Shown here: one piece after another, positions 1-64,000 of the stretch
How the letters are laid out: each line of letters opens with the position of its first letter
How positions within the stretch are numbered: the stretch's first letter is position 1
Origin: Flavihumibacter soli
Lineage (GTDB): Bacteria; Bacteroidota; Bacteroidia; Sphingobacteriales; Sphingobacteriaceae
Assembly (NCBI RefSeq): GCF_010692725.1
Contig: NZ_JAAFZB010000095.1
Location: 372,001 to 436,000 of the forward strand
Direction: 5' to 3'
DNA length: 64,000 bases
Position numbers and translations under genes: made by a program
Notes under the pieces: generated by a model
Databases searched by the model: none
Seen by the model: only the letters and a program-made list of their open reading frames with translations
Told to the model about the DNA's origin: nothing

Positions 1-615
1 GGTCAGCGCATCAATATGAAGTCCGAATATTACGTCAACTTTAGGATTTTCAAGAACGCCCTCTTTCACCATTAACTCGGCTCCACCCTCTTCGCCAAAG
101 GGCGGCCCTTCCTCGGCAGGCTGAAAAATGAACTTTACAGTGCCTTTAAGCTCGTTTTTGTGGGCAGCTAATACTTCAGCAACGCCCATCAGAATGGCTA
201 TATGCGAGTCATGTCCACAAGCATGCATTACACTTACCTCCTGCCCGTTAAACTGGGCTTTAGCTTTAGAGGCGAAGGGTATATCCACTCTTTCCTGGAC
301 CGGCAACCCGTCCATGTCTGCCCTTAAGGCAACTACGGGTCCGGCTTTCGCACCCTTCAATATTCCTACTACTCCGGTTCTGGCCACTCCTGTCTTGACC
401 TCCATTCCAAGTGACCGCAGATGCCTGGCAATCACTCCCGCGGTGCGGACTTCATTGTTTCCCAGTTCGGGATGCTCATGAAAATCGCGCCGCCATTCAA
501 TCACTTTCTTTTCAATTTTATCGGCTGACAGACTGGCCTTGCTTTTCAGATCACTATTCTGGCCGAAAGCCGATATTGAGATAAGCAATGCGGGATAAAG
601 GAGTTTTCTCGTCAT
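1..615 (-). CDS. M20 family amidohydrolase (peptidase M20D), N-terminal part
   Basis: The first 205 residues of a zinc-dependent M20D amidohydrolase, a family that hydrolyses N-acyl or N-carbamoyl amino acids and indole-acetyl conjugates. The reading frame is open to the window edge, so the C-terminus is missing. Visible motifs are RRDFHEHPEL near residue 43, the metal-binding HACGHDSHI near residue 132 and FQPAEEG near residue 167, whose Glu pair is catalytic or metal-binding in the family. The N-terminus (MTRKLLYPALLISISAFGQ) is a signal peptide, so the protein is probably periplasmic. It follows the DinB-like gene by 40 bases on the same strand. The exact substrate cannot be told from this part. 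Confidence 0.9.
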   Translation of the reverse strand, partial: MTRKLLYPALLISISAFGQNSDLKSKASLSADKIEKKVIEWRRDFHEHPELGNNEVRTAGVIARHLRSLGMEVKTGVARTGVVGILKGAKAGPVVALRADMDGLPVQERVDIPFASKAKAQFNGQEVSVMHACGHDSHIAILMGVAEVLAAHKNELKGTVKFIFQPAEEGPPFGEEGGAELMVKEGVLENPKVDVIFGLHIDALT

Positions 616-655
616 AAATAAACTTAAGAAGCGTTAAGATAGAAAATTTATTAAT

Positions 656-1153
656 TCAGAAGGTGTCCGACCCTGATTCGGTTTGATGAAACAGCTGCCT
701 GCTCATTCTGAAAATATCAAATATATGATGTGCCTCATGGAGAAGAAAAAATTCACCCCAAAGAGCAATAGAGAATTTTCCTAACCGGGTATGCCTCCCC
801 TTACGGCTCAATTCTCCGGAATCCAGCCTTAAATAAAACTGAGCTATTGACTTTCTGAACAAACGTAATTTATTCAGGAGTTCAGGCACCGGCAGAAGAA
901 CCGCCTTTTCAAACTCGGGATCTTCTTCTGCGACATAGGGCTCAAATACGGCGTTAAAATTGTCCATGATCGTTTGAATTCTCTCAAAGAAAATCTCCTG
1001 ATACCTTACTAAATGTGCCAACTGCTGACGAATGCTCCATTTACCCGCAATAACTTCTTTGTCGCACTGTTCCTCCGACAATCGACCGATAAGCTCATCC
1101 AAGACCAGGTGCTGGCTTTGCAAGCGTATTTTTGTTGCTTCAGGCAATTCCAT
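656..1153 (-). CDS. DinB-like (DinB_2) domain protein
   Basis: A 165-residue protein with the four-helix DinB/YfiT fold. GKWSIRQQLAHL near residues 37-48 carries the first metal-type histidine, and HEAHHIFDI near residues 139-147 carries the others. The family includes thiol transferases and damage-induced proteins, but most members, this one included, have no proven reaction. No signal peptide is present, so it should be cytoplasmic. Its start is 1 base after the stop of the VanX-like gene, which suggests cotranscription. The family call is solid; the function is unknown. Confidence 0.8.
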   Translation of the reverse strand: MELPEATKIRLQSQHLVLDELIGRLSEEQCDKEVIAGKWSIRQQLAHLVRYQEIFFERIQTIMDNFNAVFEPYVAEEDPEFEKAVLLPVPELLNKLRLFRKSIAQFYLRLDSGELSRKGRHTRLGKFSIALWGEFFLLHEAHHIFDIFRMSRQLFHQTESGSDTF

Positions 1154-1154
1154 A

Positions 1155-1841
1155 TCAGAGTTTATTAAAGGGAATGTTCATCAGGTCAAAATCTTTCCAG
1201 CCGTTAAAATCAAAATGCCACCACTCATTGTTCAGCACCTTAAAGCCATGAGCCTCCATAACTTGTATTAACGTGTTCCGGTTCACCCTCGCTCTTTTGG
1301 GCAAATCGTTAAATTTTGCACTCGCTTCCGGGGCGAAACTGTCATATGGTGTCGGCATTTTTAATTCCTTGCCGGTTTTAAGCTTAATGAGGGTCATATC
1401 TATGGCGCATCCCCGATTATGCCTTGAACCGGTTTTTGGACTTGCAACAAAACTTTTGTCAGTTGCGATCTCAAAAAACTTCACCGTCACCGAATACGGA
1501 CGATATGCATCATAAATCTTTAAACCAAGGCCTTTTTCTTTCAGCTCCTGCTGAACAGCCGCCAGGGTAATAACCACAGGTAGGCGTGCAAATGCTCTTG
1601 CTTCGGTGTACACCGCCTGTCCCGTAAAATTATTCCTCGTGGCATAGCGGATATCTAGTTTGATATCGGGAATATACTTGATGATCTCCACAAGCCTGGT
1701 ACTACTGTCGGCCTTAATTCCGGAAAAGTAATCCGCATAACTGTCAACAATTCTCAGTTCACCAGGATTTGCTGTCTGCCCGGAAAGGCTTAATGCGCAT
1801 ATAAAAAGAAAGAGAAATATAACTAGAAGCCTTCTGATCAT
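1155..1841 (-). CDS. D-alanyl-D-alanine dipeptidase (VanX/DdpX-like, peptidase M15D)
   Basis: A 228-residue zinc peptidase of the VanX type, which cleaves the D-Ala-D-Ala dipeptide. The family landmarks are all visible: DIRYATRNNFTG near residue 63, the YRP arginine near residue 114, zinc ligands in SRHNRGCAIDM (H141, D148), and the EWWHFDF block with catalytic Glu206 and zinc ligand His209. An N-terminal signal peptide ends near SLSGQ, so the enzyme is probably periplasmic and works in peptidoglycan turnover rather than vancomycin resistance; no vanA/vanH/vanS neighbours are present. It lies 19 bases after ald, and because alanine dehydrogenase also handles alanine the pair could feed D-Ala recycling, which is an inference. 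Confidence 0.88.
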   Translation of the reverse strand: MIRRLLVIFLFLFICALSLSGQTANPGELRIVDSYADYFSGIKADSSTRLVEIIKYIPDIKLDIRYATRNNFTGQAVYTEARAFARLPVVITLAAVQQELKEKGLGLKIYDAYRPYSVTVKFFEIATDKSFVASPKTGSRHNRGCAIDMTLIKLKTGKELKMPTPYDSFAPEASAKFNDLPKRARVNRNTLIQVMEAHGFKVLNNEWWHFDFNGWKDFDLMNIPFNKL

Positions 1842-1860
1842 TCTAACGGAGTTTAATATT

Positions 1861-3075
1861 TTATCGGTTAGAAACTATCAGAAGATCAAGGTCTTTATGC
1901 GGTATGTTAAATCGTTCGGCGAGGTCGGTATTGGTAAGTTGTCCCTGGTACAGGTAAATGGCATTACGTACCCCGGGATTTTCCCAGATAACGTTCATAA
2001 TGCCGCCCTTCTCACCGATATCAAGGAGAATCGGGGTAAATATGTTGGTAAGGGCATATGTAGCCGTTCTCGCCACCCTTGAAGCTATGTTGGGTACACA
2101 ATAATGGATCACATCATGCTTTCGGAATGTGGGCTCTGTATGATTAGTGACATGAGAGGTTTCAAAACAACCGCCCTGGTCGATACTGACATCTATAATA
2201 ACAGAATGAGGTTTCATTTTGCTTACGGTGGTGTCTGACACAATGCAGGGACTGAAACCATGCTTTGCCCTAAGAGCCCCGATCGCTACATCACAGCTAC
2301 GCAATGCCTTTTGCAAAACATTGGGCTGAATTACAGAGGTGAATATGCGTGAGCCGATATTGTTCTGCAAACGTCTCAGCTTAAAAACAGAACTGTCAAA
2401 CACCTTTACTTCAGCACCAAGCGCTATGGATGTCCGGGCAGCATACTCACCGACCGTGCCGGCACCAATGATAACAATCTCAGTTGGCGGAACTCCTGTA
2501 ATACCTCCTAGCATCAGGCCTTTGCCTTCAAAAACATTACTGAGATATTCAGCCGCAATAAGAACTGAAGTCGCTCCCACTATTTCACTCATGGCGCGAA
2601 CCACACTGAGCACGTTACCTTCGTCTCTTAAATATTCAAAAGAAAGGGCGGTAACCTTTTTCTTCATCAGGGCATGCAGGAAATCCGCTTTGAGACTTGA
2701 CATCTGCAGAGCAGAAAGCAGTACCTGCCCTGTTTTCATTAAGGCGATTTCCTCAAATGTCGGTGGCGCAATCTTGATAATTATATCCGATTGGAAGACT
2801 TCCTTCTTATCATAGACTATTTTGGCACCCTGATCACTGTACTCGCGGTCTGTGAAGTTGGCAGCTACCCCTGCACCGGATTCAACCAGCACCTGATGAC
2901 CGTTATTAACAAGCAAGGCAACCGATAAAGGTGTTAAGGGAATCCGGTTTTCCTGGAAAGAAGTTTCTTTTGGAATGCTTATGTTAAGACTGTTTTTCTT
3001 ACGTTTTGTTTCCAGCATTGCCTCCTGAGGCTGCATTAAAGCCTGTTTTGCAATGTCGGATAATTCACTCATCAT
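1861..3075 (-). CDS. ald: Alanine dehydrogenase
   Basis: A 404-residue member of the alanine dehydrogenase/PntA family, which converts L-alanine, water and NAD+ to pyruvate, ammonia and NADH. The N-terminal catalytic domain shows IPKETSFQENRIPLTP near residue 34, typical of the family's KE..ENRV..TP block. The Rossmann domain has IGAGTVGEYAAR near residue 203, followed by VIIDVSIDQGGCFETS near residue 292, the active-site Asp/Gln region. A roughly 30-residue N-terminal extension precedes the usual family start, as in other Bacteroidota homologues. It is the third gene of the porX-tsaE-ald run, with a 62-base gap after tsaE. Two adjacent ATG codons are possible starts. Confidence 0.93.
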   Translation of the reverse strand: MMSELSDIAKQALMQPQEAMLETKRKKNSLNISIPKETSFQENRIPLTPLSVALLVNNGHQVLVESGAGVAANFTDREYSDQGAKIVYDKKEVFQSDIIIKIAPPTFEEIALMKTGQVLLSALQMSSLKADFLHALMKKKVTALSFEYLRDEGNVLSVVRAMSEIVGATSVLIAAEYLSNVFEGKGLMLGGITGVPPTEIVIIGAGTVGEYAARTSIALGAEVKVFDSSVFKLRRLQNNIGSRIFTSVIQPNVLQKALRSCDVAIGALRAKHGFSPCIVSDTTVSKMKPHSVIIDVSIDQGGCFETSHVTNHTEPTFRKHDVIHYCVPNIASRVARTATYALTNIFTPILLDIGEKGGIMNVIWENPGVRNAIYLYQGQLTNTDLAERFNIPHKDLDLLIVSNR

Positions 3076-3137
3076 GGCCTGCGTATGTTTTTTGAAATTA
3101 CAATTTTTTTAAGAGAACGTAATTTTTATTAACCGAT

Positions 3138-3569
3138 TTATTTGACGATCACGGCTAAAAGCAGTCTTTCATCATCATCACCAACAGACAGGTCAACTCT
3201 TACATATTGCGACGGCCAGAGGCTTTTTATTTTTTCAGGCCATTCAACCAGGCAGTAGCTCCCTTCATAAAAGTATTCTTCATAACCCATGTCAAGCGCT
3301 TCGGTTTCCGTTTTAAGCCGATAAAAGTCAAAATGGTAAACTTTTCCCTTATCCGAATAGTATTCATTTACTATGGAGTACGTTGGACTGGAAACTTCAT
3401 CTTTAACCCCAAGGACTGAGCATAGTTCTTTAATGAAGGTAGTTTTTCCGGCACCCATTTCCCCGAAAAAGAAAAACAGGCGCTCTGAAGGAAAATTTTT
3501 CACCAGGCTGGCTGCAACCGCGGGTAGTTCTTCAAGCTTGCTTACTTTGAAATCCATACCTGCAAACAT
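3138..3569 (-). CDS. tsaE: tRNA threonylcarbamoyladenosine biosynthesis ATPase TsaE
   Basis: A 143-residue P-loop ATPase that works with TsaB and TsaD to make the t6A37 modification in ANN-decoding tRNAs. The Walker A motif GEMGAGKTT is at residues 36-44, followed by the family signature SSPTYSIVNEY, then HFDFYRL and VEWPEK. The length is normal for the family. It starts 16 bases after porX ends; the porX-tsaE-ald order recurs in Bacteroidota. An in-frame ATG four codons downstream (base 3557) is an alternative start. Confidence 0.95.
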   Translation of the reverse strand: MFAGMDFKVSKLEELPAVAASLVKNFPSERLFFFFGEMGAGKTTFIKELCSVLGVKDEVSSPTYSIVNEYYSDKGKVYHFDFYRLKTETEALDMGYEEYFYEGSYCLVEWPEKIKSLWPSQYVRVDLSVGDDDERLLLAVIVK

Positions 3570-3585
3570 AAGAACTACATGCGAT

Positions 3586-5139
3586 TTACTTCGGACTGTA
3601 AGTTACGAAGGGTACGATCATTTCTTCCAGCGAGATACCACCATGCTGAAAAGTGCCATTAAAATAGTTTACAAACTGGTTGTAGTTATTAGGGTAAACA
3701 AAATAGCTGTCTTCCTTTGCAAAAATAAAGCTGGAACTGATGTGAAGCTTGGGCAACATAGCGTCATGCGGATTTTTTATATGAAACACATCCTTGGGAT
3801 TAAAATTCAGGTTTTTGCCCTGCTTGTACCTTAAGTTGGTGTTGGTATTCCGGTCCCCGATCACTTTGCTTGGATGCTTCACACTTATTGTACCATGGTC
3901 GGTCGTGATAATCAGCTTAATGTTCTTCTGGGAAAGCTTTTTTAACGCGTCAAGAAGCGGGGAGTGTTCAAACCACGACAGGGTTAAGGACCGGTAAGCG
4001 GCCTCATTATTCGCCAGCTCGCGGATCATAGCCATGTCAGTACGTGCATGTGAAAGCATGTCAACGAAATTATAAACGATCACGTTCAGATCGTTCCCCA
4101 TCAGGTTATTAATATTTTCATTGACGTCTTTACCTTGCTCGTAAGTCAGGACCTTATGGTAAGAGTATTTGCAATCCTTTCGTACAATCCTCTGGATCTG
4201 GTCGGCAAGAAAATCTTCCTCATACAAGTTTTTACCCCCCTCATCCTCGTCGTTCTGCCATTTACCCGGAAAACGACTTTCCATATCCAGCGGCATCAGC
4301 CCGGAAAATATGGCATTACGTGCATACTGCGTAGCAGTAGGCAGTATACTGTAATAGTGATCTTCTTCGTCCACCCGGTAGTAATCGCTCAAAATAGAGT
4401 TGATCATTTTCCACTGATCATAGCGCAGGTTATCGATCAGGATGAAGAATACAGGCTTATTACTTTCAAGCGCGGGAAAGACCTTCTTTTTGAACAGCTG
4501 GTTCGAAGTGATCGGACCGGATTCCGGATTCTTTATCCAGCCCAGGTAATTCTTTTCTATAAATTTGGAGAACTGAACGTTAGCCTCCGACTTCTGCATG
4601 GACAGTATTTCGCGCATCCCCGCGTCTTCAAGCTTCTCAAGTGAAAGTTCCCAGAACACAAGCTTTCTATAGATGTCAGTCCACTCAGAAAAACTGAGAT
4701 TCTCATTCATGGTCATCCCAAGGTTTCGGAAGTCCTGCTGGTAAGCCATGGACGTTTTCTCGCTAACAAGGCGCTTATTATCTATCAGCTTTTTGATGGT
4801 CAGCAGTATCTGCCTTGGGTTCACCGGCTTGATCAGATAATCATCGATCTTAAAACCGATAGCATCCTCCATGAGATATTCCTCTTCATTCTTCGTGATG
4901 AGTACAATTGGAATATCAGGATTAATACTTTTTATCTTTCCAAGTGTCTCCAGACCGGTAAGTCCCGGCATATTTTCGTCAAGAAACACCAGATCAAAGT
5001 TTTCAATTTTAAACTGCTCCAATGCATCACTGCCGTTCGTCACCGTTTTAATCTTATACCCTTTTTCGTTTAAAAATAAGATATGTGGTTTAAGCAGATC
5101 GATCTCGTCATCGGCCCATAATATATTGGTTTCTTGCAT
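3586..5139 (-). CDS. porX: PorX-type response regulator with PglZ domain
   Basis: A 517-residue fusion of a receiver domain (residues 1-120; acidic pair D10/D11, phosphoacceptor D54 in FLDENMP, lysine in IKPVNP) with a C-terminal PglZ alkaline-phosphatase-superfamily domain. Likely catalytic residues are D236 (LIDNLRYDQW), Thr268/Thr270 (LPTATQYAR), D360/H364 (NFVDMLSH), D414/H415 (TTDHGT) and H499. In Porphyromonas and Flavobacterium, PorX controls the type IX secretion system and is reported to act as a phosphodiesterase on oligonucleotides. The partner kinase PorY is not in this window and no T9SS structural genes are seen. It is divergent from the HD-domain gene at 5295. Confidence 0.95.
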   Translation of the reverse strand: MQETNILWADDEIDLLKPHILFLNEKGYKIKTVTNGSDALEQFKIENFDLVFLDENMPGLTGLETLGKIKSINPDIPIVLITKNEEEYLMEDAIGFKIDDYLIKPVNPRQILLTIKKLIDNKRLVSEKTSMAYQQDFRNLGMTMNENLSFSEWTDIYRKLVFWELSLEKLEDAGMREILSMQKSEANVQFSKFIEKNYLGWIKNPESGPITSNQLFKKKVFPALESNKPVFFILIDNLRYDQWKMINSILSDYYRVDEEDHYYSILPTATQYARNAIFSGLMPLDMESRFPGKWQNDEDEGGKNLYEEDFLADQIQRIVRKDCKYSYHKVLTYEQGKDVNENINNLMGNDLNVIVYNFVDMLSHARTDMAMIRELANNEAAYRSLTLSWFEHSPLLDALKKLSQKNIKLIITTDHGTISVKHPSKVIGDRNTNTNLRYKQGKNLNFNPKDVFHIKNPHDAMLPKLHISSSFIFAKEDSYFVYPNNYNQFVNYFNGTFQHGGISLEEMIVPFVTYSPK

Positions 5140-5294
5140 GCTGTTTTTGATAATTTACAGTGTCGGAGCAGTGAATATTCGCGGATTAATTCAATGTGTG
5201 GTTTCAGTCATTTTTGGCCTTCTAACACAATTCTCCCCGCAAAATGTTTTATGTCTCATTAAAATTAACAATTTTTGTGCCTTAGCCTCCCGTA

Positions 5295-6548
5295 TTGAAC
5301 AAGAAAAAAATTATTAATGATCCTGTATATGGTTTCATAACCATCCACTCGGATCTGGTGTTCGATTTGATCCAGCATCCTTACGTGCAGAGGCTGCGAC
5401 ATATTAAGCAACTGGGCATGACCCACCTGGTCTATCCAGGCGCTCTGCACACCCGCTTTCATCACGCTTTGGGCGCAATGCATTTAATGGGCCTGGCAGT
5501 TGAGACCATCCGCAGTAAGGGTCATGAGATCACGGAGGAGGAGGAAGAAGCCGTAATTATTGCAATATTACTTCATGACATAGGCCACGGGCCCTTTTCG
5601 CATGCACTGGAACACACGATCGTTGAAGGGATCTCGCACGAGCATATTTCAACCTTGTTTATCAATAACCTGAATAAGCAATTTAACAATCAGCTGGATA
5701 TGGCGCTGGACATTTTCAACAAGCGTTATCCAAAACGATTTCTGCATCAGCTTGTGTCCGGGCAGCTTGACATCGATCGTTTAGATTATCTTAACAGGGA
5801 TAGCTTTTTCACAGGCGTTTCCGAAGGAGTGATCAGCTTCGACCGGATCATAAAAATGCTTGATGTGTCCGGAGATCAATTGGTAGTTGAGGAAAAAGGG
5901 ATCTATTCCATAGAAAAGTTCCTGATCGCCCGCAGGCTGATGTACTGGCAAGTATACCTTCATAAAACTGTTATTGCAGCAGAACAAATGCTTGTTAAGA
6001 TCCTTGAACGGGCGAAAGAACTTGCTGCAGGAGGGACGATACTATTTGCAACCCCCTGCCTGGCTCACTTTCTGAATAATTCCGTGACCGCAGAAGACTT
6101 TATAACCGATCCAATCCACCTGGAAAGGTTTTCCAGATTGGATGATCACGATATTTTTACATCCATTAAGGTGTGGACAGATCATGAAGACCTCATTCTG
6201 TCTTCACTTTGTAAACATTTAATTGCACGCAACCTTTACCAGGTCGAAATAAGTAATGAACCACCACCGTTAGAGAAGATCGATGCGCTGGTTGATGAGA
6301 GCCTCTCAATCTTTGATATTGATGAGGATGAGGCTTCTTATTTCGTTTTTACTGATACTATCAAAAACAACGCATACAGCGTGGGAGACGGGAATATCAA
6401 CCTTCTGATGAAAGATGGCAGTATACTGGACATCACCCTTGCTTCCGACAATTCGAACCTCGAGGCCCTGGCCAAAACAGTAAAAAAATATATCCTTTGC
6501 TACCTGAAGGAACTGAAACATCAGGACTGGAATGCGTCTAACAGCTAA
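5295..6548 (+). CDS. HD-domain phosphohydrolase (dGTPase-like)
   Basis: A 417-residue HD-superfamily metal-dependent phosphohydrolase, related to dNTP triphosphohydrolases. The metal ligands are visible: HTRFHHALG near residue 52 and the HD pair in LLHDIGHGPFSHALE (H94, D95), then QLDIDRLDYLNRD near residue 157. The start is a TTG: an in-frame TAG lies 10 bases upstream, and the sequence from this TTG (MNKKKIINDPVYG) matches the usual family N-terminus. Nucleotide hydrolysis is a family expectation only. It is divergent from porX and precedes lpxD by 46 bases. Confidence 0.88.
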   Translation: MNKKKIINDPVYGFITIHSDLVFDLIQHPYVQRLRHIKQLGMTHLVYPGALHTRFHHALGAMHLMGLAVETIRSKGHEITEEEEEAVIIAILLHDIGHGPFSHALEHTIVEGISHEHISTLFINNLNKQFNNQLDMALDIFNKRYPKRFLHQLVSGQLDIDRLDYLNRDSFFTGVSEGVISFDRIIKMLDVSGDQLVVEEKGIYSIEKFLIARRLMYWQVYLHKTVIAAEQMLVKILERAKELAAGGTILFATPCLAHFLNNSVTAEDFITDPIHLERFSRLDDHDIFTSIKVWTDHEDLILSSLCKHLIARNLYQVEISNEPPPLEKIDALVDESLSIFDIDEDEASYFVFTDTIKNNAYSVGDGNINLLMKDGSILDITLASDNSNLEALAKTVKKYILCYLKELKHQDWNASNS

Positions 6549-6559
6549 TAAGGACAAAA

Positions 6560-6590
6560 TTTGTTCGTTAACTAATAACACCTAAATTTG
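6560..6590 (+). promoter_or_regulatory. Bacteroidota sigma-A promoter of lpxD
   Basis: TTTG at 6560-6563, a 19-base spacer and TAAATTTG at 6583-6590 match the Bacteroidota consensus (TTTG, then TAnnTTTG). The lpxD ATG is at 6595, so transcription would start at or within a few bases of the start codon, giving a leaderless or nearly leaderless mRNA. Confidence 0.7.
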
Positions 6591-6594
6591 CCGC

Positions 6595-7641
6595 ATGCAA
6601 TTAACTGCACATCAGATTGCGCTATTACTAAATGGAACCGTTGAAGGTAACCCGGATGTGTCAGTTAACCAACTGGCTAAAATTGAGGAAGCCTTACCAG
6701 GTTCACTTTCATTTCTGGCCAATCCAAAATATGAACAATTCCTTTATCAGACTCAGGCATCAATCGTGATCCTGAATGAAGATTTCGTGATCAGCCAGCC
6801 GGTCAATCCGACTTTGATACGGGTAAAGGACGCCTACAGCGCATTTTCGGTGTTGCTGGATAAATATAATACCATCAAGCTAAATAAGACGGGCATCGAA
6901 CAGCCTTCATTCATTCACCCGAGCGCCAGCGTGGGCGAGAATGTTTACATAGGTGCTTTTGCTTATATCGGCGCCAATGCTGTCATCGGAAACAATACCA
7001 GGATATATCCGCAGACCTATGTTGGTGATAATGTGAAGATAGGTGACGATTGTACCCTTTTTTCGGGCGTTAAAGTTTACGCAGACTGCGAACTGCATAA
7101 CCGCGTGATCATTCACTCAAGTACCGTTATCGGTAGTGATGGTTTCGGCTTCGCACCGCAAAAAGATGGCAGCTATACCAAGATCAGCCAGATCGGGAAT
7201 GTTATAATTGAAAACGATGTGGAGATCGGCGCGAATACCTGCATCGACCGCGCAACGATGGGATCAACCATCATCCGGAGCGGCGTTAAATTAGACAACC
7301 TGCTTCAGCTTGCGCATAATGTCGAAGTCGGAAAAAACACCGTAATCGCATCTCAGACCGGTGTTTCGGGAAGCGCCAAGATTGGCGAGAACTGTATCAT
7401 TGGCGGCCAGGTTGGCATCGTCGGACATATATCGATAGCCAAAGGCTCGCAGATCCAGGCCAAATCAGGCATTGGAAGATCCATTGAGGACGAAGGTAAA
7501 AAGTGGGCAGGTGCTCCGGCAACCAGTTTTGGAAATAACATGCGTGCTCAAGTTATCTTTCAGCGTTTGCCCGAATTGGAAAAAACAATTGAAGACCTTC
7601 GGGCGAAATTAGAATCATTAACAAAAGCAGAAAATCAGTAA
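6595..7641 (+). CDS. lpxD: UDP-3-O-(3-hydroxyacyl)glucosamine N-acyltransferase LpxD
   Basis: A 348-residue acyltransferase for the third step of lipid A synthesis; it puts a 3-hydroxyacyl chain from ACP on the 2-amino group of UDP-3-O-acyl-glucosamine. The N-terminal uridine-binding domain (about residues 1-100) begins MQLTAHQIALLLNG, then left-handed beta-helix hexapeptide repeats run from about 105 to 310. SSTVIGSDGFGFAP near residue 176 and the LAHNVEVGKNT block (catalytic His near residue 240) are family landmarks. A C-terminal helix follows. It is the first gene of the lpxD-lpxC/fabZ-lpxA operon and has its own strong promoter just upstream. Confidence 0.96.
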   Translation: MQLTAHQIALLLNGTVEGNPDVSVNQLAKIEEALPGSLSFLANPKYEQFLYQTQASIVILNEDFVISQPVNPTLIRVKDAYSAFSVLLDKYNTIKLNKTGIEQPSFIHPSASVGENVYIGAFAYIGANAVIGNNTRIYPQTYVGDNVKIGDDCTLFSGVKVYADCELHNRVIIHSSTVIGSDGFGFAPQKDGSYTKISQIGNVIIENDVEIGANTCIDRATMGSTIIRSGVKLDNLLQLAHNVEVGKNTVIASQTGVSGSAKIGENCIIGGQVGIVGHISIAKGSQIQAKSGIGRSIEDEGKKWAGAPATSFGNNMRAQVIFQRLPELEKTIEDLRAKLESLTKAENQ

Positions 7642-7663
7642 AACGATTTTCTAAGTGTATAAG

Positions 7664-9070
7664 ATGAACGTAAAACAAAGAACAATCAAGTCGGAAGTTT
7701 CAGTAGCAGGCGTGGGATTACATACCGGGCAGCCGGTTGTTATGACCTTTAAGCCGGCTCCTGTAAATCATGGCTATAAATTCAAACGCGTCGATCTCCC
7801 CGACAGCCCTGTTGTGGACGCAGACGTGGACAATGTGACTGACACTTCACGCGGAACGACCATTTCTCAAAACGGCGCGAGCGTAAGTACAGTAGAGCAT
7901 GTTTTAGCTTGCCTGGTGGGTCTCGAAGTCGATAATGTTATGATGGAGCTTACTGGTCCTGAAATTCCCATTATGGATGGCAGCGCAATAATGTTCATCG
8001 AAGCGCTGGAGTCGATAGGCTTTAAAGAACAGGAAGCAGACCGTGATTATTACGATATTCCATACAATATCCACTATTCAGAACCCGACCGCAAAGTTGA
8101 GATGGTAGCCATGCCTCTGGATGATTATCGGTTTACCTGCATGATAGATTATAATTCCCCGGTTCTTGGAAGTCAGCATGCCGCGATTACGACTATTTCA
8201 GAATTTAAGAAGGAAATTGCTTCATGCCGGACTTTTTGCTTTTTGCATGAGCTGGAAATGCTGCTCGAACACAATCTTATAAAAGGCGGTGACCTTAATA
8301 ACGCAATCGTTGTGGTTGACAAACAGGTGAGTCCTGAAGAATTAAAACACCTGGCTGTTCTTTTCAACCGCGATGATATAGATGTTGCGAAAGAAGGAAT
8401 TCTGAACAATATCCAGTTACGTCATCAGAATGAGCCGGCACGTCATAAACTGCTTGACATGATTGGCGACCTTGCACTGGTTGGCGTTCCTTTACGCGGT
8501 CACATTATGGCAGCCCGCCCCGGCCATGCTGCTAATATTGCATTCGCCAAAAAGATCAAGGCGCAGATCAAAAAAGAGAAAAGTAAAAAAAACGTTCAGC
8601 AATACAACCCGAACTCAACACCTGTTTACGACACTGTTGAAGTAATGAACATCCTTCCGCACCGTGCGCCAATGCTGATGATCGATAAGATCATCGAGCT
8701 AAGCAAGAGTCACGTTGTGGGAGTAAAGAATGTTACAATGAATGAGCCTTTCTTCGTCGGCCACTTTCCTGAAGCACCGGTTATGCCCGGCGTATTGCAG
8801 ATAGAGGCTATGGCTCAAACGGGTGGCATCCTGGTATTGAATACGGTTCCGGATCCCGAAAACTACCTTACCTATTTATTAAAGATCGAGAATGCCCGCT
8901 TTAAGGAAAAAGTATTACCGGGTGACACTTTGATATTTCGCTGTGATCTGATGGCACCTATACGCCGGGGCATCGCCCAGATGCGAGGTGTAGGTATGGT
9001 AGGCGATAAAATCGTTGTGGAAGCCGAATTGATGGCCCTTATATCCCGTATAGAAGAAAAAGAAGCATGA
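7664..9070 (+). CDS. lpxC/fabZ: Bifunctional UDP-3-O-acyl-GlcNAc deacetylase / 3-hydroxyacyl-ACP dehydratase (LpxC-FabZ)
   Basis: A fusion of about 468 residues typical of Bacteroidota. The N-terminal LpxC half (about 1-305) removes the acetyl group from UDP-3-O-acyl-GlcNAc, the committed step of lipid A synthesis; zinc ligands are seen in VEHVLACLVG and in RHKLLDMIGDLAL. The FabZ half (about 320-465) dehydrates 3-hydroxyacyl-ACP, with the catalytic His in GHFPEAPVMPGVLQIEAMAQ. I start at the ATG at 7664 (MNVKQRTIKSEVSV), the usual family N-terminus; an in-frame GTG three codons upstream is possible. The last 4 bases overlap lpxA (ATGA), so the two are translationally coupled. Confidence 0.96.
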   Translation: MNVKQRTIKSEVSVAGVGLHTGQPVVMTFKPAPVNHGYKFKRVDLPDSPVVDADVDNVTDTSRGTTISQNGASVSTVEHVLACLVGLEVDNVMMELTGPEIPIMDGSAIMFIEALESIGFKEQEADRDYYDIPYNIHYSEPDRKVEMVAMPLDDYRFTCMIDYNSPVLGSQHAAITTISEFKKEIASCRTFCFLHELEMLLEHNLIKGGDLNNAIVVVDKQVSPEELKHLAVLFNRDDIDVAKEGILNNIQLRHQNEPARHKLLDMIGDLALVGVPLRGHIMAARPGHAANIAFAKKIKAQIKKEKSKKNVQQYNPNSTPVYDTVEVMNILPHRAPMLMIDKIIELSKSHVVGVKNVTMNEPFFVGHFPEAPVMPGVLQIEAMAQTGGILVLNTVPDPENYLTYLLKIENARFKEKVLPGDTLIFRCDLMAPIRRGIAQMRGVGMVGDKIVVEAELMALISRIEEKEA

Positions 9071-9852
9071 TCCAGCCTTTAGCATACATACATCCTCAGG
9101 CAATTATTGCCGAAAATGTGGTTATCGACCCATTTGTCACAATTTACAAGGATGTCGTGATAGGCGAAGGCACCTGGATTGGTTCAAACGTCACTATTAT
9201 GGATGGCGCCCGGATTGGCAAGAACTGCCGCATATTCCCTGGTGCTGTAATTTCTGCCCCGCCCCAGGATTTGAAATATAAAGGGGAGGCAACTACCGTT
9301 ACTATCGGCGACAATACGATCATACGTGAATGCGTCACCCTGAATCGTGGTACGGCGCTCGACAAAAACACGACAACCATCGGGCAGAATTGCCTGCTGA
9401 TGGCCTATGTCCATATAGCTCACGATTGTGTGATCGGGAACAATGTCATTATCGCCAACTCAGTACAGTTGGCAGGTCATATTGAGGTCCAGGACTTTGC
9501 TTTTATCGGCGGGGCCTCAGCAGTTCACCAGTTTGTATCTGTCGGAGCTCATTCCATTATTTCCGGAGGCTCACTGGTTCGTAAGGACGTTCCGCCCTAC
9601 ACCAAGGCGGGCCGCGAACCATTATCTTATGTCGGAATAAATTCTGTAGGCCTTCGTCGTCGCGGTTTCACATCCGAACAGATAAACGAGATCCAGGATA
9701 TATACCGTACTATCTTCCTAAAGAAATTAAATATCAGTAAAGCGCTCGATATTATAGAAACAGAACGTCAACCCACCGAAATCCGTGATGAGATCCTCGA
9801 TTTTATCCGGAACTCAAACCGGGGAGTGATGAAAGGCTTCGGAACTGCCTGA
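9067..9852 (+). CDS. lpxA: Acyl-ACP--UDP-N-acetylglucosamine O-acyltransferase LpxA
   Basis: A 261-residue cytoplasmic acyltransferase for the first step of lipid A synthesis. The N-terminus MIQPLAYIHPQAIIAENV starts a left-handed beta-helix of hexapeptide repeats. The catalytic His lies in LMAYVHIAHDCVIGNN near residues 113-128, and GGASAVHQFVSVG and YVGINSVGLRRRGF are family landmarks. A C-terminal helical domain completes the normal length. The start codon overlaps the lpxC/fabZ stop by 4 bases. Confidence 0.96.
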   Translation: MIQPLAYIHPQAIIAENVVIDPFVTIYKDVVIGEGTWIGSNVTIMDGARIGKNCRIFPGAVISAPPQDLKYKGEATTVTIGDNTIIRECVTLNRGTALDKNTTTIGQNCLLMAYVHIAHDCVIGNNVIIANSVQLAGHIEVQDFAFIGGASAVHQFVSVGAHSIISGGSLVRKDVPPYTKAGREPLSYVGINSVGLRRRGFTSEQINEIQDIYRTIFLKKLNISKALDIIETERQPTEIRDEILDFIRNSNRGVMKGFGTA

Positions 9853-9901
9853 TCGGGATTAAACAGATGACCTTTACTTATAGCTCCGAACGGTTAACAG
9901 C

Positions 9902-10540
9902 ATGAAGATCAATCTTGAAAACATTGGCCGACGTTTTAACCGCGAATGGATATTCAGGAGTGTCACATACCAGTTCGACACCGGCAGCAGCTATGCCATA
10001 TTGGGTGCCAACGGCTCAGGCAAATCTACCTTGCTGCAGATCATCGCGGGAAGCCTGACACCTTCCGAAGGCCATATTATTTACAACGACGATCATAAGA
10101 ACATCGATGTAGAAAACATTTATCAGCATCTGGCACTTTCAACTCCTTACCTCGAGCTGATTGAAGAGTTTTCTCTTCCTGAACTGGTCGACTTTCATTT
10201 CAGTTTTAAGAACTATCATAAGGGCATCGACCGACAGGCGCTAACAGACCTGCTTGGATTTGCCAAGATCAGGAATAAACCGCTCAGGCACTTTTCATCG
10301 GGAATGAAGCAGCGCGTTAAATTGGCCCTGGCTATGTGTTCAGACACCCCTGCATTATTGCTGGATGAACCGACCGCCAATCTCGACAAACAAGGCGTTC
10401 TCTGGTACCAGGATCTTGTCAGCCGTTTTGCCTCAGACAGGTTGCTGATCATCTGTTCAAACCAGGAACACGAATATGAATTTTGCGATCATCGTCTGCA
10501 AGTGATGGATTATAAAGACTTTAGCAAGATCAATAGATAA
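9902..10540 (+). CDS. ABC transporter ATP-binding protein
   Basis: A 212-residue single ABC ATPase. Walker A is GANGSGKST near residue 38, the signature is FSSGMKQRVKLALA near residue 136 and Walker B is ALLLDEPTANLD near residue 157. Where the switch histidine is expected the sequence reads CSNQEHEYEFC, so the H-loop is not the canonical THD/SHD type. No membrane subunit is next to it, so the partner and the substrate are unknown. It sits between lpxA and efp on the same strand with a 49-base gap after lpxA. Confidence 0.88.
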   Translation: MKINLENIGRRFNREWIFRSVTYQFDTGSSYAILGANGSGKSTLLQIIAGSLTPSEGHIIYNDDHKNIDVENIYQHLALSTPYLELIEEFSLPELVDFHFSFKNYHKGIDRQALTDLLGFAKIRNKPLRHFSSGMKQRVKLALAMCSDTPALLLDEPTANLDKQGVLWYQDLVSRFASDRLLIICSNQEHEYEFCDHRLQVMDYKDFSKINR

Positions 10541-10611
10541 ATGCGTCAAATGCCTTCGAAACCATCAAAAAACGATGTTTTTGGAAGCAATAAATAATAA
10601 TTAAAAAGGCA

Positions 10612-10642
10612 TTGCTATTGTAAACAAAAGAATCTATCTTTG
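10612..10642 (+). promoter_or_regulatory. Probable promoter of efp
   Basis: TTG at 10612-10614, a 20-base spacer and TATCTTTG at 10635-10642 match the Bacteroidota promoter consensus. The efp ATG is about 50 bases downstream, leaving a leader of about 45 bases. Confidence 0.6.
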
Positions 10643-10692
10643 CGGCTCGAAAGACGCCTGCTTTAGACAGGCCGATTAAGAAAAAAAACAAA

Positions 10693-11253
10693 ATGGCAAA
10701 AGCTTCAGACATTAAAAACGGTAACATCCTTCGTTTTAACGGAGAACTGGTAGCGGTCGAAGATTTTATTCACCGTACTCCGGGAAACCTTCGCGCTTTT
10801 TACCAGGCCCGTATGCGTAACGTCAGATCAGGTAAATTAGTGGAATATCGCTTCCGAACTGATGAAGAGGTTGAGATCTGCCGTGTTGAAACGAATGACT
10901 ATCAGTACCTGTATGATGATGCTGATTTTTACATCGTCATGGATAACAATTCTTACGAGCAGTTCAATATTCCTAAGAAGTTATTTGGTGAGCCGGCACG
11001 TTTCCTTAAAGAAGGAATGAATGTAATCATCGCGTTTGAAAGCGATGAGCCGATCATGGCTGAAGTGCCTTCAAGTGTTGAGCTGGAGATCACCTACACA
11101 GAAAATGCGGTGAAGGGTGATACCTCTTCCGGCGCACAAAAAAATGCTACAGTTGAGACCGGTGTTGAGATCCGCGTTCCTTTATTCATCAACCAGGGTG
11201 ATAAAGTGAAAGTAGATACCCGCACGGGCGACTATTTAGAACGTGTTAAATAA
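10693..11253 (+). CDS. efp: Elongation factor P
   Basis: A 186-residue translation factor that relieves ribosome stalling at polyproline stretches. It has the KOW-like N-terminal domain, the central OB domain with VSSVELEITYTENAVKGDT-type sequence (PSSVELEIT near residue 126), and the C-terminal signature region ending RVPLFINQGDKVKVDTRTGDY. The loop that reaches the peptidyl-transferase centre reads TPGNLRAF (residues 29-36), so the tip residue equivalent to E. coli Lys34 is Asn32, with Arg two residues later; the usual modifiable Lys is absent. It has its own promoter and a terminator directly after it. Confidence 0.96.
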   Translation: MAKASDIKNGNILRFNGELVAVEDFIHRTPGNLRAFYQARMRNVRSGKLVEYRFRTDEEVEICRVETNDYQYLYDDADFYIVMDNNSYEQFNIPKKLFGEPARFLKEGMNVIIAFESDEPIMAEVPSSVELEITYTENAVKGDTSSGAQKNATVETGVEIRVPLFINQGDKVKVDTRTGDYLERVK

Positions 11254-11297
11254 CGTTCCCGATATTTACGATTAAGTTTAGGTTTAGGTTGATTAAA

Positions 11298-11328
11298 GCG
11301 GTCTCAATGAAATTTGAGGCCGTTTTTT
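11298..11328 (+). terminator. Rho-independent terminator of efp
   Basis: Arms CGGTCTCAA (11299-11307) and TTGAGGCCG (11314-11322) pair with one G-T wobble around a 6-base loop, followed by a run of six T. It lies 44 bases after the efp stop and just before the cyclo-ligase gene. Confidence 0.85.
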
Positions 11329-11364
11329 ATTTTAATGGTTCCCATAAAACTTTACATTCGTAGT

Positions 11365-11940
11365 GTGAATAAAGCAGAGATCCGCAAAACCTTCCTGGAA
11401 AGACGCAAGAATTTAAGCCGCTCGCAATACTGGATCCTGAACGGGATGATCGTGGAGCAGATTGCCCAGATAAACTGGAGTCAGTTTAAGCTGGTGCATT
11501 TATTTATGCCCATCTCTGACAATAAAGAGGTCGACACTTTTTCTATCCTTGAATATTTTAAAGAACACGAGCCCAAACTTCAGATCGTTATTCCCAAAAC
11601 CGATTTCGAGACCATGGAAATGGAGAACATCCTGTTCGATCCTGTATATACCATCCTGGGCCGTAATAAATATAACATACCTGAGCCCATACACGGCCGG
11701 CCAATTTCACCACAGCTCATTGACGCGGTCATTATGCCCTTACTGGCCTTTGATCTGCAAGGCAACCGTGTGGGTTACGGGAAGGGATTTTATGATCGTT
11801 TCCTTGAGAGCTGCCGCCCTGATACCAGTCGCATAGGACTATCCTTTTTCGAACCAATCGAGGCTGTCGAAGATGTGAATGATCATGATAAAAAGATGCA
11901 TGCCTGCATAACGCCTGATCGTATCTGGGAATTTAGTTAG
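11365..11940 (+). CDS. 5-formyltetrahydrofolate cyclo-ligase
   Basis: A protein of about 191 residues that uses ATP to convert 5-formyltetrahydrofolate to 5,10-methenyltetrahydrofolate. The glycine-rich substrate motif GYGKGFYDRFL is near residue 137, and the AEIRKTFLERRKNLS start and IVIPKTDFETMEM region fit the family. The frame stays open upstream to a TTG at 11314, but that would lie inside the efp terminator, so I prefer the GTG at 11365 (VNKAEIRKTF); an ATG at 11335 is also possible. It converges on hutG across 107 bases of repeat-like sequence. Confidence 0.9.
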   Translation: MNKAEIRKTFLERRKNLSRSQYWILNGMIVEQIAQINWSQFKLVHLFMPISDNKEVDTFSILEYFKEHEPKLQIVIPKTDFETMEMENILFDPVYTILGRNKYNIPEPIHGRPISPQLIDAVIMPLLAFDLQGNRVGYGKGFYDRFLESCRPDTSRIGLSFFEPIEAVEDVNDHDKKMHACITPDRIWEFS

Positions 11941-12047
11941 GAGTGGAGAGTTGGGAGTAGTGAGTTAGGAGTTTAGAGCGGGGAGTAAAGAACTATGCGT
12001 CTTTGATCTTTGCTCTTTGTTCTTTAATCCAATAATCCCGATCCCAA
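11941..12047. repeat. Degenerate GGAGT/GAGTTAGG repeat tract in a convergent gap
   Basis: Between the cyclo-ligase and hutG ends, bases 11941-11987 hold irregular tandem copies of GGAGT/GAGTTRGGAG units, followed by CTTTGATCTTTGCTCTTTGTTC, a CTTTG-rich stretch. No coding potential is seen. Confidence 0.6.
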
Positions 12048-13055
12048 TCACTCCTGCGCTTTTATAAAGTCACTCAGCAGGTAAGCGATAACTTTCCCCG
12101 TAAGCTTACTTTCACGCCCGTCATCGAGCCTGGATGCGCCTTCTGCAATGTGTAAATAGAAGAGCTGCCTTGTGACAGTCTGCGCGATCATATCCCTCAC
12201 CTGCTCTGTAGTAAAGCCCGTTGGTGACATGGCGCTTGTCAAAACCCCGGATATACTATCCAGGTCGATTTCCAGTCCGCACAAACCGTCGGTGAAATCA
12301 AGCGCATGCTGGAAAGCCCTGCTATGACTGGTAGTTTCCCGGATAAAATCCTCAAAAAAGACATACCGAAATCGCTCCGGCTGTGAATGGAACTGATCAA
12401 TGATCGTCCGTGAATTATAATTCTCATGAAGGCCGATCATCGAATACTTTCCCAGAAAGCCTTCCTTAAAAGCGTAGCTGAAACCGTTCCCGCTATGGCG
12501 CCCCTCAATTGCCCGGAAGTCAGAATGCGCGTCTATATTAATCGTATTAACCGGACGTTTAAATGATTCGGAGAACGCCTTCAGAATGGGATAGGCATTA
12601 TTATGCCCGCCGCCGACAACTAGGGGAATTTTTCCCGCGGCATATATGGCCTTGATCACCTGCTCAGTTTCCGAATCTATTTCATTAACGATGTTTCGCA
12701 AACTTTCAAGCTCATCCTCTTTGCCGGCATCAAGAGCACGGGCACGACCGATCTCGTCGGTGAAGTCGATATGGCCCAAAACGGCAATCTCATCGCCGCG
12801 GAGCTTTTCAGTGCTCTGGATATTGAGAAGCGCGCGCAGGGCATCCTCCCAGGCAGTCCTGCTGCCGGTGATCCCAAAGTTGGCCTGAACGCCCACATCT
12901 TCCGGAAGACCGAGCAGAACGAACTTAGAGCTTGAAAAAGCGAGCTCCTTTATATTTTCAACTACCTGTACCTTCTCCCCCAGCTTTATTTCGCCCGGGC
13001 GGATATTGGTATAAGACAAAATTTGTTCCCTGTTGTAGATCCTCAGACTGCCCAT
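12048..13055 (-). CDS. hutG: Formimidoylglutamase-like ureohydrolase (arginase family)
   Basis: A 335-residue member of the arginase/agmatinase/formimidoylglutamase family. The manganese-binding motifs are VGGGHNNAYP near residue 146, NIDAHSDFR near residue 173 and EIDLDSISG near residue 265. In the family these coordinate a binuclear Mn centre. The ATG abuts the stop of hutI (TAAATG), which strongly supports a role in histidine breakdown: hydrolysis of N-formimidoyl-L-glutamate to glutamate and formamide. Arginase or agmatinase activity is possible but less likely given the context. Confidence 0.85.
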   Translation of the reverse strand: MGSLRIYNREQILSYTNIRPGEIKLGEKVQVVENIKELAFSSSKFVLLGLPEDVGVQANFGITGSRTAWEDALRALLNIQSTEKLRGDEIAVLGHIDFTDEIGRARALDAGKEDELESLRNIVNEIDSETEQVIKAIYAAGKIPLVVGGGHNNAYPILKAFSESFKRPVNTINIDAHSDFRAIEGRHSGNGFSYAFKEGFLGKYSMIGLHENYNSRTIIDQFHSQPERFRYVFFEDFIRETTSHSRAFQHALDFTDGLCGLEIDLDSISGVLTSAMSPTGFTTEQVRDMIAQTVTRQLFYLHIAEGASRLDDGRESKLTGKVIAYLLSDFIKAQE

Positions 13056-14300
13056 TTAATACACTTTACCATTAATGAAAACTCTTTCAATATGATTGGA
13101 GCCAAAGCTATATGGCATGTAAGCGAGAGAAGGAATAGCATGAGTTATAAAGAAATTCGCAGCTTTTCCCCTGGCGATCGAGCCATGCGAATGAGCCAGA
13201 TCCATCGCCGCAGCCCCGTTTATTGTGGCGGCATTAATTGCCTCTTCGGGAAGCATCTTCAGGCGCATACACGCGAGCGATACTACCAGGTTCATATTCC
13301 CGGAGGGTGTTGAACCGGGGTTAAAGTCTGAGGCCAGGGCAACAGTTGTATTCCGGCTGATCAGGGACCGGGCATCTGCAAACGGGATTCCCAGAAACAG
13401 CGAACAGGAAGGAAGCAGCGTGGCAATGGTATCACTGTTGCTCACGCTGGACAGTGCCGCTTCATTCATCACCTCCAGGTGATCAACCGACAGCGCCCCG
13501 TGGGCCACTCCCGTTTCAACAGCTCCTGTTGCGGATAGCTGGTTGGCATGGATTTTCGCCTTCAACCCATATTTTGCGCCTGCTTCAAGTATCCGCGAGG
13601 TCTCATCAACCGTGAAGAAGCCCTGTTCGCAAAAGACATCAATATAGTCGGCCAGATTCTCCCCCGCTACCTGTGGGATCAATTCGCCTGTCAGGAGTTT
13701 GAGGTAACCTTCATGATCATTCTTAAAATTGGCCGGATAAGCATGCGCCCCCAGAAAAGTAGCCTTAACCGGTACCGGTGCAGCTTCCTTCAGCCGCCGG
13801 ATCACGCGAAGCATTTTCAGTTCGCTGTCTGCGGTCAGCCCGTAACCGCTTTTTATCTCAATAGCCCCGGTCCCCAACCTGATAACTTCTTCCAGGCGGT
13901 TCCAGGCGCTCTCAAACAGCTTATCTTCGGAGGCTCCCTGAACCTTAGCTGCCGAGTTTAGGATACCACCCCCGGCCGCAGCGATCTCTTCGTAAGACTG
14001 ACCCCTGATCTTCATCACAAACTCCTCCTCGCGGCTAGCTGCAAAGACGAGATGTGTATGTGAATCGCACCATGCTGGAAGCAAAAATTTACCTTTGGCA
14101 GAGATCTGCGCCGACAGGTTTGTGACATTCGATGGCAGGCTGCCCATCTCACCGAAATCCTTAAACTTTCCGTCTTCTATCAGTAGCCACGAATCTGCCA
14201 GGACAGGAAGCATGCCCATGTCAGCACCCTTCAGAAGTTTAACTTCCCCGGAGTGTGTGCCAACTAAACCCTTTATATGTGTGATCAGCGTGGATGACAT
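13056..14300 (-). CDS. hutI: Imidazolonepropionase
   Basis: A 414-residue metal-dependent amidohydrolase that opens imidazolone-5-propionate to N-formimidoyl-L-glutamate, the third step of histidine degradation. The metal site HTHLVFAASREEEF is near residue 81, KSGYGL near residue 150 marks substrate binding, KIHANQLS near residue 250 and SDHLE near residue 275 carry further His ligands, and ASDFNPGS near residue 325 holds the Asp ligand. It precedes hutG with no gap and follows exonuclease III by 27 bases on the same strand. A TATCTTCG element ends 3 bases before the ATG, a one-mismatch fit to the -7 box. Confidence 0.95.
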   Translation of the reverse strand: MSSTLITHIKGLVGTHSGEVKLLKGADMGMLPVLADSWLLIEDGKFKDFGEMGSLPSNVTNLSAQISAKGKFLLPAWCDSHTHLVFAASREEEFVMKIRGQSYEEIAAAGGGILNSAAKVQGASEDKLFESAWNRLEEVIRLGTGAIEIKSGYGLTADSELKMLRVIRRLKEAAPVPVKATFLGAHAYPANFKNDHEGYLKLLTGELIPQVAGENLADYIDVFCEQGFFTVDETSRILEAGAKYGLKAKIHANQLSATGAVETGVAHGALSVDHLEVMNEAALSSVSNSDTIATLLPSCSLFLGIPFADARSLISRNTTVALASDFNPGSTPSGNMNLVVSLACMRLKMLPEEAINAATINGAAAMDLAHSHGSIARGKAANFFITHAIPSLAYMPYSFGSNHIERVFINGKVY

Positions 14301-14327
14301 AACCGAAGATAAGGTATTTCCCGCGGT

Positions 14328-15104
14328 TTAGTTTTTCTGAAAATCCAGTTCCAGCAAAACCGGGCAATGATCTGAATGCCTTGCTTCGCATAAAATGGCC
14401 GAACGCTTCAGATTCTCCCGCAAGCCTTCCGAAACCATATTGTAATCGATACGCCAGCCGAGGTTCCTGTTGCGGGCGCCTGCCCTGTAACTCCACCAGG
14501 TGTAGTTATGCGGTTCATGGTTGAAATGCCTGAAGGAATCAATGAAGCCGCTGCTAATGAAATTCTCCATCCACAAACGCTCGTCGGGAAGAAACCCGGA
14601 AGAGTTCGCATTTGATTTCGGGTTATGGATGTCGATAGCCTGATGGCAGATATTATAATCGCCTGATATCACCAGCCTGGGTAATTCGAGTTTCAGTTTG
14701 TCTATATATCCCTGGAAGTTGTCCAGGAACTGGAATTTAAAAGACTGCCTGTGTTCACCGCTTGACCCGGAGGGAAAGTAGGTACTCATGACGGAAAAGT
14801 CTTCGAAATCGGCACGGAGAACCCGGCCTTCCCGATCGTACTCTTCTATTCCGCAACCATACTCTACATGCTTTGGCGTATGTTTCGTGAAGATAGCTGT
14901 ACCGCTATAGCCTTTCTTTTCCGCAGGATTCCAGTAGTGCTGGTAACCCATCTGTTCCAGCAGAAGAATGTCTGTCAACTGGTCCGGGGTACATTTTATT
15001 TCCTGCAAACAGACCACATCGGCGTCGGTAGCCTGCAGCCAGGCCAGCCAGTTTTTGTTGATCGCCGAACGGATACCGTTAACATTATAGGTAATGATCT
15101 TCAT
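14328..15104 (-). CDS. xth: Exodeoxyribonuclease III (ExoA/XthA type)
   Basis: A 258-residue AP endonuclease/3'-5' exonuclease of the EEP superfamily for base excision repair. The metal ligand Glu is in CLQEIKCTPDQL near residue 35; SGDYNICH near residue 147, GWRIDY near residue 217 and SDHCPVLLEL at the C-terminus are the Asp/His active-site motifs. The length matches the family. Its ATG overlaps the stop of the upstream cyclophilin gene by 1 base (TAATG), so the two are probably cotranscribed. Confidence 0.95.
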   Translation of the reverse strand: MKIITYNVNGIRSAINKNWLAWLQATDADVVCLQEIKCTPDQLTDILLLEQMGYQHYWNPAEKKGYSGTAIFTKHTPKHVEYGCGIEEYDREGRVLRADFEDFSVMSTYFPSGSSGEHRQSFKFQFLDNFQGYIDKLKLELPRLVISGDYNICHQAIDIHNPKSNANSSGFLPDERLWMENFISSGFIDSFRHFNHEPHNYTWWSYRAGARNRNLGWRIDYNMVSEGLRENLKRSAILCEARHSDHCPVLLELDFQKN

Positions 15105-15808
15105 TAAAGTGTGTTGGTCTTAAGCCCCAGGGCTTTTTCAAGTTTACGCGCTTCCTTCTTTTTCAGAACGCTTACTTCCATCTTTACATCCTCAACCGGA
15201 CGATCGCCAGGCGCTGTCTTTACCGCAGCGATTGCGTCAACCATCTCAATACCTTTTACTACTTCGCCATAAACGGTGTAGTTCTGGTCGAGATGCGGAA
15301 CACCGCCAATGGTCTTATAAACCTCGCGCTGCCAGGTCGGGATCTGGCGGCCATTTAAACGGTTAGTTTGTAACTGGTCAAGCTTTTCATCAGTCCATAC
15401 CTTACCCTGAACGATATAGAACTGGCTCGCGCTGGATGCTTTTTGGGGATTATTATCCCGCGCAGCAGCAAGAACGCCTTTTTTATGGAACAGGGAGTCA
15501 CGGAATTCAGCGTCAACCAGGTATCCCAGGTCACCTTCTCCTAAAGCCTGTCCGGGCTTTGCAGTTTTTGAATCAGGGTCGCCCCCCTGGATCATAAATT
15601 CTTTGATAACACGGTGGAAAAGAGTCCCGTTGTAGAAACCTTCATTTGCAAGCTTTAAAAAATTATCATGATGTTTCGGCGTCTGGTTGTAAAGCATAAT
15701 AATGCATTCACCCTGCGAACTTTTGAGCCTGATAAAATCATGCTTTGGCTTGGCGGCAAATGCCGGGATAGTAGCTATAAGAAATAGTAGGAACAGTATT
15801 TTTTTCAT
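15104..15808 (-). CDS. Peptidylprolyl isomerase, cyclophilin type, exported
   Basis: A 234-residue cyclophilin that catalyses cis-trans isomerisation of prolyl bonds. I start at the ATG at 15808, which gives a clear signal peptide (MKKILFLLFLIATIPAFA); the frame is open further upstream but that part is not protein-like. The catalytic core shows FHRVIKEFMIQGGDP, GVLAAARDNNPQ and ASQFYIVQG, all family signatures. A roughly 20-residue basic tail follows the domain. The protein should fold proteins in the periplasm. It overlaps exonuclease III by 1 base. Confidence 0.92.
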   Translation of the reverse strand: MKKILFLLFLIATIPAFAAKPKHDFIRLKSSQGECIIMLYNQTPKHHDNFLKLANEGFYNGTLFHRVIKEFMIQGGDPDSKTAKPGQALGEGDLGYLVDAEFRDSLFHKKGVLAAARDNNPQKASSASQFYIVQGKVWTDEKLDQLQTNRLNGRQIPTWQREVYKTIGGVPHLDQNYTVYGEVVKGIEMVDAIAAVKTAPGDRPVEDVKMEVSVLKKKEARKLEKALGLKTNTL

Positions 15809-15944
15809 CTGAACAATTTTTTTGATCCCGAAAATACAAGATTTTTTATTTACCGCCACTGCTAAAGAAATACGGTGACCGCCCCGGCATCTTAGGATTG
15901 TCGAACCGGCAATATTGCATAGGCATTCCAGGTACCTTGTTCGG

Positions 15945-15972
15945 GTCATGTCCATAAAAACATGGACTTGAC
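15945..15972. repeat. Imperfect palindrome upstream of the cyclophilin gene
   Basis: Eleven-base arms GTCATGTCCAT (15945-15955) and ATGGACTTGAC (15962-15972) pair with one mismatch around AAAAAC. It lies between two minus-strand genes, 137 bases before the cyclophilin ATG. No T-run follows on either strand, so it is not a standard terminator; operator or RNA hairpin are both possible. Confidence 0.45.
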
Positions 15973-16024
15973 CTTACCATGAGCTAAAGAAATCCTTTGC
16001 CTTACCTGGCTTTTCAGGTGGAGA

Positions 16025-16363
16025 TCACAGGTTATCGAAGTAAGTGACCATCAGCGATTTCAACACCATCTCCTGCTCCAGCAAAGTATAGGCAGGGATT
16101 GGCTTAACGAGTTTCCAGTGCGGCCAGCCATCCTGGTCAAGGCCTTCCAGCTCGTAAAAGCCCAGTTCGCTGAACAGCCGGCAGTTGGCTATATGCATCA
16201 GTTCTTCCTTCTGCCGCTTGCTGAATTTACGTGGTCCCTGACCGAGCTCCTGCACCCCGATCAGGAAGAGCAGCACCTTCAGGTCGGGCTTCTCATTATC
16301 GAAATCCCGGGCGATGCGTTCCTGTAGCTGGGCAAACTTAATATTGATCTCTGCTGGTGTCAT
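16025..16363 (-). CDS. Conserved hypothetical protein
   Basis: A soluble 112-residue protein, probably all-helical, that begins MTPAEINIKFAQLQERI and contains KFSKRQKEELMHIANCRL and WPHWKLVKPIPAYT. It resembles small conserved proteins of Sphingobacteriaceae that I cannot link to a function. No signal peptide, membrane segment or metal motif is seen. It lies between a GNAT gene and the cyclophilin gene, all on the minus strand. Codon use looks like that of its neighbours, which supports it as a real gene. Confidence 0.75.
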   Translation of the reverse strand: MTPAEINIKFAQLQERIARDFDNEKPDLKVLLFLIGVQELGQGPRKFSKRQKEELMHIANCRLFSELGFYELEGLDQDGWPHWKLVKPIPAYTLLEQEMVLKSLMVTYFDNL

Positions 16364-16422
16364 GCCGCAAAGTTAGAAAAAGGAGCTCTGCAAAAGAGCT
16401 GATCTGTAAATGCTATGAAAGA

Positions 16423-16899
16423 TTACAATAGTTTCCTGAAATCCTCGTCAGAAAGTTGGTAGTTGAGCCAGTCCCTGTTTTCCCTTGCACCAAGCCGTTC
16501 GTAAAAACGCATCCCATCTGCGTTCCAGCGGGCTACTGTCCATTTTATTGAGGCACAGTCGTAGGTCTCTGCTTCGCCGGCCACCGCCTTCATCAGCATT
16601 TCGCCGATCTTTAAACCCCGAAAATCTTCATCAACAAATAATTCCTTTATATAAATCGAAGGCCGGTTTTCCGCGGTATAGGCGATGAAATAATAAACGA
16701 CCATACCGGCAATCCTGCCACCGGCTTCAGCAATGAAGCTGTAAAAGTCAGGCGGGTCTTTTCTAAAGCCTTTAGCAAGTACGATTTCAGGAGTGATTCT
16801 AAAGCTGTTCTCGTATTTTTCAAATACTGCAAGACCATGCATTAACTCCCATAACCGGGGGATCTCATCTTCAACAGGCCGTCTGATTATAGCTTCCAC
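16423..16899 (-). CDS. GNAT family N-acetyltransferase
   Basis: A 158-residue GCN5-related acetyltransferase. It starts MEAIIRRPVEDEIPRLWELM, the first strand and helix of the fold. IKELFVDEDFRGLKIGEMLM near residues 84-103 is motif A, whose xxGxG-type loop (RGLKIG) binds the acetyl-CoA pyrophosphate, and WNADGMRFYERLGA near residue 124 is the C-terminal motif. The overall pattern is closest to spermidine/spermine (diamine) acetyltransferase-like members, but the acceptor is not known. Confidence 0.88.
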   Translation of the reverse strand: MEAIIRRPVEDEIPRLWELMHGLAVFEKYENSFRITPEIVLAKGFRKDPPDFYSFIAEAGGRIAGMVVYYFIAYTAENRPSIYIKELFVDEDFRGLKIGEMLMKAVAGEAETYDCASIKWTVARWNADGMRFYERLGARENRDWLNYQLSDEDFRKLL

Positions 16900-17013
16900 C
16901 TAACAAAATTAGTTTTCATCAATGTATTTTAAAATTTCTCTCCATGAAGAACGCAGGTTATCGAAAGGTGGAAATTGGGACGCATCTCAAGGGTGCGAAT
17001 TAATCCAACCTCA

Positions 17014-17901
17014 TTAAAACGGGTAGGTCACATTCCACAACTGTTGGCTGACGGCGCCGAAACTTTCGTTTGTCAGGTAGAGCTTGTTTTCGGCATTGAA
17101 GCAAACGGCTTCCACCTGGCCGGTTTCCGTGACGGAGCCCATGGTAAATGATTTCGCCGGTGAGTTGAAAAAACGGGTATCATCAGTAAGCTTAGACTCC
17201 CAGAGTAAGCGATCGCCGAAACCCATATAGCCCACCATGATCAGTTTGTTGTCTGTAATATTCACAGCGGCGCCCGTAACCATGCCGTCACTCTTATACT
17301 TCTCGACGAACTTCGCGGTTGAGGTGCCGGGCTGTGGAGATATCGTGAAGTGGTTAGTTTCGAACAAGTCTTTTGTAAACAGGTGCAATTCGCCCTTATA
17401 CGCAATAAGCGCCTCCGCATCAAAATTAACTTTCCCGTCAACTGCGGGATACGAAAACCGGATAACTTCGCTGTCGACCTCGCCGTTACCGCTGATGCTG
17501 AGCAATGCAGACTTTCTGACCCGGTAGATCTGCTTTTCCTCCCGCTTTAACGAATTGTCGCCGATATCGGCAACATAAAGATAGTCCTGGTCCTGGGTTA
17601 ATTCTTCCCAGTCGGTGTTGACGCTGTTTTTAATCTTGATTTCTGCGCTGACCGAACCGCTTTTCGCATCGATCCGGTAAAGAATATTTGCGTTGCCACT
17701 GTCATTGATGGTCCAGAAAGAGTTATCGAAATAGATTAGTCCCGAAGTTTCGTTAACCTTCGCATCCAGCATTTTTACCGAAACCGGCTTCAAAACGGAG
17801 ACCGGTGCCGGTGGGTCGGCTTTGGGAGCCTGTGTGGATTTCTTGCAATTGGTGCTGAATCCTGAAAAGAATATCAGTAACAGGCTTAGGAAGATGCGCA
17901 T
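17014..17901 (-). CDS. Putative lipoprotein with beta-propeller-like repeats
   Basis: A 295-residue protein with a lipoprotein signal (MRIFLSLLLIFFSGFSTNC; lipidated Cys at residue 19). The mature part has repeated strand-rich units such as ETSGLIYFDNSFWTINDSGN, YLYVADIGDN and NFDAEALIAYKGELHLFTKD, like the SdiA-regulated/esterase-like beta-propeller families. Conserved Asp/Glu in WEELTQ and DAEAL suggest calcium or substrate sites, but no reaction is known. The upstream region shares a short divergent promoter region with the Gfo/Idh gene. Confidence 0.75.
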   Translation of the reverse strand: MRIFLSLLLIFFSGFSTNCKKSTQAPKADPPAPVSVLKPVSVKMLDAKVNETSGLIYFDNSFWTINDSGNANILYRIDAKSGSVSAEIKIKNSVNTDWEELTQDQDYLYVADIGDNSLKREEKQIYRVRKSALLSISGNGEVDSEVIRFSYPAVDGKVNFDAEALIAYKGELHLFTKDLFETNHFTISPQPGTSTAKFVEKYKSDGMVTGAAVNITDNKLIMVGYMGFGDRLLWESKLTDDTRFFNSPAKSFTMGSVTETGQVEAVCFNAENKLYLTNESFGAVSQQLWNVTYPF

Positions 17902-17964
17902 ACGTAAGGTCGGTTTTGAATACTCTTAAAGTTAAGATTTACGATTTAGAAAGTTCAAAGCGTT

Positions 17965-17972
17965 TATATTTG
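17965..17972 (+). promoter_or_regulatory. -7 element of the Gfo/Idh oxidoreductase gene
   Basis: TATATTTG fits the Bacteroidota -7 box exactly and ends 4 bases before the ATG at 17977, which implies a leaderless or nearly leaderless mRNA. A clear TTG -33 element is not seen at the right distance. Confidence 0.45.
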
Positions 17973-17976
17973 ATTT

Positions 17977-18990
17977 ATGGATAAACCAATAGCGACCGGC
18001 CTTCTGGCATACGGCATGTCGGGCAAGATCTTTCATGCCCCTTTTCTGGATAAGCACCCCGGCTTCAAATTACTTGGAGTACTTGAACGCAGCAAAAAAA
18101 ATGCACAGGCTGATTATCCCGAAATAAATAGCTACGACACGGTGGAAGAACTCCTAAACCACCCTGAAATAGAACTACTTGTGATAAACACACCAAACAA
18201 TACCCACTACGACCTTGCCAAACGGGCGTTGACAGCGGGAAAGCATGTGCTGATCGAAAAACCAGCAGCAACTTCCGTTGATGAAGCAAGGGAATTGTTT
18301 GAGCTAGGGAAACAGCTGGATAAGCAAGTAATGATCTATCATAACCGGCGCTTCGCAAGTGATTTTCTGGCTACTAAGCGGGTGATCGAGAGCGGCAAGC
18401 TGGGTACTGTAATTGAAATGCACCTGCGGTTTGACCGCTACCGTAACGTTATCGGACCAAAGGCATTTAAAGAAACTGCAATACCGGGAAGCGGCATCCT
18501 GTATGACCTTGGTTCGCATCTTCTCGATCAGGCGATCAGCCTGTTTGGAAAACCACTGAGTTTTCAGAAGACTTTAGGCAGATATCGCCCGGGAACGCAG
18601 GTTGATGATTATGCTCACCTCCACCTGGTCTTTCCCGATCGCCTTAACGTATTTATCACGGTAAGCATGCTGGTAGCAGACCCGCAGCCGGGTATTGTGA
18701 TACACGGAACAAACGGATCTTTTATCAAGTCGTTCTGCGATACGCAGGAAGAGCAGCTGATTGCCGGTCTAAAACCCGGGGATCAGGGCTTTGGTGAAGA
18801 GCCCACCGGCAAAGAAGGCAGGCTGACGATAGTCAATAGCGATGGCACGAAGACTACCGAAGAGATCCCTTCTGAGAAAGGCCGGTACATGGGTGTGTTC
18901 GAAGCCGTTTTTCAGACGCTGAAACATGGTAAAGAATTTCCAGTGCGGGAGGAAGATATTCTTGAGCAGCTCGGGATATTGGGAAAGTAA
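17977..18990 (+). CDS. Gfo/Idh/MocA family oxidoreductase
   Basis: A 337-residue NAD(P)-dependent oxidoreductase. The N-terminal Rossmann part begins GLLAYGMSGKIFHAPFLD; the GMSGKIFHAPF form is typical of the YdgJ/YvaA-like subgroup. LIEKPAATS near residue 92 is the EKP motif whose Lys is catalytic, and GSGILYDLGSHLLDQA near residue 168 carries the Asp/His pair of the substrate domain. Substrates in the family are mostly sugars or cyclitols; this one cannot be assigned. It converges on the methyltransferase gene. Confidence 0.92.
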   Translation: MDKPIATGLLAYGMSGKIFHAPFLDKHPGFKLLGVLERSKKNAQADYPEINSYDTVEELLNHPEIELLVINTPNNTHYDLAKRALTAGKHVLIEKPAATSVDEARELFELGKQLDKQVMIYHNRRFASDFLATKRVIESGKLGTVIEMHLRFDRYRNVIGPKAFKETAIPGSGILYDLGSHLLDQAISLFGKPLSFQKTLGRYRPGTQVDDYAHLHLVFPDRLNVFITVSMLVADPQPGIVIHGTNGSFIKSFCDTQEEQLIAGLKPGDQGFGEEPTGKEGRLTIVNSDGTKTTEEIPSEKGRYMGVFEAVFQTLKHGKEFPVREEDILEQLGILGK

Positions 18991-19014
18991 TAACGACGGT
19001 TCAGTATTGCCTTT

Positions 19015-19752
19015 CTATATTCTGCCGATCCGCGTAAACAGGGGGAAGCAGACTTCGAGCGATCGCTGTTCTCCCCAGGCCTCACGGAGTTTCGAGCTGA
19101 TCGCATCGACCGGGTTATTATTATTGTCCCGGATATAATGCTGAACAGCGGACCAGCTGTTTAAATAACCGATGAGGTGATCGACCTCCCATTTAACACG
19201 GATGGCGACGGACGGGGCCGTGATCTCTTCAAAGGGAAAAGGAATGGTCTGATAGTGTTCGTCGACATACCGTCTTTCAGGATCCCAGTACCGGTCACCC
19301 AATGTCTCTTCATACAACTGCCAAATAATAGCATCCACTTTTTTATTGACTGTCAGGAGGCTGTAACACCAGATCGCTATAAGGGAGCCAGGCTTGCAAA
19401 CCCGGTAGACTTCCTTGTAGAAATTATCAAAATCGAACCAATGGATCGCCTGAGCAACTGTTACAAGGTCAACTGAACGGTCTGGAATTGATACATTCTC
19501 GGCCGGGGTAAGCTGGTAATTGATATTATCCTTTTTTATTGCATTCTCAAGTTGCTTCTGGCTGATATCACTTGCCTCTACCCTGTTAAAGTGGTCGGCA
19601 AGAACTCCGGCTACCTGCCCATTACCGCATCCGCAATCCCATGCAAGGGTTTTACTCTGAACAAGCGGTAAAATAAAATCATATAATTCTGCCGGGTATA
19701 CCGGGCGGAACTGTGCGTAGATAGAGGCGTGGGCTGAAAAGTTGTCTTTCAC
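19015..19752 (-). CDS. Class I SAM-dependent methyltransferase
   Basis: A 245-residue methyltransferase. Motif I is LAWDCGCGNGQVAGVL near residue 36, followed by ASDISQKQLENA (the acidic residue that binds the SAM ribose) and VDLVTVAQAIHWFDFDNFY, the motif IV/post-I region of the Methyltransf_11 family. The C-terminal part resembles trans-aconitate methyltransferase-like/YcgJ-like yeast CRG1 relatives. The substrate is not known. It is a single gene that converges on the Gfo/Idh gene across 24 bases. Confidence 0.9.
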   Translation of the reverse strand: MKDNFSAHASIYAQFRPVYPAELYDFILPLVQSKTLAWDCGCGNGQVAGVLADHFNRVEASDISQKQLENAIKKDNINYQLTPAENVSIPDRSVDLVTVAQAIHWFDFDNFYKEVYRVCKPGSLIAIWCYSLLTVNKKVDAIIWQLYEETLGDRYWDPERRYVDEHYQTIPFPFEEITAPSVAIRVKWEVDHLIGYLNSWSAVQHYIRDNNNNPVDAISSKLREAWGEQRSLEVCFPLFTRIGRI

Positions 19753-19840
19753 AGTGCTGGGTTCAAATTATACGCTGACAATATTTAAAGACAAATAAAT
19801 CAGCTGGCTGGTTTTATCAAAACCAGAAAGTGCAGGCTGG

Positions 19841-20221
19841 CTATTTCAGGACATGATGTGCGAGTACCTTCTGCACATCATACACATTGACCGATTTGTT
19901 GAATTTCTTCGTGATACTTGGCTGTGATTCGCCGGAGATCCAGATCTTCAGTTCGGCGTCCAGTTCAAAGGTTCCGGCGGTTTCAACGCTAAACCTGGAT
20001 ATACTTTTATAGGAGACCGACATGAACTCGGTCTTCTTGCCCGTCAACCCTTGTCTGTCAATCAGTATAAGCCTTTTGGTGGTGAAGATGAAAGTGTCGC
20101 GGATGAGTTTGAAACCAAGTTCAATCTCTTCACCATCGATCAGAAGATTTCCGTAGTCCTTCTTTAATTCATCCTGGTTAACTACACCTGCGTTGCCCAG
20201 TAAAGCTGAAAATAATCCCAT
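19841..20221 (-). CDS. PH-domain protein (bPH_1/YvbH-like)
   Basis: A 126-residue protein made almost entirely of one bacterial pleckstrin-homology domain: the strand pattern LGFKLIRDTFIFTTKRLILIDRQGLTGKKTEF-like region (GFKLIRDTFIFTTKRLIL near residue 37) and the SVSYKSISRFSVET stretch are typical. The family forms ring oligomers and its function is unknown. No signal peptide or membrane segment is present. It stands alone on the minus strand. Confidence 0.85.
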   Translation of the reverse strand: MGLFSALLGNAGVVNQDELKKDYGNLLIDGEEIELGFKLIRDTFIFTTKRLILIDRQGLTGKKTEFMSVSYKSISRFSVETAGTFELDAELKIWISGESQPSITKKFNKSVNVYDVQKVLAHHVLK

Positions 20222-20311
20222 ATAAATCTTTCTTTTTTAAATGCCCTGTAATATAGGAATTGAACAAGACCAATCCTCTGAAGATTCCAGAAATCCTTGG
20301 TATATTTAGAT

Positions 20312-20665
20312 ATGGTTGCTATAGACACCTTTCGGACCATCGCCCTCTCCTTTCCGGAAACGACGGAGCAGCCTCACTTCGAAAAAACTTCTTTTAGGGT
20401 ACAGAAAAAGATCTTCGCTACCCTTGACATTCAAAAAGCGCAGGCGTGTGTTAAGTTATCAGAGATTGACCAGGATGTTTTTTCTTCTTTTAACAGGTCC
20501 GCCATTTTTCCGGTACCCAATAAATGGGGGAAACAGGGCTGGACATTAATAAACCTGAATGAAATAGCAGCGGATATTCTGAATGATGCCCTGCTTACGT
20601 CCTACTGCGGCGTGGCACCAAAGCGCCTCTCAGCGGATCTGAAGGATACGAGACAAGAACCCTAG
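20312..20665 (+). CDS. MmcQ/YjbR family protein
   Basis: A 117-residue member of the MmcQ/YjbR family, small proteins with a CyaY-like fold predicted to bind DNA. Visible features are TIALSFPETTEQPHFEKTSFRV near the start, then KKIFATLDIQKAQACVKLS and the KWGKQGWTLINL block. The ATG at 20312 gives the usual N-terminus; an in-frame TTG five codons upstream is less likely. A TATATTTA element lies just before the ATG. It is followed within 9 bases by a membrane protein gene. Confidence 0.85.
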   Translation: MVAIDTFRTIALSFPETTEQPHFEKTSFRVQKKIFATLDIQKAQACVKLSEIDQDVFSSFNRSAIFPVPNKWGKQGWTLINLNEIAADILNDALLTSYCGVAPKRLSADLKDTRQEP

Positions 20666-20674
20666 ATCAAAATA

Positions 20675-21385
20675 ATGATACCGGATCTTCCACTATACAT
20701 TCCTATAGTCTTCGGGCTTACCACAGTTCTGACACTGATAATGTTCTATCTAGCTGTGAGGAAGTCGCCTGCCGGTGATGCAACTGCGCTCTTGATCCTG
20801 GTGGTATTAACGGTATGGCTGATTCTTCAGGCAGCGGTAACGCTCAGCAATTTTTACAGTAGCGACACAAGGGCTCTCCCACCACGATTTGTATTTCTCG
20901 TTCTCCCGCCACTGTTGACCATACTTATCCTGTTTCTAACCAGGAAAGGAGTGACTTTTATAGACGAATTACCGCAAAAGACAATGACCTTCCTGCACAT
21001 TGTCAGAGTTCCCGTAGAACTTGTTTTATACTGGCTATTTCTTAATAAGTCGGTCCCGCAATTGATGACCTTTGCCGGCCGCAATTTTGATATCCTTGCA
21101 GGTATCACAGGGCCGCTCGTAGCTTATTACGGACTGCAGAAACAGTTGCTCAACAGGAACACGCTCCTGGCATGGAATTTCATTGGGCTTGCATTATTAC
21201 TAAATATCGTGATCCATGCCGTTCTTTCGGCACCCTTTGCTTTTCAGCAACTGGCCTTCGATCAACCGAATATCGCGGTCTTATATTTCCCTTTTAGCTG
21301 GCTACCTGGATTTGTCGTTCCGATGGTTCTTTTTAGTCACCTGGTGGCCATCAGGCAACTGACCCGATCAGATATAACGAAATGA
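20675..21385 (+). CDS. Conserved integral membrane protein, unknown function
   Basis: A 236-residue protein with about seven predicted membrane segments, for example IPIVFGLTTVLTLIMFYLAV near the start and LLILVVLTVWLILQAAV near residue 40. It belongs to a family common in Bacteroidota with no known role and no catalytic motif that I recognise. Its last 4 bases overlap the start of the next gene (ATGA), so the two are translationally coupled; together with the MmcQ-like gene they probably form an operon. Confidence 0.8.
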   Translation: MIPDLPLYIPIVFGLTTVLTLIMFYLAVRKSPAGDATALLILVVLTVWLILQAAVTLSNFYSSDTRALPPRFVFLVLPPLLTILILFLTRKGVTFIDELPQKTMTFLHIVRVPVELVLYWLFLNKSVPQLMTFAGRNFDILAGITGPLVAYYGLQKQLLNRNTLLAWNFIGLALLLNIVIHAVLSAPFAFQQLAFDQPNIAVLYFPFSWLPGFVVPMVLFSHLVAIRQLTRSDITK

Positions 21386-21855
21386 ACAGGAACGAACACC
21401 TTATATATCGTTTCTATACAGCCTTTCAAAAGAAGGATTTTAGAACTATGCAGGAATGTTATGCTGATACAGCAATGTTTAGTGACCCTGTATTTCCGAA
21501 CCTGAACGCTACCCAGGTGAGAGCAATGTGGGAAATGTTTTGCGTGAAAAGCAGGGATCTGAAAATCGAGTTCCAGAATATCAGGGCTGATGAAAAAACA
21601 GGAAGCGCGGAATGGATCGCAACATATCCCTTTTCAGCCAACGGAAACAGGGTAATAAATCATATCACCGCAAACTTTGTGTTTGAGGACGAAAAGATCG
21701 TGAGGCACAGAGACCACTTCAATTTTCATAAGTGGGCCGGACAAGCTTTAGGCCTTTCCGGGAAATTACTGGGCTGGATGCCTTTCGTCCGGAATAAAAC
21801 TCAGAAAGCGGCGATGAAGGCACTGAATGATTATATGAGTAAGAAGAGTCCCTGA
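21382..21855 (+). CDS. NTF2-like / SnoaL-like protein
   Basis: A 157-residue cone-shaped alpha+beta barrel protein of the NTF2 superfamily. The N-terminus (IYRFYTAFQKKDFRTMQECY, then FSDPVFPNL) and the NHITANFVFEDEKIVRHRDHFN stretch near residue 95 match SnoaL-like domains, with the His/Asp of RHRDHF lining the pocket. Members can be isomerases, hydrolases or plain binding proteins; no reaction can be assigned. It overlaps the membrane protein gene by 4 bases and converges on the GT39 gene. Confidence 0.85.
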   Translation: MNRNEHLIYRFYTAFQKKDFRTMQECYADTAMFSDPVFPNLNATQVRAMWEMFCVKSRDLKIEFQNIRADEKTGSAEWIATYPFSANGNRVINHITANFVFEDEKIVRHRDHFNFHKWAGQALGLSGKLLGWMPFVRNKTQKAAMKALNDYMSKKSP

Positions 21856-21867
21856 GGCAGCCGGAAC

Positions 21868-23418
21868 CTATTGCCATTTAAAGATCACGAAATCATTCGT
21901 TTTATTTACCATGCTCATGTTTGATTTGAGATATGCGTGTAGTCCGGGATGTTCCCTCCGAATTTCCTGGTAATGATTATCGACGATCCCGAAGAAGTCT
22001 GCGCCCTGCTTTTTAAGATCATCTAAGGCTAGGATCAAATTCGGATCATCTTTAGGAAGTTCAGACAGCGCCAGACCGATATCCAGGGGAAAGACCCAGC
22101 CTTTGCCGCCGCTGTAATAAATGGCTACCGGGTCGCCGATAACTTCCGCTATAGTTATGACGAGGTCACCAGGTTTCTTCAGGGAGCTAAGCCTGGTTCC
22201 GAGTTTATGGCTGTCGCTGGCAAACTTAGTTTCAAACAGGTAGTCGCGCATGATCCTGACGTTATATGCAAGCATCAATAAAATCACGAAAGCAAGCCTG
22301 GCTTGTTTTACTTTATCGACTGCAGTCCCATAGTTGTAGAGGACAACAAGCAGACGGCCACTGAAAACGGATATTACCGGCAGGAACAACTGAAAGTTCC
22401 ATGGATTATTGATCAGTTCGGAAGCACCAATAAAATAGTACAGCACACAACCCAGGAGCAGGAAATGAAAGAAACGGGGAACTTTACTTTTCCTGGATTC
22501 ATCATCCGCGGCTAGCGGTAACATTAATCCCAAAATAAAGAAGATAATGGCCGGATAACCCAGGATCCAGTATTCCATTATATTTTTGAGATTTTTGAAA
22601 TAGAAATATTCTTTAAACACCGCTGTCCAGTCGTTCCATATCCAGTTGCGTGAACCTGCAAAATGATAAGGCGGGTAGGTAAGTGACAGGTATCGTGCCC
22701 ACAAGTAATAAGCAACAACGGGAATCAATACCAATGCCAAGGTGAGAAGTACGGGTTTGAGACGAGGAAAGTCTTTAACACCCCGCTTTTTGTAAAGGGT
22801 TATGAAGGCATACAGCATTGGCAAACCTATAATCAGCCCGGGAATTTTGGTTAGTATTCCGAGACATCCAATCATCGCGGCCAAAACCAGGTATCGTGTT
22901 TTTTCCTGGTACAGGTATAAAACAAAAAGCCACATGCAGGTGGTCGTGAGAGAAACCATCGCCGGATCAGGAAGGAAAGACCGATCAGTAAAAGCACTAC
23001 CCGGCAAGATCGCCATCATGGTGGCAGCCGCCAATGCATGCTTTTTGTCCCAAACGAGTAAGACAAGCTGATAGAGTGCAAAAATTCCCCATAAGCCAAA
23101 ACTGATGGCAATCATCCGGCCTATCATATCATGCTGTCCGAAAAACTGGTAAGCAATAGCAGCAAGGTAACTTACCGTTTGAAACTCCCTTCCCTGGTAA
23201 CCGGGTCCTACGCCCGTCCAGTTGACCTCGGGATAGAAGATATTCCAGTTATTCAGGAAATAATTCTGGGCCATCATGGCGGTGCTTGCCTGCCGCCAGC
23301 TGAAAACATCAATGAAAGGTTGGCTCAGATGCTGCCCCCGCATGAAAAGGGCGATGACTAAAATGATAATAAGCAGGAAGTTTCTGGATAGGAAAGCTCG
23401 TGCATCGCTAAAGACCAT
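21868..23418 (-). CDS. GT39/ArnT-like integral membrane glycosyltransferase
   Basis: A 516-residue membrane protein with about eleven predicted membrane segments. The first periplasmic loop contains FIDVFSWRQASTAMMAQNYF, which carries the acidic Asp-rich site of PMT/ArnT-type enzymes that use a polyprenyl-phosphate sugar. The C-terminal 100 residues form a soluble domain (KPGDLVITIAEVIGDPVAIYYSGGKGW). It likely moves a sugar from a lipid carrier to protein or lipid at the outer face of the inner membrane; donor and acceptor are not known. A TTACTT-N7-AAGTAA hairpin lies directly before the start codon. Confidence 0.85.
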   Translation of the reverse strand: MVFSDARAFLSRNFLLIIILVIALFMRGQHLSQPFIDVFSWRQASTAMMAQNYFLNNWNIFYPEVNWTGVGPGYQGREFQTVSYLAAIAYQFFGQHDMIGRMIAISFGLWGIFALYQLVLLVWDKKHALAAATMMAILPGSAFTDRSFLPDPAMVSLTTTCMWLFVLYLYQEKTRYLVLAAMIGCLGILTKIPGLIIGLPMLYAFITLYKKRGVKDFPRLKPVLLTLALVLIPVVAYYLWARYLSLTYPPYHFAGSRNWIWNDWTAVFKEYFYFKNLKNIMEYWILGYPAIIFFILGLMLPLAADDESRKSKVPRFFHFLLLGCVLYYFIGASELINNPWNFQLFLPVISVFSGRLLVVLYNYGTAVDKVKQARLAFVILLMLAYNVRIMRDYLFETKFASDSHKLGTRLSSLKKPGDLVITIAEVIGDPVAIYYSGGKGWVFPLDIGLALSELPKDDPNLILALDDLKKQGADFFGIVDNHYQEIRREHPGLHAYLKSNMSMVNKTNDFVIFKWQ

Positions 23419-23421
23419 ATA

Positions 23422-23440
23422 TTACTTATTTTACAAGTAA
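23422..23440. repeat. Short perfect inverted repeat before the GT39 gene
   Basis: TTACTT (23422-23427) and AAGTAA (23435-23440) are perfect inverted arms around 7 bases, ending 4 bases before the GT39 ATG. It could be an operator or a hairpin in the 5' leader. Confidence 0.35.
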
Positions 23441-23542
23441 GATACAAAGTTTACAGTAGCAACAAAATTTTAATCAGACACCCACAGTAAGTGGTTTACT
23501 TTAAGTTCTATTTCCTCCGCGCAGTAATATTCCCGGTAAGAT

Positions 23543-25246
23543 TTATTTCAGCCTGTCCTTTAAATCCAATTTATGGTTCCGCGCTGTATCCTTCGCGATG
23601 TCATAGCCTGCATCGGCATGACGAATCACCCCCATGGCGGGATCATTGTGCAATACCCGTTTGATCCGGCGTTCTGCGTCCTCCGTTCCGTCTGCGACGA
23701 TGACCATTCCTGCGTGGATAGAGTAGCCTATCCCGACCCCACCCCCATGGTGCAATGATACCCAGCTGGCGCCGCCTGCGGTGTTGATCAGGGCGTTCAG
23801 AACCGGCCAGTCTGCCACGGCGTCAGAACCATCTTTCATTGCTTCTGTCTCCCGGTTAGGAGAGGCAACAGAGCCGGTATCCAGGTGGTCGCGGCCGATA
23901 ACGATGGGCGCCTTAACCTTACCATCGGCCACTAGCTTATTAAATGCAAGGCCTGCCTTCTCCCGTTCCCCTTGTCCAAGCCAGCAAATGCGGGCGGGCA
24001 GGCCCTGGAAAGCGATGCGTTCCTGTGCCATTTTGATCCAGCGGCTCAGGCCTTCATTTTCAGGGAAAAGCTCAAGTATTAGTTTATCCGTTTCATAAAT
24101 GTCCTGCTGATCGCCACTTAAAGCAGCCCAGCGGAAAGGCCCCTTGCCTTCACAGAACAAAGGCCTGATATAAGCCGGCACAAAGCCGGGGAAGTCAAAG
24201 GCATTTTTTACGCCTGCTTCAAGAGCGCGACCGCGAAGGTTATTGCCGTAATCGAAGGTTATGGCACCGCGTTTCTGGAGTTCCAGCATTTGCTGGACAT
24301 GCTTTGCCATCGTCTCATATGAACGCTTCACATATTCTTCCGGATTCTGCTCCCGTAGGATCTTCGCCTGTTCGACACTCAGCCCTTCAGGGAAATAACC
24401 AATAAGAGGGTCATGAGCCGATGTCTGATCCGTCAGGGTATCAGGAGTTATATTGCGATCAATGAGCCTCTGCAGCAGCTCCACGGCATTACACACCACC
24501 CCGATAGACAGGGCCTTCCCTTCCTGCTTGTATTGCAGTGCCCTGTCGATGGCAGTATCGATATTAAATTCTATTTCATCTATATAACGGGTTTCCAATC
24601 GCTTGCGGATACGCCATTCTTCCACTTCCGCAGCAAGACATACTCCCTCGTTCATAGTAATGGCAAGAGGCTGAGCGCCGCCCATACCGCCAAGTCCCGC
24701 AGTTACGGAAAGTGTTCCTTTTAAAGAACCGTTGAAATGCTGACGTGCCAGTTCTCCGAACGTTTCATAGGTTCCCTGTACTATTCCCTGTGAGCCTATA
24801 TAGATCCAGGATCCTGCGGTCATTTGACCGTACATCATCAGGCCTTTATCCTCGAGTTCGTCAAAGTGCTGCTGCGTAGCCCATTTAGGTACCAACTGCG
24901 AATTGCTGATCAGCACTCTTGGCGCATCCTTGTGCGTAGGCAAAATACCAACCGCCTTCCCGGATTGAATGAGAAGAGTCTCATCATCTTCCAGGTCTTT
25001 AAGCGCTTTTATGATTAGCTCCAGTGCTTCCGGGTTCCGGGCTGCCTTACCTCTTCCGCCGTATACGATCAGATCTTGTGGTCTTTCAGCAACATCCGGA
25101 TCAAGATTGTTCAGAAGCATTCGCAAGGCGGCCTCCTGCACCCAGCCTTTACAATTTAAGGTTGATCCGTTGGGCGTATTTTTCTTTGTAAGGTCCAGGG
25201 TTTGCGATGAGGTCAGATTCATATTCGTATTGCATTTGTTACTCAT
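23543..25246 (-). CDS. hutU: Urocanate hydratase
   Basis: A 567-residue NAD+-dependent enzyme that hydrates urocanate to imidazolone propionate, the second step of histidine degradation. Family landmarks include [15 protein letters not shown] near residue 62, [22 protein letters not shown] near 98 in part, [20 protein letters not shown] near residue 182 (NAD binding) and [15 protein letters not shown] near residue 501. The ATG at 25246 lies only 2 bases after a TACTTTTG -7 box, so translation may really begin at the second ATG at 25222 ([12 protein letters not shown]). It is divergent from the small exported Cys/His protein. Confidence 0.96.
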
Positions 25247-25248
25247 CC

Positions 25249-25256
25249 CAAAAGTA
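25249..25256 (-). promoter_or_regulatory. -7 element of hutU
   Basis: On the minus strand the sequence reads TACTTTTG, an exact TAnnTTTG match, 2 bases before the first hutU ATG. No convincing TTG is seen 19-22 bases upstream, so the call is tentative. Confidence 0.4.
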
Positions 25257-25285
25257 ATGAATTAAATAAATTGGCGGACATTCGA

Positions 25286-25293
25286 TATATTTG
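25286..25293 (+). promoter_or_regulatory. -7 element of the exported Cys/His protein gene
   Basis: TATATTTG is an exact -7 box match. It is only 30 bases from the hutU -7 box on the other strand, so the two promoters are back to back. Transcription would start near 25299-25301, close to the ATG codons at 25301 and 25307. Confidence 0.4.
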
Positions 25294-25300
25294 TATGTCC

Positions 25301-25648
25301 ATGAATATGAGAAATATCAGGAAATCTATCGGAACCGGCATCTCTGTCATTTTGTTACTGTGCTTTTCAGTAACTGTTCTGCCTATGGATTTTTTTCATG
25401 ACCATGCACAACAGGTTGTTTGCAAAGATTCTCAACCAAATAAAACCTGCAAACATTCCACCCATGTAACTGCCCAGAAGGCTTATTGCTGGGTATGTGC
25501 CATTCACTTCGACAGAAACTTTACATCACCTGACCTTTTCGATAACTTAAGCTCACTGCCTGCAGCAAGCATTTTTAGCGAGAATGAGATTACTTCCTAT
25601 TTCTTTGAATGCCTGTTTTCGGCATTAAGAGGACCTCCTCAAAACTGA
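25301..25648 (+). CDS. Small exported Cys/His-rich protein upstream of a TonB receptor
   Basis: A protein of about 115 residues with a signal peptide or N-terminal anchor (GISVILLLCFSVTVLP) followed by FFHDHAQQVVC, KTCKHSTHVTAQKAYCWVCAIHFD: a cluster of His and Cys that looks metal-binding. ATG codons at 25295, 25301 and 25307 are all possible; I chose 25301 because of the promoter position. It stands 71 bases before a TonB receptor with ZnuD-like features, so a periplasmic metal (zinc or copper) role for the pair is plausible but inferred. The family is not one I can name. Confidence 0.65.
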   Translation: MNMRNIRKSIGTGISVILLLCFSVTVLPMDFFHDHAQQVVCKDSQPNKTCKHSTHVTAQKAYCWVCAIHFDRNFTSPDLFDNLSSLPAASIFSENEITSYFFECLFSALRGPPQN

Positions 25649-25719
25649 TACATTCAATAGATCAGTTTTTGTCGCTATCAGCGATTCATTTATTCCATTT
25701 CTAAACCAGTACACCTTTT

Positions 25720-28032
25720 ATGAAAATAAAAGTCTTTTTAATTGCCGTTGCGATTCTGTACGGCTCATCAGTCTTTGCTGCTTTAAGGCAGGTAAAGGGA
25801 CGGGTCATCGATGCCAATACCAAAGAAACCCTTGCCGGTGCAAGTATTTCAATTCCCGATCTCCGTATCACCGTTGTATCTGACGAAAACGGGCACTTTA
25901 CATTTAAAAATGTACCCGATAAGGGAAAGTTCCTTATCGAAGTAAAATACCTGGGTTACAAAACACTAACGAGAACTGTTGACCTGGCTGACGATTCCGA
26001 GCTGGAAATAATTCTTCAGCCAAGCGTCATAGAAGCCCGCGAAGTCGTCATTACCGGGACTGCCTTCAGTACAGATAACCGTAAAAACAGTACGTCAGTG
26101 ACCGCAGTATCCAAAGAACAACTGACAAGCAGTGCCTCCGGTAATCTTATCGATGCGATTGCTAAAGTACCCGGTGTATCGCAGATCACCACCGGCGGCG
26201 GAATCTCCAAACCGGTTATCAGGGGCCTCAGCTACAACAGGGTGCTCACGCTGGTAGATGGCGCCAAACAGGAGGGCCAGCAATGGGGCGATGAGCATGG
26301 CCTGGAAACTGACCAGTTCAATGCCGAGCGGGTCGAGGTATTGAGAGGTGCGGCAAGTCTGTTATACGGTTCCGACGCTCTGGGCGGAGTGATCAACATC
26401 CTCGAGCCTTTGCCTGCTCCTGAAGGCAGGGTCAGAGGCGAACTGCTAAGCAACTACTCGACGAACAACGGCCTGAGCGGAAACTCCGCGATGCTCCAGG
26501 GTAACGCAAACGGATTTATCTGGCAGGCACGGGGTTCATACAAGAATGCGTTCAGCTATGAAGCTCCGGACGGGCGAATTGCGAATACCGGCTATAACGA
26601 AACCAGCCTCAGCGGCCAGGTTGGCTTGAATAAGAGATGGGGCTTCGCGCATTTGAACGCATCCAGCTTCCGCAATAATATCGGGCTGCCGGATTTCTCA
26701 CGAAACGCCGATGGTTTTTTCGAGGATGGCGAGGGTAATATCATCAGTAATGATGCTTTAAAGGACCGTAGCCTGATGACTCCATTTCAGGATATCCGCC
26801 ACTATAAGGTGGCTGTCAACAGTAATATCCTCTTCGGTGATAACCACCTTCATACCACCCTGGCTTACCAAAACAATCAGCGCCGGGAATTAGAAGACGA
26901 CCAAACTGATCCCTCCCTATTTTTCAACCTGGAAACCTACTCCTATGATTTCAAATTCTACCTGAAGGAGAAACTCGGGTGGGAGCCTGTAATCGGGCTC
27001 TCAGGTTCGATCCAGAACAATGAGAATAAAGCACCGGAGCTGCTTATTCCGGATTATGAATCAAATGAAACAGGTCTTTTTGCTTATGCCAAGAAAACCT
27101 GGGTGAACACGACCTTCAACATGGGACTGCGGTTTGATTACCGCAGCATTACAGGTCATCAGATGGAAGAGGAGGGCGCTCTGAAATTTAACGACTTCAA
27201 CAATGACTTCTCGAATCTTTCAGGCGCTGCAGGCTTCACTCACGAGTTTAATGAATTCCTGAGTTTCAAATCAAATATCGGGAGTGCTTTCCGTTCACCT
27301 AATATTGCCGAACTAAGTGCGGATGGTGTACATGAAGGAACTTTCAGGTACGAGGTAGGAAATAACAACCTGGCACCCGAAACAAGCCTGTATGCCGATG
27401 CCTCCCTGGAATATAACAGTGATAAATTGCAGGCAGGTTTAAGCCTGTATAATAATCATATCAATAACTACATTTTCAGCCGTCAGAATAACAATGAGGT
27501 TATACAGATTGATGGGGAAACTTTTCCGGTGTTTCGTTTTGTTCAGGCCGATGCAAATCTCTACGGGGCAGAAGCTGCACTGACCTTCCACCCTATCGAA
27601 GCGCTGCATTTTGAAAACAGCTTTGCGTTCACTCATGCTGAGAACAGGGAAACCAATACAGCCCTCCCATTTATACCCGCAGCGGTTCTACGGAATGAGA
27701 TAAGAATTGAGCCGCATATAAAGGGAATGCCTCGCAAGACGTATATTTCCCTTACCCTTCAGAATGTTTTCAAACAGACACGTATTGCCCAGTTTGAAAC
27801 TCCGACAGACGGTTATTCACTGCTGGGAGCCGCGTTCGGAACCACCTTCCACCTGAATAAACAACCGCTCCGCCTGAATATATCGGCGAACAATTTGTTT
27901 AATAAGGCATACTACGACCACCTCAGCCGCTTTAAACCTGGCCGCCTGGATGAAAGTAATCCCACCCAGGGCTATTATAACCAGGGGCGAAATGTGTCGG
28001 TTGGCCTGTACATTCCGTTTATTCTGAAATAA
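25720..28032 (+). CDS. TonB-dependent receptor, probable metal uptake (ZnuD-like)
   Basis: A 770-residue outer-membrane receptor. After a signal peptide (AILYGSSVFA) comes a CarboxypepD_reg domain (about 24-110), a plug (about 120-235; VVITGTAFSTDN, then GVINILEPLPAP) and a 22-strand barrel ending FIPFILK. The plug motif KPVIRGLSYNRVLTLVDGA and the barrel stretch FRSPNIAELSADGVHEGTFRYE resemble ZnuD-type zinc receptors, where the loop with His and Glu is linked to metal binding. The small Cys/His exported protein upstream supports a metal role. It is followed by a strong terminator. The substrate is not proven. Confidence 0.9.
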   Translation: MKIKVFLIAVAILYGSSVFAALRQVKGRVIDANTKETLAGASISIPDLRITVVSDENGHFTFKNVPDKGKFLIEVKYLGYKTLTRTVDLADDSELEIILQPSVIEAREVVITGTAFSTDNRKNSTSVTAVSKEQLTSSASGNLIDAIAKVPGVSQITTGGGISKPVIRGLSYNRVLTLVDGAKQEGQQWGDEHGLETDQFNAERVEVLRGAASLLYGSDALGGVINILEPLPAPEGRVRGELLSNYSTNNGLSGNSAMLQGNANGFIWQARGSYKNAFSYEAPDGRIANTGYNETSLSGQVGLNKRWGFAHLNASSFRNNIGLPDFSRNADGFFEDGEGNIISNDALKDRSLMTPFQDIRHYKVAVNSNILFGDNHLHTTLAYQNNQRRELEDDQTDPSLFFNLETYSYDFKFYLKEKLGWEPVIGLSGSIQNNENKAPELLIPDYESNETGLFAYAKKTWVNTTFNMGLRFDYRSITGHQMEEEGALKFNDFNNDFSNLSGAAGFTHEFNEFLSFKSNIGSAFRSPNIAELSADGVHEGTFRYEVGNNNLAPETSLYADASLEYNSDKLQAGLSLYNNHINNYIFSRQNNNEVIQIDGETFPVFRFVQADANLYGAEAALTFHPIEALHFENSFAFTHAENRETNTALPFIPAAVLRNEIRIEPHIKGMPRKTYISLTLQNVFKQTRIAQFETPTDGYSLLGAAFGTTFHLNKQPLRLNISANNLFNKAYYDHLSRFKPGRLDESNPTQGYYNQGRNVSVGLYIPFILK

Positions 28033-28058
28033 GAGCTTTTTAGTTTGGTTTAGTTTGA

Positions 28059-28088
28059 GTCCTGCACTTTTAAGTGCGGGACTTTTTT
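28059..28088 (+). terminator. Rho-independent terminator of the TonB receptor gene
   Basis: GTCCTGCACTT (28059-28069) and AAGTGCGGGAC (28072-28082) pair over 11 bases with one G-T wobble and are followed by six T. Confidence 0.88.
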
Positions 28089-28113
28089 ATCTGAACCCTC
28101 CTGCAGAAACTCC

Positions 28114-29601
28114 CTATGCGGTGAAGGTTTCCAGAAAGCGTATTGAACCCTCGATATCCGATGCCAGCAGATGATCATCCTCCTGGAACGGCACCATTTC
28201 TCTGAAATACGAGACCATCCTTTCGAGTTCTGGCGATGTTTTTAAGGGCCTTCTGAATTCGAGGCCCTGCGAAGCCGTCAACAGCTCGATAGCCAGGATA
28301 CGTTGCAGGTTATTTACCACACGCAGGCACTTGGTAGCACCATTAGCGCCCATGCTCACATGATCTTCCTGGCCGTTACTGGAAACTATGGAATCGACTG
28401 AGGAAGGAGTGGCAAGTTGTTTGTTTTCACTGGCTATGGAAGCAGCTGTATACTGCGGAATCATCAAACCGGAATTAAGCCCGGCATTCTTTACAAGAAA
28501 GTTAGGCAAACCCCGCTGTCCTGAGATCAGCTGGAAGGTTCTTCGCTCGGATATGGAACCCAGCTCCGCAAGGGCAATACACAGGAAGTCAAACGCCAGT
28601 GCAAGAGGCTGCCCATGAAAATTTCCTGCCGAGATAATCTCATCTTCGTCAGGAAATATATTCGGATTATCTGTAACAGAGTTAATCTCCGTATCGAAAA
28701 CGGACGCAGCATAGGATATTGTATCCTTACTGGCGCCATGAACCTGTGGCATACAGCGAAACGAATACGGATCCTGTACCTGTTTCCCGCCTCTTACGAT
28801 CAGTTCACTGCCGGACAAAAGTGAAAAGAGGTGTTCCGCGGTTTGCTTCTGTCCCTTATGCGGGCGTATCTGGTGACTTAGTGACTTAAACGGGTCAATG
28901 CGGCAATCGAATACATCAGCAGATAAAGCACCTATCCTGTCGGCCATGTCTGATAGCCTTTCGCTTTTCAGCAGGATGTGAATACCATAAGCCGCCATAA
29001 ATTGGGTACCGTTTATTAGTGCCAGACCTTCCTTTGATTGTAGCCGAAGAGGCTGCATGCCAAGTGTTGCGTACCAGTCGGAAGTGGTAGCCCGGCTGCC
29101 CCTTAACCAGACCTCTCCTTCTCCGATAAGAGGTAATGCCAGGTGGGCCAGAGGTGCAAGATCGCCGGAAGCACCCAGCGAACCCTGTGTATAGATCACA
29201 GGAAGCACATCATTGTTAAACATGAAGATCAAACGCTCAACTGTCTGGAGACTAACACCCGAATGACCATAAGAAAGCGACTGAATTTTAAGAAGGAGCA
29301 TCAGCTTTACAATCTCCTGAGGCACCAGTTCCCCTGTTCCGCAGGCATGAGACAAAAGAAGGTTGTGCTGAAGCTGGGTTAACTTATCATTGGGAACAAT
29401 GACATTCTGCAGATATCCAAAGCCTGTGTTTATTCCATAAACCGGTGCAGTGCTATCAGAAAGCTTTATATCAAGGAAATCGCGGCACTTCAAAACCGCT
29501 GCTTCCGATTCCTCCCCTAAAGCAAGATAATGGGGTTTTTCAAAGATCTGCTTTATGATTGATAGAGTCAGATGTTCTGTTCCTACAGAATAAGTATTCA
29601 T
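28114..29601 (-). CDS. hutH: Histidine ammonia-lyase
   Basis: A 495-residue enzyme that removes ammonia from L-histidine to give urocanate, the first step of histidine degradation. The MIO cofactor triad Ala-Ser-Gly is in LGASGDLAPLAHLAL near residue 143. YGINTGFGYLQN near residue 54 holds the catalytic Tyr, and QDPYSFRCMPQVHGA and NFHGQPLALAFD are family signatures. The C-terminal part ends about 10 residues short of the usual length, which is within family variation. It is separate from hutU, hutI and hutG but on the same strand. Confidence 0.95.
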   Translation of the reverse strand: MNTYSVGTEHLTLSIIKQIFEKPHYLALGEESEAAVLKCRDFLDIKLSDSTAPVYGINTGFGYLQNVIVPNDKLTQLQHNLLLSHACGTGELVPQEIVKLMLLLKIQSLSYGHSGVSLQTVERLIFMFNNDVLPVIYTQGSLGASGDLAPLAHLALPLIGEGEVWLRGSRATTSDWYATLGMQPLRLQSKEGLALINGTQFMAAYGIHILLKSERLSDMADRIGALSADVFDCRIDPFKSLSHQIRPHKGQKQTAEHLFSLLSGSELIVRGGKQVQDPYSFRCMPQVHGASKDTISYAASVFDTEINSVTDNPNIFPDEDEIISAGNFHGQPLALAFDFLCIALAELGSISERRTFQLISGQRGLPNFLVKNAGLNSGLMIPQYTAASIASENKQLATPSSVDSIVSSNGQEDHVSMGANGATKCLRVVNNLQRILAIELLTASQGLEFRRPLKTSPELERMVSYFREMVPFQEDDHLLASDIEGSIRFLETFTA

Positions 29602-29655
29602 TTATAGAGGTGCTTGGTGCCCCAAAAATGAAAAAAAGGATGGATATAACGATTT

Positions 29656-30216
29656 TTATTTTGCCTGCGGCTTGTAGGTGAAACTGGTACTAACAGCAAT
29701 TTTCTCTGCTATCTTGTTAAAGACCACCTGGGGAATTTTGATCTTATGGTCCGCCAGCAATACATCGAACTTCGTCTCCAGGGTCATTCCTGAATTATCA
29801 ATTTTCAACCTGCCTTTCAATGTACGTTCCTGGTTCACACCATGAATATTAAGCACCCCGGTTGCAGATACATCATAAGTTCCGGACTTTTTAAAATCTA
29901 TCGCTTCATTGATCTTTCCTTTAAAGGTCGCGTGCGGGTACCGCTCGCTTTCCATGTAATTTTCGTTGAAGTGCTCCTGCATCAGTCCGTTTCTGAACTG
30001 AAATTGCTTGATTGGCACCCGCACAGCAATCTCACTGTTGCGGGTGTTAATCAGCGATATAGCCTTTGCGTTCTTAGCTTCAATATCCTCAAGAGGAGCG
30101 CTTGAAAAGAAATTAATAGCTCCCGAATTGGTCGAGAATATATCAGTCTGCGCGAAGCTTTTTGAGGTGGTTAAACATACAAAAGCCAGTATCATTACCC
30201 ATCGTTCCATAATCAC
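29656..30216 (-). CDS. YceI family protein
   Basis: A 186-residue lipocalin-like periplasmic protein of the YceI family, which binds polyisoprenoid or amide lipids. After the signal peptide (LAFVCLTTSKSFAQ), the family pattern is clear: FQFRNGLMQEHFNENYMESE and RYPHATFKGKI near residues 75-100, then GVLNIHGVNQERTLKGRLKI. The start overlaps the upstream beta-barrel gene by 4 bases (ATGA). As the last gene of the Rieske/barrel/YceI operon it may handle a quinone-like or isoprenoid lipid linked to the redox protein, which is an inference. Confidence 0.9.
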   Translation of the reverse strand: MIMERWVMILAFVCLTTSKSFAQTDIFSTNSGAINFFSSAPLEDIEAKNAKAISLINTRNSEIAVRVPIKQFQFRNGLMQEHFNENYMESERYPHATFKGKINEAIDFKKSGTYDVSATGVLNIHGVNQERTLKGRLKIDNSGMTLETKFDVLLADHKIKIPQVVFNKIAEKIAVSTSFTYKPQAK

Positions 30217-31088
30217 TCTTTCTTTTCGGTCTTCTTAGCAAAGCTAAATGTCCGTGAAATATTAAACCCGAAATGTATGTCCCCATCTCCCCAGCTGCCA
30301 TCCGTCTCGGTGATGAACTGACGTTCAGCCATACCAAAAGAATTGGTAAACAACAACTGAAAGATATGCCCCCCTGTTTCTATATCAAAGCTGAATGACA
30401 GGTTATTGGTATAACTATCATCGATCTGGTTCGGGAACACATAGTAATACTCCCCATTCAGGGAAGTTCGCTTAGTTATCTTCACCCGCCCACCAATGCC
30501 GGTTGAAAATACGGATTTAGAATCTGTGGCAATGTCGGGGAGGTTTCTGTGAATAAACGTCGGAGTGAGCTGCAGAGAAAAAGCATCGCTGAATTTCCTG
30601 GCAATCAACAACTGAGCAGTGTAACTGCTCCGTTCTGATCCGGATAATGGAGGCTCAGTGTCATTCGTCCGAAGCGCATACCCACCGAAAGCAGTCAGTG
30701 AAAGCGGTATACTTTTTTCCCCGGCAGTCTGCCGGAGCAGGCGGTATTTCCCAAAAAAGTCATAGTTCTTCTCATAGGAACTCCTCCCTATGCCCAGCAT
30801 GAAATTATTAGTCAACCCATACTCAAGTCCCAGACGATTAGTCGCGGCATCTAATCCGAAAAACTCATCAAAACCCTGATTTAAGCTTTCAAAGCGGTGC
30901 GATATTATGAAATCAAGATTATTTTTACCTACCGTTTCTACCGAATGACCGTTGATGATCCGCGTGCCTTTGAAGGTCATATTACTTACGGTCACCTCAG
31001 TGCTGTCAGTAGCCATATCCAAAAGGTCATCCTGCGCTGCAACAGTCAGGGGCAGGATGAAAAGAAAGAACAATACCAGTTTCCTCAT
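30213..31088 (-). CDS. DUF5777-like outer-membrane beta-barrel protein
   Basis: A 291-residue protein with a signal peptide (LFFLFILPLTVAAQ). The mature part has alternating strands such as NNLDFIISHRFESLNQGFDEFFGLDAATNRLGLEYGL (HRFESLNQGFDEFFGLDAA near residue 66) and ends in the aromatic-rich FNISRTFSFAKK, typical of outer-membrane barrels of the DUF5777 family. Genes of this type are often found next to YceI genes in Bacteroidota, as here. Function unknown. It starts 3 bases after the Rieske gene stop. Confidence 0.82.
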   Translation of the reverse strand: MRKLVLFFLFILPLTVAAQDDLLDMATDSTEVTVSNMTFKGTRIINGHSVETVGKNNLDFIISHRFESLNQGFDEFFGLDAATNRLGLEYGLTNNFMLGIGRSSYEKNYDFFGKYRLLRQTAGEKSIPLSLTAFGGYALRTNDTEPPLSGSERSSYTAQLLIARKFSDAFSLQLTPTFIHRNLPDIATDSKSVFSTGIGGRVKITKRTSLNGEYYYVFPNQIDDSYTNNLSFSFDIETGGHIFQLLFTNSFGMAERQFITETDGSWGDGDIHFGFNISRTFSFAKKTEKKE

Positions 31089-31091
31089 AGA

Positions 31092-31526
31092 TTATGCTTC
31101 AAAAACGCGAAGAGTATTGCCGCTAAGTGTAGTACTATATTTCTGAAGATTTGAAGTAGCAGGACCATTGATCTTTACTCCATTGGCGTTAAAGACTGAG
31201 CCATGTGCAGCGTCCTGTTGAGAACATGGAAAGGTATTGGTTGCAGCGTTGTAGGTCATGGAATTTTGCTGATGAGTACAAACACCCGACAATGCTATGT
31301 AGGAAGAACCACTCTTGGCAATGATGATACTGTTCAAAATCGTCCAGCCTTTGGAATTAAGGTCCGCATTTGTTGATACGTCTACCGTAAAGTCAACTTT
31401 ACCGCCAGGACCGGGAGTCGGTCCGGGTGTAGGACCATCACTTTTACCACATGCCCCTAAACAAGATGAGATAATGATCGAGCCTGCTCCAATTCCCAGG
31501 ATAGATATAAATTCTTTACGTTCCAT
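31092..31526 (-). CDS. Rieske-type [2Fe-2S] lipoprotein with altered ligand spacing
   Basis: A 144-residue exported Rieske-fold protein. The N-terminus (FISILGIGAGSIIISSCLGAC) is a lipoprotein signal with Cys at 22 or 26, followed by a PTPGPTPGPGG linker. Box 1 is GVCTHQQN (Cys83, His85). Box 2 reads PCSQQDAAHGSVF: Cys101 and His108 are six residues apart instead of the usual two (CPCHGS), so cluster binding is uncertain. It heads a tight operon with the barrel and YceI genes. Read directly from the DNA, the spacing is in frame and has no sign of a sequencing slip. Confidence 0.82.
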   Translation of the reverse strand: MERKEFISILGIGAGSIIISSCLGACGKSDGPTPGPTPGPGGKVDFTVDVSTNADLNSKGWTILNSIIIAKSGSSYIALSGVCTHQQNSMTYNAATNTFPCSQQDAAHGSVFNANGVKINGPATSNLQKYSTTLSGNTLRVFEA

Positions 31527-31645
31527 AAAAAGAGATAAAATTAAGGTTTGCGGGTTTTATTAACTTTTAGATAATTACGCCCATATACATCAAAGGGTTT
31601 GCCGGAATGGGAAATTTAGTTATCCGTCCAGCATATTCACAGCTC

Positions 31646-32503
31646 TTACCTCTTCCTAAGCAAAATAACGTTCGCTACTTTTCTTTCACCCTCATGATCC
31701 CATTTTTTATTATCTGATGGATAATTTACAACACTGCCTCCAGAATCGTTGCTAACCCACAGCGCGGTTGAACCGCCGCCATCCAGGTTAATTCCCTGCC
31801 GGGCACCCAGCCACTTTAACAGTTTCGTCAGTTCAAACAAGCTCATGCCAGTAGAGTTTTCGTGGCGCCCATCAACGGTGATCAGTAAGACCCTCTTGTT
31901 TCCGGTAACCGCAACAGCCGTTCTTGGATGACGTGTCTTATTGAAGACATTGGCGGTATCAAGAACCTCCGCCCGGCCATCTGTAAGCAGAAGCGGGCCC
32001 GTAACCATGATATCTTCCGCCTCCAGCGTTCTCTCCCATGCGGGTTCACCATTCCATTTTGATAGCGATAGCTGCCCATCATTAAGCAGAATGGCAGCCT
32101 GCTGATGCAAGCTTCTTCCACCATCTTTATTAAGGCGATTATCGTTAATAACATGGTCATCTGATTCAATAAAATCTACAGAGCCGCCGTTTTTTATATC
32201 GAAGAATGTGCCATTCAGAGATGCTATAGCGCCAGCCGCCTTGCCAAAATCACTGGTTGTACGAAGAGTCCGGGGTTCATAACCAAGATCAAAGAATCGG
32301 CGCCCGCGCTGTTTCACTTCCAGGATGCTTACGTTCTGGTTAGAACTAAACAGCGATTTATTGAACGTGAATTGCCTGAGCTTTACGCCGCGGGTGATCT
32401 TCCGAACATTCCAGTCGGCCTTAACGACTGCAAGTGAGTCGGTTTGCGCCATAGCCGCTGTTGATAAAGTGAAAGATAATAAAGTTAACAAAGAAAATTT
32501 CAT
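31646..32503 (-). CDS. Phosphodiester glycosidase (NAGPA) family protein
   Basis: A 285-residue exported protein of the NAGPA family, whose members cut N-acetylglucosamine phosphodiesters. The signal peptide is LLTLLSFTLSTAAMAQ. Core motifs are ASLNGTFFDIKNGGSVDFIE near residue 92, RTAVAVTGNKRVLLITVDGRHENSTGMSL-type sequence (TVDGRHENSTGMSLFELT near residue 212) and GINLDGGGSTALWV near residue 240. The natural substrate in bacteria is not known; cell-wall or exopolysaccharide turnover is likely. Confidence 0.9.
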   Translation of the reverse strand: MKFSLLTLLSFTLSTAAMAQTDSLAVVKADWNVRKITRGVKLRQFTFNKSLFSSNQNVSILEVKQRGRRFFDLGYEPRTLRTTSDFGKAAGAIASLNGTFFDIKNGGSVDFIESDDHVINDNRLNKDGGRSLHQQAAILLNDGQLSLSKWNGEPAWERTLEAEDIMVTGPLLLTDGRAEVLDTANVFNKTRHPRTAVAVTGNKRVLLITVDGRHENSTGMSLFELTKLLKWLGARQGINLDGGGSTALWVSNDSGGSVVNYPSDNKKWDHEGERKVANVILLRKR

Positions 32504-32597
32504 AGGCTTAATATAGCAATGAAAGCCGGGAATTATAAAATTTCTAAACTAAGCCGCTGCTAAATGGTTGAGTGTATATTAACCTAAACATAAACCT

Positions 32598-33365
32598 ATG
32601 GCTACAATGGCAATAAACAGGGATCTGGAACGGTATAATTCTACCAGGCCTTTAACCCTGCCGGTAAATGTATCATGGTCTGAGCGCCTGGCTTCCATAG
32701 CCTCAGGTGCACAACTGATTTCAGGCACATTTAAAAATATCACCTCACATCCTTTCCGCAACCTTATTACAACCGCCGTGGGTGGCTATCTTGTCTATCG
32801 GGGAATTACCGGCAACTGCCCGCTCTACTCTTATATCGATAGAGCAACCTCTCGTAACCGGATTTCAAATATCAATATTCGAACTTCCGTATATGTGAAC
32901 AAGCCGCGGCAGGAAGTTTATGAGTTCTGGAGGAACCTTGAAAATCTCCCGCTGTTTATGGAGCATCTTAAAAGTATTAAAAACAGGAGCAATACCCGCT
33001 CCGTCTGGGAAGCCAAATTACCAGGCAAATTTGCAACTGTAAGCTGGGAGGCAGAAATAGTAAATGAAGATCCCGGTAAGGTTATCGGCTGGAAATCAAT
33101 ACCCGGATCCAGCATAGATAATGCCGGTAAAGTAGAGTTCATGGATTCGGCAGATGGTGAAGGGACAGTCATCCAGGCTGTTATCAGCTACCTGCCTCCA
33201 ACAGGCGGCTATTTAAAGTCTAAATTCGCCGGCCTGTTAAGCCCCTTATTCGAAAAACTGGTGCGCAGTGATATCAACAACTTTAAGAACTATATTGAGA
33301 ATCAACCGGACAGAAATTCAGATTTCCTTAGTGAATCCCAGAACTACGGTCAAACAGAAATTTAG
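32598..33365 (+). CDS. SRPBCC family protein with N-terminal DUF2892-type membrane hairpin
   Basis: A 255-residue protein. Residues 34-77 (QLISGTFKNITSHPFRNLI, then GGYLVYRGITGNCPLY) match the YgaP/DUF2892 membrane hairpin, in which RGITGxCPLY is characteristic. Residues 95-235 form a START/polyketide-cyclase-like SRPBCC domain that begins VYVNKPRQEVYEFWRNLENLPLFM and contains VSWEAEIVNEDPGKVIGW. The fusion is frequent in bacteria with stress-linked genes, with a presumed lipid or hydrophobic ligand. It ends at a strong bidirectional terminator. Confidence 0.87.
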   Translation: MATMAINRDLERYNSTRPLTLPVNVSWSERLASIASGAQLISGTFKNITSHPFRNLITTAVGGYLVYRGITGNCPLYSYIDRATSRNRISNINIRTSVYVNKPRQEVYEFWRNLENLPLFMEHLKSIKNRSNTRSVWEAKLPGKFATVSWEAEIVNEDPGKVIGWKSIPGSSIDNAGKVEFMDSADGEGTVIQAVISYLPPTGGYLKSKFAGLLSPLFEKLVRSDINNFKNYIENQPDRNSDFLSESQNYGQTEI

Positions 33366-33384
33366 AAATCTTACTGGTAAAACA

Positions 33385-33420
33385 AAAAAACCCGCTTCAA
33401 ATACTGAAGCGGGTTTTTTA
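33385..33420. terminator. Bidirectional Rho-independent terminator
   Basis: CCCGCTTCA (33391-33399) and TGAAGCGGG (33405-33413) form a perfect 9-base stem with a 5-base loop. A-run before and T-run after make it work for both the SRPBCC gene (plus) and the metalloprotease gene (minus). Confidence 0.92.
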
Positions 33421-33438
33421 TTGGTATTCCTGATTTAA

Positions 33439-35964
33439 TTATCCTTTAGGATTCAGGATATCATTAATTCTTACAAGACTGTCTTCCATATGGGCTTTGA
33501 CTATGGTATTGCTGAATTTAGGCAAAGATGCCCTGATCTCAGCGGCCAGCAATTTAAGCTCCCGACGAGCCATAGGTCTGATATCAGACTGTGAAGCGTC
33601 GATAGGGGTGCCGAGAAATTGAGACGCAAATTGTGCAGGGATACCGGCAGGTAATTCCTGTTCTTTGGTCATCAGATATTCCATGCGCTCGATATAAGCA
33701 CGCTGTAAGTTACGGCGGTAAGTATCCACGTTGGCACCGGTTTTCAGCTCTTTCCAGATTCCGGAATGTACATCAGCAAAAAGCTCTTCAATGCTGTAAG
33801 CGTTGTTACCGTTTTTAACAGAATTGTCAATAACACGCGCTAAGCGGCCAAAATCAAGGATCCCATTTAAAACGTTAGCCTGTGAACGACGCACACGGTC
33901 AACGATTCCAGCCTGATCGAACTTGGTCAATACTGCCTGGTCAAGCATCCATGTAGGAGTTGCAAAAGCCTGCGTATTGATAAACTTCATCGCTTCACGT
34001 TGTTTTGCTTCAGAAATATGAGTATAAACAGGACCTTTTTGCTCATAGGTCTTATAATTCTCATGAATACCGCCAATGTTTGCACGAACGTGGCCCATGT
34101 AACGATTCCACTGTCCTAACACTTCACCGTAGAGCTCCTGCAGGTTATCATAAGCCTTTCCTTCTTCATAGGTCCATTTTTCAATATTAGGAACAATGCG
34201 CTTCAGGTTAGCGATTCCGTAAGTTGATGCTTTAACCGCATCGTCACCTAAATCTTCAGACTGAGATCTTGGATCGATCGGATTTCCTGTTTGACGGCCA
34301 TAGAAATAAAGCGGGTTACCTGCTCTTTCTAAAGTCCATTTATTCAAAGTTTTTGCTTCCTCTTCTGGAGTTTGGTTATCAAACCAGGTATAACCCCATT
34401 TAACAGCCCACTTATCATATTCACCAATACCAGGATATAACATCACACCCTCATCACCCGGCTGAGCAATGTAGTTGAAACGAGCATAGTCCATGATCGA
34501 AGGGGCAGTTCCACCCATACGTTTTGTAAAGGCAGGAGACCGCAAAGAATCTACCGGGAAGGCTACACTTGAACCGAAGTTATGCGGCAAACCCAATGTA
34601 TGGCCTACTTCATGAGAAGAAACAAATCTTACCAACTGACCCATTACCTGATCCTTAAATTTAGGAGAACGGGCTTCAGGATTGATAGCGGCAGTTTGAA
34701 CAAAGAACCAGTTACGAACCAGGTTCATAACGTTGTGATACCAGCCAATGTCTGACTCAAGGATCTCACCAGAGCGCGGATCGGCAATATGCGGACCATA
34801 GGCATTGGGAACATCAGAGGCAAAATAGCGGATCACTGAATAACGTGCGTCTTCAGGTGACCAATCCGGATCGTTTGCCGGAGCTTCTAAACATGTGATC
34901 GCATTTTTGAAACCTGCGGCCTCAAAAGCAACATTCCAGTCCTTAACACCTGCAATCAGGTAAGGGCGCCATTTCTGTGGAGTAGCCGGATCGATATAAT
35001 AAACGATCTGCTTCTTAGGTTCTACCAGTTCACCACGCTTGTACGCAGCCGGATCTTTTGGCTCCAGCTTCCAGCGGCGAATGTAGCTGGTTACCTCAGC
35101 TCTCTGCGCGTCAACGCCGTAATCAGTCTGGCTCTGGCCGAAAAATCCAACCCTATCGTCAGTAAAACGAGGCTTATAAGGAACCTTCGCCAGAAGCAGC
35201 ATCGAGTTATGAACTTCAACAGTCATTGAACCGATAGACTTATCGCCCGGTGCATCTGCTGCCCTGTATGTTTTTAATGAACGGACCTCGATATTGATCG
35301 GGAAGGATTTGATCGTATCGATATAGGTCCGGCTCTCATCCATGGTAGAAATCTTGTACTGCGTACGTAGACCCGGAGGCAAACCAAGAGATTGCACGTC
35401 CTTAGAATACAGATCAGTAACATCAATTACCACGGAGTTGGAATCTTTATTGAATGCTTTAATATCAAAAGAGGAAAGAACAGCATCCAGGTTTGAATTC
35501 TGTACTGACTGATACATATCAGTTCCCCTTGCAGCAACGTTACGGTAAGATGGAACCCGCACGAAAACCTGCTTATCTCGCTTCTGCCATTTCCATACCT
35601 GTTCGTTCAGCTCCTCGCCGCCATAGGCACGCTCTTGCGTCGGTGTTTTGGCATACCTGGTAACTACAAGCATCTCGCGTTCAAACAGTGAATCGGGGAT
35701 CTCGTAAAAATATTTACCATCCAGGCGATGAACTTTGAACAAACCATTGTCTGTTTTCGCCTTATCGGTGATTACTTCTTTATAAGGTTTGATCCCTGAT
35801 TTCGCAGCCGCAGCCGCACCAGGGGCTGGTGTGGTCGCAGCGGCCGGTGCAGGGGCCGGCGCGTTTTTCTTTTTGCGGGTCTGCGCATCCGCATCATGAA
35901 CACCGGCAGCAAGCACCAGCGCTGTTAATGTTACGGATGACGCGTAACGTAAATTTTTAATCAT
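33439..35964 (-). CDS. Zinc-dependent metalloprotease (DUF5117/DUF5118 type)
   Basis: An 841-residue exported metalloprotease common in Bacteroidota. After the signal peptide comes a low-complexity Ala/Pro linker (APAPAAATTPAPGAAAAA), a DUF5118-like part, a DUF5117 domain (about 80-300) and the catalytic domain. The zinc motif VSSHEVGHTLGLPHNFG is near residue 450, with the third ligand in the extended HExxHxxGxxH form and a Met-turn candidate in PSIMDYARFNYIAQPGD. Conserved across the phylum; substrate not known. Transcribed toward the bidirectional terminator at 33385-33420. Confidence 0.93.
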   Translation of the reverse strand: MIKNLRYASSVTLTALVLAAGVHDADAQTRKKKNAPAPAPAAATTPAPGAAAAAKSGIKPYKEVITDKAKTDNGLFKVHRLDGKYFYEIPDSLFEREMLVVTRYAKTPTQERAYGGEELNEQVWKWQKRDKQVFVRVPSYRNVAARGTDMYQSVQNSNLDAVLSSFDIKAFNKDSNSVVIDVTDLYSKDVQSLGLPPGLRTQYKISTMDESRTYIDTIKSFPINIEVRSLKTYRAADAPGDKSIGSMTVEVHNSMLLLAKVPYKPRFTDDRVGFFGQSQTDYGVDAQRAEVTSYIRRWKLEPKDPAAYKRGELVEPKKQIVYYIDPATPQKWRPYLIAGVKDWNVAFEAAGFKNAITCLEAPANDPDWSPEDARYSVIRYFASDVPNAYGPHIADPRSGEILESDIGWYHNVMNLVRNWFFVQTAAINPEARSPKFKDQVMGQLVRFVSSHEVGHTLGLPHNFGSSVAFPVDSLRSPAFTKRMGGTAPSIMDYARFNYIAQPGDEGVMLYPGIGEYDKWAVKWGYTWFDNQTPEEEAKTLNKWTLERAGNPLYFYGRQTGNPIDPRSQSEDLGDDAVKASTYGIANLKRIVPNIEKWTYEEGKAYDNLQELYGEVLGQWNRYMGHVRANIGGIHENYKTYEQKGPVYTHISEAKQREAMKFINTQAFATPTWMLDQAVLTKFDQAGIVDRVRRSQANVLNGILDFGRLARVIDNSVKNGNNAYSIEELFADVHSGIWKELKTGANVDTYRRNLQRAYIERMEYLMTKEQELPAGIPAQFASQFLGTPIDASQSDIRPMARRELKLLAAEIRASLPKFSNTIVKAHMEDSLVRINDILNPKG

Positions 35965-36083
35965 ATAGTTTAGTTTGGGTTTAATGCAATTAACAAACTT
36001 AAAATAAGGCCGGAGTATCGGCGGGGAGTAACGTGAAAGTTACAAGCACCGGTGCTACGCAGACAGGTCCCAAAATTCTGAGA

Positions 36084-37343
36084 TTAGATCCGCCGTGCAA
36101 GCGTAAGGATGACCCGTTCATGCTCCTTTCCCTTATTCCGGACGATGTCAATAATAAAGCTGCGATCGTTTCTCGACCGGAACATATTGTCGATCTCCTG
36201 CATTGTCATCTCCTTTACCGGCTTGAAGTTAATAGAAACTATCTCATCATCTTTCTGGAGACCCAGGTATTCGGCAGGAGAGAACGGTTCCACACGGGTA
36301 ACGACCACCCTGTTATACTCCGGCGCGGCCGAAGCGAGTTCCATTCCACTCATATCGTGCTCAAAAGGTTCTTTCAAAAACGTGGAGGGCCTTAGGTATA
36401 TTGCCAACCGGGAATAATCGAACACGACATCAAACCTTTTCAAGATATTATTGCCCATGTTGCCGTTTCGATCCACTGTCACCAGCCTGGATCCAACCGA
36501 ACTGTGGCTGGGAAATGAAGCGATAACGTTCTCCAGTTTGTATTTCCCGAGTGTGATGGATGGAACACGGCCGACATAACCTGTTATAGCACCCGTTAAC
36601 CCTACTCCAAGATTAGCTGCAATATTCACCTCCGGTATTTCGAAGGGCTTACCCTTGTAAGTCTCAAGGGAAATTGGGTGACCGGCCCCCGTGTCGATAA
36701 TCAGTTTAGCGTTGATCTTCTCGCCATTGCTTAACATTATTTCTGTCACCATATAGGGCTTTTTCTCTTCAATGGTTATCGGTATCATGGTGCCCTTACG
36801 TAAAACATAAGGCTTATCTGTGCGATAGATGGTGATTACGCTTACGCTGTAGCTGATCTTTACGATGAAACTGCTAAAGAATTCATACCCGATAATACCA
36901 TGTATAGGCAGTCCTGCATAGCTGGAGAGTTCAAATACATCATTTTTAAGTATGGCGGCCGGGATGGACTGGGCAACCGCGCTACCGACACGAACTTTGA
37001 TGGAAGGAGCAACAAAAGCGCTTAGCTCTTCCCCCTCCCCGAAACCCGTTATTTTAATACTCCTTAAATGTGCGATCTTAATGGTATCCATCAGCTTCGG
37101 GTCAGTGATTAAAAATAAGCCCACGCCGGTGTCGAGAACAAAATTATAAGGACCGTTCCCGTTGATCGTCAGCGGAATAATCATCAGGTTTTTCACAAGT
37201 TTGAAAGGGATAACCTCCTTTTTTCGCTGGCCTTCAAACTGGAAATACTGTGCGCTTGCTGAAGAGGGTAAAAGTATGAAGGCTGATAGTAATATCAGGA
37301 CACTAACGTATTTCAGTCTCCGGAAAATTAGCTTCATATTCAT
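36084..37343 (-). CDS. Retropepsin-like aspartic protease with C-terminal PDZ domain
   Basis: A 419-residue exported protein. A signal peptide (VLILLSAFILLPSSASA) is followed by two clan-AA aspartic protease repeats: NFVLDTGVGLFLITDP near residue 68 and AKLIIDTGAGHPISLE near residue 212, each with the catalytic DTG triplet. A PDZ domain (about 330-415; VEPFSPAEYLGLQKDDEIVSIN) ends the protein. Having both half-sites in one chain suggests an intramolecular pepsin-like dimer. An ATG two codons later is an alternative start. Substrate unknown, periplasmic. Confidence 0.9.
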   Translation of the reverse strand: MNMKLIFRRLKYVSVLILLSAFILLPSSASAQYFQFEGQRKKEVIPFKLVKNLMIIPLTINGNGPYNFVLDTGVGLFLITDPKLMDTIKIAHLRSIKITGFGEGEELSAFVAPSIKVRVGSAVAQSIPAAILKNDVFELSSYAGLPIHGIIGYEFFSSFIVKISYSVSVITIYRTDKPYVLRKGTMIPITIEEKKPYMVTEIMLSNGEKINAKLIIDTGAGHPISLETYKGKPFEIPEVNIAANLGVGLTGAITGYVGRVPSITLGKYKLENVIASFPSHSSVGSRLVTVDRNGNMGNNILKRFDVVFDYSRLAIYLRPSTFLKEPFEHDMSGMELASAAPEYNRVVVTRVEPFSPAEYLGLQKDDEIVSINFKPVKEMTMQEIDNMFRSRNDRSFIIDIVRNKGKEHERVILTLARRI

Positions 37344-37409
37344 TAAGTTACGGCTTAGAATGGAAACAAGGATAAACAGATTATATTTATAGCGGGAAAA
37401 TTACATGAT

Positions 37410-38741
37410 ATGAAACCGTCAGTTAAATTAATAAAATTCTTCAGCTTATTGCTATTACTGGCCACCTTATCCAATTTGGCCGATGCCCAAAATATCCGCC
37501 CGGCGAAAATCCGCAAACTCCTTAAAAATTCGCCGGTACTCAATGACCATTTCACCGGCTTTGCACTCTATGATCTCGATAAAAGAAAACCGGTGGCTGA
37601 ACAGTTAAGCCGCAAATATTTCACACCAGCTTCGAACACGAAGCTTTTTACTTTTTACGCCGGCTTGAAATTACTCAAGGACTCCATTCCCGGCCTTCAG
37701 TACATTACCAAAGGTGATTCGCTGATCTTTTGGGCAACCGGCGATCCCGTATTTCTTCACCCTGACTTTAAGGAACAAAAAGTGCTGAGTTTCCTGCAAC
37801 AAAGCGGCAAAAAAATCTATTGGGCTAAAGGACGTTACGAAGGAGATTTCTATGGGACCGGCTGGGCATATGATGACTACAATGAATATTATCAGCCTGA
37901 AATTTCTGAACTACCTGTTTACGGTAATATTATCAGGATCAATGTCAAAGAAGGAAAACTGGCCAGCACCCCTGCCCTTCCTACCGGGGGTATATTCCAC
38001 CTGGTAACCGACAGCGCAGGGTCTGAGAAAAAGTATTCCATCCGGAGAGACATCGCCACGAATACATTTCATCAGCCTCAAAGTGCATTTACTTCGAATT
38101 ATAACCAGGAGATCCCGTTTAAAACAGACGAACATATTATCGATACCATACTGCATACTCTCCTTCCAGGCTACAAGGGAATCGTCCGGATGGAGAAACC
38201 TTCCCTTACAAAGAAGATCTATAGCGCCGCCAGCGATACCGTTTTCAGGCATATGCTGCAGCCCAGCGATAATTTTATGGCCGAGCAGCTCTTGCTAACC
38301 TATGCGGCCGAAAACGATCTGCCAATGAATACCCAGGCTGTTATCGGTCATATGCTTAAAAACCACCTGTCAGACCTGCCTGATAAACCACAGTGGGTAG
38401 ATGGCTCGGGCCTTTCGCGTCAGGATCTTTTCACTCCTGCAACCATGGTGAAGCTGTGCGAAAAGATCTATGATGAGGTGAATAATGAGGCCCGGCTATT
38501 CGGCCTGCTCCCGCAGGGAGGCAAAGCAGGGACCATCAGGAACTATTTCAAGTCAGATAAACCATTCGTATTTGCCAAAACAGGTACGCTTTCAAATGTC
38601 GTTAATCTCTCCGGATACCTGAAGACGCGTAAAGGCAAGACACTTATCTTTTCCTTCATGAACAACAACTATGTCCGGCCAACAGCAGAGATCAGGAAAG
38701 AAATGGAGCGGATCCTGACCGTGATCCACGAAAAATATTGA
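37410..38741 (+). CDS. dacB: D-alanyl-D-alanine carboxypeptidase/endopeptidase (PBP4, peptidase S13)
   Basis: A 443-residue low-molecular-weight penicillin-binding protein that trims peptidoglycan stem peptides or cross-links. The signal peptide is LLLLLATLSNLADAQ. The catalytic SxxK is SNTK (Ser75, Lys78) in FTPASNTKLFTF, SxN is in LQPSDNFMAEQL near residue 284, and KTGTLSNVVNLSG near residue 391 is the KTG box. The length is normal for the S13 family. It converges on a YihY gene across a 160-base repeat region. Confidence 0.92.
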   Translation: MKPSVKLIKFFSLLLLLATLSNLADAQNIRPAKIRKLLKNSPVLNDHFTGFALYDLDKRKPVAEQLSRKYFTPASNTKLFTFYAGLKLLKDSIPGLQYITKGDSLIFWATGDPVFLHPDFKEQKVLSFLQQSGKKIYWAKGRYEGDFYGTGWAYDDYNEYYQPEISELPVYGNIIRINVKEGKLASTPALPTGGIFHLVTDSAGSEKKYSIRRDIATNTFHQPQSAFTSNYNQEIPFKTDEHIIDTILHTLLPGYKGIVRMEKPSLTKKIYSAASDTVFRHMLQPSDNFMAEQLLLTYAAENDLPMNTQAVIGHMLKNHLSDLPDKPQWVDGSGLSRQDLFTPATMVKLCEKIYDEVNNEARLFGLLPQGGKAGTIRNYFKSDKPFVFAKTGTLSNVVNLSGYLKTRKGKTLIFSFMNNNYVRPTAEIRKEMERILTVIHEKY

Positions 38742-38901
38742 TGATGCAGTAATGGTGACTTTGTTTGGGTTCACACAAAGAGCGCAAAGAAAAACGAAAA
38801 GGACCACAGAATATGATCAGTTTTACCCGCTTTGCGCTAAGGATATTAATCTTAGCGTTCTTTGCGGAACCTTACCTGCTTTGCGTGAAACCTGAGATCC
38901 T
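38742..38901. repeat. Intergenic CTTTGCG-repeat region
   Basis: The 160 bases between two convergent genes hold CTTTGCG at 38830-38836, 38860-38866 and 38879-38885 and its complement CGCAAAG at 38783-38789. CGCTAAG (38835-38841) and CTTAGCG (38851-38857) form a hairpin. GCTTTGCGTGAA at 38878-38889 recurs at 48892. No coding potential. Confidence 0.65.
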
Positions 38902-39855
38902 TCAGTCTTCCTCAATTTTATGATCCTGCTTGGGCAGCTCGCTGACTTCCTTTTCTTCTTCCACTTTTAGAATGTGCACGGCATAGGAGGCCGGCCTGAT
39001 CTTGCCACCATAGCACTCAGAATATACCTGCGTGTATTCTGCTCCGAAGTATAGGATCGCGGCGGTATAGTATACCCAAACCAGGATAACAATAAGTGAC
39101 CCCGCAGCCCCGTAAGCTGTTCCCGGACCGACCTGTTCTATATAAAGCGAGATGAGGTATCGCCCCCCCGTAAATAAAATAGCGGTGAAGATCGCTCCTA
39201 CCCGGATATCCTTCCAGGAGATCTCCACGTCGGGCAGATATTTGAATATTATACCGAATAAGGCGGCAATGACAACGAAAGTAACCACACCATTAATAAT
39301 TTCGACGAGTACGATCGTTACTTCCGGGAAATATTGACTCAGCCTGACGCTCAAGGCCAGGATGATCCCGTTGATAATCAGCGAAACGATCAGGAGGAAC
39401 CCAAGTGTGATGATCATAGAGAAGGATAGGAACCTGTTAATAAGGAGTTTCTTCCAGCCCTTTTTTGGCTTAGCCTTCACTCGCCAGATCGTGTTAATCG
39501 AATCCTGTATTTCGAGGAATACCCCGGTCGCCCCGATAAATAAGGTAATTATCCCTATTGTGATTGCTGTTGTAGAATCATCGTTAAGCGTGATCCGCTG
39601 AAGTATCTCCTGGATCTTTAACGCCGCATCGTTTCCTAGAAAGCCGTTCAACTCTTCGAAAACTTTATTTTGAATCGCCTCCCTGCCATAAAAAATACTT
39701 GCCGCCGAAATAAGGATCATCAGTAAGGGAGCCATTGAAAATATGGTGTAATATGCCAGGGATGCACTCATTTTTAAGGCATTATCCTCAAGAAAAGCGT
39801 TGAAGCTGGCTTTTAAAATGCTGAAGTTCTTTTTGACCCACTTTCTCGCCTGCAT
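38902..39855 (-). CDS. YihY/virulence factor BrkB family membrane protein (first copy)
   Basis: A 317-residue inner-membrane protein with six predicted membrane segments. Family landmarks are ASLAYYTIFSMAPLLMILISA near residue 31, ATGVFLEIQDSINTIWRVK near residue 110 and the GAAGSLIVILVWVYYTAAILYFGAEYTQVY stretch near residue 248 (written here in parts). The charged tail (about residues 290-317) is rich in Glu and Lys. The family was once called ribonuclease BN in error; its function is unsettled. A second, distant copy is at 48935. Confidence 0.9.
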   Translation of the reverse strand: MQARKWVKKNFSILKASFNAFLEDNALKMSASLAYYTIFSMAPLLMILISAASIFYGREAIQNKVFEELNGFLGNDAALKIQEILQRITLNDDSTTAITIGIITLFIGATGVFLEIQDSINTIWRVKAKPKKGWKKLLINRFLSFSMIITLGFLLIVSLIINGIILALSVRLSQYFPEVTIVLVEIINGVVTFVVIAALFGIIFKYLPDVEISWKDIRVGAIFTAILFTGGRYLISLYIEQVGPGTAYGAAGSLIVILVWVYYTAAILYFGAEYTQVYSECYGGKIRPASYAVHILKVEEEKEVSELPKQDHKIEED

Positions 39856-39933
39856 AAGATTCCGTTTATTTAACTAAGTTTAGAATGTATTTTCATTTTA
39901 AACTGTTTTGAATAATTTGAAAATAAAACCACG

Positions 39934-40503
39934 ATGACAATGAAGAGATTTACACAACCCATGGCCTGGCTAGGCTTTTTATTCCTGCTCGTTTCCCTTA
40001 GCAGCGCAAGCCTCCCGGCAAAAGAAACAGTCATATATATTGTTCGCCATGCGGAGAAGGACACAAGCGATCCCACAAACAATAATCCCGACTTAAATGC
40101 CGAAGGGAAAGAACGGGCCGTAGCATTGAATGGGTTCCTGAAAAAGGAGAAATTTGCTGCCGTTTTTTCTACTCCTTACAAACGTACGATGCAAACAGCC
40201 TCCCCTGTGGCCCAACGCAACGGCGTTCCGGTAAAATCATACAAAGATTCTAAAGAAGTAGCGGAGCTGGTCAAATCAGAGTTTGCTAATCAAAAGATTC
40301 TTATCGCAGGACATTCAAACACGATCCTGGAAATTGTAAAGGCCTTTGGTGCAACACCGCCTTTTGAAACGCTCAATGATGATGATTACGATCTTATCTT
40401 CATGGTCCGGATCAGCAAGGACGGCGAAGTTAGTCTGAAAACTCAGCGTTTCGGTAAACCGCATCACAGCAGCCCCATTCCGGAAATAAAATCCGTGCCC
40501 TGA
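39934..40503 (+). CDS. Histidine phosphatase family protein (SixA-like), exported
   Basis: A 189-residue phosphoglycerate-mutase-like phosphatase. The signal peptide or anchor is LGFLFLLVSLSSASLPA. The catalytic RHG motif appears as IYIVRHAEKDTSDP near residue 36, where the first His becomes phosphorylated; VFSTPYKRTMQTA near residue 77 carries the second Arg, and ILIAGHSNTILEIV near residue 124 the second His. The substrate is not known. Confidence 0.9.
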   Translation: MTMKRFTQPMAWLGFLFLLVSLSSASLPAKETVIYIVRHAEKDTSDPTNNNPDLNAEGKERAVALNGFLKKEKFAAVFSTPYKRTMQTASPVAQRNGVPVKSYKDSKEVAELVKSEFANQKILIAGHSNTILEIVKAFGATPPFETLNDDDYDLIFMVRISKDGEVSLKTQRFGKPHHSSPIPEIKSVP

Positions 40504-40603
40504 AAACGGTATTTCCTTGCCAGGGAGAGCCCTCCGGCTCACAGACAAACAAACAAATAAAACGCGTGTTGTATCCAATGTTAATAACATAAACTATATA
40601 ACT

Positions 40604-41443
40604 ATGCGCTGGTTAGGAAGACGCGGAAGCGGAAATATTGAAGATCGTCGCGGCATGAGCGGCGGCGGAATGGCTCTTGGCGGTGGCGGTATCCTGGTTG
40701 TAATCCTGGGACTCCTGTTTGGTCCTGATGCAGCAAACCTGGTAAGCCAGTTGCCAATCGGGCAAGGTGCCCAAACAGAAGTAGCCACAGGCTCACCGAA
40801 GGATGAGGCCGGCCAGTTTGCGGATGTGGTTCTCGGCGATACGGACGACGTCTGGAATAAGGTATTCAGCGAAAACGGTATGGAATACCAGGAACCGGTA
40901 ATGGTTCTGTTCGAAGGCCAGGTATCCTCCGGCTGCGGTAACGCCAGTTCAGCAACCGGTCCGTTCTACTGCCCGCTTGATCAGAAAGTGTATCTGGACC
41001 TGGGCTTCCAAACGGAATTAAGAAACCGTTTCGGAGCCGGAGGCGACTTCCCGATGGCCTATGTTATTGCCCATGAAGTAGGTCATCATGTTCAAAACCT
41101 GATGGGCACTTCCGAAAAAGTTCAGCAGATGCGCGGCCGGGTCAGCCAGGAAGAATATAACCGTTTGTCTGTTATGTTGGAACTGCAGGCGGACTTTTAT
41201 GCCGGAGTCTATGCCAACCGGGCAGACAAAATGCACAGTATTCTTGAAGAAGGGGATATTGAAGAAGCCTTAACAGCCGCCAGCGCCATCGGTGACGACC
41301 GCATACAACAGCAGACTCAGGGGGAAATCGTACCTGATGCTTTTACCCATGGCACTTCAGCCCAGCGCATGCGCTGGTTTAAGAAAGGATTTGAAACCGG
41401 CGACATCAGCCAGGGAGATACATTTAACTCAAATAGCCTCTAA
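40604..41443 (+). CDS. Neutral zinc metallopeptidase (YpfJ family)
   Basis: A 279-residue protein of the YpfJ/KPN_02809 neutral zinc metallopeptidase family. I start at the ATG at 40604 (MRWLGRRGSGN, then IEDRRG), which is the standard family N-terminus; the frame is open upstream but does not look coding. A single membrane anchor (LGGGGILVVILGLLFG) is near residue 28. The zinc site is VIAHEVGHHVQNLMG near residue 150, with the Glu ligand in LELQADFYAGVYAN near residue 190. Substrate unknown. A strong terminator follows. Confidence 0.92.
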   Translation: MRWLGRRGSGNIEDRRGMSGGGMALGGGGILVVILGLLFGPDAANLVSQLPIGQGAQTEVATGSPKDEAGQFADVVLGDTDDVWNKVFSENGMEYQEPVMVLFEGQVSSGCGNASSATGPFYCPLDQKVYLDLGFQTELRNRFGAGGDFPMAYVIAHEVGHHVQNLMGTSEKVQQMRGRVSQEEYNRLSVMLELQADFYAGVYANRADKMHSILEEGDIEEALTAASAIGDDRIQQQTQGEIVPDAFTHGTSAQRMRWFKKGFETGDISQGDTFNSNSL

Positions 41444-41501
41444 AATATTCAACCGTAATAAGGGACACAGCCACTGACAAATAAAGTTTAAAAAAATCCT
41501 G

Positions 41502-41545
41502 AAAAGCCCTTCACCTGGAAACAGGCTTGAAGGGCTTTTTGGTTT
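41502..41545 (+). terminator. Rho-independent terminator after the YpfJ-type gene
   Basis: AAAAGCCCTTCA (41502-41513) and TGAAGGGCTTTT (41528-41539) form a perfect 12-base stem. Inside the loop CCTG-GAAA-CAGG makes a second stem with a GAAA tetraloop. T-rich sequence follows. Confidence 0.9.
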
Positions 41546-41954
41546 TTGACTAGTTCCCACCAGAAGATGCCCGCTCTCAAAGACTCATTTTATTGGTGAA
41601 AAAATCATAGTGGAGTCATAAAGGATTTATAGAGGTTTTCTAGTACGTTTTCCGAAGCATATTACTAGAAAGCTACTAGGAAACCCCTACAAAGTCTCCA
41701 TAAAACCTTAATGAAAGCTGACGCTTTTAGCTCCGACGGTATAGTGCAGACAGATGGTACCTTATGACCCGTACATCGATTAAAATCTCCCTCTTCGCTG
41801 AGCAAGATATCCGCAGAATTGAAAGCGTACAAGTCAGTACCTTGACCTGATTATAATTCACCTTTAAGTAATATATTCATCAATCATCCGGACCTCATTT
41901 TTAAGAAGGTCCATTTCACATATATTAGCACCTCTTATTAATACTATCCACTGA
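41546..41954. other. Long gene-free region with a structured repeat
   Basis: This is the only gene-free stretch over 300 bases. I see no convincing open frame or RNA gene. It contains the nested repeat at 41611-41700 and AT-rich DNA (41860-41954) that should hold the promoter of the large MG2/plug gene at 41955. The segment 41701-41860 shows no recognised feature. Confidence 0.5.
41611..41700. repeat. Nested inverted repeat with repeated TACTAG cores
   Basis: The left arm (41625-41645) ends GGTTTTCTAGTA and can pair with the right arm TACTAGGAAACCCC (41674-41687, continuing to 41694), 17 of 21 bases matching. It can also pair with a nearer copy, TACTAGAAA (41663-41671). Outer TGGAG (41611-41615) and CTCCA (41696-41700) match too. 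The two alternative partners suggest a switchable RNA structure or the ends of an unknown element. Confidence 0.5.
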
Positions 41955-44672
41955 ATGAAAGTTCTACGTTCATTAGCCATTGCCTTTTTGATCCTGCTCA
42001 AGGCAGGATTTCTATATTCTCAGGATACCCTGAGCCTGAATACCATCATTGAGAAAACAATGAAGTTTACAGAACAGTATCCTTCAGAGAAAGTCCACCT
42101 GCACTTTGATAAACCCTACTATGCTGTAGGAGACACTATCTGGTTTAAGGCATACCTGGCTCTTGGTCAGAATCAACCTTCCGACCTGAGTAAGGTTCTC
42201 TATGTGGACATCCTTTCAGATAAGGATACGATTGTCAGATCGCTGAAACTCCCGGTAGTCAATACTTCAGCATACGGTAGCCTCACACTTGACCCGACGG
42301 TCTATAAGGCGGGAAATTACCGCGTAAGAGCTTATACCCAGTGGATGCTTAATTTCAGCGACTCCTACTTTTTCTATAAGAATATCCGCATCGGTGATGC
42401 CCTGAACCGTAAAGTCATTACCAATATTTTGATTAAGGAGGAGAATGGAAATCAATCTCCGGGGATCAAGGTTCGGGTGTCTTTTAAAGACCCGCAGGGA
42501 AATGTTCTTGCCGGACGAAGAGTAGGCTGGCAGGTGGTTTCAAACTTTGCAACCATTGCTAAGGGAAAGGAGACAACAGATGCACAGGGGAACATTTCCT
42601 TGACCTTGTCTTCAGCGGAGAAAGCTGCCCTGGATGCCGGTGTACTTGAAACCATACTAGAATCAGATAACAGCAGGCAGATAACATCTGTCTTCCCTCT
42701 GAAAAACTCATTTAAAGACGCCGATATACAGTTTTTTCCGGAAGGAGGAGAACTGATCGAAGGCGTGAGCGGAAAAATAGCCTTTAAAGCAATTCGTGAG
42801 AGCGGACTGGGCGTTGCCGTAAAAGGAGAGATAAGCGATAATACGGGCCAGGTAGTTTCAGCTATCGAATCCCAGCACTTGGGGATGGGAGTATTTACGA
42901 TGATCGCTGAGCCGGGGAAAACATATAAAGCCAGCCTCACATTTGCTAACGGCGTGAAGAAGATCGTATCGCTGCCCGCCGCCAAGTCGTCCGGTATAGG
43001 TTTACTGGCGTCAAATACGACGGCGGATAATTTGATCCTGAGGATCTCCAGCAGCCCTGCATATTTTGCGGCTAATAAAGACCGAAGTTATTACCTGGTC
43101 GCACAAAGTAAAGGTGTAATATGTTACGCTGCCAAGACAAGTTTAAATGCCCCTGCGTTCAGTGCTTCAATTCCTAAGAACAAGTTCCCTACGGGGATAG
43201 TTCAGCTCACCCTGTTTTCTGCTTCGGGCGAGCCTTTAACCGAACGGCTGGTATTTAACCATCAACTCTCTGCTTTGAATCTTGCGGTAAGCACGGATAA
43301 AAAAGCCTACCGTACCAGGCAGCCGGTAAAAATGAATGTTGTTGCCCGCGCCGGCACTACTCCTGTCCAGGGAAATTTTTCTATCTCGATTGTCAGCGAG
43401 GACAAGGTACCTTTCAGCGAGGATGACGAGTCTACTATTCTCAGCAGTTTTCTGATCGCTTCCGAACTGGGCGGCTATATCGAAAAACCGAATTATTACT
43501 TTACCCAGATCAACGATAAGAAGCTGAAGGACCTGGATATCCTGATGCTCACTCAGGGCCATCGCAAGTTTTCTTATAAGGATATACTGGCAGATAAGAA
43601 ACCGGCTGTATCGTTCCTGCCCGAGCAAGGGATTGCTTTCACAGGCACCCTGCGAACATCTAACGGAATGCCCGTAGGAAAAGGAAGCATGCGGCTTATG
43701 GTTCCGCAGAACCGTTTTGCGGCTGAAACATTGACTGACAGCAAGGGTCGATTTGAATTTAAGAACGTAAATGTCCCGGATTCTGCCGAGGTGAGTATTT
43801 CAGCGAGAAATTCGACCGGCGCCCGTAATATGATGATCATGCTTGACGGAAGTGCCTTCCCGGAAGTTACCAAAAACGTGAATGCGCCGGAGGACGTCTT
43901 AAATCTTGACAGTGTGCTTGCTCCCTACCTGGAAAACAGTAAGAAACAGTACACGCTGGCATCGCAAATGCTGCAGGAAGTTGTTATAAGTTCTACCGTC
44001 CTTAAAAAGGCGAGTCATAAAGACTACGCTGCCTTGTCGGGTCTTAGCCCGTTGGCGGACCATGTTTTAGAAGGAGAACGTCTTAAAGGCTGCAACACCC
44101 TGCTAACCTGTTTGCAGAGCTCCGCGAACGGCCTCACATTCTACCAGGATAATTTTTATGTTTCAAGGGTCTATAATACGGGCCTAAGGGTGCCTGTGCA
44201 GACATTTGTTAACGGATTGCCTGTCGATGCCACTTACCTGAACAGTGTAATTCCTGCGGACGTGGAATCTGTGGAGATCTTCCTGAAGGACGATCTGGGA
44301 ACGGTAAACCGTACCTATAACACGAACGGTGTGCTGGTGATCCATATGAAAAAAGTGATTAAAAAACCTGTCACGGCTGAAGAACTTAAGGCCCTGTTCC
44401 CGCCCAGCAACGTACTTACCTTTAACCCGCTTGGTTACCTGAAAAGCCGTGAATTTTACATGCCTAAATATACGACCGCCGAAAGCCGCACCCTTGGGTC
44501 AGACCTCCGGGCGACCGTATACTGGAACCCTAAAGTCTTTACGGATGAGAGCGGAAAGATGTCATTCGAATTCTATAACGGTGATCTTCGGGGAAGCTAT
44601 AAAGCGATTGTTGAAGGAACAGACATAGAAGGCAACCTGGCCAGATTTGTTTACCGGTATAAGGTTGAATAG
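41955..44672 (+). CDS. Large exported MG2-like / TonB-plug-like protein
   Basis: A 905-residue exported protein. After a signal peptide (LAIAFLILLKAGFLYS) comes an MG2-like Ig domain (about 40-140; VHLHFDKPYYAVGDTIWFKA), further Ig-like or CarboxypepD_reg modules (GSMRLMVPQNRF, then TDSKGRFEFKNVNVPDSAEV near residue 595), and a C-terminal plug-like part (NGLPVDATYLNSVIPADVES near residue 753, then VEIFLKDDLGTVNRTYNTNG). No barrel follows the plug. Proteins like this are common in Sphingobacteriaceae with unproven function. A role in outer-membrane display or a SusC-like partner is possible. Confidence 0.8.
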   Translation: MKVLRSLAIAFLILLKAGFLYSQDTLSLNTIIEKTMKFTEQYPSEKVHLHFDKPYYAVGDTIWFKAYLALGQNQPSDLSKVLYVDILSDKDTIVRSLKLPVVNTSAYGSLTLDPTVYKAGNYRVRAYTQWMLNFSDSYFFYKNIRIGDALNRKVITNILIKEENGNQSPGIKVRVSFKDPQGNVLAGRRVGWQVVSNFATIAKGKETTDAQGNISLTLSSAEKAALDAGVLETILESDNSRQITSVFPLKNSFKDADIQFFPEGGELIEGVSGKIAFKAIRESGLGVAVKGEISDNTGQVVSAIESQHLGMGVFTMIAEPGKTYKASLTFANGVKKIVSLPAAKSSGIGLLASNTTADNLILRISSSPAYFAANKDRSYYLVAQSKGVICYAAKTSLNAPAFSASIPKNKFPTGIVQLTLFSASGEPLTERLVFNHQLSALNLAVSTDKKAYRTRQPVKMNVVARAGTTPVQGNFSISIVSEDKVPFSEDDESTILSSFLIASELGGYIEKPNYYFTQINDKKLKDLDILMLTQGHRKFSYKDILADKKPAVSFLPEQGIAFTGTLRTSNGMPVGKGSMRLMVPQNRFAAETLTDSKGRFEFKNVNVPDSAEVSISARNSTGARNMMIMLDGSAFPEVTKNVNAPEDVLNLDSVLAPYLENSKKQYTLASQMLQEVVISSTVLKKASHKDYAALSGLSPLADHVLEGERLKGCNTLLTCLQSSANGLTFYQDNFYVSRVYNTGLRVPVQTFVNGLPVDATYLNSVIPADVESVEIFLKDDLGTVNRTYNTNGVLVIHMKKVIKKPVTAEELKALFPPSNVLTFNPLGYLKSREFYMPKYTTAESRTLGSDLRATVYWNPKVFTDESGKMSFEFYNGDLRGSYKAIVEGTDIEGNLARFVYRYKVE

Positions 44673-44724
44673 GTATCAGGTACGAGGTGTCAGGTATCAG
44701 CAGTCAGCTTTTTGCTTTTTGCTT
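44673..44724. repeat. GGTATCAG / CTTTTTG short tandem repeats
   Basis: The 52 bases between two convergent genes are made of degenerate GGTATCAG-type units (GGTATCAGGTACGAGGTGTC and more) and three CTTTTTG-type units (GCTTTTTGCTTTTTGCTTTT). Similar tracts are at the other convergent ends in the window. Confidence 0.55.
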
Positions 44725-47289
44725 TTAGGCTTCGTTTCTTAAGACTTCGAGCGGCGGCTTATTCAGGATACTGCGGCTGTTAAACAAGCCGATGAGCACC
44801 GTAAGTACCGTGATCACTACAAACAAAGAAATGACCGGAAATAGGGTTGGCTGAAATACCGTCTCGAAACTGAACCGGGCGAGTGCCCAGCTTGCTGCCA
44901 GTGAAAGCAGGATGCCGGTTGCCGCTGCCATGCTGCCCAGGAAGAAATATTCCATGGCGGTGATCACCAGTATCTGTTTACGGCTGGCACCCAACGTCCG
45001 GAGCAGTACGCTTTCGCGGATCCGTTGAAATTTGCTGATAAGCACCGAGGCAATAAGAACGACGACACCGGTAATGATACTGAACGCTGCCATAAATCGG
45101 ATAACGAATCCGATCTTGCTCAGTATCTCGTCCAGCACGCTCAGCACAAGGCCAAGGTCGATAATTGAAATGTTGGGAAACCGCTTTACAACGGCCTGCT
45201 GGAAACCAGCCGACTCCGCATTACTCCCAACCCTTGTTATCAGTACATGAAACTGGGGTGCGTCTTCAAGAACTCCTGCAGGGAAGATGAGCAGGAAGTT
45301 GGTTTGAATCCGGTTCCAGTCGACCTTACGGAAACTGCCTACAACGGTTTCTACGAGCGCTCCTTGTACGTTGAACTTCAGCTTATCGCCGATCTTAACC
45401 CCGATCCGCTCGCCGTAACCTTCTTCGAGCGATACGTAGATCGGTTTCCCGGGCTCCGCCGTTCCATACCATTTACCTTCGGTAATAGATTCTGAGGCGG
45501 TAAGACTATCACGGTAGGTAACCCTGAATTCCCGCTCAAAGGCCCGTTTGGAAATCTTCAGAGTGCTGTCTTTATTAACATCCGCCAGAGTTTTACCGTT
45601 CACTTCATCCATGCGCATGGTCACAATGGGCACTTGCTGTAATAGCGGGAGGTTCATTTGGCTGGTAAGGCGAGCCACCGAGTCCTTCTGGCCAGACTGG
45701 ATATCAAACAATACCATGTTAGGCTGGTTGCCGCTTGACGATAAAGTTACCCGGTTTATCAGGATGCCCTGCACAAAGAATAGCGTACAGATAAATGCTG
45801 TACCCAGGCCGATCGATACCACCAGTATTAGTGTCTGATTATTCGGCCTGAATAGATTAGCAAATCCCTGCCGCCAGAGGTAGCTCCATGAAGAAGGGAA
45901 GAATCGGCGCGCGAGCCAGATCAGGGCGTAAGCCATCCCTGCAAGGACAAGGAATGCCGTCAAAACACCCAGGGTGAAGTACAGGCTTTGTAACCAGCCA
46001 CCTATTTGCAGGAAAGTGAAGACAAAGATGAACAGTAAGATGAGGATATATACCAGCCATTTAACCGGATCTTTAAACAGACGGGTTTCTTCAAATGATA
46101 AGCGAAGGGTATTGAGTGGCGAAATATTTCGAACAGAAATAAGGGGCAGAAGGGCGAAGAGTAAAGAAATGATCACTCCCAACAAGATTCCCTGCGCTAT
46201 TGCGGGCCAGGATATAGCAATTGTGATTTCTACAGGAAGGAAGTCTTTGAGTACGAGGGGTAAGAACTGCTGAACCAATGCTCCAAGGGCAGCTCCCAAT
46301 ACCGATCCGATGAAACCGATACCGACGATCTGTATGAGGTAGATGATCAGTGCCTGCCATGAGCTGACACCCAGGCAACGAAGCACTGCAACTGTATTGA
46401 TCTTTTCACGGATGTAAATATGTATGGCGCTGGCTACGCCGATGCAGCCGAGCAGCAGGGCGATAAAGCCTACAAGCGCAAGAAAGCGCGAAAGGTCTTC
46501 GAATGAACGGCCGGTATTTTCTTTACGGGATTCAACCGTTTCATAATCGAGTTCTGCCTTTTCAAGTCGGGGCTCGATCCTTTTTACCAGTTTTTCGACA
46601 TTGAAGCCTTTTTCGAACTGGTAGTAAAAATTCGTCGTGATCCGGCTGCCCTTCTGCGACAAACCAGTTTCCTGAAGATAACGAAGGGGAATGAAGACAG
46701 AAGGGGCTACGGAGGAAGCAAAGCCTGTCTGGCCGGGAGCTTTGTTGAGTACCCCGGCAATTCTGAATAGAACCTCACCCACCTTGACCTGATCGCCCAC
46801 CTTCGCGTTAAACTGAAGCATCAGGGTTTTATCAACAAGCGCTTCCTTGTGATCGCGGAAGGTCGATCCGGCAGAAGCAGGGGTGGTTTCAATCTTGCCG
46901 TAATAGGGATATGTGCCTTCCAGTGCCTTGATATTTACCAGACGGGTACCGGCGTTCTTCGGAAAATAGATCATGGAAGCGAAGCTCCGCTCCTCTGACC
47001 GCTCTGCCCCCAGCGACTTTAACAAAGGTAAGGCTTCCTCTTTAACCGGCTTGTTGGTTTCAATAACCAGATCGGCACCCAGCAGTGATTTTGCCTGGTT
47101 GTTGATATCCTGTTTAAGATTGTGTTCGAAAGAATATATCGCAACCAGCGCGGCTATGCCCAGGATGATCGAGGAGATAAAAAGCAAAAGACGGGAGCGG
47201 TTCCTCCGGCTATCGCGGATAGCCATTAGTACAAGCCATCGAAAATTTAAGGGCATCCTTGCTGGGACACCACCGGAAGGAGCCTGCAT
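44725..47289 (-). CDS. ybbP: FtsX-like ABC transporter permease (YbbP-like)
   Basis: An 854-residue MacB/FtsX-superfamily permease with about ten membrane segments: one after the N-terminal RDSRRNRSRLLLFISS stretch, three around residues 255-400, further pairs in the middle and the final FtsX core near 735-850. Two large periplasmic domains lie between. I start at the ATG at 47289, 1 base after the ATPase stop; a longer frame to 47340 would overlap the ATPase by 50 bases. With YbbA it should form an ABC complex; in E. coli the ybbAP-tesA set has the same layout. The transported or extracted substrate is not known. Confidence 0.9.
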   Translation of the reverse strand: MQAPSGGVPARMPLNFRWLVLMAIRDSRRNRSRLLLFISSIILGIAALVAIYSFEHNLKQDINNQAKSLLGADLVIETNKPVKEEALPLLKSLGAERSEERSFASMIYFPKNAGTRLVNIKALEGTYPYYGKIETTPASAGSTFRDHKEALVDKTLMLQFNAKVGDQVKVGEVLFRIAGVLNKAPGQTGFASSVAPSVFIPLRYLQETGLSQKGSRITTNFYYQFEKGFNVEKLVKRIEPRLEKAELDYETVESRKENTGRSFEDLSRFLALVGFIALLLGCIGVASAIHIYIREKINTVAVLRCLGVSSWQALIIYLIQIVGIGFIGSVLGAALGALVQQFLPLVLKDFLPVEITIAISWPAIAQGILLGVIISLLFALLPLISVRNISPLNTLRLSFEETRLFKDPVKWLVYILILLFIFVFTFLQIGGWLQSLYFTLGVLTAFLVLAGMAYALIWLARRFFPSSWSYLWRQGFANLFRPNNQTLILVVSIGLGTAFICTLFFVQGILINRVTLSSSGNQPNMVLFDIQSGQKDSVARLTSQMNLPLLQQVPIVTMRMDEVNGKTLADVNKDSTLKISKRAFEREFRVTYRDSLTASESITEGKWYGTAEPGKPIYVSLEEGYGERIGVKIGDKLKFNVQGALVETVVGSFRKVDWNRIQTNFLLIFPAGVLEDAPQFHVLITRVGSNAESAGFQQAVVKRFPNISIIDLGLVLSVLDEILSKIGFVIRFMAAFSIITGVVVLIASVLISKFQRIRESVLLRTLGASRKQILVITAMEYFFLGSMAAATGILLSLAASWALARFSFETVFQPTLFPVISLFVVITVLTVLIGLFNSRSILNKPPLEVLRNEA

Positions 47290-47290
47290 A

Positions 47291-47995
47291 TCAAATTTGA
47301 TTAACGGATTCAGGAACTGTTCTTTCATCGGATACGACAACCCCGCCTTTCAGCCGGATGATACGCTGGGTTTTGGAGGCCAGGTCGAGATCGTGGGTGA
47401 CAAGCACGAGGGTGGTTCCAGCTTCCCGGTTCAGGTCGAATATCAGTTTAACAACCTTCTCACTTGTTTCCGCATCGAGATTACCCGTGGGTTCATCCGC
47501 AAACAGGATCTTTGGCTGATTGGAAAAGGCACGTGCTAATGAAACTCTTTGCTGTTCACCGCCAGAAAGCTGTGCGGGATAGTGGTCAACCCGGTCGGCC
47601 AGGCCTACCTTATCGAGCAGGTCAAGCGCCCTTGCCCGAATGCTTTTTTCGCCCCGCAGTTCCAGCGGCACCATCACATTCTCAAGTGCAGTGAGCGTCG
47701 GCAGCAGCTGAAAGTTTTGAAAGATAAAGCCTACATACTGGTTTCTCACCTGTGCCCGCTGATCTTCGGTCAGATTATCCAGCCGAATGTTATTTAATTC
47801 AACGAGTCCCGAACTTGAACGGTCTAAACCGGCGCATAAGCCGAGAAGTGTCGTCTTCCCACTTCCGGAAGGCCCCACGATGGAGAGTGTAGAGCCGGCC
47901 TCCACAGCAAAATTGATATTATTCAGAACCGTTAAAGTATGACCGGCGCTCTGGTAGGTTTTGCTTAAATCCTGTATATTGAGAATGGTTTCCAC
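47291..47995 (-). CDS. ybbA: ABC transporter ATP-binding protein (YbbA/LolD-like)
   Basis: A 234-residue ATPase of the MacB/LolD class. Walker A is GPSGSGKTTLLG near residue 39, the Q-loop is IFQNFQLLP near residue 91, the signature LSGGEQQRVSLARA is near residue 142, Walker B is ILFADEPTGNLD near residue 164 and the switch His is in VLVTHDLDLA near residue 200. It is followed directly by its permease and divergent from the TesA-like esterase. Confidence 0.94.
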   Translation of the reverse strand: METILNIQDLSKTYQSAGHTLTVLNNINFAVEAGSTLSIVGPSGSGKTTLLGLCAGLDRSSSGLVELNNIRLDNLTEDQRAQVRNQYVGFIFQNFQLLPTLTALENVMVPLELRGEKSIRARALDLLDKVGLADRVDHYPAQLSGGEQQRVSLARAFSNQPKILFADEPTGNLDAETSEKVVKLIFDLNREAGTTLVLVTHDLDLASKTQRIIRLKGGVVVSDERTVPESVNQI

Positions 47996-48134
47996 AAGCA
48001 GTTTAAAGTTTAGAGTAAGTTTACCTACTATTGTTGCAGGTGTAGACAGATCACTGATGAAAATTACAAATTACTTAAACTTATGCTACACTGCTATGTT
48101 TTAAAAAACTTAATCAAATCCTCAACTCGCCATT

Positions 48135-48812
48135 ATGTCTAAGATCACCCAATACACCTGCTCCTTGTTACTGCTTTTAGCTGCCTGCACAGGTTCGCAG
48201 GACAAGAAGGCTGATTCGGCAGCAGATAGCACTACGTCCAAAAAGAATGAACAACCCGCTTCTATGAAAACTATCTTATTTTTTGGAAACAGTTTAACTG
48301 CGGGTTACGGCCTGGAGCCGGAAGAAGCATTCCCGGCCCTGATCCAGGACAAAATAGATTCTCTACACCTCCCCTATAAAGTGATCAATGCAGGAAACAG
48401 CGGGGAGACCACAGCGGGCGGTAAAAATAGGATAGACTGGCTCCTTAAGCAGAAAGTTGACGTCTTTGTCCTTGAATTAGGCGCAAACGATGGCTTGCGC
48501 GGTATCCCGGTAAGTGAAACAACAGCCAATCTTCAAAGCATTGTCGACCAGGTAAAAGCGAAGTACCCTGACGTCAAAATGGTAATGACCGGAATGCAGG
48601 TTCCACCCAATATGGGAAGTAAATACGCTAGCGAGTTCAGCCAGGTCTTTAAGGAAATCGCCGATAAAAATGATATGGCCTATGTTCCATTCCTGCTCAA
48701 TAAGGTTGGCGGTGTTGCCAAATTAAATCAGTCAGACGGCATTCATCCCACTGCGGAAGGTCAAATGATATTGGCTGAAAACGTTTGGGAGATCCTGAAA
48801 GATATTTTGTAG
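48135..48812 (+). CDS. tesA: SGNH/GDSL esterase, lipoprotein (TesA-like arylesterase)
   Basis: A 225-residue esterase/lysophospholipase with a lipoprotein signal (LLLLLAACTGS; lipidated Cys near residue 19) and a charged linker. Block I is LFFGNSLTAGYGLEPEEAFP near residue 49 (Ser nucleophile), block III is LELGANDGLRGIP near residue 114 and block V is SDGIHPTAEGQ near residue 200 with the Asp-His of the triad. The gene is divergent from ybbA-ybbP, as tesA is in E. coli, which supports the name. Confidence 0.9.
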   Translation: MSKITQYTCSLLLLLAACTGSQDKKADSAADSTTSKKNEQPASMKTILFFGNSLTAGYGLEPEEAFPALIQDKIDSLHLPYKVINAGNSGETTAGGKNRIDWLLKQKVDVFVLELGANDGLRGIPVSETTANLQSIVDQVKAKYPDVKMVMTGMQVPPNMGSKYASEFSQVFKEIADKNDMAYVPFLLNKVGGVAKLNQSDGIHPTAEGQMILAENVWEILKDIL

Positions 48813-48934
48813 AGATCAGATGTTAGATATGAGATGTTAGTATGACTGGTACACCGAAATCCTCACTTTGCGTTCATTGCTGATCTTAAATGCTTTGCGT
48901 GAACAGGATTCTATCTCAAGTAATTCCTAAATAC
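48813..48934. repeat. AGATGTTAGATATGAG and CTTTGCG repeat region
   Basis: The 122 bases between convergent genes begin with degenerate AGATGTTAG-type units and then hold CTTTGCG at 48866-48872 and 48893-48899. GCTTTGCGTGAA here is identical to the copy at 38878-38889. Confidence 0.6.
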
Positions 48935-49891
48935 CTAGACAGCCGGTTTTTCAGGTCCTATTTCCAACACTTCAAAGGCGAAAGCCTCTTTAACGGGCCG
49001 GATCGGGGCATGGTATTCCTCACTCAGCACTTTAACGAAACAGCCCCCGTAATAAAAAATAATGGATGAGTAGAACACAAAGAGCAGAATTAAAACCATT
49101 GAACCCGATGCCCCGAATATTGTGTTGACATTGCTGTATCCCATCAGCCACCTTAAAATGATCTTGCCGGCAGTGAAAAGCAGCGCTGTAAAAAATCCTC
49201 CGCCAAGAGCATGACTGAACTTCGGCTTTCCTGCGGTTAAAAAGCGGAAAAGGTTTGTAAACCAGATCGTCAGGATGATGACAAAAACTATTTCGTTGAT
49301 GGCCCATATAAAGAAAACTGCACCACCCTGCCAGATATCCTGGATATAATCAGCAAGTATGGCTTGAAAGCCTTCTGCGAAAAGCCCTACAAAAAATAAT
49401 AAGCCTGCGAGGATAATAATAACCAATGAGCGGGCCCTGTTCTTCAGGTTAAAGATCATTCCGGGATGAGGTCTTACCCGGATGCTCCAGATCTGATTGA
49501 GAGAATTCTTAATGACCGCAAACAAGGTGGTCGCGACAAACAGCAGGAACAGAAATCCGAAGAAGGTCACATACCAGTTCTGACTCAGCGAACGGAATCC
49601 TTCAAGGGTTTGTTTGATCTGCATAGCGCTGGTGTTTCCAAGTACATTGGCCAGCCTTTCGATCAGATCCGAGCCGATCTTCCGTGGATTGACAAAAATC
49701 CCGAAAAGCTGTATGAGTATAATTAAAATTGCGGGCAGTGCAAATGTGGTAAAGAAAGCCGTAGCGCCGGCCATACGCAACGGGTCGTTCGCCTTCAACT
49801 CCTCAAGCGACCGGCTCATAAGATGAGCCAGTGTTCGAACGCGTTGAAATACACTGATGGAATGGTCTTTAACCGGTGTCAAGCTGCCCAA
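48935..49891 (-). CDS. YihY/virulence factor BrkB family membrane protein (second copy)
   Basis: A 318-residue inner-membrane protein with six predicted membrane segments, from the same family as the protein at 38902 but only distantly alike. Landmarks are RMAGATAFFTTFALPAILII near residue 40, FAVIKNSLNQIWSIRVRP near residue 125 and GASGSMVLILLFVFYSSIIF near residue 264, which ends YYGGCFVKV. The tail is shorter than in the first copy. Function unknown. It is read toward a repeat region and follows the response regulator at 49922. Confidence 0.88.
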   Translation of the reverse strand: MGSLTPVKDHSISVFQRVRTLAHLMSRSLEELKANDPLRMAGATAFFTTFALPAILIILIQLFGIFVNPRKIGSDLIERLANVLGNTSAMQIKQTLEGFRSLSQNWYVTFFGFLFLLFVATTLFAVIKNSLNQIWSIRVRPHPGMIFNLKNRARSLVIIILAGLLFFVGLFAEGFQAILADYIQDIWQGGAVFFIWAINEIVFVIILTIWFTNLFRFLTAGKPKFSHALGGGFFTALLFTAGKIILRWLMGYSNVNTIFGASGSMVLILLFVFYSSIIFYYGGCFVKVLSEEYHAPIRPVKEAFAFEVLEIGPEKPAV

Positions 49892-49921
49892 AATAGGAAT
49901 TCTACGAATCGAAGTTGTCCT

Positions 49922-50386
49922 TTAGGAAAGCAGGCTTTGACGCAACATGAATTCCAGCTGATCGTTGCTTGTTGCCAACTTCCCGTTCATTGTTTTGATC
50001 TCCTGGTCTTTGGTGTAAGCATCGTAAGCCCGTTGAATAGTTTCGTCAAGCAACTCTTCGTTCCATGGCTTACTTAAGTAGTGATAGATTTTACCCTTAT
50101 TAACGGCATCAATCACGGCATTCATATCGGCATAGCCTGTCAACAATATCCGCATTGGATCCGGATATTTCTCCAGCACCTTTTCAAGGAACTCTATCCC
50201 TGTCATGTTAGGCATTCGCTGGTCTGTGATGATGATCTCTACCGGTTTTTTTTCCAGCACCTTCATCGCTTCGGCCGCGCTTATAGCGATCATGACATTA
50301 TATTTCAGGCGGAAAGTAGCCTTGAATGACATCAGATTATTTTCTTCGTCATCAACATAAAGTAAATTGATCTTTTTATCGGACAT
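49922..50386 (-). CDS. Response regulator, receiver domain only (divergent from the GNAT-ThiF-kinase operon)
   Basis: A 154-residue stand-alone receiver. I start at the ATG at 50386 (MSDKKINLLYVDDE). The acidic pair is D12/D13, the phosphoacceptor Asp55 is in ITDQRMPNMTG, Thr83 is in LLTGYAD and Lys106 is in LSKPWNE. There is no DNA-binding or output domain, only a helical tail of about 30 residues, so it should act through a protein partner. Its receiver is closely similar to the one at the N-terminus of the hybrid kinase at 54631 (both have LYVDDE-NNLM-FKA-FR and DQRMP), which suggests that both talk to the same kinase. Confidence 0.9.
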   Translation of the reverse strand: MSDKKINLLYVDDEENNLMSFKATFRLKYNVMIAISAAEAMKVLEKKPVEIIITDQRMPNMTGIEFLEKVLEKYPDPMRILLTGYADMNAVIDAVNKGKIYHYLSKPWNEELLDETIQRAYDAYTKDQEIKTMNGKLATSNDQLEFMLRQSLLS

Positions 50387-50507
50387 TTGCGTATAAAGTA
50401 TTTTATGCACAAAAATAGCATAAAGTTAATTAAGATTTGGGCGGTTTTTTCAATTGGATTTTTCGATACAAGTAGATAAGTAGCAGTTTAAAAGGTTTAG
50501 GGCAAGA

Positions 50508-51326
50508 ATGGAAGTAAGTTTAAATAAAGATAATCCTGAAGTAAGACTTAGAGTATTTCGAGCGATCGATGATCCTGAAGCATGCGAGAAATTTTTAGAA
50601 GGTCATACGCATGTGTTGACGAGTATAGGCATTACTAAGGTTACCTCATCAAAGCATGAATGGACCCAGAATCCGGCTGCTTTTGTTCTTATTGTTGAAT
50701 CTTTAGATAAAAAGAAAGTTTATGGCGGCGCCCGCGTGCATGTCGCAGGCGGTTCCGAGCCCCTTCCGATCGAGCAGGCTACCGCAGCTATTGATCCGAA
50801 GATCTATGATATCGTATGGGAATATGCCCAGCACGGTACCGGTGAACTATGCGGTTTGTGGAACTCCCGGGAGATTGCAGGTTATGGCATTGGCAGTATC
50901 TTCCTGATACGCGCCGCTGTCGCTATTTCCTACCAGATCGGATTGCAGTCGCTATTTGCTTTGTGCGCACCTTATACGGTGAAACCCGGTGAATGCGTCG
51001 GTATGGAACTGGAAGGCAGGGTCGGCAATGACGGAACGTTTTATTATCCCAAGCTGGACTTAGTTGCGACCAGTATGGTTGTTAAGGATGTACCTGTTTT
51101 GAGCAAAGCCCACGAGGAAGATAAGGCAGCCATTTTTAAGATCAGGGACAACCTGAACATTGTACGGTTGGAAGTGCTTCGTAAAAAGGAGATCACCATT
51201 CACTACGAAACCAAGATCGACAACCTGGAAAAATGGGACCTGAATGAAGTGATTGAAAACGCCCGGATAAATTACAAAAAAGTCAGAGGAAGTGTACCAA
51301 ATGACTTAATCCCCGATATTTTATAA
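50508..51326 (+). CDS. GNAT-like / autoinducer-synthase-like protein, first gene of the signalling operon
   Basis: A 272-residue soluble protein. Residues 57-80 (PAAFVLIVESLDKKKVYGGA, then RVHVAGG) look like the paired strands before the GNAT acyl-CoA site, and LWNSREIAGYGIGS at 117-130 followed by a helix and FALCAPYTV fits motif A, where AGYGIGS could be the pyrophosphate loop. The FeeM/LuxI-like N-acyl synthases share this kind of layout, but I cannot confirm the family by eye. It is followed 4 bases later by the Rv1355c-type E1-like gene. No signal peptide. Confidence 0.6.
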   Translation: MEVSLNKDNPEVRLRVFRAIDDPEACEKFLEGHTHVLTSIGITKVTSSKHEWTQNPAAFVLIVESLDKKKVYGGARVHVAGGSEPLPIEQATAAIDPKIYDIVWEYAQHGTGELCGLWNSREIAGYGIGSIFLIRAAVAISYQIGLQSLFALCAPYTVKPGECVGMELEGRVGNDGTFYYPKLDLVATSMVVKDVPVLSKAHEEDKAAIFKIRDNLNIVRLEVLRKKEITIHYETKIDNLEKWDLNEVIENARINYKKVRGSVPNDLIPDIL

Positions 51327-51330
51327 AAAC

Positions 51331-52437
51331 ATGTTACAACATAGTGATACCGTAAGCGCCGATACCGAATCAATTGAATCAGTTTACAGACCAGTTATAC
51401 TAAGATTGAATCAGCTTGATGATAAGCTGACCTACGATGCGCTGATCTCAAATGGGAACGTAAGAACTCAGGATAACATCTATTCTCAACTGAAAGAGCT
51501 TCTGAAATCCCGCAATCCAACAATTCAACTTCAGGAAAGCGATTATTCGCAGCTAATAGAAGCTCACCTTGCAGGAACTGATTTGTCCGAATATGGCGCG
51601 TGGGTATATTACCCATGGAACAGTACTTTAATTCATATTCTCGATGAAGAAGAATTTTTTGAAGTACGCACCACCAGGAACCGGGTGAAGATCACCTGGG
51701 AGGAGCAACAGACTTTAAGATCAAAACGTATCGGCATTGTCGGACTATCGGTGGGCCAATCGATCGCATTGACCCTCGCGATGGAACGTACTTGCGGCGA
51801 ATTACGACTGGCAGATTTTGACACCCTTGAATTAAGCAACCTGAACCGCCTTCGTGCAGGATTACATAACCTTGGGATGCCGAAAACCGTAATAGCCGCC
51901 AGGGAGATCGCAGAGATCGATCCTTTCCTGAAGGTCAGGATCTTTAACGACGGATTAAACAGTGAAAACATGGATGCCTTTTTTACCGGCGGCGGCAAGC
52001 TGGATCTTTTTGTTGAAGTGTGTGACAGCCTGGATATTAAGGTTTCAAGCAGGTTTAAAGCAAGATCCCTTCAGATACCTGTTGTAATGGACACAAATGA
52101 CCGCGGCATGCTTGATATAGAAAGGTTCGATACAGAACCGGAGCGCAGCGTTTTTCACGGTTTAATCGATGAATTTGTCGATCAAAGCGGGCTGAAGCCT
52201 TTGGAACCCTCCAATCGATTTGCACTTTTAAGCGCCTTGGTTTCATTCGACTCTTTGTCTGAACGAATGAAGCTGTCAATGACAGAAATAAATAAGACTA
52301 TAACCAGCTGGCCCCAGCTGGCCTCCTCGGTAGTATTGGGAGGAGCGATCACTACGGATATTTCCCGGAGAATTTTACTTGGACAGCACCATGCCTCGGG
52401 CAGATACTATGTGGATCTGGATCAGTTAATTAATTAA
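51331..52437 (+). CDS. Rv1355c-family E1-like (ThiF/MoeB) protein, nitroreductase half missing
   Basis: A 368-residue protein of the Rv1355c (MoeY) family. Residues 85-125 hold the family's own N-terminal block (YGAWVYYPWNSTLIHIL, then EVRTTRNRVKITWEEQ). The E1-like nucleotide-binding fold follows: GIVGLSVGQS at 135-144 and ADFDTLELSNLNRLRAGLHN at 161-180, which is the ATP-binding/adenylation region. Cys231 in FVEVCDSLDI sits in the region where E1s read DCTDN, but it is not a clear catalytic Cys. Rv1355c itself has a C-terminal nitroreductase, and this protein ends before it. The activated substrate is unknown. Confidence 0.82.
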   Translation: MLQHSDTVSADTESIESVYRPVILRLNQLDDKLTYDALISNGNVRTQDNIYSQLKELLKSRNPTIQLQESDYSQLIEAHLAGTDLSEYGAWVYYPWNSTLIHILDEEEFFEVRTTRNRVKITWEEQQTLRSKRIGIVGLSVGQSIALTLAMERTCGELRLADFDTLELSNLNRLRAGLHNLGMPKTVIAAREIAEIDPFLKVRIFNDGLNSENMDAFFTGGGKLDLFVEVCDSLDIKVSSRFKARSLQIPVVMDTNDRGMLDIERFDTEPERSVFHGLIDEFVDQSGLKPLEPSNRFALLSALVSFDSLSERMKLSMTEINKTITSWPQLASSVVLGGAITTDISRRILLGQHHASGRYYVDLDQLIN

Positions 52438-52442
52438 GGCTG

Positions 52443-54629
52443 ATGACCAGCGTCAATGATGTTATGAAAATTCTAAAAGTATTCTTCCTGCTGTTATGCC
52501 TCACCTTAACCAGATCTGCATTCGGACAGCAGCTGATTCCCATTACAGAGGTATTAAATGGTGACTATATCGGGAATGAGGTTCTCGTTTTCCAGGACTC
52601 AAGTGCCAGCTTAAGTTTTGATCAGGTAAGGTCTACACCCGGGTACTTTAAACCAAACAAACTTAAGGTTCCTAACCTGGGGATAAGCCAAAGCACCAGT
52701 TGGATCAAATTTAAATTATTCAACAATGCAGTCAGAGAGGAGTTCGCGCTCAATCTCTCTAACCCGATAATTGACCAGGTCGTTTTATATATCCTCCGAG
52801 GTAACGGGTCGGTAGACAGCATCTATAGCGACAAATTTACCCCCTTGTCGAACAGGCAGTTCAATCACCAGTTCTATCTCTACAGGATCGGTCTCAAGAA
52901 CGGGGAAACTGTGACATGCTATCTGAAACTTAACAGCAGTCAGCAGATACTTGCGCCCATAACGATAAACAGTGCGGAAAGGACTTTAGCATTAATCAGC
53001 AGCTCTGATACCCAGGCGGGTATGTATCTCGGTATTATGATCGTTATGCTTCTGTATAACCTGTTCGTTTTTCTTTCGGTAAGAGATAGAGACTATCTGA
53101 TTTACTGCCATTACATTTTCTGGGTAGCACTCACCCAGGCTACTTTGCTGGGTTTCTCCCATCGCTTTTTATGGGGCGATAATGTCTGGCTATCGCAGCA
53201 TATGATGACCTTCTGCGGTGCTATGTCCGGGATTGCTACAATCAGGTTCGCGCAGGTGTTCCTTAAAACACAGAAGTTCGCGCCCAGACTTAACATGGCG
53301 CTCAATATCACGATTATTGCCTACCTGGTCTCAATTTGCTTCCTGATCGCTGATTTCAGGATGATAGCCTACCAGATGGTTAATTTGATAGCCGTTACAG
53401 GATCACTGGTCGTTATCGGTGCTGCCTGGACCGTTTATCGGAAAAAATACAAGCCGGCCCGTTATTTTTTAATTGGCTGGTCGATCTTCTTTGCGAGCGT
53501 GATCATATTCGTGGTGAAGGATTACAACATCTTACCTTATAATACTCTAACAATACATGCTATTGAAATCGGATCGGCACTGGAAGCCATCTTCCTTTCC
53601 TTCGCACTTGCGGGAAAAATAAATATTCTGAAGAAAGAGAAAGAGATCTCCCAGGCTGAGGCTCTCACAATCGCGAAAGAAAATGAAAGAATTATTCGTG
53701 AGCAAAATCAGATCCTTGAAGCAAGGGTAAATGAGCGTACCCTGGAATTGAGTGCATCCAACGCAGAGTTGAACCAAACGCTTGTTGACCTGAAAGAGGC
53801 GGAAAGCCAGCTGGTAGAAGCCGAGAAAATGGCTTCGCTTGGTCAGCTTACAGCCGGTATAGCCCATGAAATAAATAATCCGATCAATTTTGTCACATCA
53901 AATGTAAATCCCCTGAAGCGGGATATCGATATCCTTCTTCAAACCATTGATACATTTGAAGAAGTAAGTCAGTCTGATTCATCTGCAGCCGAGAAACAGC
54001 AGCAGATCGATGACTTTAAAGAAGAAATTGATTTTGATTACCTGAAGATGGAGATAGGGCATCTGCTGAAGGGGATTCATGAAGGTGCATCGCGGACAGC
54101 AGAAATTGTCAAGGGGCTTCGGATCTTTTCCCGTCTTGATGAGGATGACCTGAAACAGGCCGACATTAACGAAGGGATCGATTCGACGCTGGTTATCGTA
54201 AACAATTTACTGAATAACAAAATCGAGTTGCAAAAAAATTACGGTCCGATTCCCGTGATTGAGTGTTATCCAGGTAAGCTTAACCAGGTCTTTCTCAATA
54301 TCATATCCAACGCAATACATGCCATAAACAAAAAATTTGATGGCCAAAACGGTGGCAAATTGACCATAAGCACCGAAAACGATGAAGATAATGTTTACAT
54401 CAAAATCTCAGACAATGGTACCGGAATGACTGAGGCAACCCGAAAGAAGGTTTTTGAACCTTTTTTCACCACCAAGGACGTCGGCGAAGGCACTGGCCTT
54501 GGAATGTCCATCGCTTACAATACGATCCGAAGACATCAGGGTGAGATTACAATTAATACAAGCCCTGGGATTGGAACCGAATTTATTATTGAGCTGCCCA
54601 TTATTATGGAAGCTATAGAAACGAATTAA
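52443..54629 (+). CDS. 7TM-DISM sensor histidine kinase
   Basis: A 728-residue kinase. Signal peptide ([16 protein letters not shown]), an extracytoplasmic 7TMR-DISMED2 sensor (about 35-180; [10 protein letters not shown] and the strand pattern), seven membrane segments (about 190-390), a coiled coil (about 395-460) and a HisKA/HATPase core. His475 in [15 protein letters not shown] is the phosphorylation site, the N box is [16 protein letters not shown] near 613-628, G1 is DNGTGM (657-662) and G2 is GEGTGLGMS (681-689). The DISMED2 domain is thought to bind a carbohydrate-like or other small ligand. It starts 5 bases after the E1-like gene. An ATG at 52464 is an alternative start. Confidence 0.93.
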
Positions 54630-54630
54630 A

Positions 54631-55722
54631 GTGAATAAGCCTGAAAAAATAAAAGTCTTATATGTTGATGACGAGCTGAATAACCTGATGGGTTTTAAGG
54701 CTTCCTTCAGAGTCAACTATAATATTTTAATTGCTCAAAACAATGAAGAAGCTCTTGAGCATCTAAAGAACCATCCTGATATACGGGTGATCTTTTCAGA
54801 TCAGCGAATGCCGGACAAAACCGGTGTAGAATTTTTTGAGCAAATCAGAGGAACATATCCTAAACCTATCAGGATCCTTATCACCGGCTATACAGACGTT
54901 GAAGCAGTAATCAATGCGATTAACCTTGGAAATGTTTTCAGATATGTCAAAAAGCCGTGGAGCGAAGCAGATATACTCACCGCCATCAATGAGGCGAACA
55001 AGTTTTACGTCGCCAACATGCTCATGGAGACAAAGAACGCAGAACTGCAGATCGCATACGATGAGCTTGATAAATTTGCTTACAGCGTGACTCATGATAT
55101 GCGAAATCCGCTCCTAAGCATTTTGGGCGCAGTGGAATTATCGCGGGAAATAGATGACATATCAGAGATCAGGGAAATGCTGCATCTCATCAAGGAATCG
55201 GTAGGAAACCTGGATGCATATATCCAGAATATCCATGATTACTATAATGTTAACCGCGGGCAGTTGGAGATCTCGGAAATCGACTTTAAAGATATTGTTG
55301 AAGAACAACTTGAAACTCACCGGCTAACCGCGAAAATGAAACAGGTAAATTTCAATACACGAATTGTTCAGAATGAGACTTTCCGGGGCGACGCTATGTC
55401 GATGAAGATCATATTAAACAACCTGCTTTCAAATGCTTTTAAGTACCAGAAAAAGGAGCGGACCGACAAGAACGTTGAGCTGGATATAGTCGTAGATGCC
55501 GGCGAACTGACGATGCTAATTAAGGACAATGGTATTGGTATTTCAGGTAATCATATCGGGGATATTTTCAATATGTTTTTCAGAGCCACTTCACAGGATG
55601 TGGGCTCAGGGTTTGGACTTTATAACGTAAAAGACGCCTTGTTAAAACTTAACGGTGAAATAAAAGTTGACTCAGTTATTAACGAGGGCACAACTTTTAC
55701 CGTAAAAGTACGTAACAAGTAG
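54631..55722 (+). CDS. Receiver-histidine kinase hybrid (receiver at the N-terminus)
   Basis: A 363-residue cytoplasmic protein: a receiver domain (about 5-125; acidic pair D13/D14, Asp57 in FSDQRMP, Lys108 in VKKPWSE), a short coiled-coil linker and a histidine kinase core. His155 is in SVTHDMRNPLLSI, the N box is LNNLLSNAFKYQ near 262-273, G1 is DNGIGI (299-304) and G2 is GSGFGLYNV (325-333). It starts at a GTG 1 base after the 7TM kinase stop, so it is strongly coupled. Its receiver is nearly a copy of the one at 49922, which fits a relay in which the 7TM kinase phosphorylates this receiver and its own kinase passes the signal on. Confidence 0.92.
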   Translation: MNKPEKIKVLYVDDELNNLMGFKASFRVNYNILIAQNNEEALEHLKNHPDIRVIFSDQRMPDKTGVEFFEQIRGTYPKPIRILITGYTDVEAVINAINLGNVFRYVKKPWSEADILTAINEANKFYVANMLMETKNAELQIAYDELDKFAYSVTHDMRNPLLSILGAVELSREIDDISEIREMLHLIKESVGNLDAYIQNIHDYYNVNRGQLEISEIDFKDIVEEQLETHRLTAKMKQVNFNTRIVQNETFRGDAMSMKIILNNLLSNAFKYQKKERTDKNVELDIVVDAGELTMLIKDNGIGISGNHIGDIFNMFFRATSQDVGSGFGLYNVKDALLKLNGEIKVDSVINEGTTFTVKVRNK

Positions 55723-55724
55723 AA

Positions 55725-56135
55725 ATGTCATCCTTACAACCGAATTTCATAGTAATCGACGATAGTCGCTTAGATTGCTTTATCTCCGAAAAAATTATTA
55801 GAAATAGTGGTAACTCCGGCTCTGTCCGCAGTTTTACCGAAGCTTCTGAGGCACTTCAATTCATAAAAGACGCCCCGATTATAGAACATCCTAAGACTGT
55901 AATTCTTCTGGATATACAAATGCCTGTAATGAGCGGATTTGACTTCGCTGAGGCATTTGAACAATTGAACGAGGATAAAAAATCCGACTACATAATTTTT
56001 ATGGTGTCTTCTTCAACCAACGAATCGGACCGTATAAGAATTGGCAATTATCCCTCGATAAGATGCCTGTACAAAAAGCCCCTCAATAAAGAAATTATCA
56101 ACGAGCTTATTGACCAGGTTTTTATAGCGGGTTAA
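55725..56135 (+). CDS. Response regulator, receiver domain only (end of the signalling operon)
   Basis: A 136-residue stand-alone receiver: acidic pair D12/D13 in IVIDDSRLD, phosphoacceptor Asp63 in LLDIQMPVMSG, Ser in FMVSSSTN and Lys in LYKKPLNKE. It belongs to a different receiver subgroup from those at 49922 and 54631 (IQMP instead of QRMP), so it is the likely target of the hybrid kinase. No output domain. It starts 2 bases after the hybrid kinase stop and its stop overlaps the convergent amidase gene by 4 bases. Confidence 0.92.
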   Translation: MSSLQPNFIVIDDSRLDCFISEKIIRNSGNSGSVRSFTEASEALQFIKDAPIIEHPKTVILLDIQMPVMSGFDFAEAFEQLNEDKKSDYIIFMVSSSTNESDRIRIGNYPSIRCLYKKPLNKEIINELIDQVFIAG

Positions 56136-56935
56136 AGATACTTTTTGTAAAGGTTATAGAGCAACTGCTTATCATACTCATTTAGCATGGGGCTCAGATC
56201 CGTCTGTATAAAATGTAGTTTAAACGACCTGATCGCAGAGTCCACGTTCCGGACATCGTAACCGATGATACGCAATGCCTCTGTCGGATTGAAGGTCGCG
56301 GGAACAGAATCCAACACCAGATCAGGCCATAATCCAAAACCACTGTCTGCTAACCTTTTCCATGGGAAATTGGCGTTCGGATCTACCTTTCTTCCGGGTG
56401 CAATATCTGAGTGCCCGATAAAATTCGCAGCCGGGATACCATGGGTTTTCTTGAGTTCTGCCAACACTTGCAGTAAACTGCTTATTTGCGGTTCCGCGAA
56501 AGCGTCGAAGCCGTTATTGTCCAGTTCTATACCGATTGAAGATGAATTGATATCCGTTGCATTCCCCCACCGGCTTGAGCCACCATGCCAGGCGCGCAGG
56601 TAGTCATTCAACATATGATAAATCTTCCCATCCCTGCCAATCACATAATGAGCGCTCACCTGCGTGCGTGGGAGTGTAAAAGTCTTTAAAGTCTGTTCGG
56701 TTGAATTTTGTGCTGTATGATGAATGACCACATAATTGGGTTTCCTTAATCCGAAGTTCGTTGTCCCTACCCATTCTTCCGGTAAAGGCTGAACAGGGGT
56801 TTGGCGGATAGCCTTGGCGAGCTGCTTAGTTTGCTTTTTGTATGCCTTATTGGTGACAGCGTAAGGATTGCTTGCACAGGAACTTAGAACGAAGATAACA
56901 ATCGCAAAGCACAAGCTGAAGTAAGGTAATCTCAT
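56132..56935 (-). CDS. N-acetylmuramoyl-L-alanine amidase (Amidase_2/AmpD-like), lipoprotein
   Basis: A protein of about 267 residues with a lipoprotein signal (FAIVIFVLSSCAS) that cuts the bond between MurNAc and L-Ala of peptidoglycan. The zinc ligands are visible: VVIHHTAQNS near residue 70, and IGHSDIAPGRKVDPN near residue 175 with His and Asp of the AmpD type. RAWHGGSSRWGNATDINSSSIGIELDN-type sequence (NSSSIGIELDN near residue 135) is the substrate strand. Being a lipoprotein it should act in the periplasm, unlike cytoplasmic AmpD. ATG codons at 56944 and 56935 are both possible. Confidence 0.9.
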   Translation of the reverse strand: MRLPYFSLCFAIVIFVLSSCASNPYAVTNKAYKKQTKQLAKAIRQTPVQPLPEEWVGTTNFGLRKPNYVVIHHTAQNSTEQTLKTFTLPRTQVSAHYVIGRDGKIYHMLNDYLRAWHGGSSRWGNATDINSSSIGIELDNNGFDAFAEPQISSLLQVLAELKKTHGIPAANFIGHSDIAPGRKVDPNANFPWKRLADSGFGLWPDLVLDSVPATFNPTEALRIIGYDVRNVDSAIRSFKLHFIQTDLSPMLNEYDKQLLYNLYKKYL

Positions 56936-57178
56936 AAGATACATCGGTGTTTATCTGGCAAACTTAAGAGTTAGAACTCTTAAACTCCCTGAAATATCTG
57001 GGCTGGAGTTAACCGCATTGTAACATCTTTAACACACTTTTTACCATGCCGGTGAGCAAGCAGCTTAAAATTAACCGCTTACGAAAAAAGTTGTCAGTTA
57101 GTAAAGCTTCCATAAGGGAGACGAAAGCAGTTTTATAAATAAAGTAATAAATTACATGTCGTAACATCTTTTCTATCG

Positions 57179-58426
57179 ATGAATACAATCTCTACTTCCA
57201 AAAAACCGCGATTATTCTACCTGGACTGGCTCCGTGTTCTGGCATTTGGCCTGCTTGTCATTGTTAACTGCTGTGAAGTCTTCGCAGGATCATCATGGTG
57301 GATCCAGAACACCGAAACCATTCCCACCATCGGTTATGTATTAAAATTTTTCCATCAGTGGAGGATGCCTCTGTTGTTTGTTATTTCCGGAGTGGCTGTT
57401 TCCATTGTGCTCGAAAAAAGAAGCATCATAGAATTTATAGATGACCGGTTAACAAGGATATTCATACCACTGATAGCCGGTACTATCCTAATCGTTCCCC
57501 CGATGATATTATTTATATGGAGGGCTGAAGGAAATAACATTCCTGTACAGGATTTTTACTTGAACCTCTTAGAATTTAAGTGGTTTCCCCGGGGAAATTT
57601 CCACTGGTTGCACCTATGGTACCTGGCTTTCATATTTATTTTCAGCATCGCCATTATCCCGGTAATGATGTACCTGAGAACGGGCAACGCCCGTTCTATT
57701 ATGACTTATATTATAGGCGTATTAAGCAAGTCCTCAGTTCTGCTGCCCATAATTTTATTCTTCCATTTGCCTTATTACATCTCCAGTAACTTCTTACCAG
57801 GCAGTGATCTCACGAACCTGATTTACTACTTTCCCTATTTTATATTCGGCGCACTATTCTTCGCGCAATCGGGTATAAGAACCACTATAGTTAATAATCG
57901 CAGGATCACTCTGATAGGCGGTACTGTTACGGCGGTAATACTGTATTGCACAATATGGATCCGGGATGAATCGATAAACGGCATGATGGGCTCGACTTTT
58001 TTAGGACTGATACAGGGGCCGTTGGAGGAGCCTATGATATCTCTGAATCAGTGGTTCTGGTTGTTGACCTTTACCGGATTCGCAATCCGATATCTGAACT
58101 TTGGAAACGATTTCTTAAGGTATGCGAATCGGGTAGTATATCCGTTCTATATTCTTCATCAGGCCATTATAATAGCACTGGCATATTACCTGATACCGGT
58201 TGACGCCTCCATTTTCGCTAAGTTCTGCATGATACTATCGGGCACTGTTCTGTGTGTTGTTAGCGCTTACGAGATCGTGCTAAAGCGGTTCACGATTACC
58301 AGGGTAATATTCGGAATCAAGACAGATGTAAATCTTATTGGTAAGTTTCCAGGATCAGTTGGATTCATCAATAAGATGATCCCGCAAGTCAAGCGGATAA
58401 ACAGTAATCCTTTAGATCCTCTGTAA
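57179..58426 (+). CDS. Acyltransferase family membrane protein (Acyltransferase_3/OpgC-like)
   Basis: A 415-residue membrane protein with about ten predicted membrane segments. It begins PRLFYLDWLRVLAFGLLVIVN, typical of Acyltransferase_3 (the family of OafA/OpgC), and has FHQWRMPLLFVISGVA near residue 60 with RXXXPL-type Arg, and NFHWLHLWYLAFIFIF near residue 140 where His acts in catalysis. Members put acyl or succinyl groups on surface sugars. Function here is not known. The C-terminal 30 residues are basic and cytosolic. Confidence 0.87.
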   Translation: MNTISTSKKPRLFYLDWLRVLAFGLLVIVNCCEVFAGSSWWIQNTETIPTIGYVLKFFHQWRMPLLFVISGVAVSIVLEKRSIIEFIDDRLTRIFIPLIAGTILIVPPMILFIWRAEGNNIPVQDFYLNLLEFKWFPRGNFHWLHLWYLAFIFIFSIAIIPVMMYLRTGNARSIMTYIIGVLSKSSVLLPIILFFHLPYYISSNFLPGSDLTNLIYYFPYFIFGALFFAQSGIRTTIVNNRRITLIGGTVTAVILYCTIWIRDESINGMMGSTFLGLIQGPLEEPMISLNQWFWLLTFTGFAIRYLNFGNDFLRYANRVVYPFYILHQAIIIALAYYLIPVDASIFAKFCMILSGTVLCVVSAYEIVLKRFTITRVIFGIKTDVNLIGKFPGSVGFINKMIPQVKRINSNPLDPL

Positions 58427-58485
58427 CAGACTTCATAAACAAGACTGGTGTTTTTCTTTATATTTAAGCGATCAAAATCGCTAAT

Positions 58486-60147
58486 ATGAAACCGAATTTT
58501 AAATCCGCTTTAATTCTGGGACTTAGTCTGACCGCAGTCTTATCAGCTTGTAACCGTTCAAACAAACCGAACACAAGTAGCAAAGAATCAGATTCATTGC
58601 AAGCGTATGTTGCGGAGCGCTTACCTATCTATGAGAAGGTAAAGCTGACCACCGACCTGCAAATGTTGAGCGCCAGTGAACGGCAAATGATACCCCTGCT
58701 CATCGAAGCTGCAAAGATCATGGATGAGCTTTTCTGGAAACAGGCCTACCCTCAAAGGGACAGCCTGCTGGCGGTAGTTGAAGATGAGAAAACCCGTGAA
58801 TTCATCAACATTAACTATGGGCCATGGGACCGCTTAAACGGTGATAAACCGTTTGTTGCAGGCGTTGGACCGAAGCCTGAAGGTGCAGGTTTTTATCCTG
58901 CAGGAGTTACCAGAGAGGAGCTGGAGAAATCTGATATCAAAGATAAGAACGGTCAGTATTCTGTTATAAGTCGAAATGCTTCCGGTAAACTGGAAGCTGT
59001 TCCATATCAGGAGTTCTATAAGGATGGCCTTCAAAAGGCTTCCGGGCTTTTGAAAAAGGCGGCCGAACTGGCCGAGGACGCGGGATTAAAGAAATATCTT
59101 AATCTGCGGGCAGACGCTTTACTGTCCAGCAACTATACCGCCAGCGACTACGCATGGATGGACATGAAAAATAACGGTATCGATATGATCATCGGACCGA
59201 TCGAAAATTATGAGGATAAGCTGTTAAGTACCCGCACCTCTTTCGAGGCCTATGTCCTGGTAAAAGACAAAGAGTGGAGTAAAAGGTTGGAGAAATATGT
59301 TGCCATGTTGCCTGAATTGCAGAAAGGACTTCCCGTCGATCAGAAATACAAGAGTGAGACTCCGGGAACCGATTCTGAGCTGAACGCTTATGACGTAGTT
59401 TACTATGCCGGTGATTGCAATGCCGGTTCTAAAACGATTGCTGTAAACCTGCCAAACGACGAAGAGATCCAACAGAAAAAAGGTACTCGCCGTTCCCAGC
59501 TGAAAAACGCGATGCAGGCGAAGTTCGATAAGATCCTCGTGCCAATTGCTGGCGAGCTGATTGATAAAGATCAGCAGCAGCATATCAAATTCGATGCTTT
59601 CTTTTCCAACGTTATGTTTCACGAAGTGGCACACGGCCTTGGTATTAAGTCTACTGTAAACGGCAAGGGCTATGTCAGGGCGGCCTTACAGGAACAAGGA
59701 TCATGGCTGGAAGAGGGGAAAGCTGATATACTGGGGTTATACATGGTTACCGAACTCCTGAAAAAGGGTGAGGTGAAAGGCGACCTTAAAGACTTCTATA
59801 CCACTTTTATGGCCGGTATTCTTCGCTCAGTACGTTTCGGAACCGCCAGTGCGCACGGCAAAGCGAATATGCAATGCTTCAATTTCTTCCAGGAGAAAGG
59901 GGCCTTTGAACGTTCTAACAAGGGAACTTACAAGGTTAACTACGAGAAATTCGGCGCAGCTATGAATGCTCTGACCCGTGAGATCTTAACACTGCAGGGG
60001 AATGGTGATAAAGCTGGCGTGGAAAAACTGCAGAACGAAAAAGCTGTGATCGGCGCCGAGCTTAAGAAAGATCTTGACAGGCTCGGAAAAAAAGGTATTC
60101 CTGTCGATATTGTATTTGAACAAGGCGTGGAAGTACTTGGTCTTTAA
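58486..60147 (+). CDS. M49-like zinc peptidase lipoprotein (dipeptidyl-peptidase III related)
   Basis: A 553-residue lipoprotein (LGLSLTAVLSAC; Cys near residue 22) related to dipeptidyl-peptidase III and the Zn-dependent 'Nudix hydrolase 3-like' proteins. The zinc motif is FHEVAHGLGIK with His379; the M49 family normally has six residues (HELLGH), while this has HEVAH, an ordinary HEXXH. The third ligand is in LEEGKADILGLYM, with Glu409 or Glu410 and Asp414. ITR-like repeats KYLNLRADALLSSNYTASDYAW-type sequence occurs near 203-222. It is separated from the GHRCD-repeat gene by a terminator. Confidence 0.85.
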   Translation: MKPNFKSALILGLSLTAVLSACNRSNKPNTSSKESDSLQAYVAERLPIYEKVKLTTDLQMLSASERQMIPLLIEAAKIMDELFWKQAYPQRDSLLAVVEDEKTREFININYGPWDRLNGDKPFVAGVGPKPEGAGFYPAGVTREELEKSDIKDKNGQYSVISRNASGKLEAVPYQEFYKDGLQKASGLLKKAAELAEDAGLKKYLNLRADALLSSNYTASDYAWMDMKNNGIDMIIGPIENYEDKLLSTRTSFEAYVLVKDKEWSKRLEKYVAMLPELQKGLPVDQKYKSETPGTDSELNAYDVVYYAGDCNAGSKTIAVNLPNDEEIQQKKGTRRSQLKNAMQAKFDKILVPIAGELIDKDQQQHIKFDAFFSNVMFHEVAHGLGIKSTVNGKGYVRAALQEQGSWLEEGKADILGLYMVTELLKKGEVKGDLKDFYTTFMAGILRSVRFGTASAHGKANMQCFNFFQEKGAFERSNKGTYKVNYEKFGAAMNALTREILTLQGNGDKAGVEKLQNEKAVIGAELKKDLDRLGKKGIPVDIVFEQGVEVLGL

Positions 60148-60162
60148 ATCTTTTTCATTCAT

Positions 60163-60187
60163 AGTCCGGGAAGAGACCCGGCTTTTT
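60163..60187 (+). terminator. Rho-independent terminator of the M49-like gene
   Basis: CCGGG (60166-60170) and CCCGG (60177-60181) with flanking AG/CT form a stem with one bulged T, followed by five T. Confidence 0.75.
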
Positions 60188-60195
60188 ACAATGAC

Positions 60196-60228
60196 TTGTG
60201 CTCCAAGGCGCTGGTTTGTTTATCTTTG
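60196..60228 (+). promoter_or_regulatory. Promoter of the GHRCD-repeat gene
   Basis: TTG at 60196-60198, a 22-base spacer and TATCTTTG at 60221-60228 match the Bacteroidota consensus. The ATG at 60254 gives a leader of about 20 bases. Confidence 0.6.
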
Positions 60229-60253
60229 CTGATCTGAAACTTAAAATCATTAC

Positions 60254-60577
60254 ATGAAAACCGTTTATATCGTTGTTATCATCATTTTATTGGGAGCCTC
60301 TGTATTCGCTTACATATACAACCAAAAAACTGCGAATGAATCAACGAAACCTAGTACCCAACTGTCTACGCAGCCTGGAACACCAGCTAACGCTACTGCT
60401 GCTAAGGGCTTGAATCCTGCACATGGCCTGCCGGGTCACAGATGTGACCTCCCTGTCGGAGCACCACTAACGGTTACTCAGGAGCAAAAAACTGCTGCGC
60501 CTGCGCAACCAAAGACCAATCCGCAGCATGGAATGCCGGGGCATCGCTGCGATCTTGCTGTAGGAGCACCCCTATAA
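60254..60577 (+). CDS. Small membrane-anchored protein with tandem HGxPGHRCDxxVGAPL repeats
   Basis: A 107-residue protein with one N-terminal membrane segment or uncleaved signal (VYIVVIIILLGASVFAYIY), a Ser/Thr/Pro/Ala-rich linker, and two near-identical repeats: NPAHGLPGHRCDLPVGAPL (about residues 54-72) and NPQHGMPGHRCDLAVGAPL (about residues 89-107), the second ending the protein. Each repeat holds two His and one Cys, which could bind metal or haem. I recognise the motif from other Bacteroidota proteins but know no function. It has its own promoter. Confidence 0.75.
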   Translation: MKTVYIVVIIILLGASVFAYIYNQKTANESTKPSTQLSTQPGTPANATAAKGLNPAHGLPGHRCDLPVGAPLTVTQEQKTAAPAQPKTNPQHGMPGHRCDLAVGAPL

Positions 60578-60628
60578 TTTGCTGCCGAACCATATCCGGT
60601 TTCGAGCGTTACACAATAAAGCTTATCT

Positions 60629-61240
60629 ATGACGGCGATCAGAAGATTTATTAACCTGTGCCTTATTTCCCTCTTCTTTGTTAACTGCGGCATAAACAAA
60701 CAGGCAAAGCAACTGCAAACCCTGGAAGATTGTATCTATGAGATTCGCTCTGCAGACAGCATATACGTTGCAGGGAGGGATGTGAGCAAGATGATCAATA
60801 ATAATGCAATCAACATTAGCAACATGCCGGAGTTTGCCTGGGCTTACCTTAAAAAGGATATTCCTCTTAAAGCACGTATAAACCTTAAGATCAAGAACCC
60901 GACTAAGCAAATAGCAGCTATCAACCGCTTTGAATATCTCGTTCTGATCAAGGGTCAGCAACTTGCAAATGGGCTTGTAGATCAAAAGGTCAGTGTCGCT
61001 CCCGGCGATTCACTTACTGTTCCCGTGAGTATCAATGCTAATATCTACCAAATCGTTTCAAATGGTAAGACCATGAAAGAGATAGTAGAGTTTATGCAAG
61101 GCGGAAACGATTCGGCGAGCGAAAAGAAGGGAATTGTTACCCTGAAGATCAAGCCGTCGATTGCTATTGGTGATAACCTGGTAAATTATCCAGGTTATAT
61201 CACCATCGAAAAAGAAGTGAGCAGCAAGATCCTTTTTTAA
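60629..61240 (+). CDS. LEA_2-like lipoprotein, function unknown
   Basis: A 203-residue lipoprotein (LCLISLFFVNCGINKQ; Cys near residue 20). The mature part is strand-rich, for example AWAYLKKDIPLKARINLKIKNP-type sequence (PLKARINLKIKNPTKQIAAI near residue 85) and LVLIKGQQLANGLVDQKVSV, which matches the LEA_2/water-stress (WHy) immunoglobulin-like fold. PGDSLTVPVSI near residue 127 is typical. It should sit on the periplasmic face of a membrane. No partner is seen nearby. Confidence 0.78.
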   Translation: MTAIRRFINLCLISLFFVNCGINKQAKQLQTLEDCIYEIRSADSIYVAGRDVSKMINNNAINISNMPEFAWAYLKKDIPLKARINLKIKNPTKQIAAINRFEYLVLIKGQQLANGLVDQKVSVAPGDSLTVPVSINANIYQIVSNGKTMKEIVEFMQGGNDSASEKKGIVTLKIKPSIAIGDNLVNYPGYITIEKEVSSKILF

Positions 61241-61250
61241 TACCCCATTA

Positions 61251-61679
61251 TCATTTCAAGTCCTGTCTCCCCGACTGATCACGTCTTCCGGGCGAATAGT
61301 TCAATCCGGGAGTAAGCCAGTATAAAAGTATAACCCGCGAGTACCTGTAGTTGATCGGCGAGAGTAAAACTATGCCTACGAAAATCGTGGTAATATAGAT
61401 CCATGGCGAACTTTCCTCGCCGGTTATAAGATAAGTAAGAACTCCGATAGCTATCATTTGTAGTACCGTCATTCCATAACTGACGAACATCGCCACATAA
61501 AAATAACCGGGTTCCCGTTCAAACCGAAGCCCGCAATAGCCGCAATTTTCGTTCATAACCTGAGTCTTAAACCCGTACATCGAATTTGCAAACAGGTCAC
61601 CTTTACGACAACGCGGACACTTCGCATGTAATGCTGCACTAAGCGCCGATGGCTCTTTCTGTTGTGGTTTCAATTCCAT
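61251..61679 (-). CDS. DUF983 zinc-ribbon membrane protein
   Basis: A protein of about 142 residues. Two CxxC pairs near the N-terminus (AKCPRCRKGDLF, then ENCGYCGLRFEREPGYFYVAM) make a zinc ribbon, followed by two or three membrane segments. This is the DUF983 family, found next to cytochrome oxidase genes in some bacteria but of unknown function. ATG codons at 61703, 61691, 61688 and 61679 are all in frame; I chose the last (MELKPQQKE) because it gives the smallest overlap with the AraC gene (41 bases). Confidence 0.85.
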   Translation of the reverse strand: MELKPQQKEPSALSAALHAKCPRCRKGDLFANSMYGFKTQVMNENCGYCGLRFEREPGYFYVAMFVSYGMTVLQMIAIGVLTYLITGEESSPWIYITTIFVGIVLLSPINYRYSRVILLYWLTPGLNYSPGRRDQSGRQDLK

Positions 61680-62562
61680 TATTTTCATCATTAAGTAACG
61701 CACTTTTCCTGAACATTTCAGGTGTCATCCCAACCTGTTTCTTAAAGAAGCGGCTGAAATAAGAGTTATCTGCAAAATTCAAATCATCAGCGATCTGCGA
61801 CACCGTCATATCCAGGTTAACCAACAGACGTTTTGCCTCTAACAGAACTCTGCTTCGAATCAACTCGCCCGCCGGAACGCCTAAAAGGTCATTGCATAGT
61901 GAATTCAGGTGATTCGGGGTTATATAAAGCATCGAGGCATAATCTTTCGGCAGGCGGGATACCCGGTAATTCTGCTCGATCAGCATTCTGAAATTCCTGA
62001 GCAACGTATCATTAAAGGATACCCTGGGGCCTGGTGCGTCTGTTGCCTTAAGCCGGGACACCCTGATAAAAAGGTTTAGCAGTAACACCCTTACCATATC
62101 AGCACCCATCGTTCTGTTGTCCTTCCTTTCTTCAATCATACTTTCGAAAAGACCGGTCATCTCCGCGTGCTGTTCAGAAGGTATTTGTATCACCTGCTCC
62201 TCGGCAAAACCGCTGAAGAATGAGAACCGCTCAAGGACATTTGCGTCAAGCAGGAATGATTGAAAGAATGATGCGGAAAAGTTAACGATATAGCCATCTA
62301 CCGGTTCAACGAAATCCCAGCTATGCACCTGGCCGGGAATCATAAAGTAGATCTGAAAGGGCTTAACGGCAAACCTGGTAAAGTCGATCTGATGCGTTCC
62401 CTGGCCTTCCGTAAACATCACGATGTGATAAAAACTATGCCTGTGGGCAGAAGACAGATTTTTGTGAATTTTCAAATAGGGGTTGAAACGGCTCACCATG
62501 ATATCATCTTCCCTGACATCAGAGAGTGAAGATATATTGTATACCGGGAACCCGTTTTTCAT
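61639..62562 (-). CDS. AraC family transcriptional regulator
   Basis: A 307-residue regulator: a cupin-like ligand-binding domain (about 25-180; HSFYHIVMFTEGQGTHQIDF and IPGQVHSWDFVEP) and a C-terminal double helix-turn-helix (about 205-295; YITPNHLNSLCNDLLG, then FADNSYFSRFFKKQVGMTPEMFRKS). The AraC_XylS signature is clear. Its stop lies inside the start of DUF983 (41-base overlap), so the two are likely cotranscribed. The target and ligand are unknown. Confidence 0.93.
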   Translation of the reverse strand: MKNGFPVYNISSLSDVREDDIMVSRFNPYLKIHKNLSSAHRHSFYHIVMFTEGQGTHQIDFTRFAVKPFQIYFMIPGQVHSWDFVEPVDGYIVNFSASFFQSFLLDANVLERFSFFSGFAEEQVIQIPSEQHAEMTGLFESMIEERKDNRTMGADMVRVLLLNLFIRVSRLKATDAPGPRVSFNDTLLRNFRMLIEQNYRVSRLPKDYASMLYITPNHLNSLCNDLLGVPAGELIRSRVLLEAKRLLVNLDMTVSQIADDLNFADNSYFSRFFKKQVGMTPEMFRKSALLNDENNGIETTTERAIGA

Positions 62563-62708
62563 TTGAATCTAAGCTTGCAACGAACCAATTAGCACTTGTA
62601 TTGTCCGGTTTGTTACGATAACAAAGATAGACAGAAAGGGTTACACCAGTTCAGGCTGATTTACTTGTCTGATGGTACTTTTTACTGATTGCTGATCGTT
62701 CGACCGCT

Positions 62709-62748
62709 CAAAAAAGAAGAGGCCGCCTAATATATATTAAGCAGCCTC
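62709..62748 (-). terminator. Rho-independent terminator of the M28 peptidase gene
   Basis: A hairpin of 30 bases (62719-62748), with GAGGC and GCCTC at its ends and two mismatches or wobbles in the arms, is followed on the minus strand by a run of T (bases 62715-62710). Confidence 0.85.
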
Positions 62749-62775
62749 TGTAAATAAAATTTAAAGGTTGTGAAA

Positions 62776-64000
62776 CTATTCTACACCACCTTTGCGGGTT
62801 GCCGGTCTGGGTGAAGGCCATTTGCTAGCCTCTCCCGTACGCGGATTTGCAGGTAAAACACTTTGTTCGCGTGATGTTTTCGCAGGCTCTTCACTAGCCA
62901 TGTAAGCCATGATAGCAGTAAGGATTGCATTGCTTCTCACGTCATCAAAAACGATCTTATCATAAGTATCGCGGTTGGTATGCCATGTATAGCTACCATA
63001 ATCCCAACTCAGAGAACTCAGAGAAAAAGCAGGTACGCCGGCCGCAAGGAACGATGCGTAGTCAGAACTGCCACCGCTTGGTGCTCCCGGGAACGTTGTT
63101 TGAATATCTTTGCGAATGTCCATAGGAACCTTGTTCAACCAGCGTCCCACGTAGTCATATGAATGAAGGAAACCCTGTCCTGCAATATTCGCCACGCGAC
63201 CGGTGCCGTTATCCTGGTTAAATACAGCCTGGATGTTCTTAACAATTTCCGGATGGTCTTCAACGAATGCGCGTGAACCATTTAATCCCTGCTCTTCGCT
63301 TCCCCAGTGACCTACAAGTATGGTACGTTTAGGGTTTGGATAGATCTTTTTCAGAATACGCATTGCTTCCATCATCGTGATGGTTCCTGTACCATTGTCA
63401 GTTGCACCTGATGCGCCATCCCAGGAATCGAAGTGAGCTGAAAGAATAACATATTCTTCAGGTTTCTCTGTACCCCTGATCTCAGCGATGGTATTAAATG
63501 TTGGAACCAGCCCAAGTTCTTTTGAATCAACTTTCACGCTGATCTGGGGTTTATGACCTGATTCAGTCAGGCGGTAAAGCAGACCATAATCTTCAAGAGA
63601 AACGTCAATTGTAGGTATTTTGCTTGTGCTTGCGCCGAAGATCTTGTTTACACCGAAACCTGCTGACCAGTTAGAACCAACAATTCCCGCTGCACCGGCT
63701 TTCTCAAGAGCCTGAGCAAGAGTACGGGTATTATAACCTGTCTTGCTGATCCGTTTACGCCATGCAGCCGACTGGTCTGCACGGTCTTTTTTCATCTTTT
63801 CGAAAGATTCTTTTGTTCCGAATTCTTCCCAGTTATCATCATCGCGTCCGGTTGGCTGATTCATCGACACCATAACGAACTTTCCTTTTACGTTCGGCAA
63901 CCAGTTTTGGAATGCAATCGAATCTGCAGCATCAGCAATAATGATCACCTCTGCAGTTACACCCTTACTGCCGGTACCCGGACTCCAGGCCAGCTGGGTT
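62776..64000 (-). CDS. M28 family zinc peptidase, C-terminal part
   Basis: The C-terminal 407 residues of an M28 aminopeptidase; the frame is open to the window edge, so the N-terminus is missing. A PA-type insert (KAGAAGIVGSNWSAGFG) comes first, then the zinc site: LSAHFDSWDGASGATDNGTG near residues 185-205 of this part, GHWGSEEQGLNGSRAF with the catalytic Glu and AVFNQDNGTGR. GGSSDYASFLAAGVPAFSLSS is the substrate/metal region. Such proteins are secreted or periplasmic in Bacteroidota. A good terminator follows. Confidence 0.92.
   Translation of the reverse strand, partial: TQLAWSPGTGSKGVTAEVIIIADAADSIAFQNWLPNVKGKFVMVSMNQPTGRDDDNWEEFGTKESFEKMKKDRADQSAAWRKRISKTGYNTRTLAQALEKAGAAGIVGSNWSAGFGVNKIFGASTSKIPTIDVSLEDYGLLYRLTESGHKPQISVKVDSKELGLVPTFNTIAEIRGTEKPEEYVILSAHFDSWDGASGATDNGTGTITMMEAMRILKKIYPNPKRTILVGHWGSEEQGLNGSRAFVEDHPEIVKNIQAVFNQDNGTGRVANIAGQGFLHSYDYVGRWLNKVPMDIRKDIQTTFPGAPSGGSSDYASFLAAGVPAFSLSSLSWDYGSYTWHTNRDTYDKIVFDDVRSNAILTAIMAYMASEEPAKTSREQSVLPANPRTGEASKWPSPRPATRKGGVE

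Follow-up and report, generated by a model that had tools for sequence, protein, structure and literature searches.

Joint exchange of a tailoring enzyme and a kinase sensor half in a probable small-molecule signalling cassette of Bacteroidota

In a gene cassette of Bacteroidota, a tailoring enzyme and the sensor half of a membrane histidine kinase swap jointly, while a synthase-like protein, the kinase half, and a receiver-kinase stay. The cassette is probably a self-contained small-molecule system of the autoinducer type, whose ligand and output we infer. The copy described here lies in the window (the whole stretch of Flavihumibacter soli DNA that was analysed, 64,000 nucleotides) and comprises the following features:

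49922-50410, minus strand: F, lone receiver, divergent in the window (162 aa, Response_reg 9.3e-20)
50411-50507, no strand: F/A intergenic region, 97 bases separating the divergent frames, probably holding the start regions of both F and A
50508-51326, plus strand: A, N-acyl amino acid synthase-like protein with a predicted FeeM/LuxI-type GNAT fold (272 aa, open frame)
51331-52437, plus strand: B, ThiF-type protein of the TrzS/Rv1355c family, putative ATP-dependent cyclase without the flavin-oxidase half, in the "tailoring" slot (368 aa)
52443-54629, plus strand: C, sensor histidine kinase with 7TMR-DISMED2 ectodomain (45-175), 7TM (193-390), and HisKA/HATPase_c (728 aa, Pfam)
54631-55722, plus strand: D, receiver plus histidine kinase (363 aa, Pfam)
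55725-56135, plus strand: E, lone receiver (136 aa, Response_reg 2.6e-10)

The open frames agree with the six-gene layout given in the sequence-only reading: A to E all lie on the plus strand, spaced by 4, 5, 1, and 2 bases, next to a divergent lone receiver. Pfam domains likewise matched each of the relay components named there, namely the 7TM-DISM kinase, the receiver-kinase hybrid, and the lone receivers. In C, the DISMED2 (5.7e-28) and 7TM (7TMR-DISM_7TM, 1.5e-46) domains are fused to a kinase with a HATPase_c domain and a HisKA match slightly below the cut-off (26.1 vs. 26.9 bits). D contains Response_reg (9e-17), HisKA (8.2e-10), and HATPase_c (7.2e-20) domains; a loose pattern for the His-Asp/Glu motif of its HisKA matched 154 of 175 sequences, some of them of the wrong form. 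No Pfam DNA-binding domain was detected in the ten proteins scanned (cassette and flanks), A having no Pfam match of any kind. Among the related loci described below, E is present in 101 of 195 and F in 176, at either end of the cassette.

We assessed the conservation of the cassette starting from relatives of A, which occurred in 74 of the 395 genomes sampled from the class and fell into 21 family groups; a GTDB-wide scan contributed the best 80 of 552 matches. Five of the 85 family places and 10 of the 70 non-family genomes that gave a match were left unfetched, and 25 of 220 loci were dropped for an identical A tail, leaving 195 distinct Bacteroidota loci. C followed A on the same strand in 193 of these, that is, in every locus with C, and the two misses were short contigs. 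The gene set of the cassette recurred in fetched loci from 18 of the 21 family groups and from one of another class. Conversely, 24 of 25 A-less family genomes tested (drawn from 66 family genomes without A, plus some from further searches) also lacked the cassette kinase, the one exception being a fragment located at the edge of a contig. The sequence-only reading had called for a look at conservation in Bacteroidota, and would have given way had the A/B pair turned up apart from the kinases. A was found linked to the cassette kinase, and the two were absent together; the proximity of the pair to the kinases is not a chance neighbourhood. In a plasmid collection, A had no match at E 1e-3, and the matches of D that were examined were other receiver-kinases or kinases.

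Sequence searches with A yielded no match in Pfam, NCBIfam, PADLOC, or PHROGs and chance-level matches alone in the PDB (E 0.21 and 0.98). Among its relatives, PF00583 was detected in six of 56 aligned members and PF21926 (FeeM) in one. A search with the predicted fold of A ranked FeeM first and AHL synthases next. The domains of the relatives and the predicted fold thus uphold the earlier label "GNAT-like", and the comparison with LuxI and FeeM suggested at the time yields a FeeM/LuxI-type fold. We therefore regard A as a protein predicted to fold like a signal synthase and as a candidate N-acyl amino acid synthase.

B contains a ThiF domain (Pfam, 5.2e-18) and matched positions 5-339 of the 722-position Rv1355c (TrzS) family profile (473.5 bits; cut-off 476). 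The original description of B as an Rv1355c-family ThiF/E1-like protein thus holds for the ThiF half, while the flavin-oxidase half is absent; Pfam and NCBIfam profiles detected no flavin oxidase in B or its neighbours. B has invariant D162, R173, K185, and D232, and the adenylation residues of a ThiF-like cyclase are intact. We take D232 to correspond to Asp217 of TrzS, based on the ThiF/MoeB motif. The nearest solved structure to B is AclA, an acyl-lysine cyclase; the profile match between the two is weak (33 bits). B was also considered as part of an E1-E2 antiphage conjugation system (PADLOC). The ThiF core alone was matched, weakly (2.9e-9 at best), and this reading was dropped because Pfam detected no E2 or ubiquitin-like partner domain in the operon. 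B also has no CxxC motif.

The position of B is an interchangeable slot. In the 195 loci, it is occupied by a short ThiF protein (60, including L121, whose gene is truncated by the contig end), a ThiF-oxidase fusion (84), a SAM methyltransferase (45), or other or unclear genes (six). The fusions also match the Rv1355c (TrzS) family. A nitroreductase acting from elsewhere in the genome was considered and not supported: with one oxidase half as the query, no match was found in 11 of 15 genomes, that of the window included, and the matches in the remaining four sit at the cassette. As relatives of this query show only about 31% identity, the search could overlook more divergent oxidases. We also rejected the attractive idea that all tailoring enzymes (cyclase, SAM methyltransferase, ICMT-type) cap a carboxyl group, as the slot holds an FAD oxidase in L103 and nothing recognised in L227. 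That idea hinges on an assumed carboxyl target of the SAM methyltransferase.

The exchange of the slot was traced on trees of the other cassette parts (168 rows; 167 of the 195 loci). The distribution of methyltransferase versus ThiF required one step on the tree of the C ectodomain and two on that of the 7TM domain, compared with 16 on A, 18 on the kinase half of C, and 17 on D. Sliding windows along C located an abrupt change at about residue 415, where the sensor meets the kinase: residues up to this point track the tailoring type, and those from about 418 onward do not. Among independent pairs on the kinase tree (115 representatives, window included), 10 differed in the same way, none in the opposite way, and one showed no difference (p 0.002). 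AU tests were run on data sets that combined the window with 22 methyltransferase loci and a random draw of 40 others (L229 excluded). They rejected a single methyltransferase clade for the kinase half (2.8e-6), A (2.5e-7), and D (4.5e-103), whereas the sensor tree recovered such a clade with a support of 100. More broadly, one sensor clade holds 43 of 44 methyltransferase loci, with L229 outside; the narrowest clade that contains all 44 includes four fusion loci as well. The sensors of two ICMT-type loci cluster with ThiF-type sensors. It follows from the step counts, the position of the break, and the clade tests that the tailoring enzyme and the sensor half are swapped together. Short ThiF versus fusion tracks the sensor less clearly (10 steps vs. 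17). The corresponding pairs were 4:0 on the kinase tree and about 2:0 on A (neither significant), and 6:0 on D (p 0.03). Within the ThiF loci, ThiF-domain distances showed no closer fit to the sensor than to the kinase half.

In the proposed mechanism, A would N-acylate an amino acid, and B would use ATP to adenylate the carboxyl of the N-acyl amino acid and then close a ring. The family membership of B suggests that the product is most likely a saturated acyl-oxazolone, the main alternative being a lactam. After leaving the cell, this product would bind to C at its DISMED2/7TM half. C would in turn phosphorylate the receiver domain of D, the lone receivers E and F, or both, as proposed for PhcS-PhcR-PhcQ of Ralstonia. 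Because none of the cassette genes encodes a recognised DNA-binding domain, the output may run through protein contact. In related cassettes, a ThiF-oxidase fusion or a methyltransferase would act in place of B, and the joint replacement of the sensor half would keep the enzyme that makes each form of the signal matched to the sensor that reads it.

Two alternatives to sensing of the product, which overlap in part, seem to us unlikely. Neighbouring genes could move together by homologous recombination, with a sensor that binds no product. Joint transfer of this kind is possible since the tailoring gene adjoins the 5' half of C at a median gap of 10 bases (107 loci). However, A flanks the tailoring gene on its other side at a similar distance (median 22) and still shows 16 steps against one; in the pair L067/L063, A is 87% identical and the ectodomain only 23%. 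The break at the sensor/kinase junction and the near-complete confinement of methyltransferase loci to one sensor clade also argue against linkage as the sole cause. In genus group g4, at the same address, flanking genes are 82-96% identical and D 78-92%, and sensors of different types share 32-35%, in keeping with joint exchange. On the side of linkage, A follows the replaced stretch there (41-46% identity), and gene order differs between the ThiF-fusion and the other types. Sensors of the same type share just 42-58% in this group, as sensors diverge fast anyway. Improbable to a similar degree is a kinase that senses an external cue inducing synthesis of a lipid or stress metabolite, the sensor type differing by the condition served. 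The role of oxazolones is described as open, with stress proposed, in the Discussion of PMC12856293. Yet each tailoring change would then require a matching change of cue, and the FeeM/LuxI-type fold, like the order of genes in the operon, resembles signal synthesis and reception.

The sequence-only reading had offered two uses for A and B: production of a small molecule sensed by the kinase or modification of a relay protein. The comparative evidence, including the joint variation of tailoring enzyme and sensor half, favours the former. E1 proteins act on protein C-termini, and the tailoring enzyme co-varies with part of C, as might be expected if A and B acylated or adenylated a receiver or kinase. 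This fits less well, because the co-varying part is the predicted extracytoplasmic and membrane half and not the relay (D takes 17 steps). Together with the lack of a CxxC motif in B and of a ubiquitin-like partner domain in the operon, and with the action of characterised TrzS on small molecules, this makes relay modification very improbable. A variant of the same signalling system, in which B yields an acyl-lactam of the acyl-cyclolysine kind and not an oxazolone, is a tentative possibility whose odds overlap those of our preferred explanation; against it, B belongs to the TrzS family by sequence and is far from AclA.

N-acyl-cyclolysine (ACL) signalling in Bacteroidota, reportedly the work of Linares-Otoya et al. 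(2025, Nature), is said to be sensed by the transcription factor AclR. The cassette would differ in sensing by a candidate membrane kinase and relay, with no recognised DNA-binding protein. As described in the available parts of the papers, the TrzS (Rv1355c) family makes acyl-oxazolones in actinobacteria (PMC12856293, PMC10404671), TrzA and TrzS acting together on Trp, which is acylated and then cyclised with ATP (PMC12856293). Acyl-oxazolone pathways include TrzAS and TyzACB of Mycobacterium tuberculosis and OxzAB of P. rubra (PMC12856293, PMC10404671). They share with the window an N-acyltransferase of FeeM/AHL-synthase fold (described for TyzA; predicted for A) beside a ThiF-type cyclase, A and B being 4 bases apart. 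Unlike the window, they have a flavin oxidase, fused or adjacent, as is fused in 84 of the 195 relatives. The window operon further includes a DISM kinase and relay, whereas those parts of the papers name no receptor, and the cassette slot may hold a methyltransferase instead.

The Ralstonia PhcBSRQ quorum-sensing operon, according to the portion of PMC8578825 available to us, combines a signal enzyme (the methyltransferase PhcB), a sensor kinase, a receiver-kinase, and a lone receiver. The cassette unites the same four kinds of component, compared here by architecture, with D having the make-up described for PhcR and 45 of 195 relatives carrying a methyltransferase, as in PhcB. It differs in adding an acyltransferase and a DISM-type sensor, and the window has a cyclase in place of the methyltransferase. 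In N-acyl tyrosine clusters (Massilia, Thalassotalea, Stieleria), the available part of PMC12479983 places an N-acyl amino acid synthase gene near ThiF and nitroreductase genes, with a methyltransferase in Stieleria. Methyltransferase and ThiF co-occur there but replace each other in the cassette, and that part of the paper mentions no kinase. The earlier remark that such an assembly is without known precedent holds for the combination, of which the open literature searched gave no instance, but not for its pieces, which have characterised relatives in TrzAS, AclA, and PhcSRQ.

The cassette is widespread in Bacteroidota and resembles a complete chemical messaging kit. Exchange of a finishing gene along with the receptor half suggests a family of private signal channels. 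We lean, with some reserve, towards a plug-in chemical language of Bacteroidota, in which the kind of synthase and the phosphorelay stay constant and the tailoring enzyme and sensor half form a module that has been swapped as a unit, about 10 supported independent times in the sample, giving channels for oxazolones, desaturated oxazolones, and methylated acyl amino acids. The cassette unites relatives of acyl-oxazolone biosynthetic genes and a candidate receptor in one operon; if our reading is true, acyl-oxazolones would gain their first proposed receptor, to judge from the literature searched, and these puzzling lipids may have a role in signalling. The natural enzyme/sensor swaps are ready-made experiments. 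The cassette would also represent a further signalling system of Bacteroidota beside the acyl-cyclolysines and would supply ligands for a branch of 7TMR-DISM kinases.

The sequence-only reading had placed six frames in the window, one of them a divergent receiver gene and the other five separated by 4, 5, 1 and 2 bases; these positions were borne out, and its domain descriptions agreed with domain searches. The genes encode a GNAT-like, N-acyl amino acid synthase-like protein (A), a ThiF-type cyclase (B), a 7TM-DISM sensor kinase (C) with a sensor half (DISMED2 ectodomain and 7TM) followed by a kinase half, a receiver-kinase hybrid (D), a lone receiver closing the plus-strand run (E), and the divergent lone receiver (F). 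The assignment of B to the Rv1355c family (TrzS) held in part: B matched NF005901 over the ThiF half (profile 5–339 of 722), while the flavin-oxidase half was absent. No family match of its own was found for A in domain and family profile searches.

Relatives of A turned up in 85 of the 151 family genomes sampled; the broader samples gave 162 of 300 for the order, 74 of 395 for the class (spanning 21 family groups) and 13 of 392 for the phylum. Loci were retrieved for 80 of the 85 family places and, outside the family, for 60 of 70 genomes in which the class and phylum samples gave an A match; together with the window's own family, the latter represent 18 of the 21 family groups, plus one group of another class. 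A further 80 named loci (the best 80 of 552 relatives) were added, and 195 of 220 loci were kept once identical A tails had been removed.

A cassette-type DISM kinase was found in 193 of the 195 loci, on the same strand as and downstream of A in all 193; the two loci lacking it lie on contigs 6.3 and 3.6 kb long. D and F were detected in 175 and 176 loci, respectively, and E in 101, with contig ends explaining part of these absences and not the rest. No cassette-kinase match above 147 bits was found in 24 of 25 tested family genomes without A, and all five tested genomes with A had a match of at least 639.7 bits. The exception (G139, 646.5 bits) was a fragment at a contig edge. With C beside A in nearly all loci and mostly missing where A is missing, the pattern expected of a chance linkage in the window, A occurring apart from the kinases, was not observed. 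G139, in which A was not detected, also has a further DISM-type kinase match (C65:20539–22629) that is more divergent (31% identity, 310 bits) and is followed, about 1.9 kb on, by one more kinase match. In two loci (L053 and L175), C is broken into two frames, for which decay and assembly error are both possible.

The position held by B is a slot for interchangeable tailoring enzymes. Of the 195 loci, 60 carry a short ThiF protein there (in L121 the contig cuts the gene), 84 a ThiF-oxidase fusion, 45 a class I SAM methyltransferase, two an isoprenylcysteine carboxyl methyltransferase (ICMT)-type enzyme and one an FAD-linked oxidase; two more have a fragment of an oxidase where the contig ends, and no recognised enzyme was found in the slot of one locus. 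Every methyltransferase locus whose C is long (44 loci) has the order A-tailoring-C, and ThiF loci have either this order or tailoring-A-C. One ThiF-oxidase gene (L096:10164–12472) is broken into two frames, through either decay or assembly error. The rare slot genes were:

L212, 8324–8962, ICMT-type membrane enzyme
L243, 9756–10394, ICMT-type membrane enzyme
L103, 7367–8974, FAD-linked oxidase (FAD_binding_4), one genome

The ICMT-type enzymes belong to an unrelated enzyme class, which might methylate a carboxyl group.

The tailoring slot has been exchanged jointly with the sensor half of C. Trees were built for the window and 167 further loci in which A, C and D were complete and the slot held a ThiF, a fusion or a methyltransferase. 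Separating methyltransferase from ThiF required one Fitch step on the ectodomain tree and two on the 7TM tree, versus 16 for A, 18 for the kinase half and 17 for D; with three states, the counts were 11 and 13 versus 32, 38 and 39, respectively (label shuffling, about 75). In 90-column windows along C, one to five steps were needed up to residue 417, six over the junction and 18–21 past it; windows along A and D gave 15–17 and 17–20. A single sensor clade (support 0.998) holds 43 of 44 methyltransferase loci, with L229 outside. Among 11 independent supported pairs differing in slot type on the kinase tree, the sensor clade differed the same way in 10, the opposite way in none and not at all in one (p = 0.002); the corresponding counts were 9, 0 and 1 on the A tree and 11, 0 and 1 on the D tree. 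Because the labels were known when the sensor clade for the pair test was picked, the step counts are less subject to bias.

In AU tests (22 methyltransferase and 41 other loci), grouping all methyltransferase loci in a single clade was rejected at 2.8e-6 with the kinase half, 2.5e-7 with A and 4.5e-103 with D; in this set, the sensors of methyltransferase loci formed one clade with support 100. At 60–70% kinase-half identity, mean ectodomain identity was 38% for methyltransferase pairs, 28% for ThiF-type pairs and 25% between the two. Loci L067 and L063 share 87% identity in A, 79% in the kinase half and 76% in D, but 23% in the ectodomain and 27% in the 7TM. Methyltransferase distances fitted those of the ectodomain (r = 0.95) better than those of the kinase half (0.79).

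Within one genus group (g4), three slot types occupy one address, with flanking genes common to eight of nine loci compared. Identity between slot types was 82–96% for flanking genes, 84–93% for F, 78–92% for D and 76–82% for the kinase half, but 32–35% for the sensor half and 41–46% for A; same-type pairs reached 42–58% and 56–77% for the latter two.

The signal was weaker between short ThiF and fusion loci, which required 10 steps on the sensor tree versus 17 on each other tree; pair counts from the kinase tree (4:0) and the A tree (about 2:0) were not significant, and the D tree gave 6:0 (p = 0.03). ThiF domain distances showed no preference for the ectodomain over the kinase half (0.48 vs. 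0.53), and both ICMT-type loci carry ThiF-type sensors. Enzyme and sensor could have been carried together through physical neighbourhood, as the tailoring gene adjoins C with a median gap of 10 bases, versus 22 to A.

By the nearest relatives of its parts, the window cassette is an apparent mosaic. Its A is closest to two methyltransferase loci (85% identity), its kinase half is about equally close to fusion loci (73–74%, four of them from its own genus) and methyltransferase loci (72–73%), and its D is closest to that of L080, of the same genus (71%). The seven closest sensor halves all come from short-ThiF loci (ectodomain at most 49%, 7TM at most 64% identity), and the window sensor falls within a clade of 33, all short-ThiF (support 0.971). 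L080 (genome G067) shares GDSL lipase and BrkB-type neighbours with the window cassette and has ThiF upstream of A, versus downstream in the window.

We propose that A would make an N-acyl amino acid, probably a precursor common to the slot types because close A relatives serve cassettes of differing slot types. In the slot, a ThiF enzyme would close this precursor into a ring, a fusion would yield a ring that is also desaturated, and a methyltransferase would give some methylated form; the matched DISMED2/7TM half of C would read the resulting form. Phospho-site motifs are conserved, with the His motif kept in 189 of 189 C proteins, and the Asp motif in 174 of 176 F and 168 of 175 D proteins. 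The make-up of the relay (C, D and F) is as described for PhcS, PhcR (receiver and kinase) and PhcQ (receiver) in PMC8578825. Two loci (L107 and L110) have paired side-by-side F genes ahead of the cassette, and D is longer (508–546 aa vs. the usual 360–370) in L240, L241, L244–L246, L248, L249, L252–L255, L258 and L259. A protein of about 900 aa recurs after the cassette in L208, L209, L217, L218, L220 and L263; the one scanned (L208) had no Pfam match.

In searches of openly accessible literature, relatives of the parts were found and no description of this gene set. Acyl amino acid signalling is not new in Bacteroidota, because an acyl-cyclolysine pathway is already known. Three features are new here: the candidate receptor is a membrane kinase, the tailoring slot accepts different enzymes, and slot and sensor half are exchanged together.
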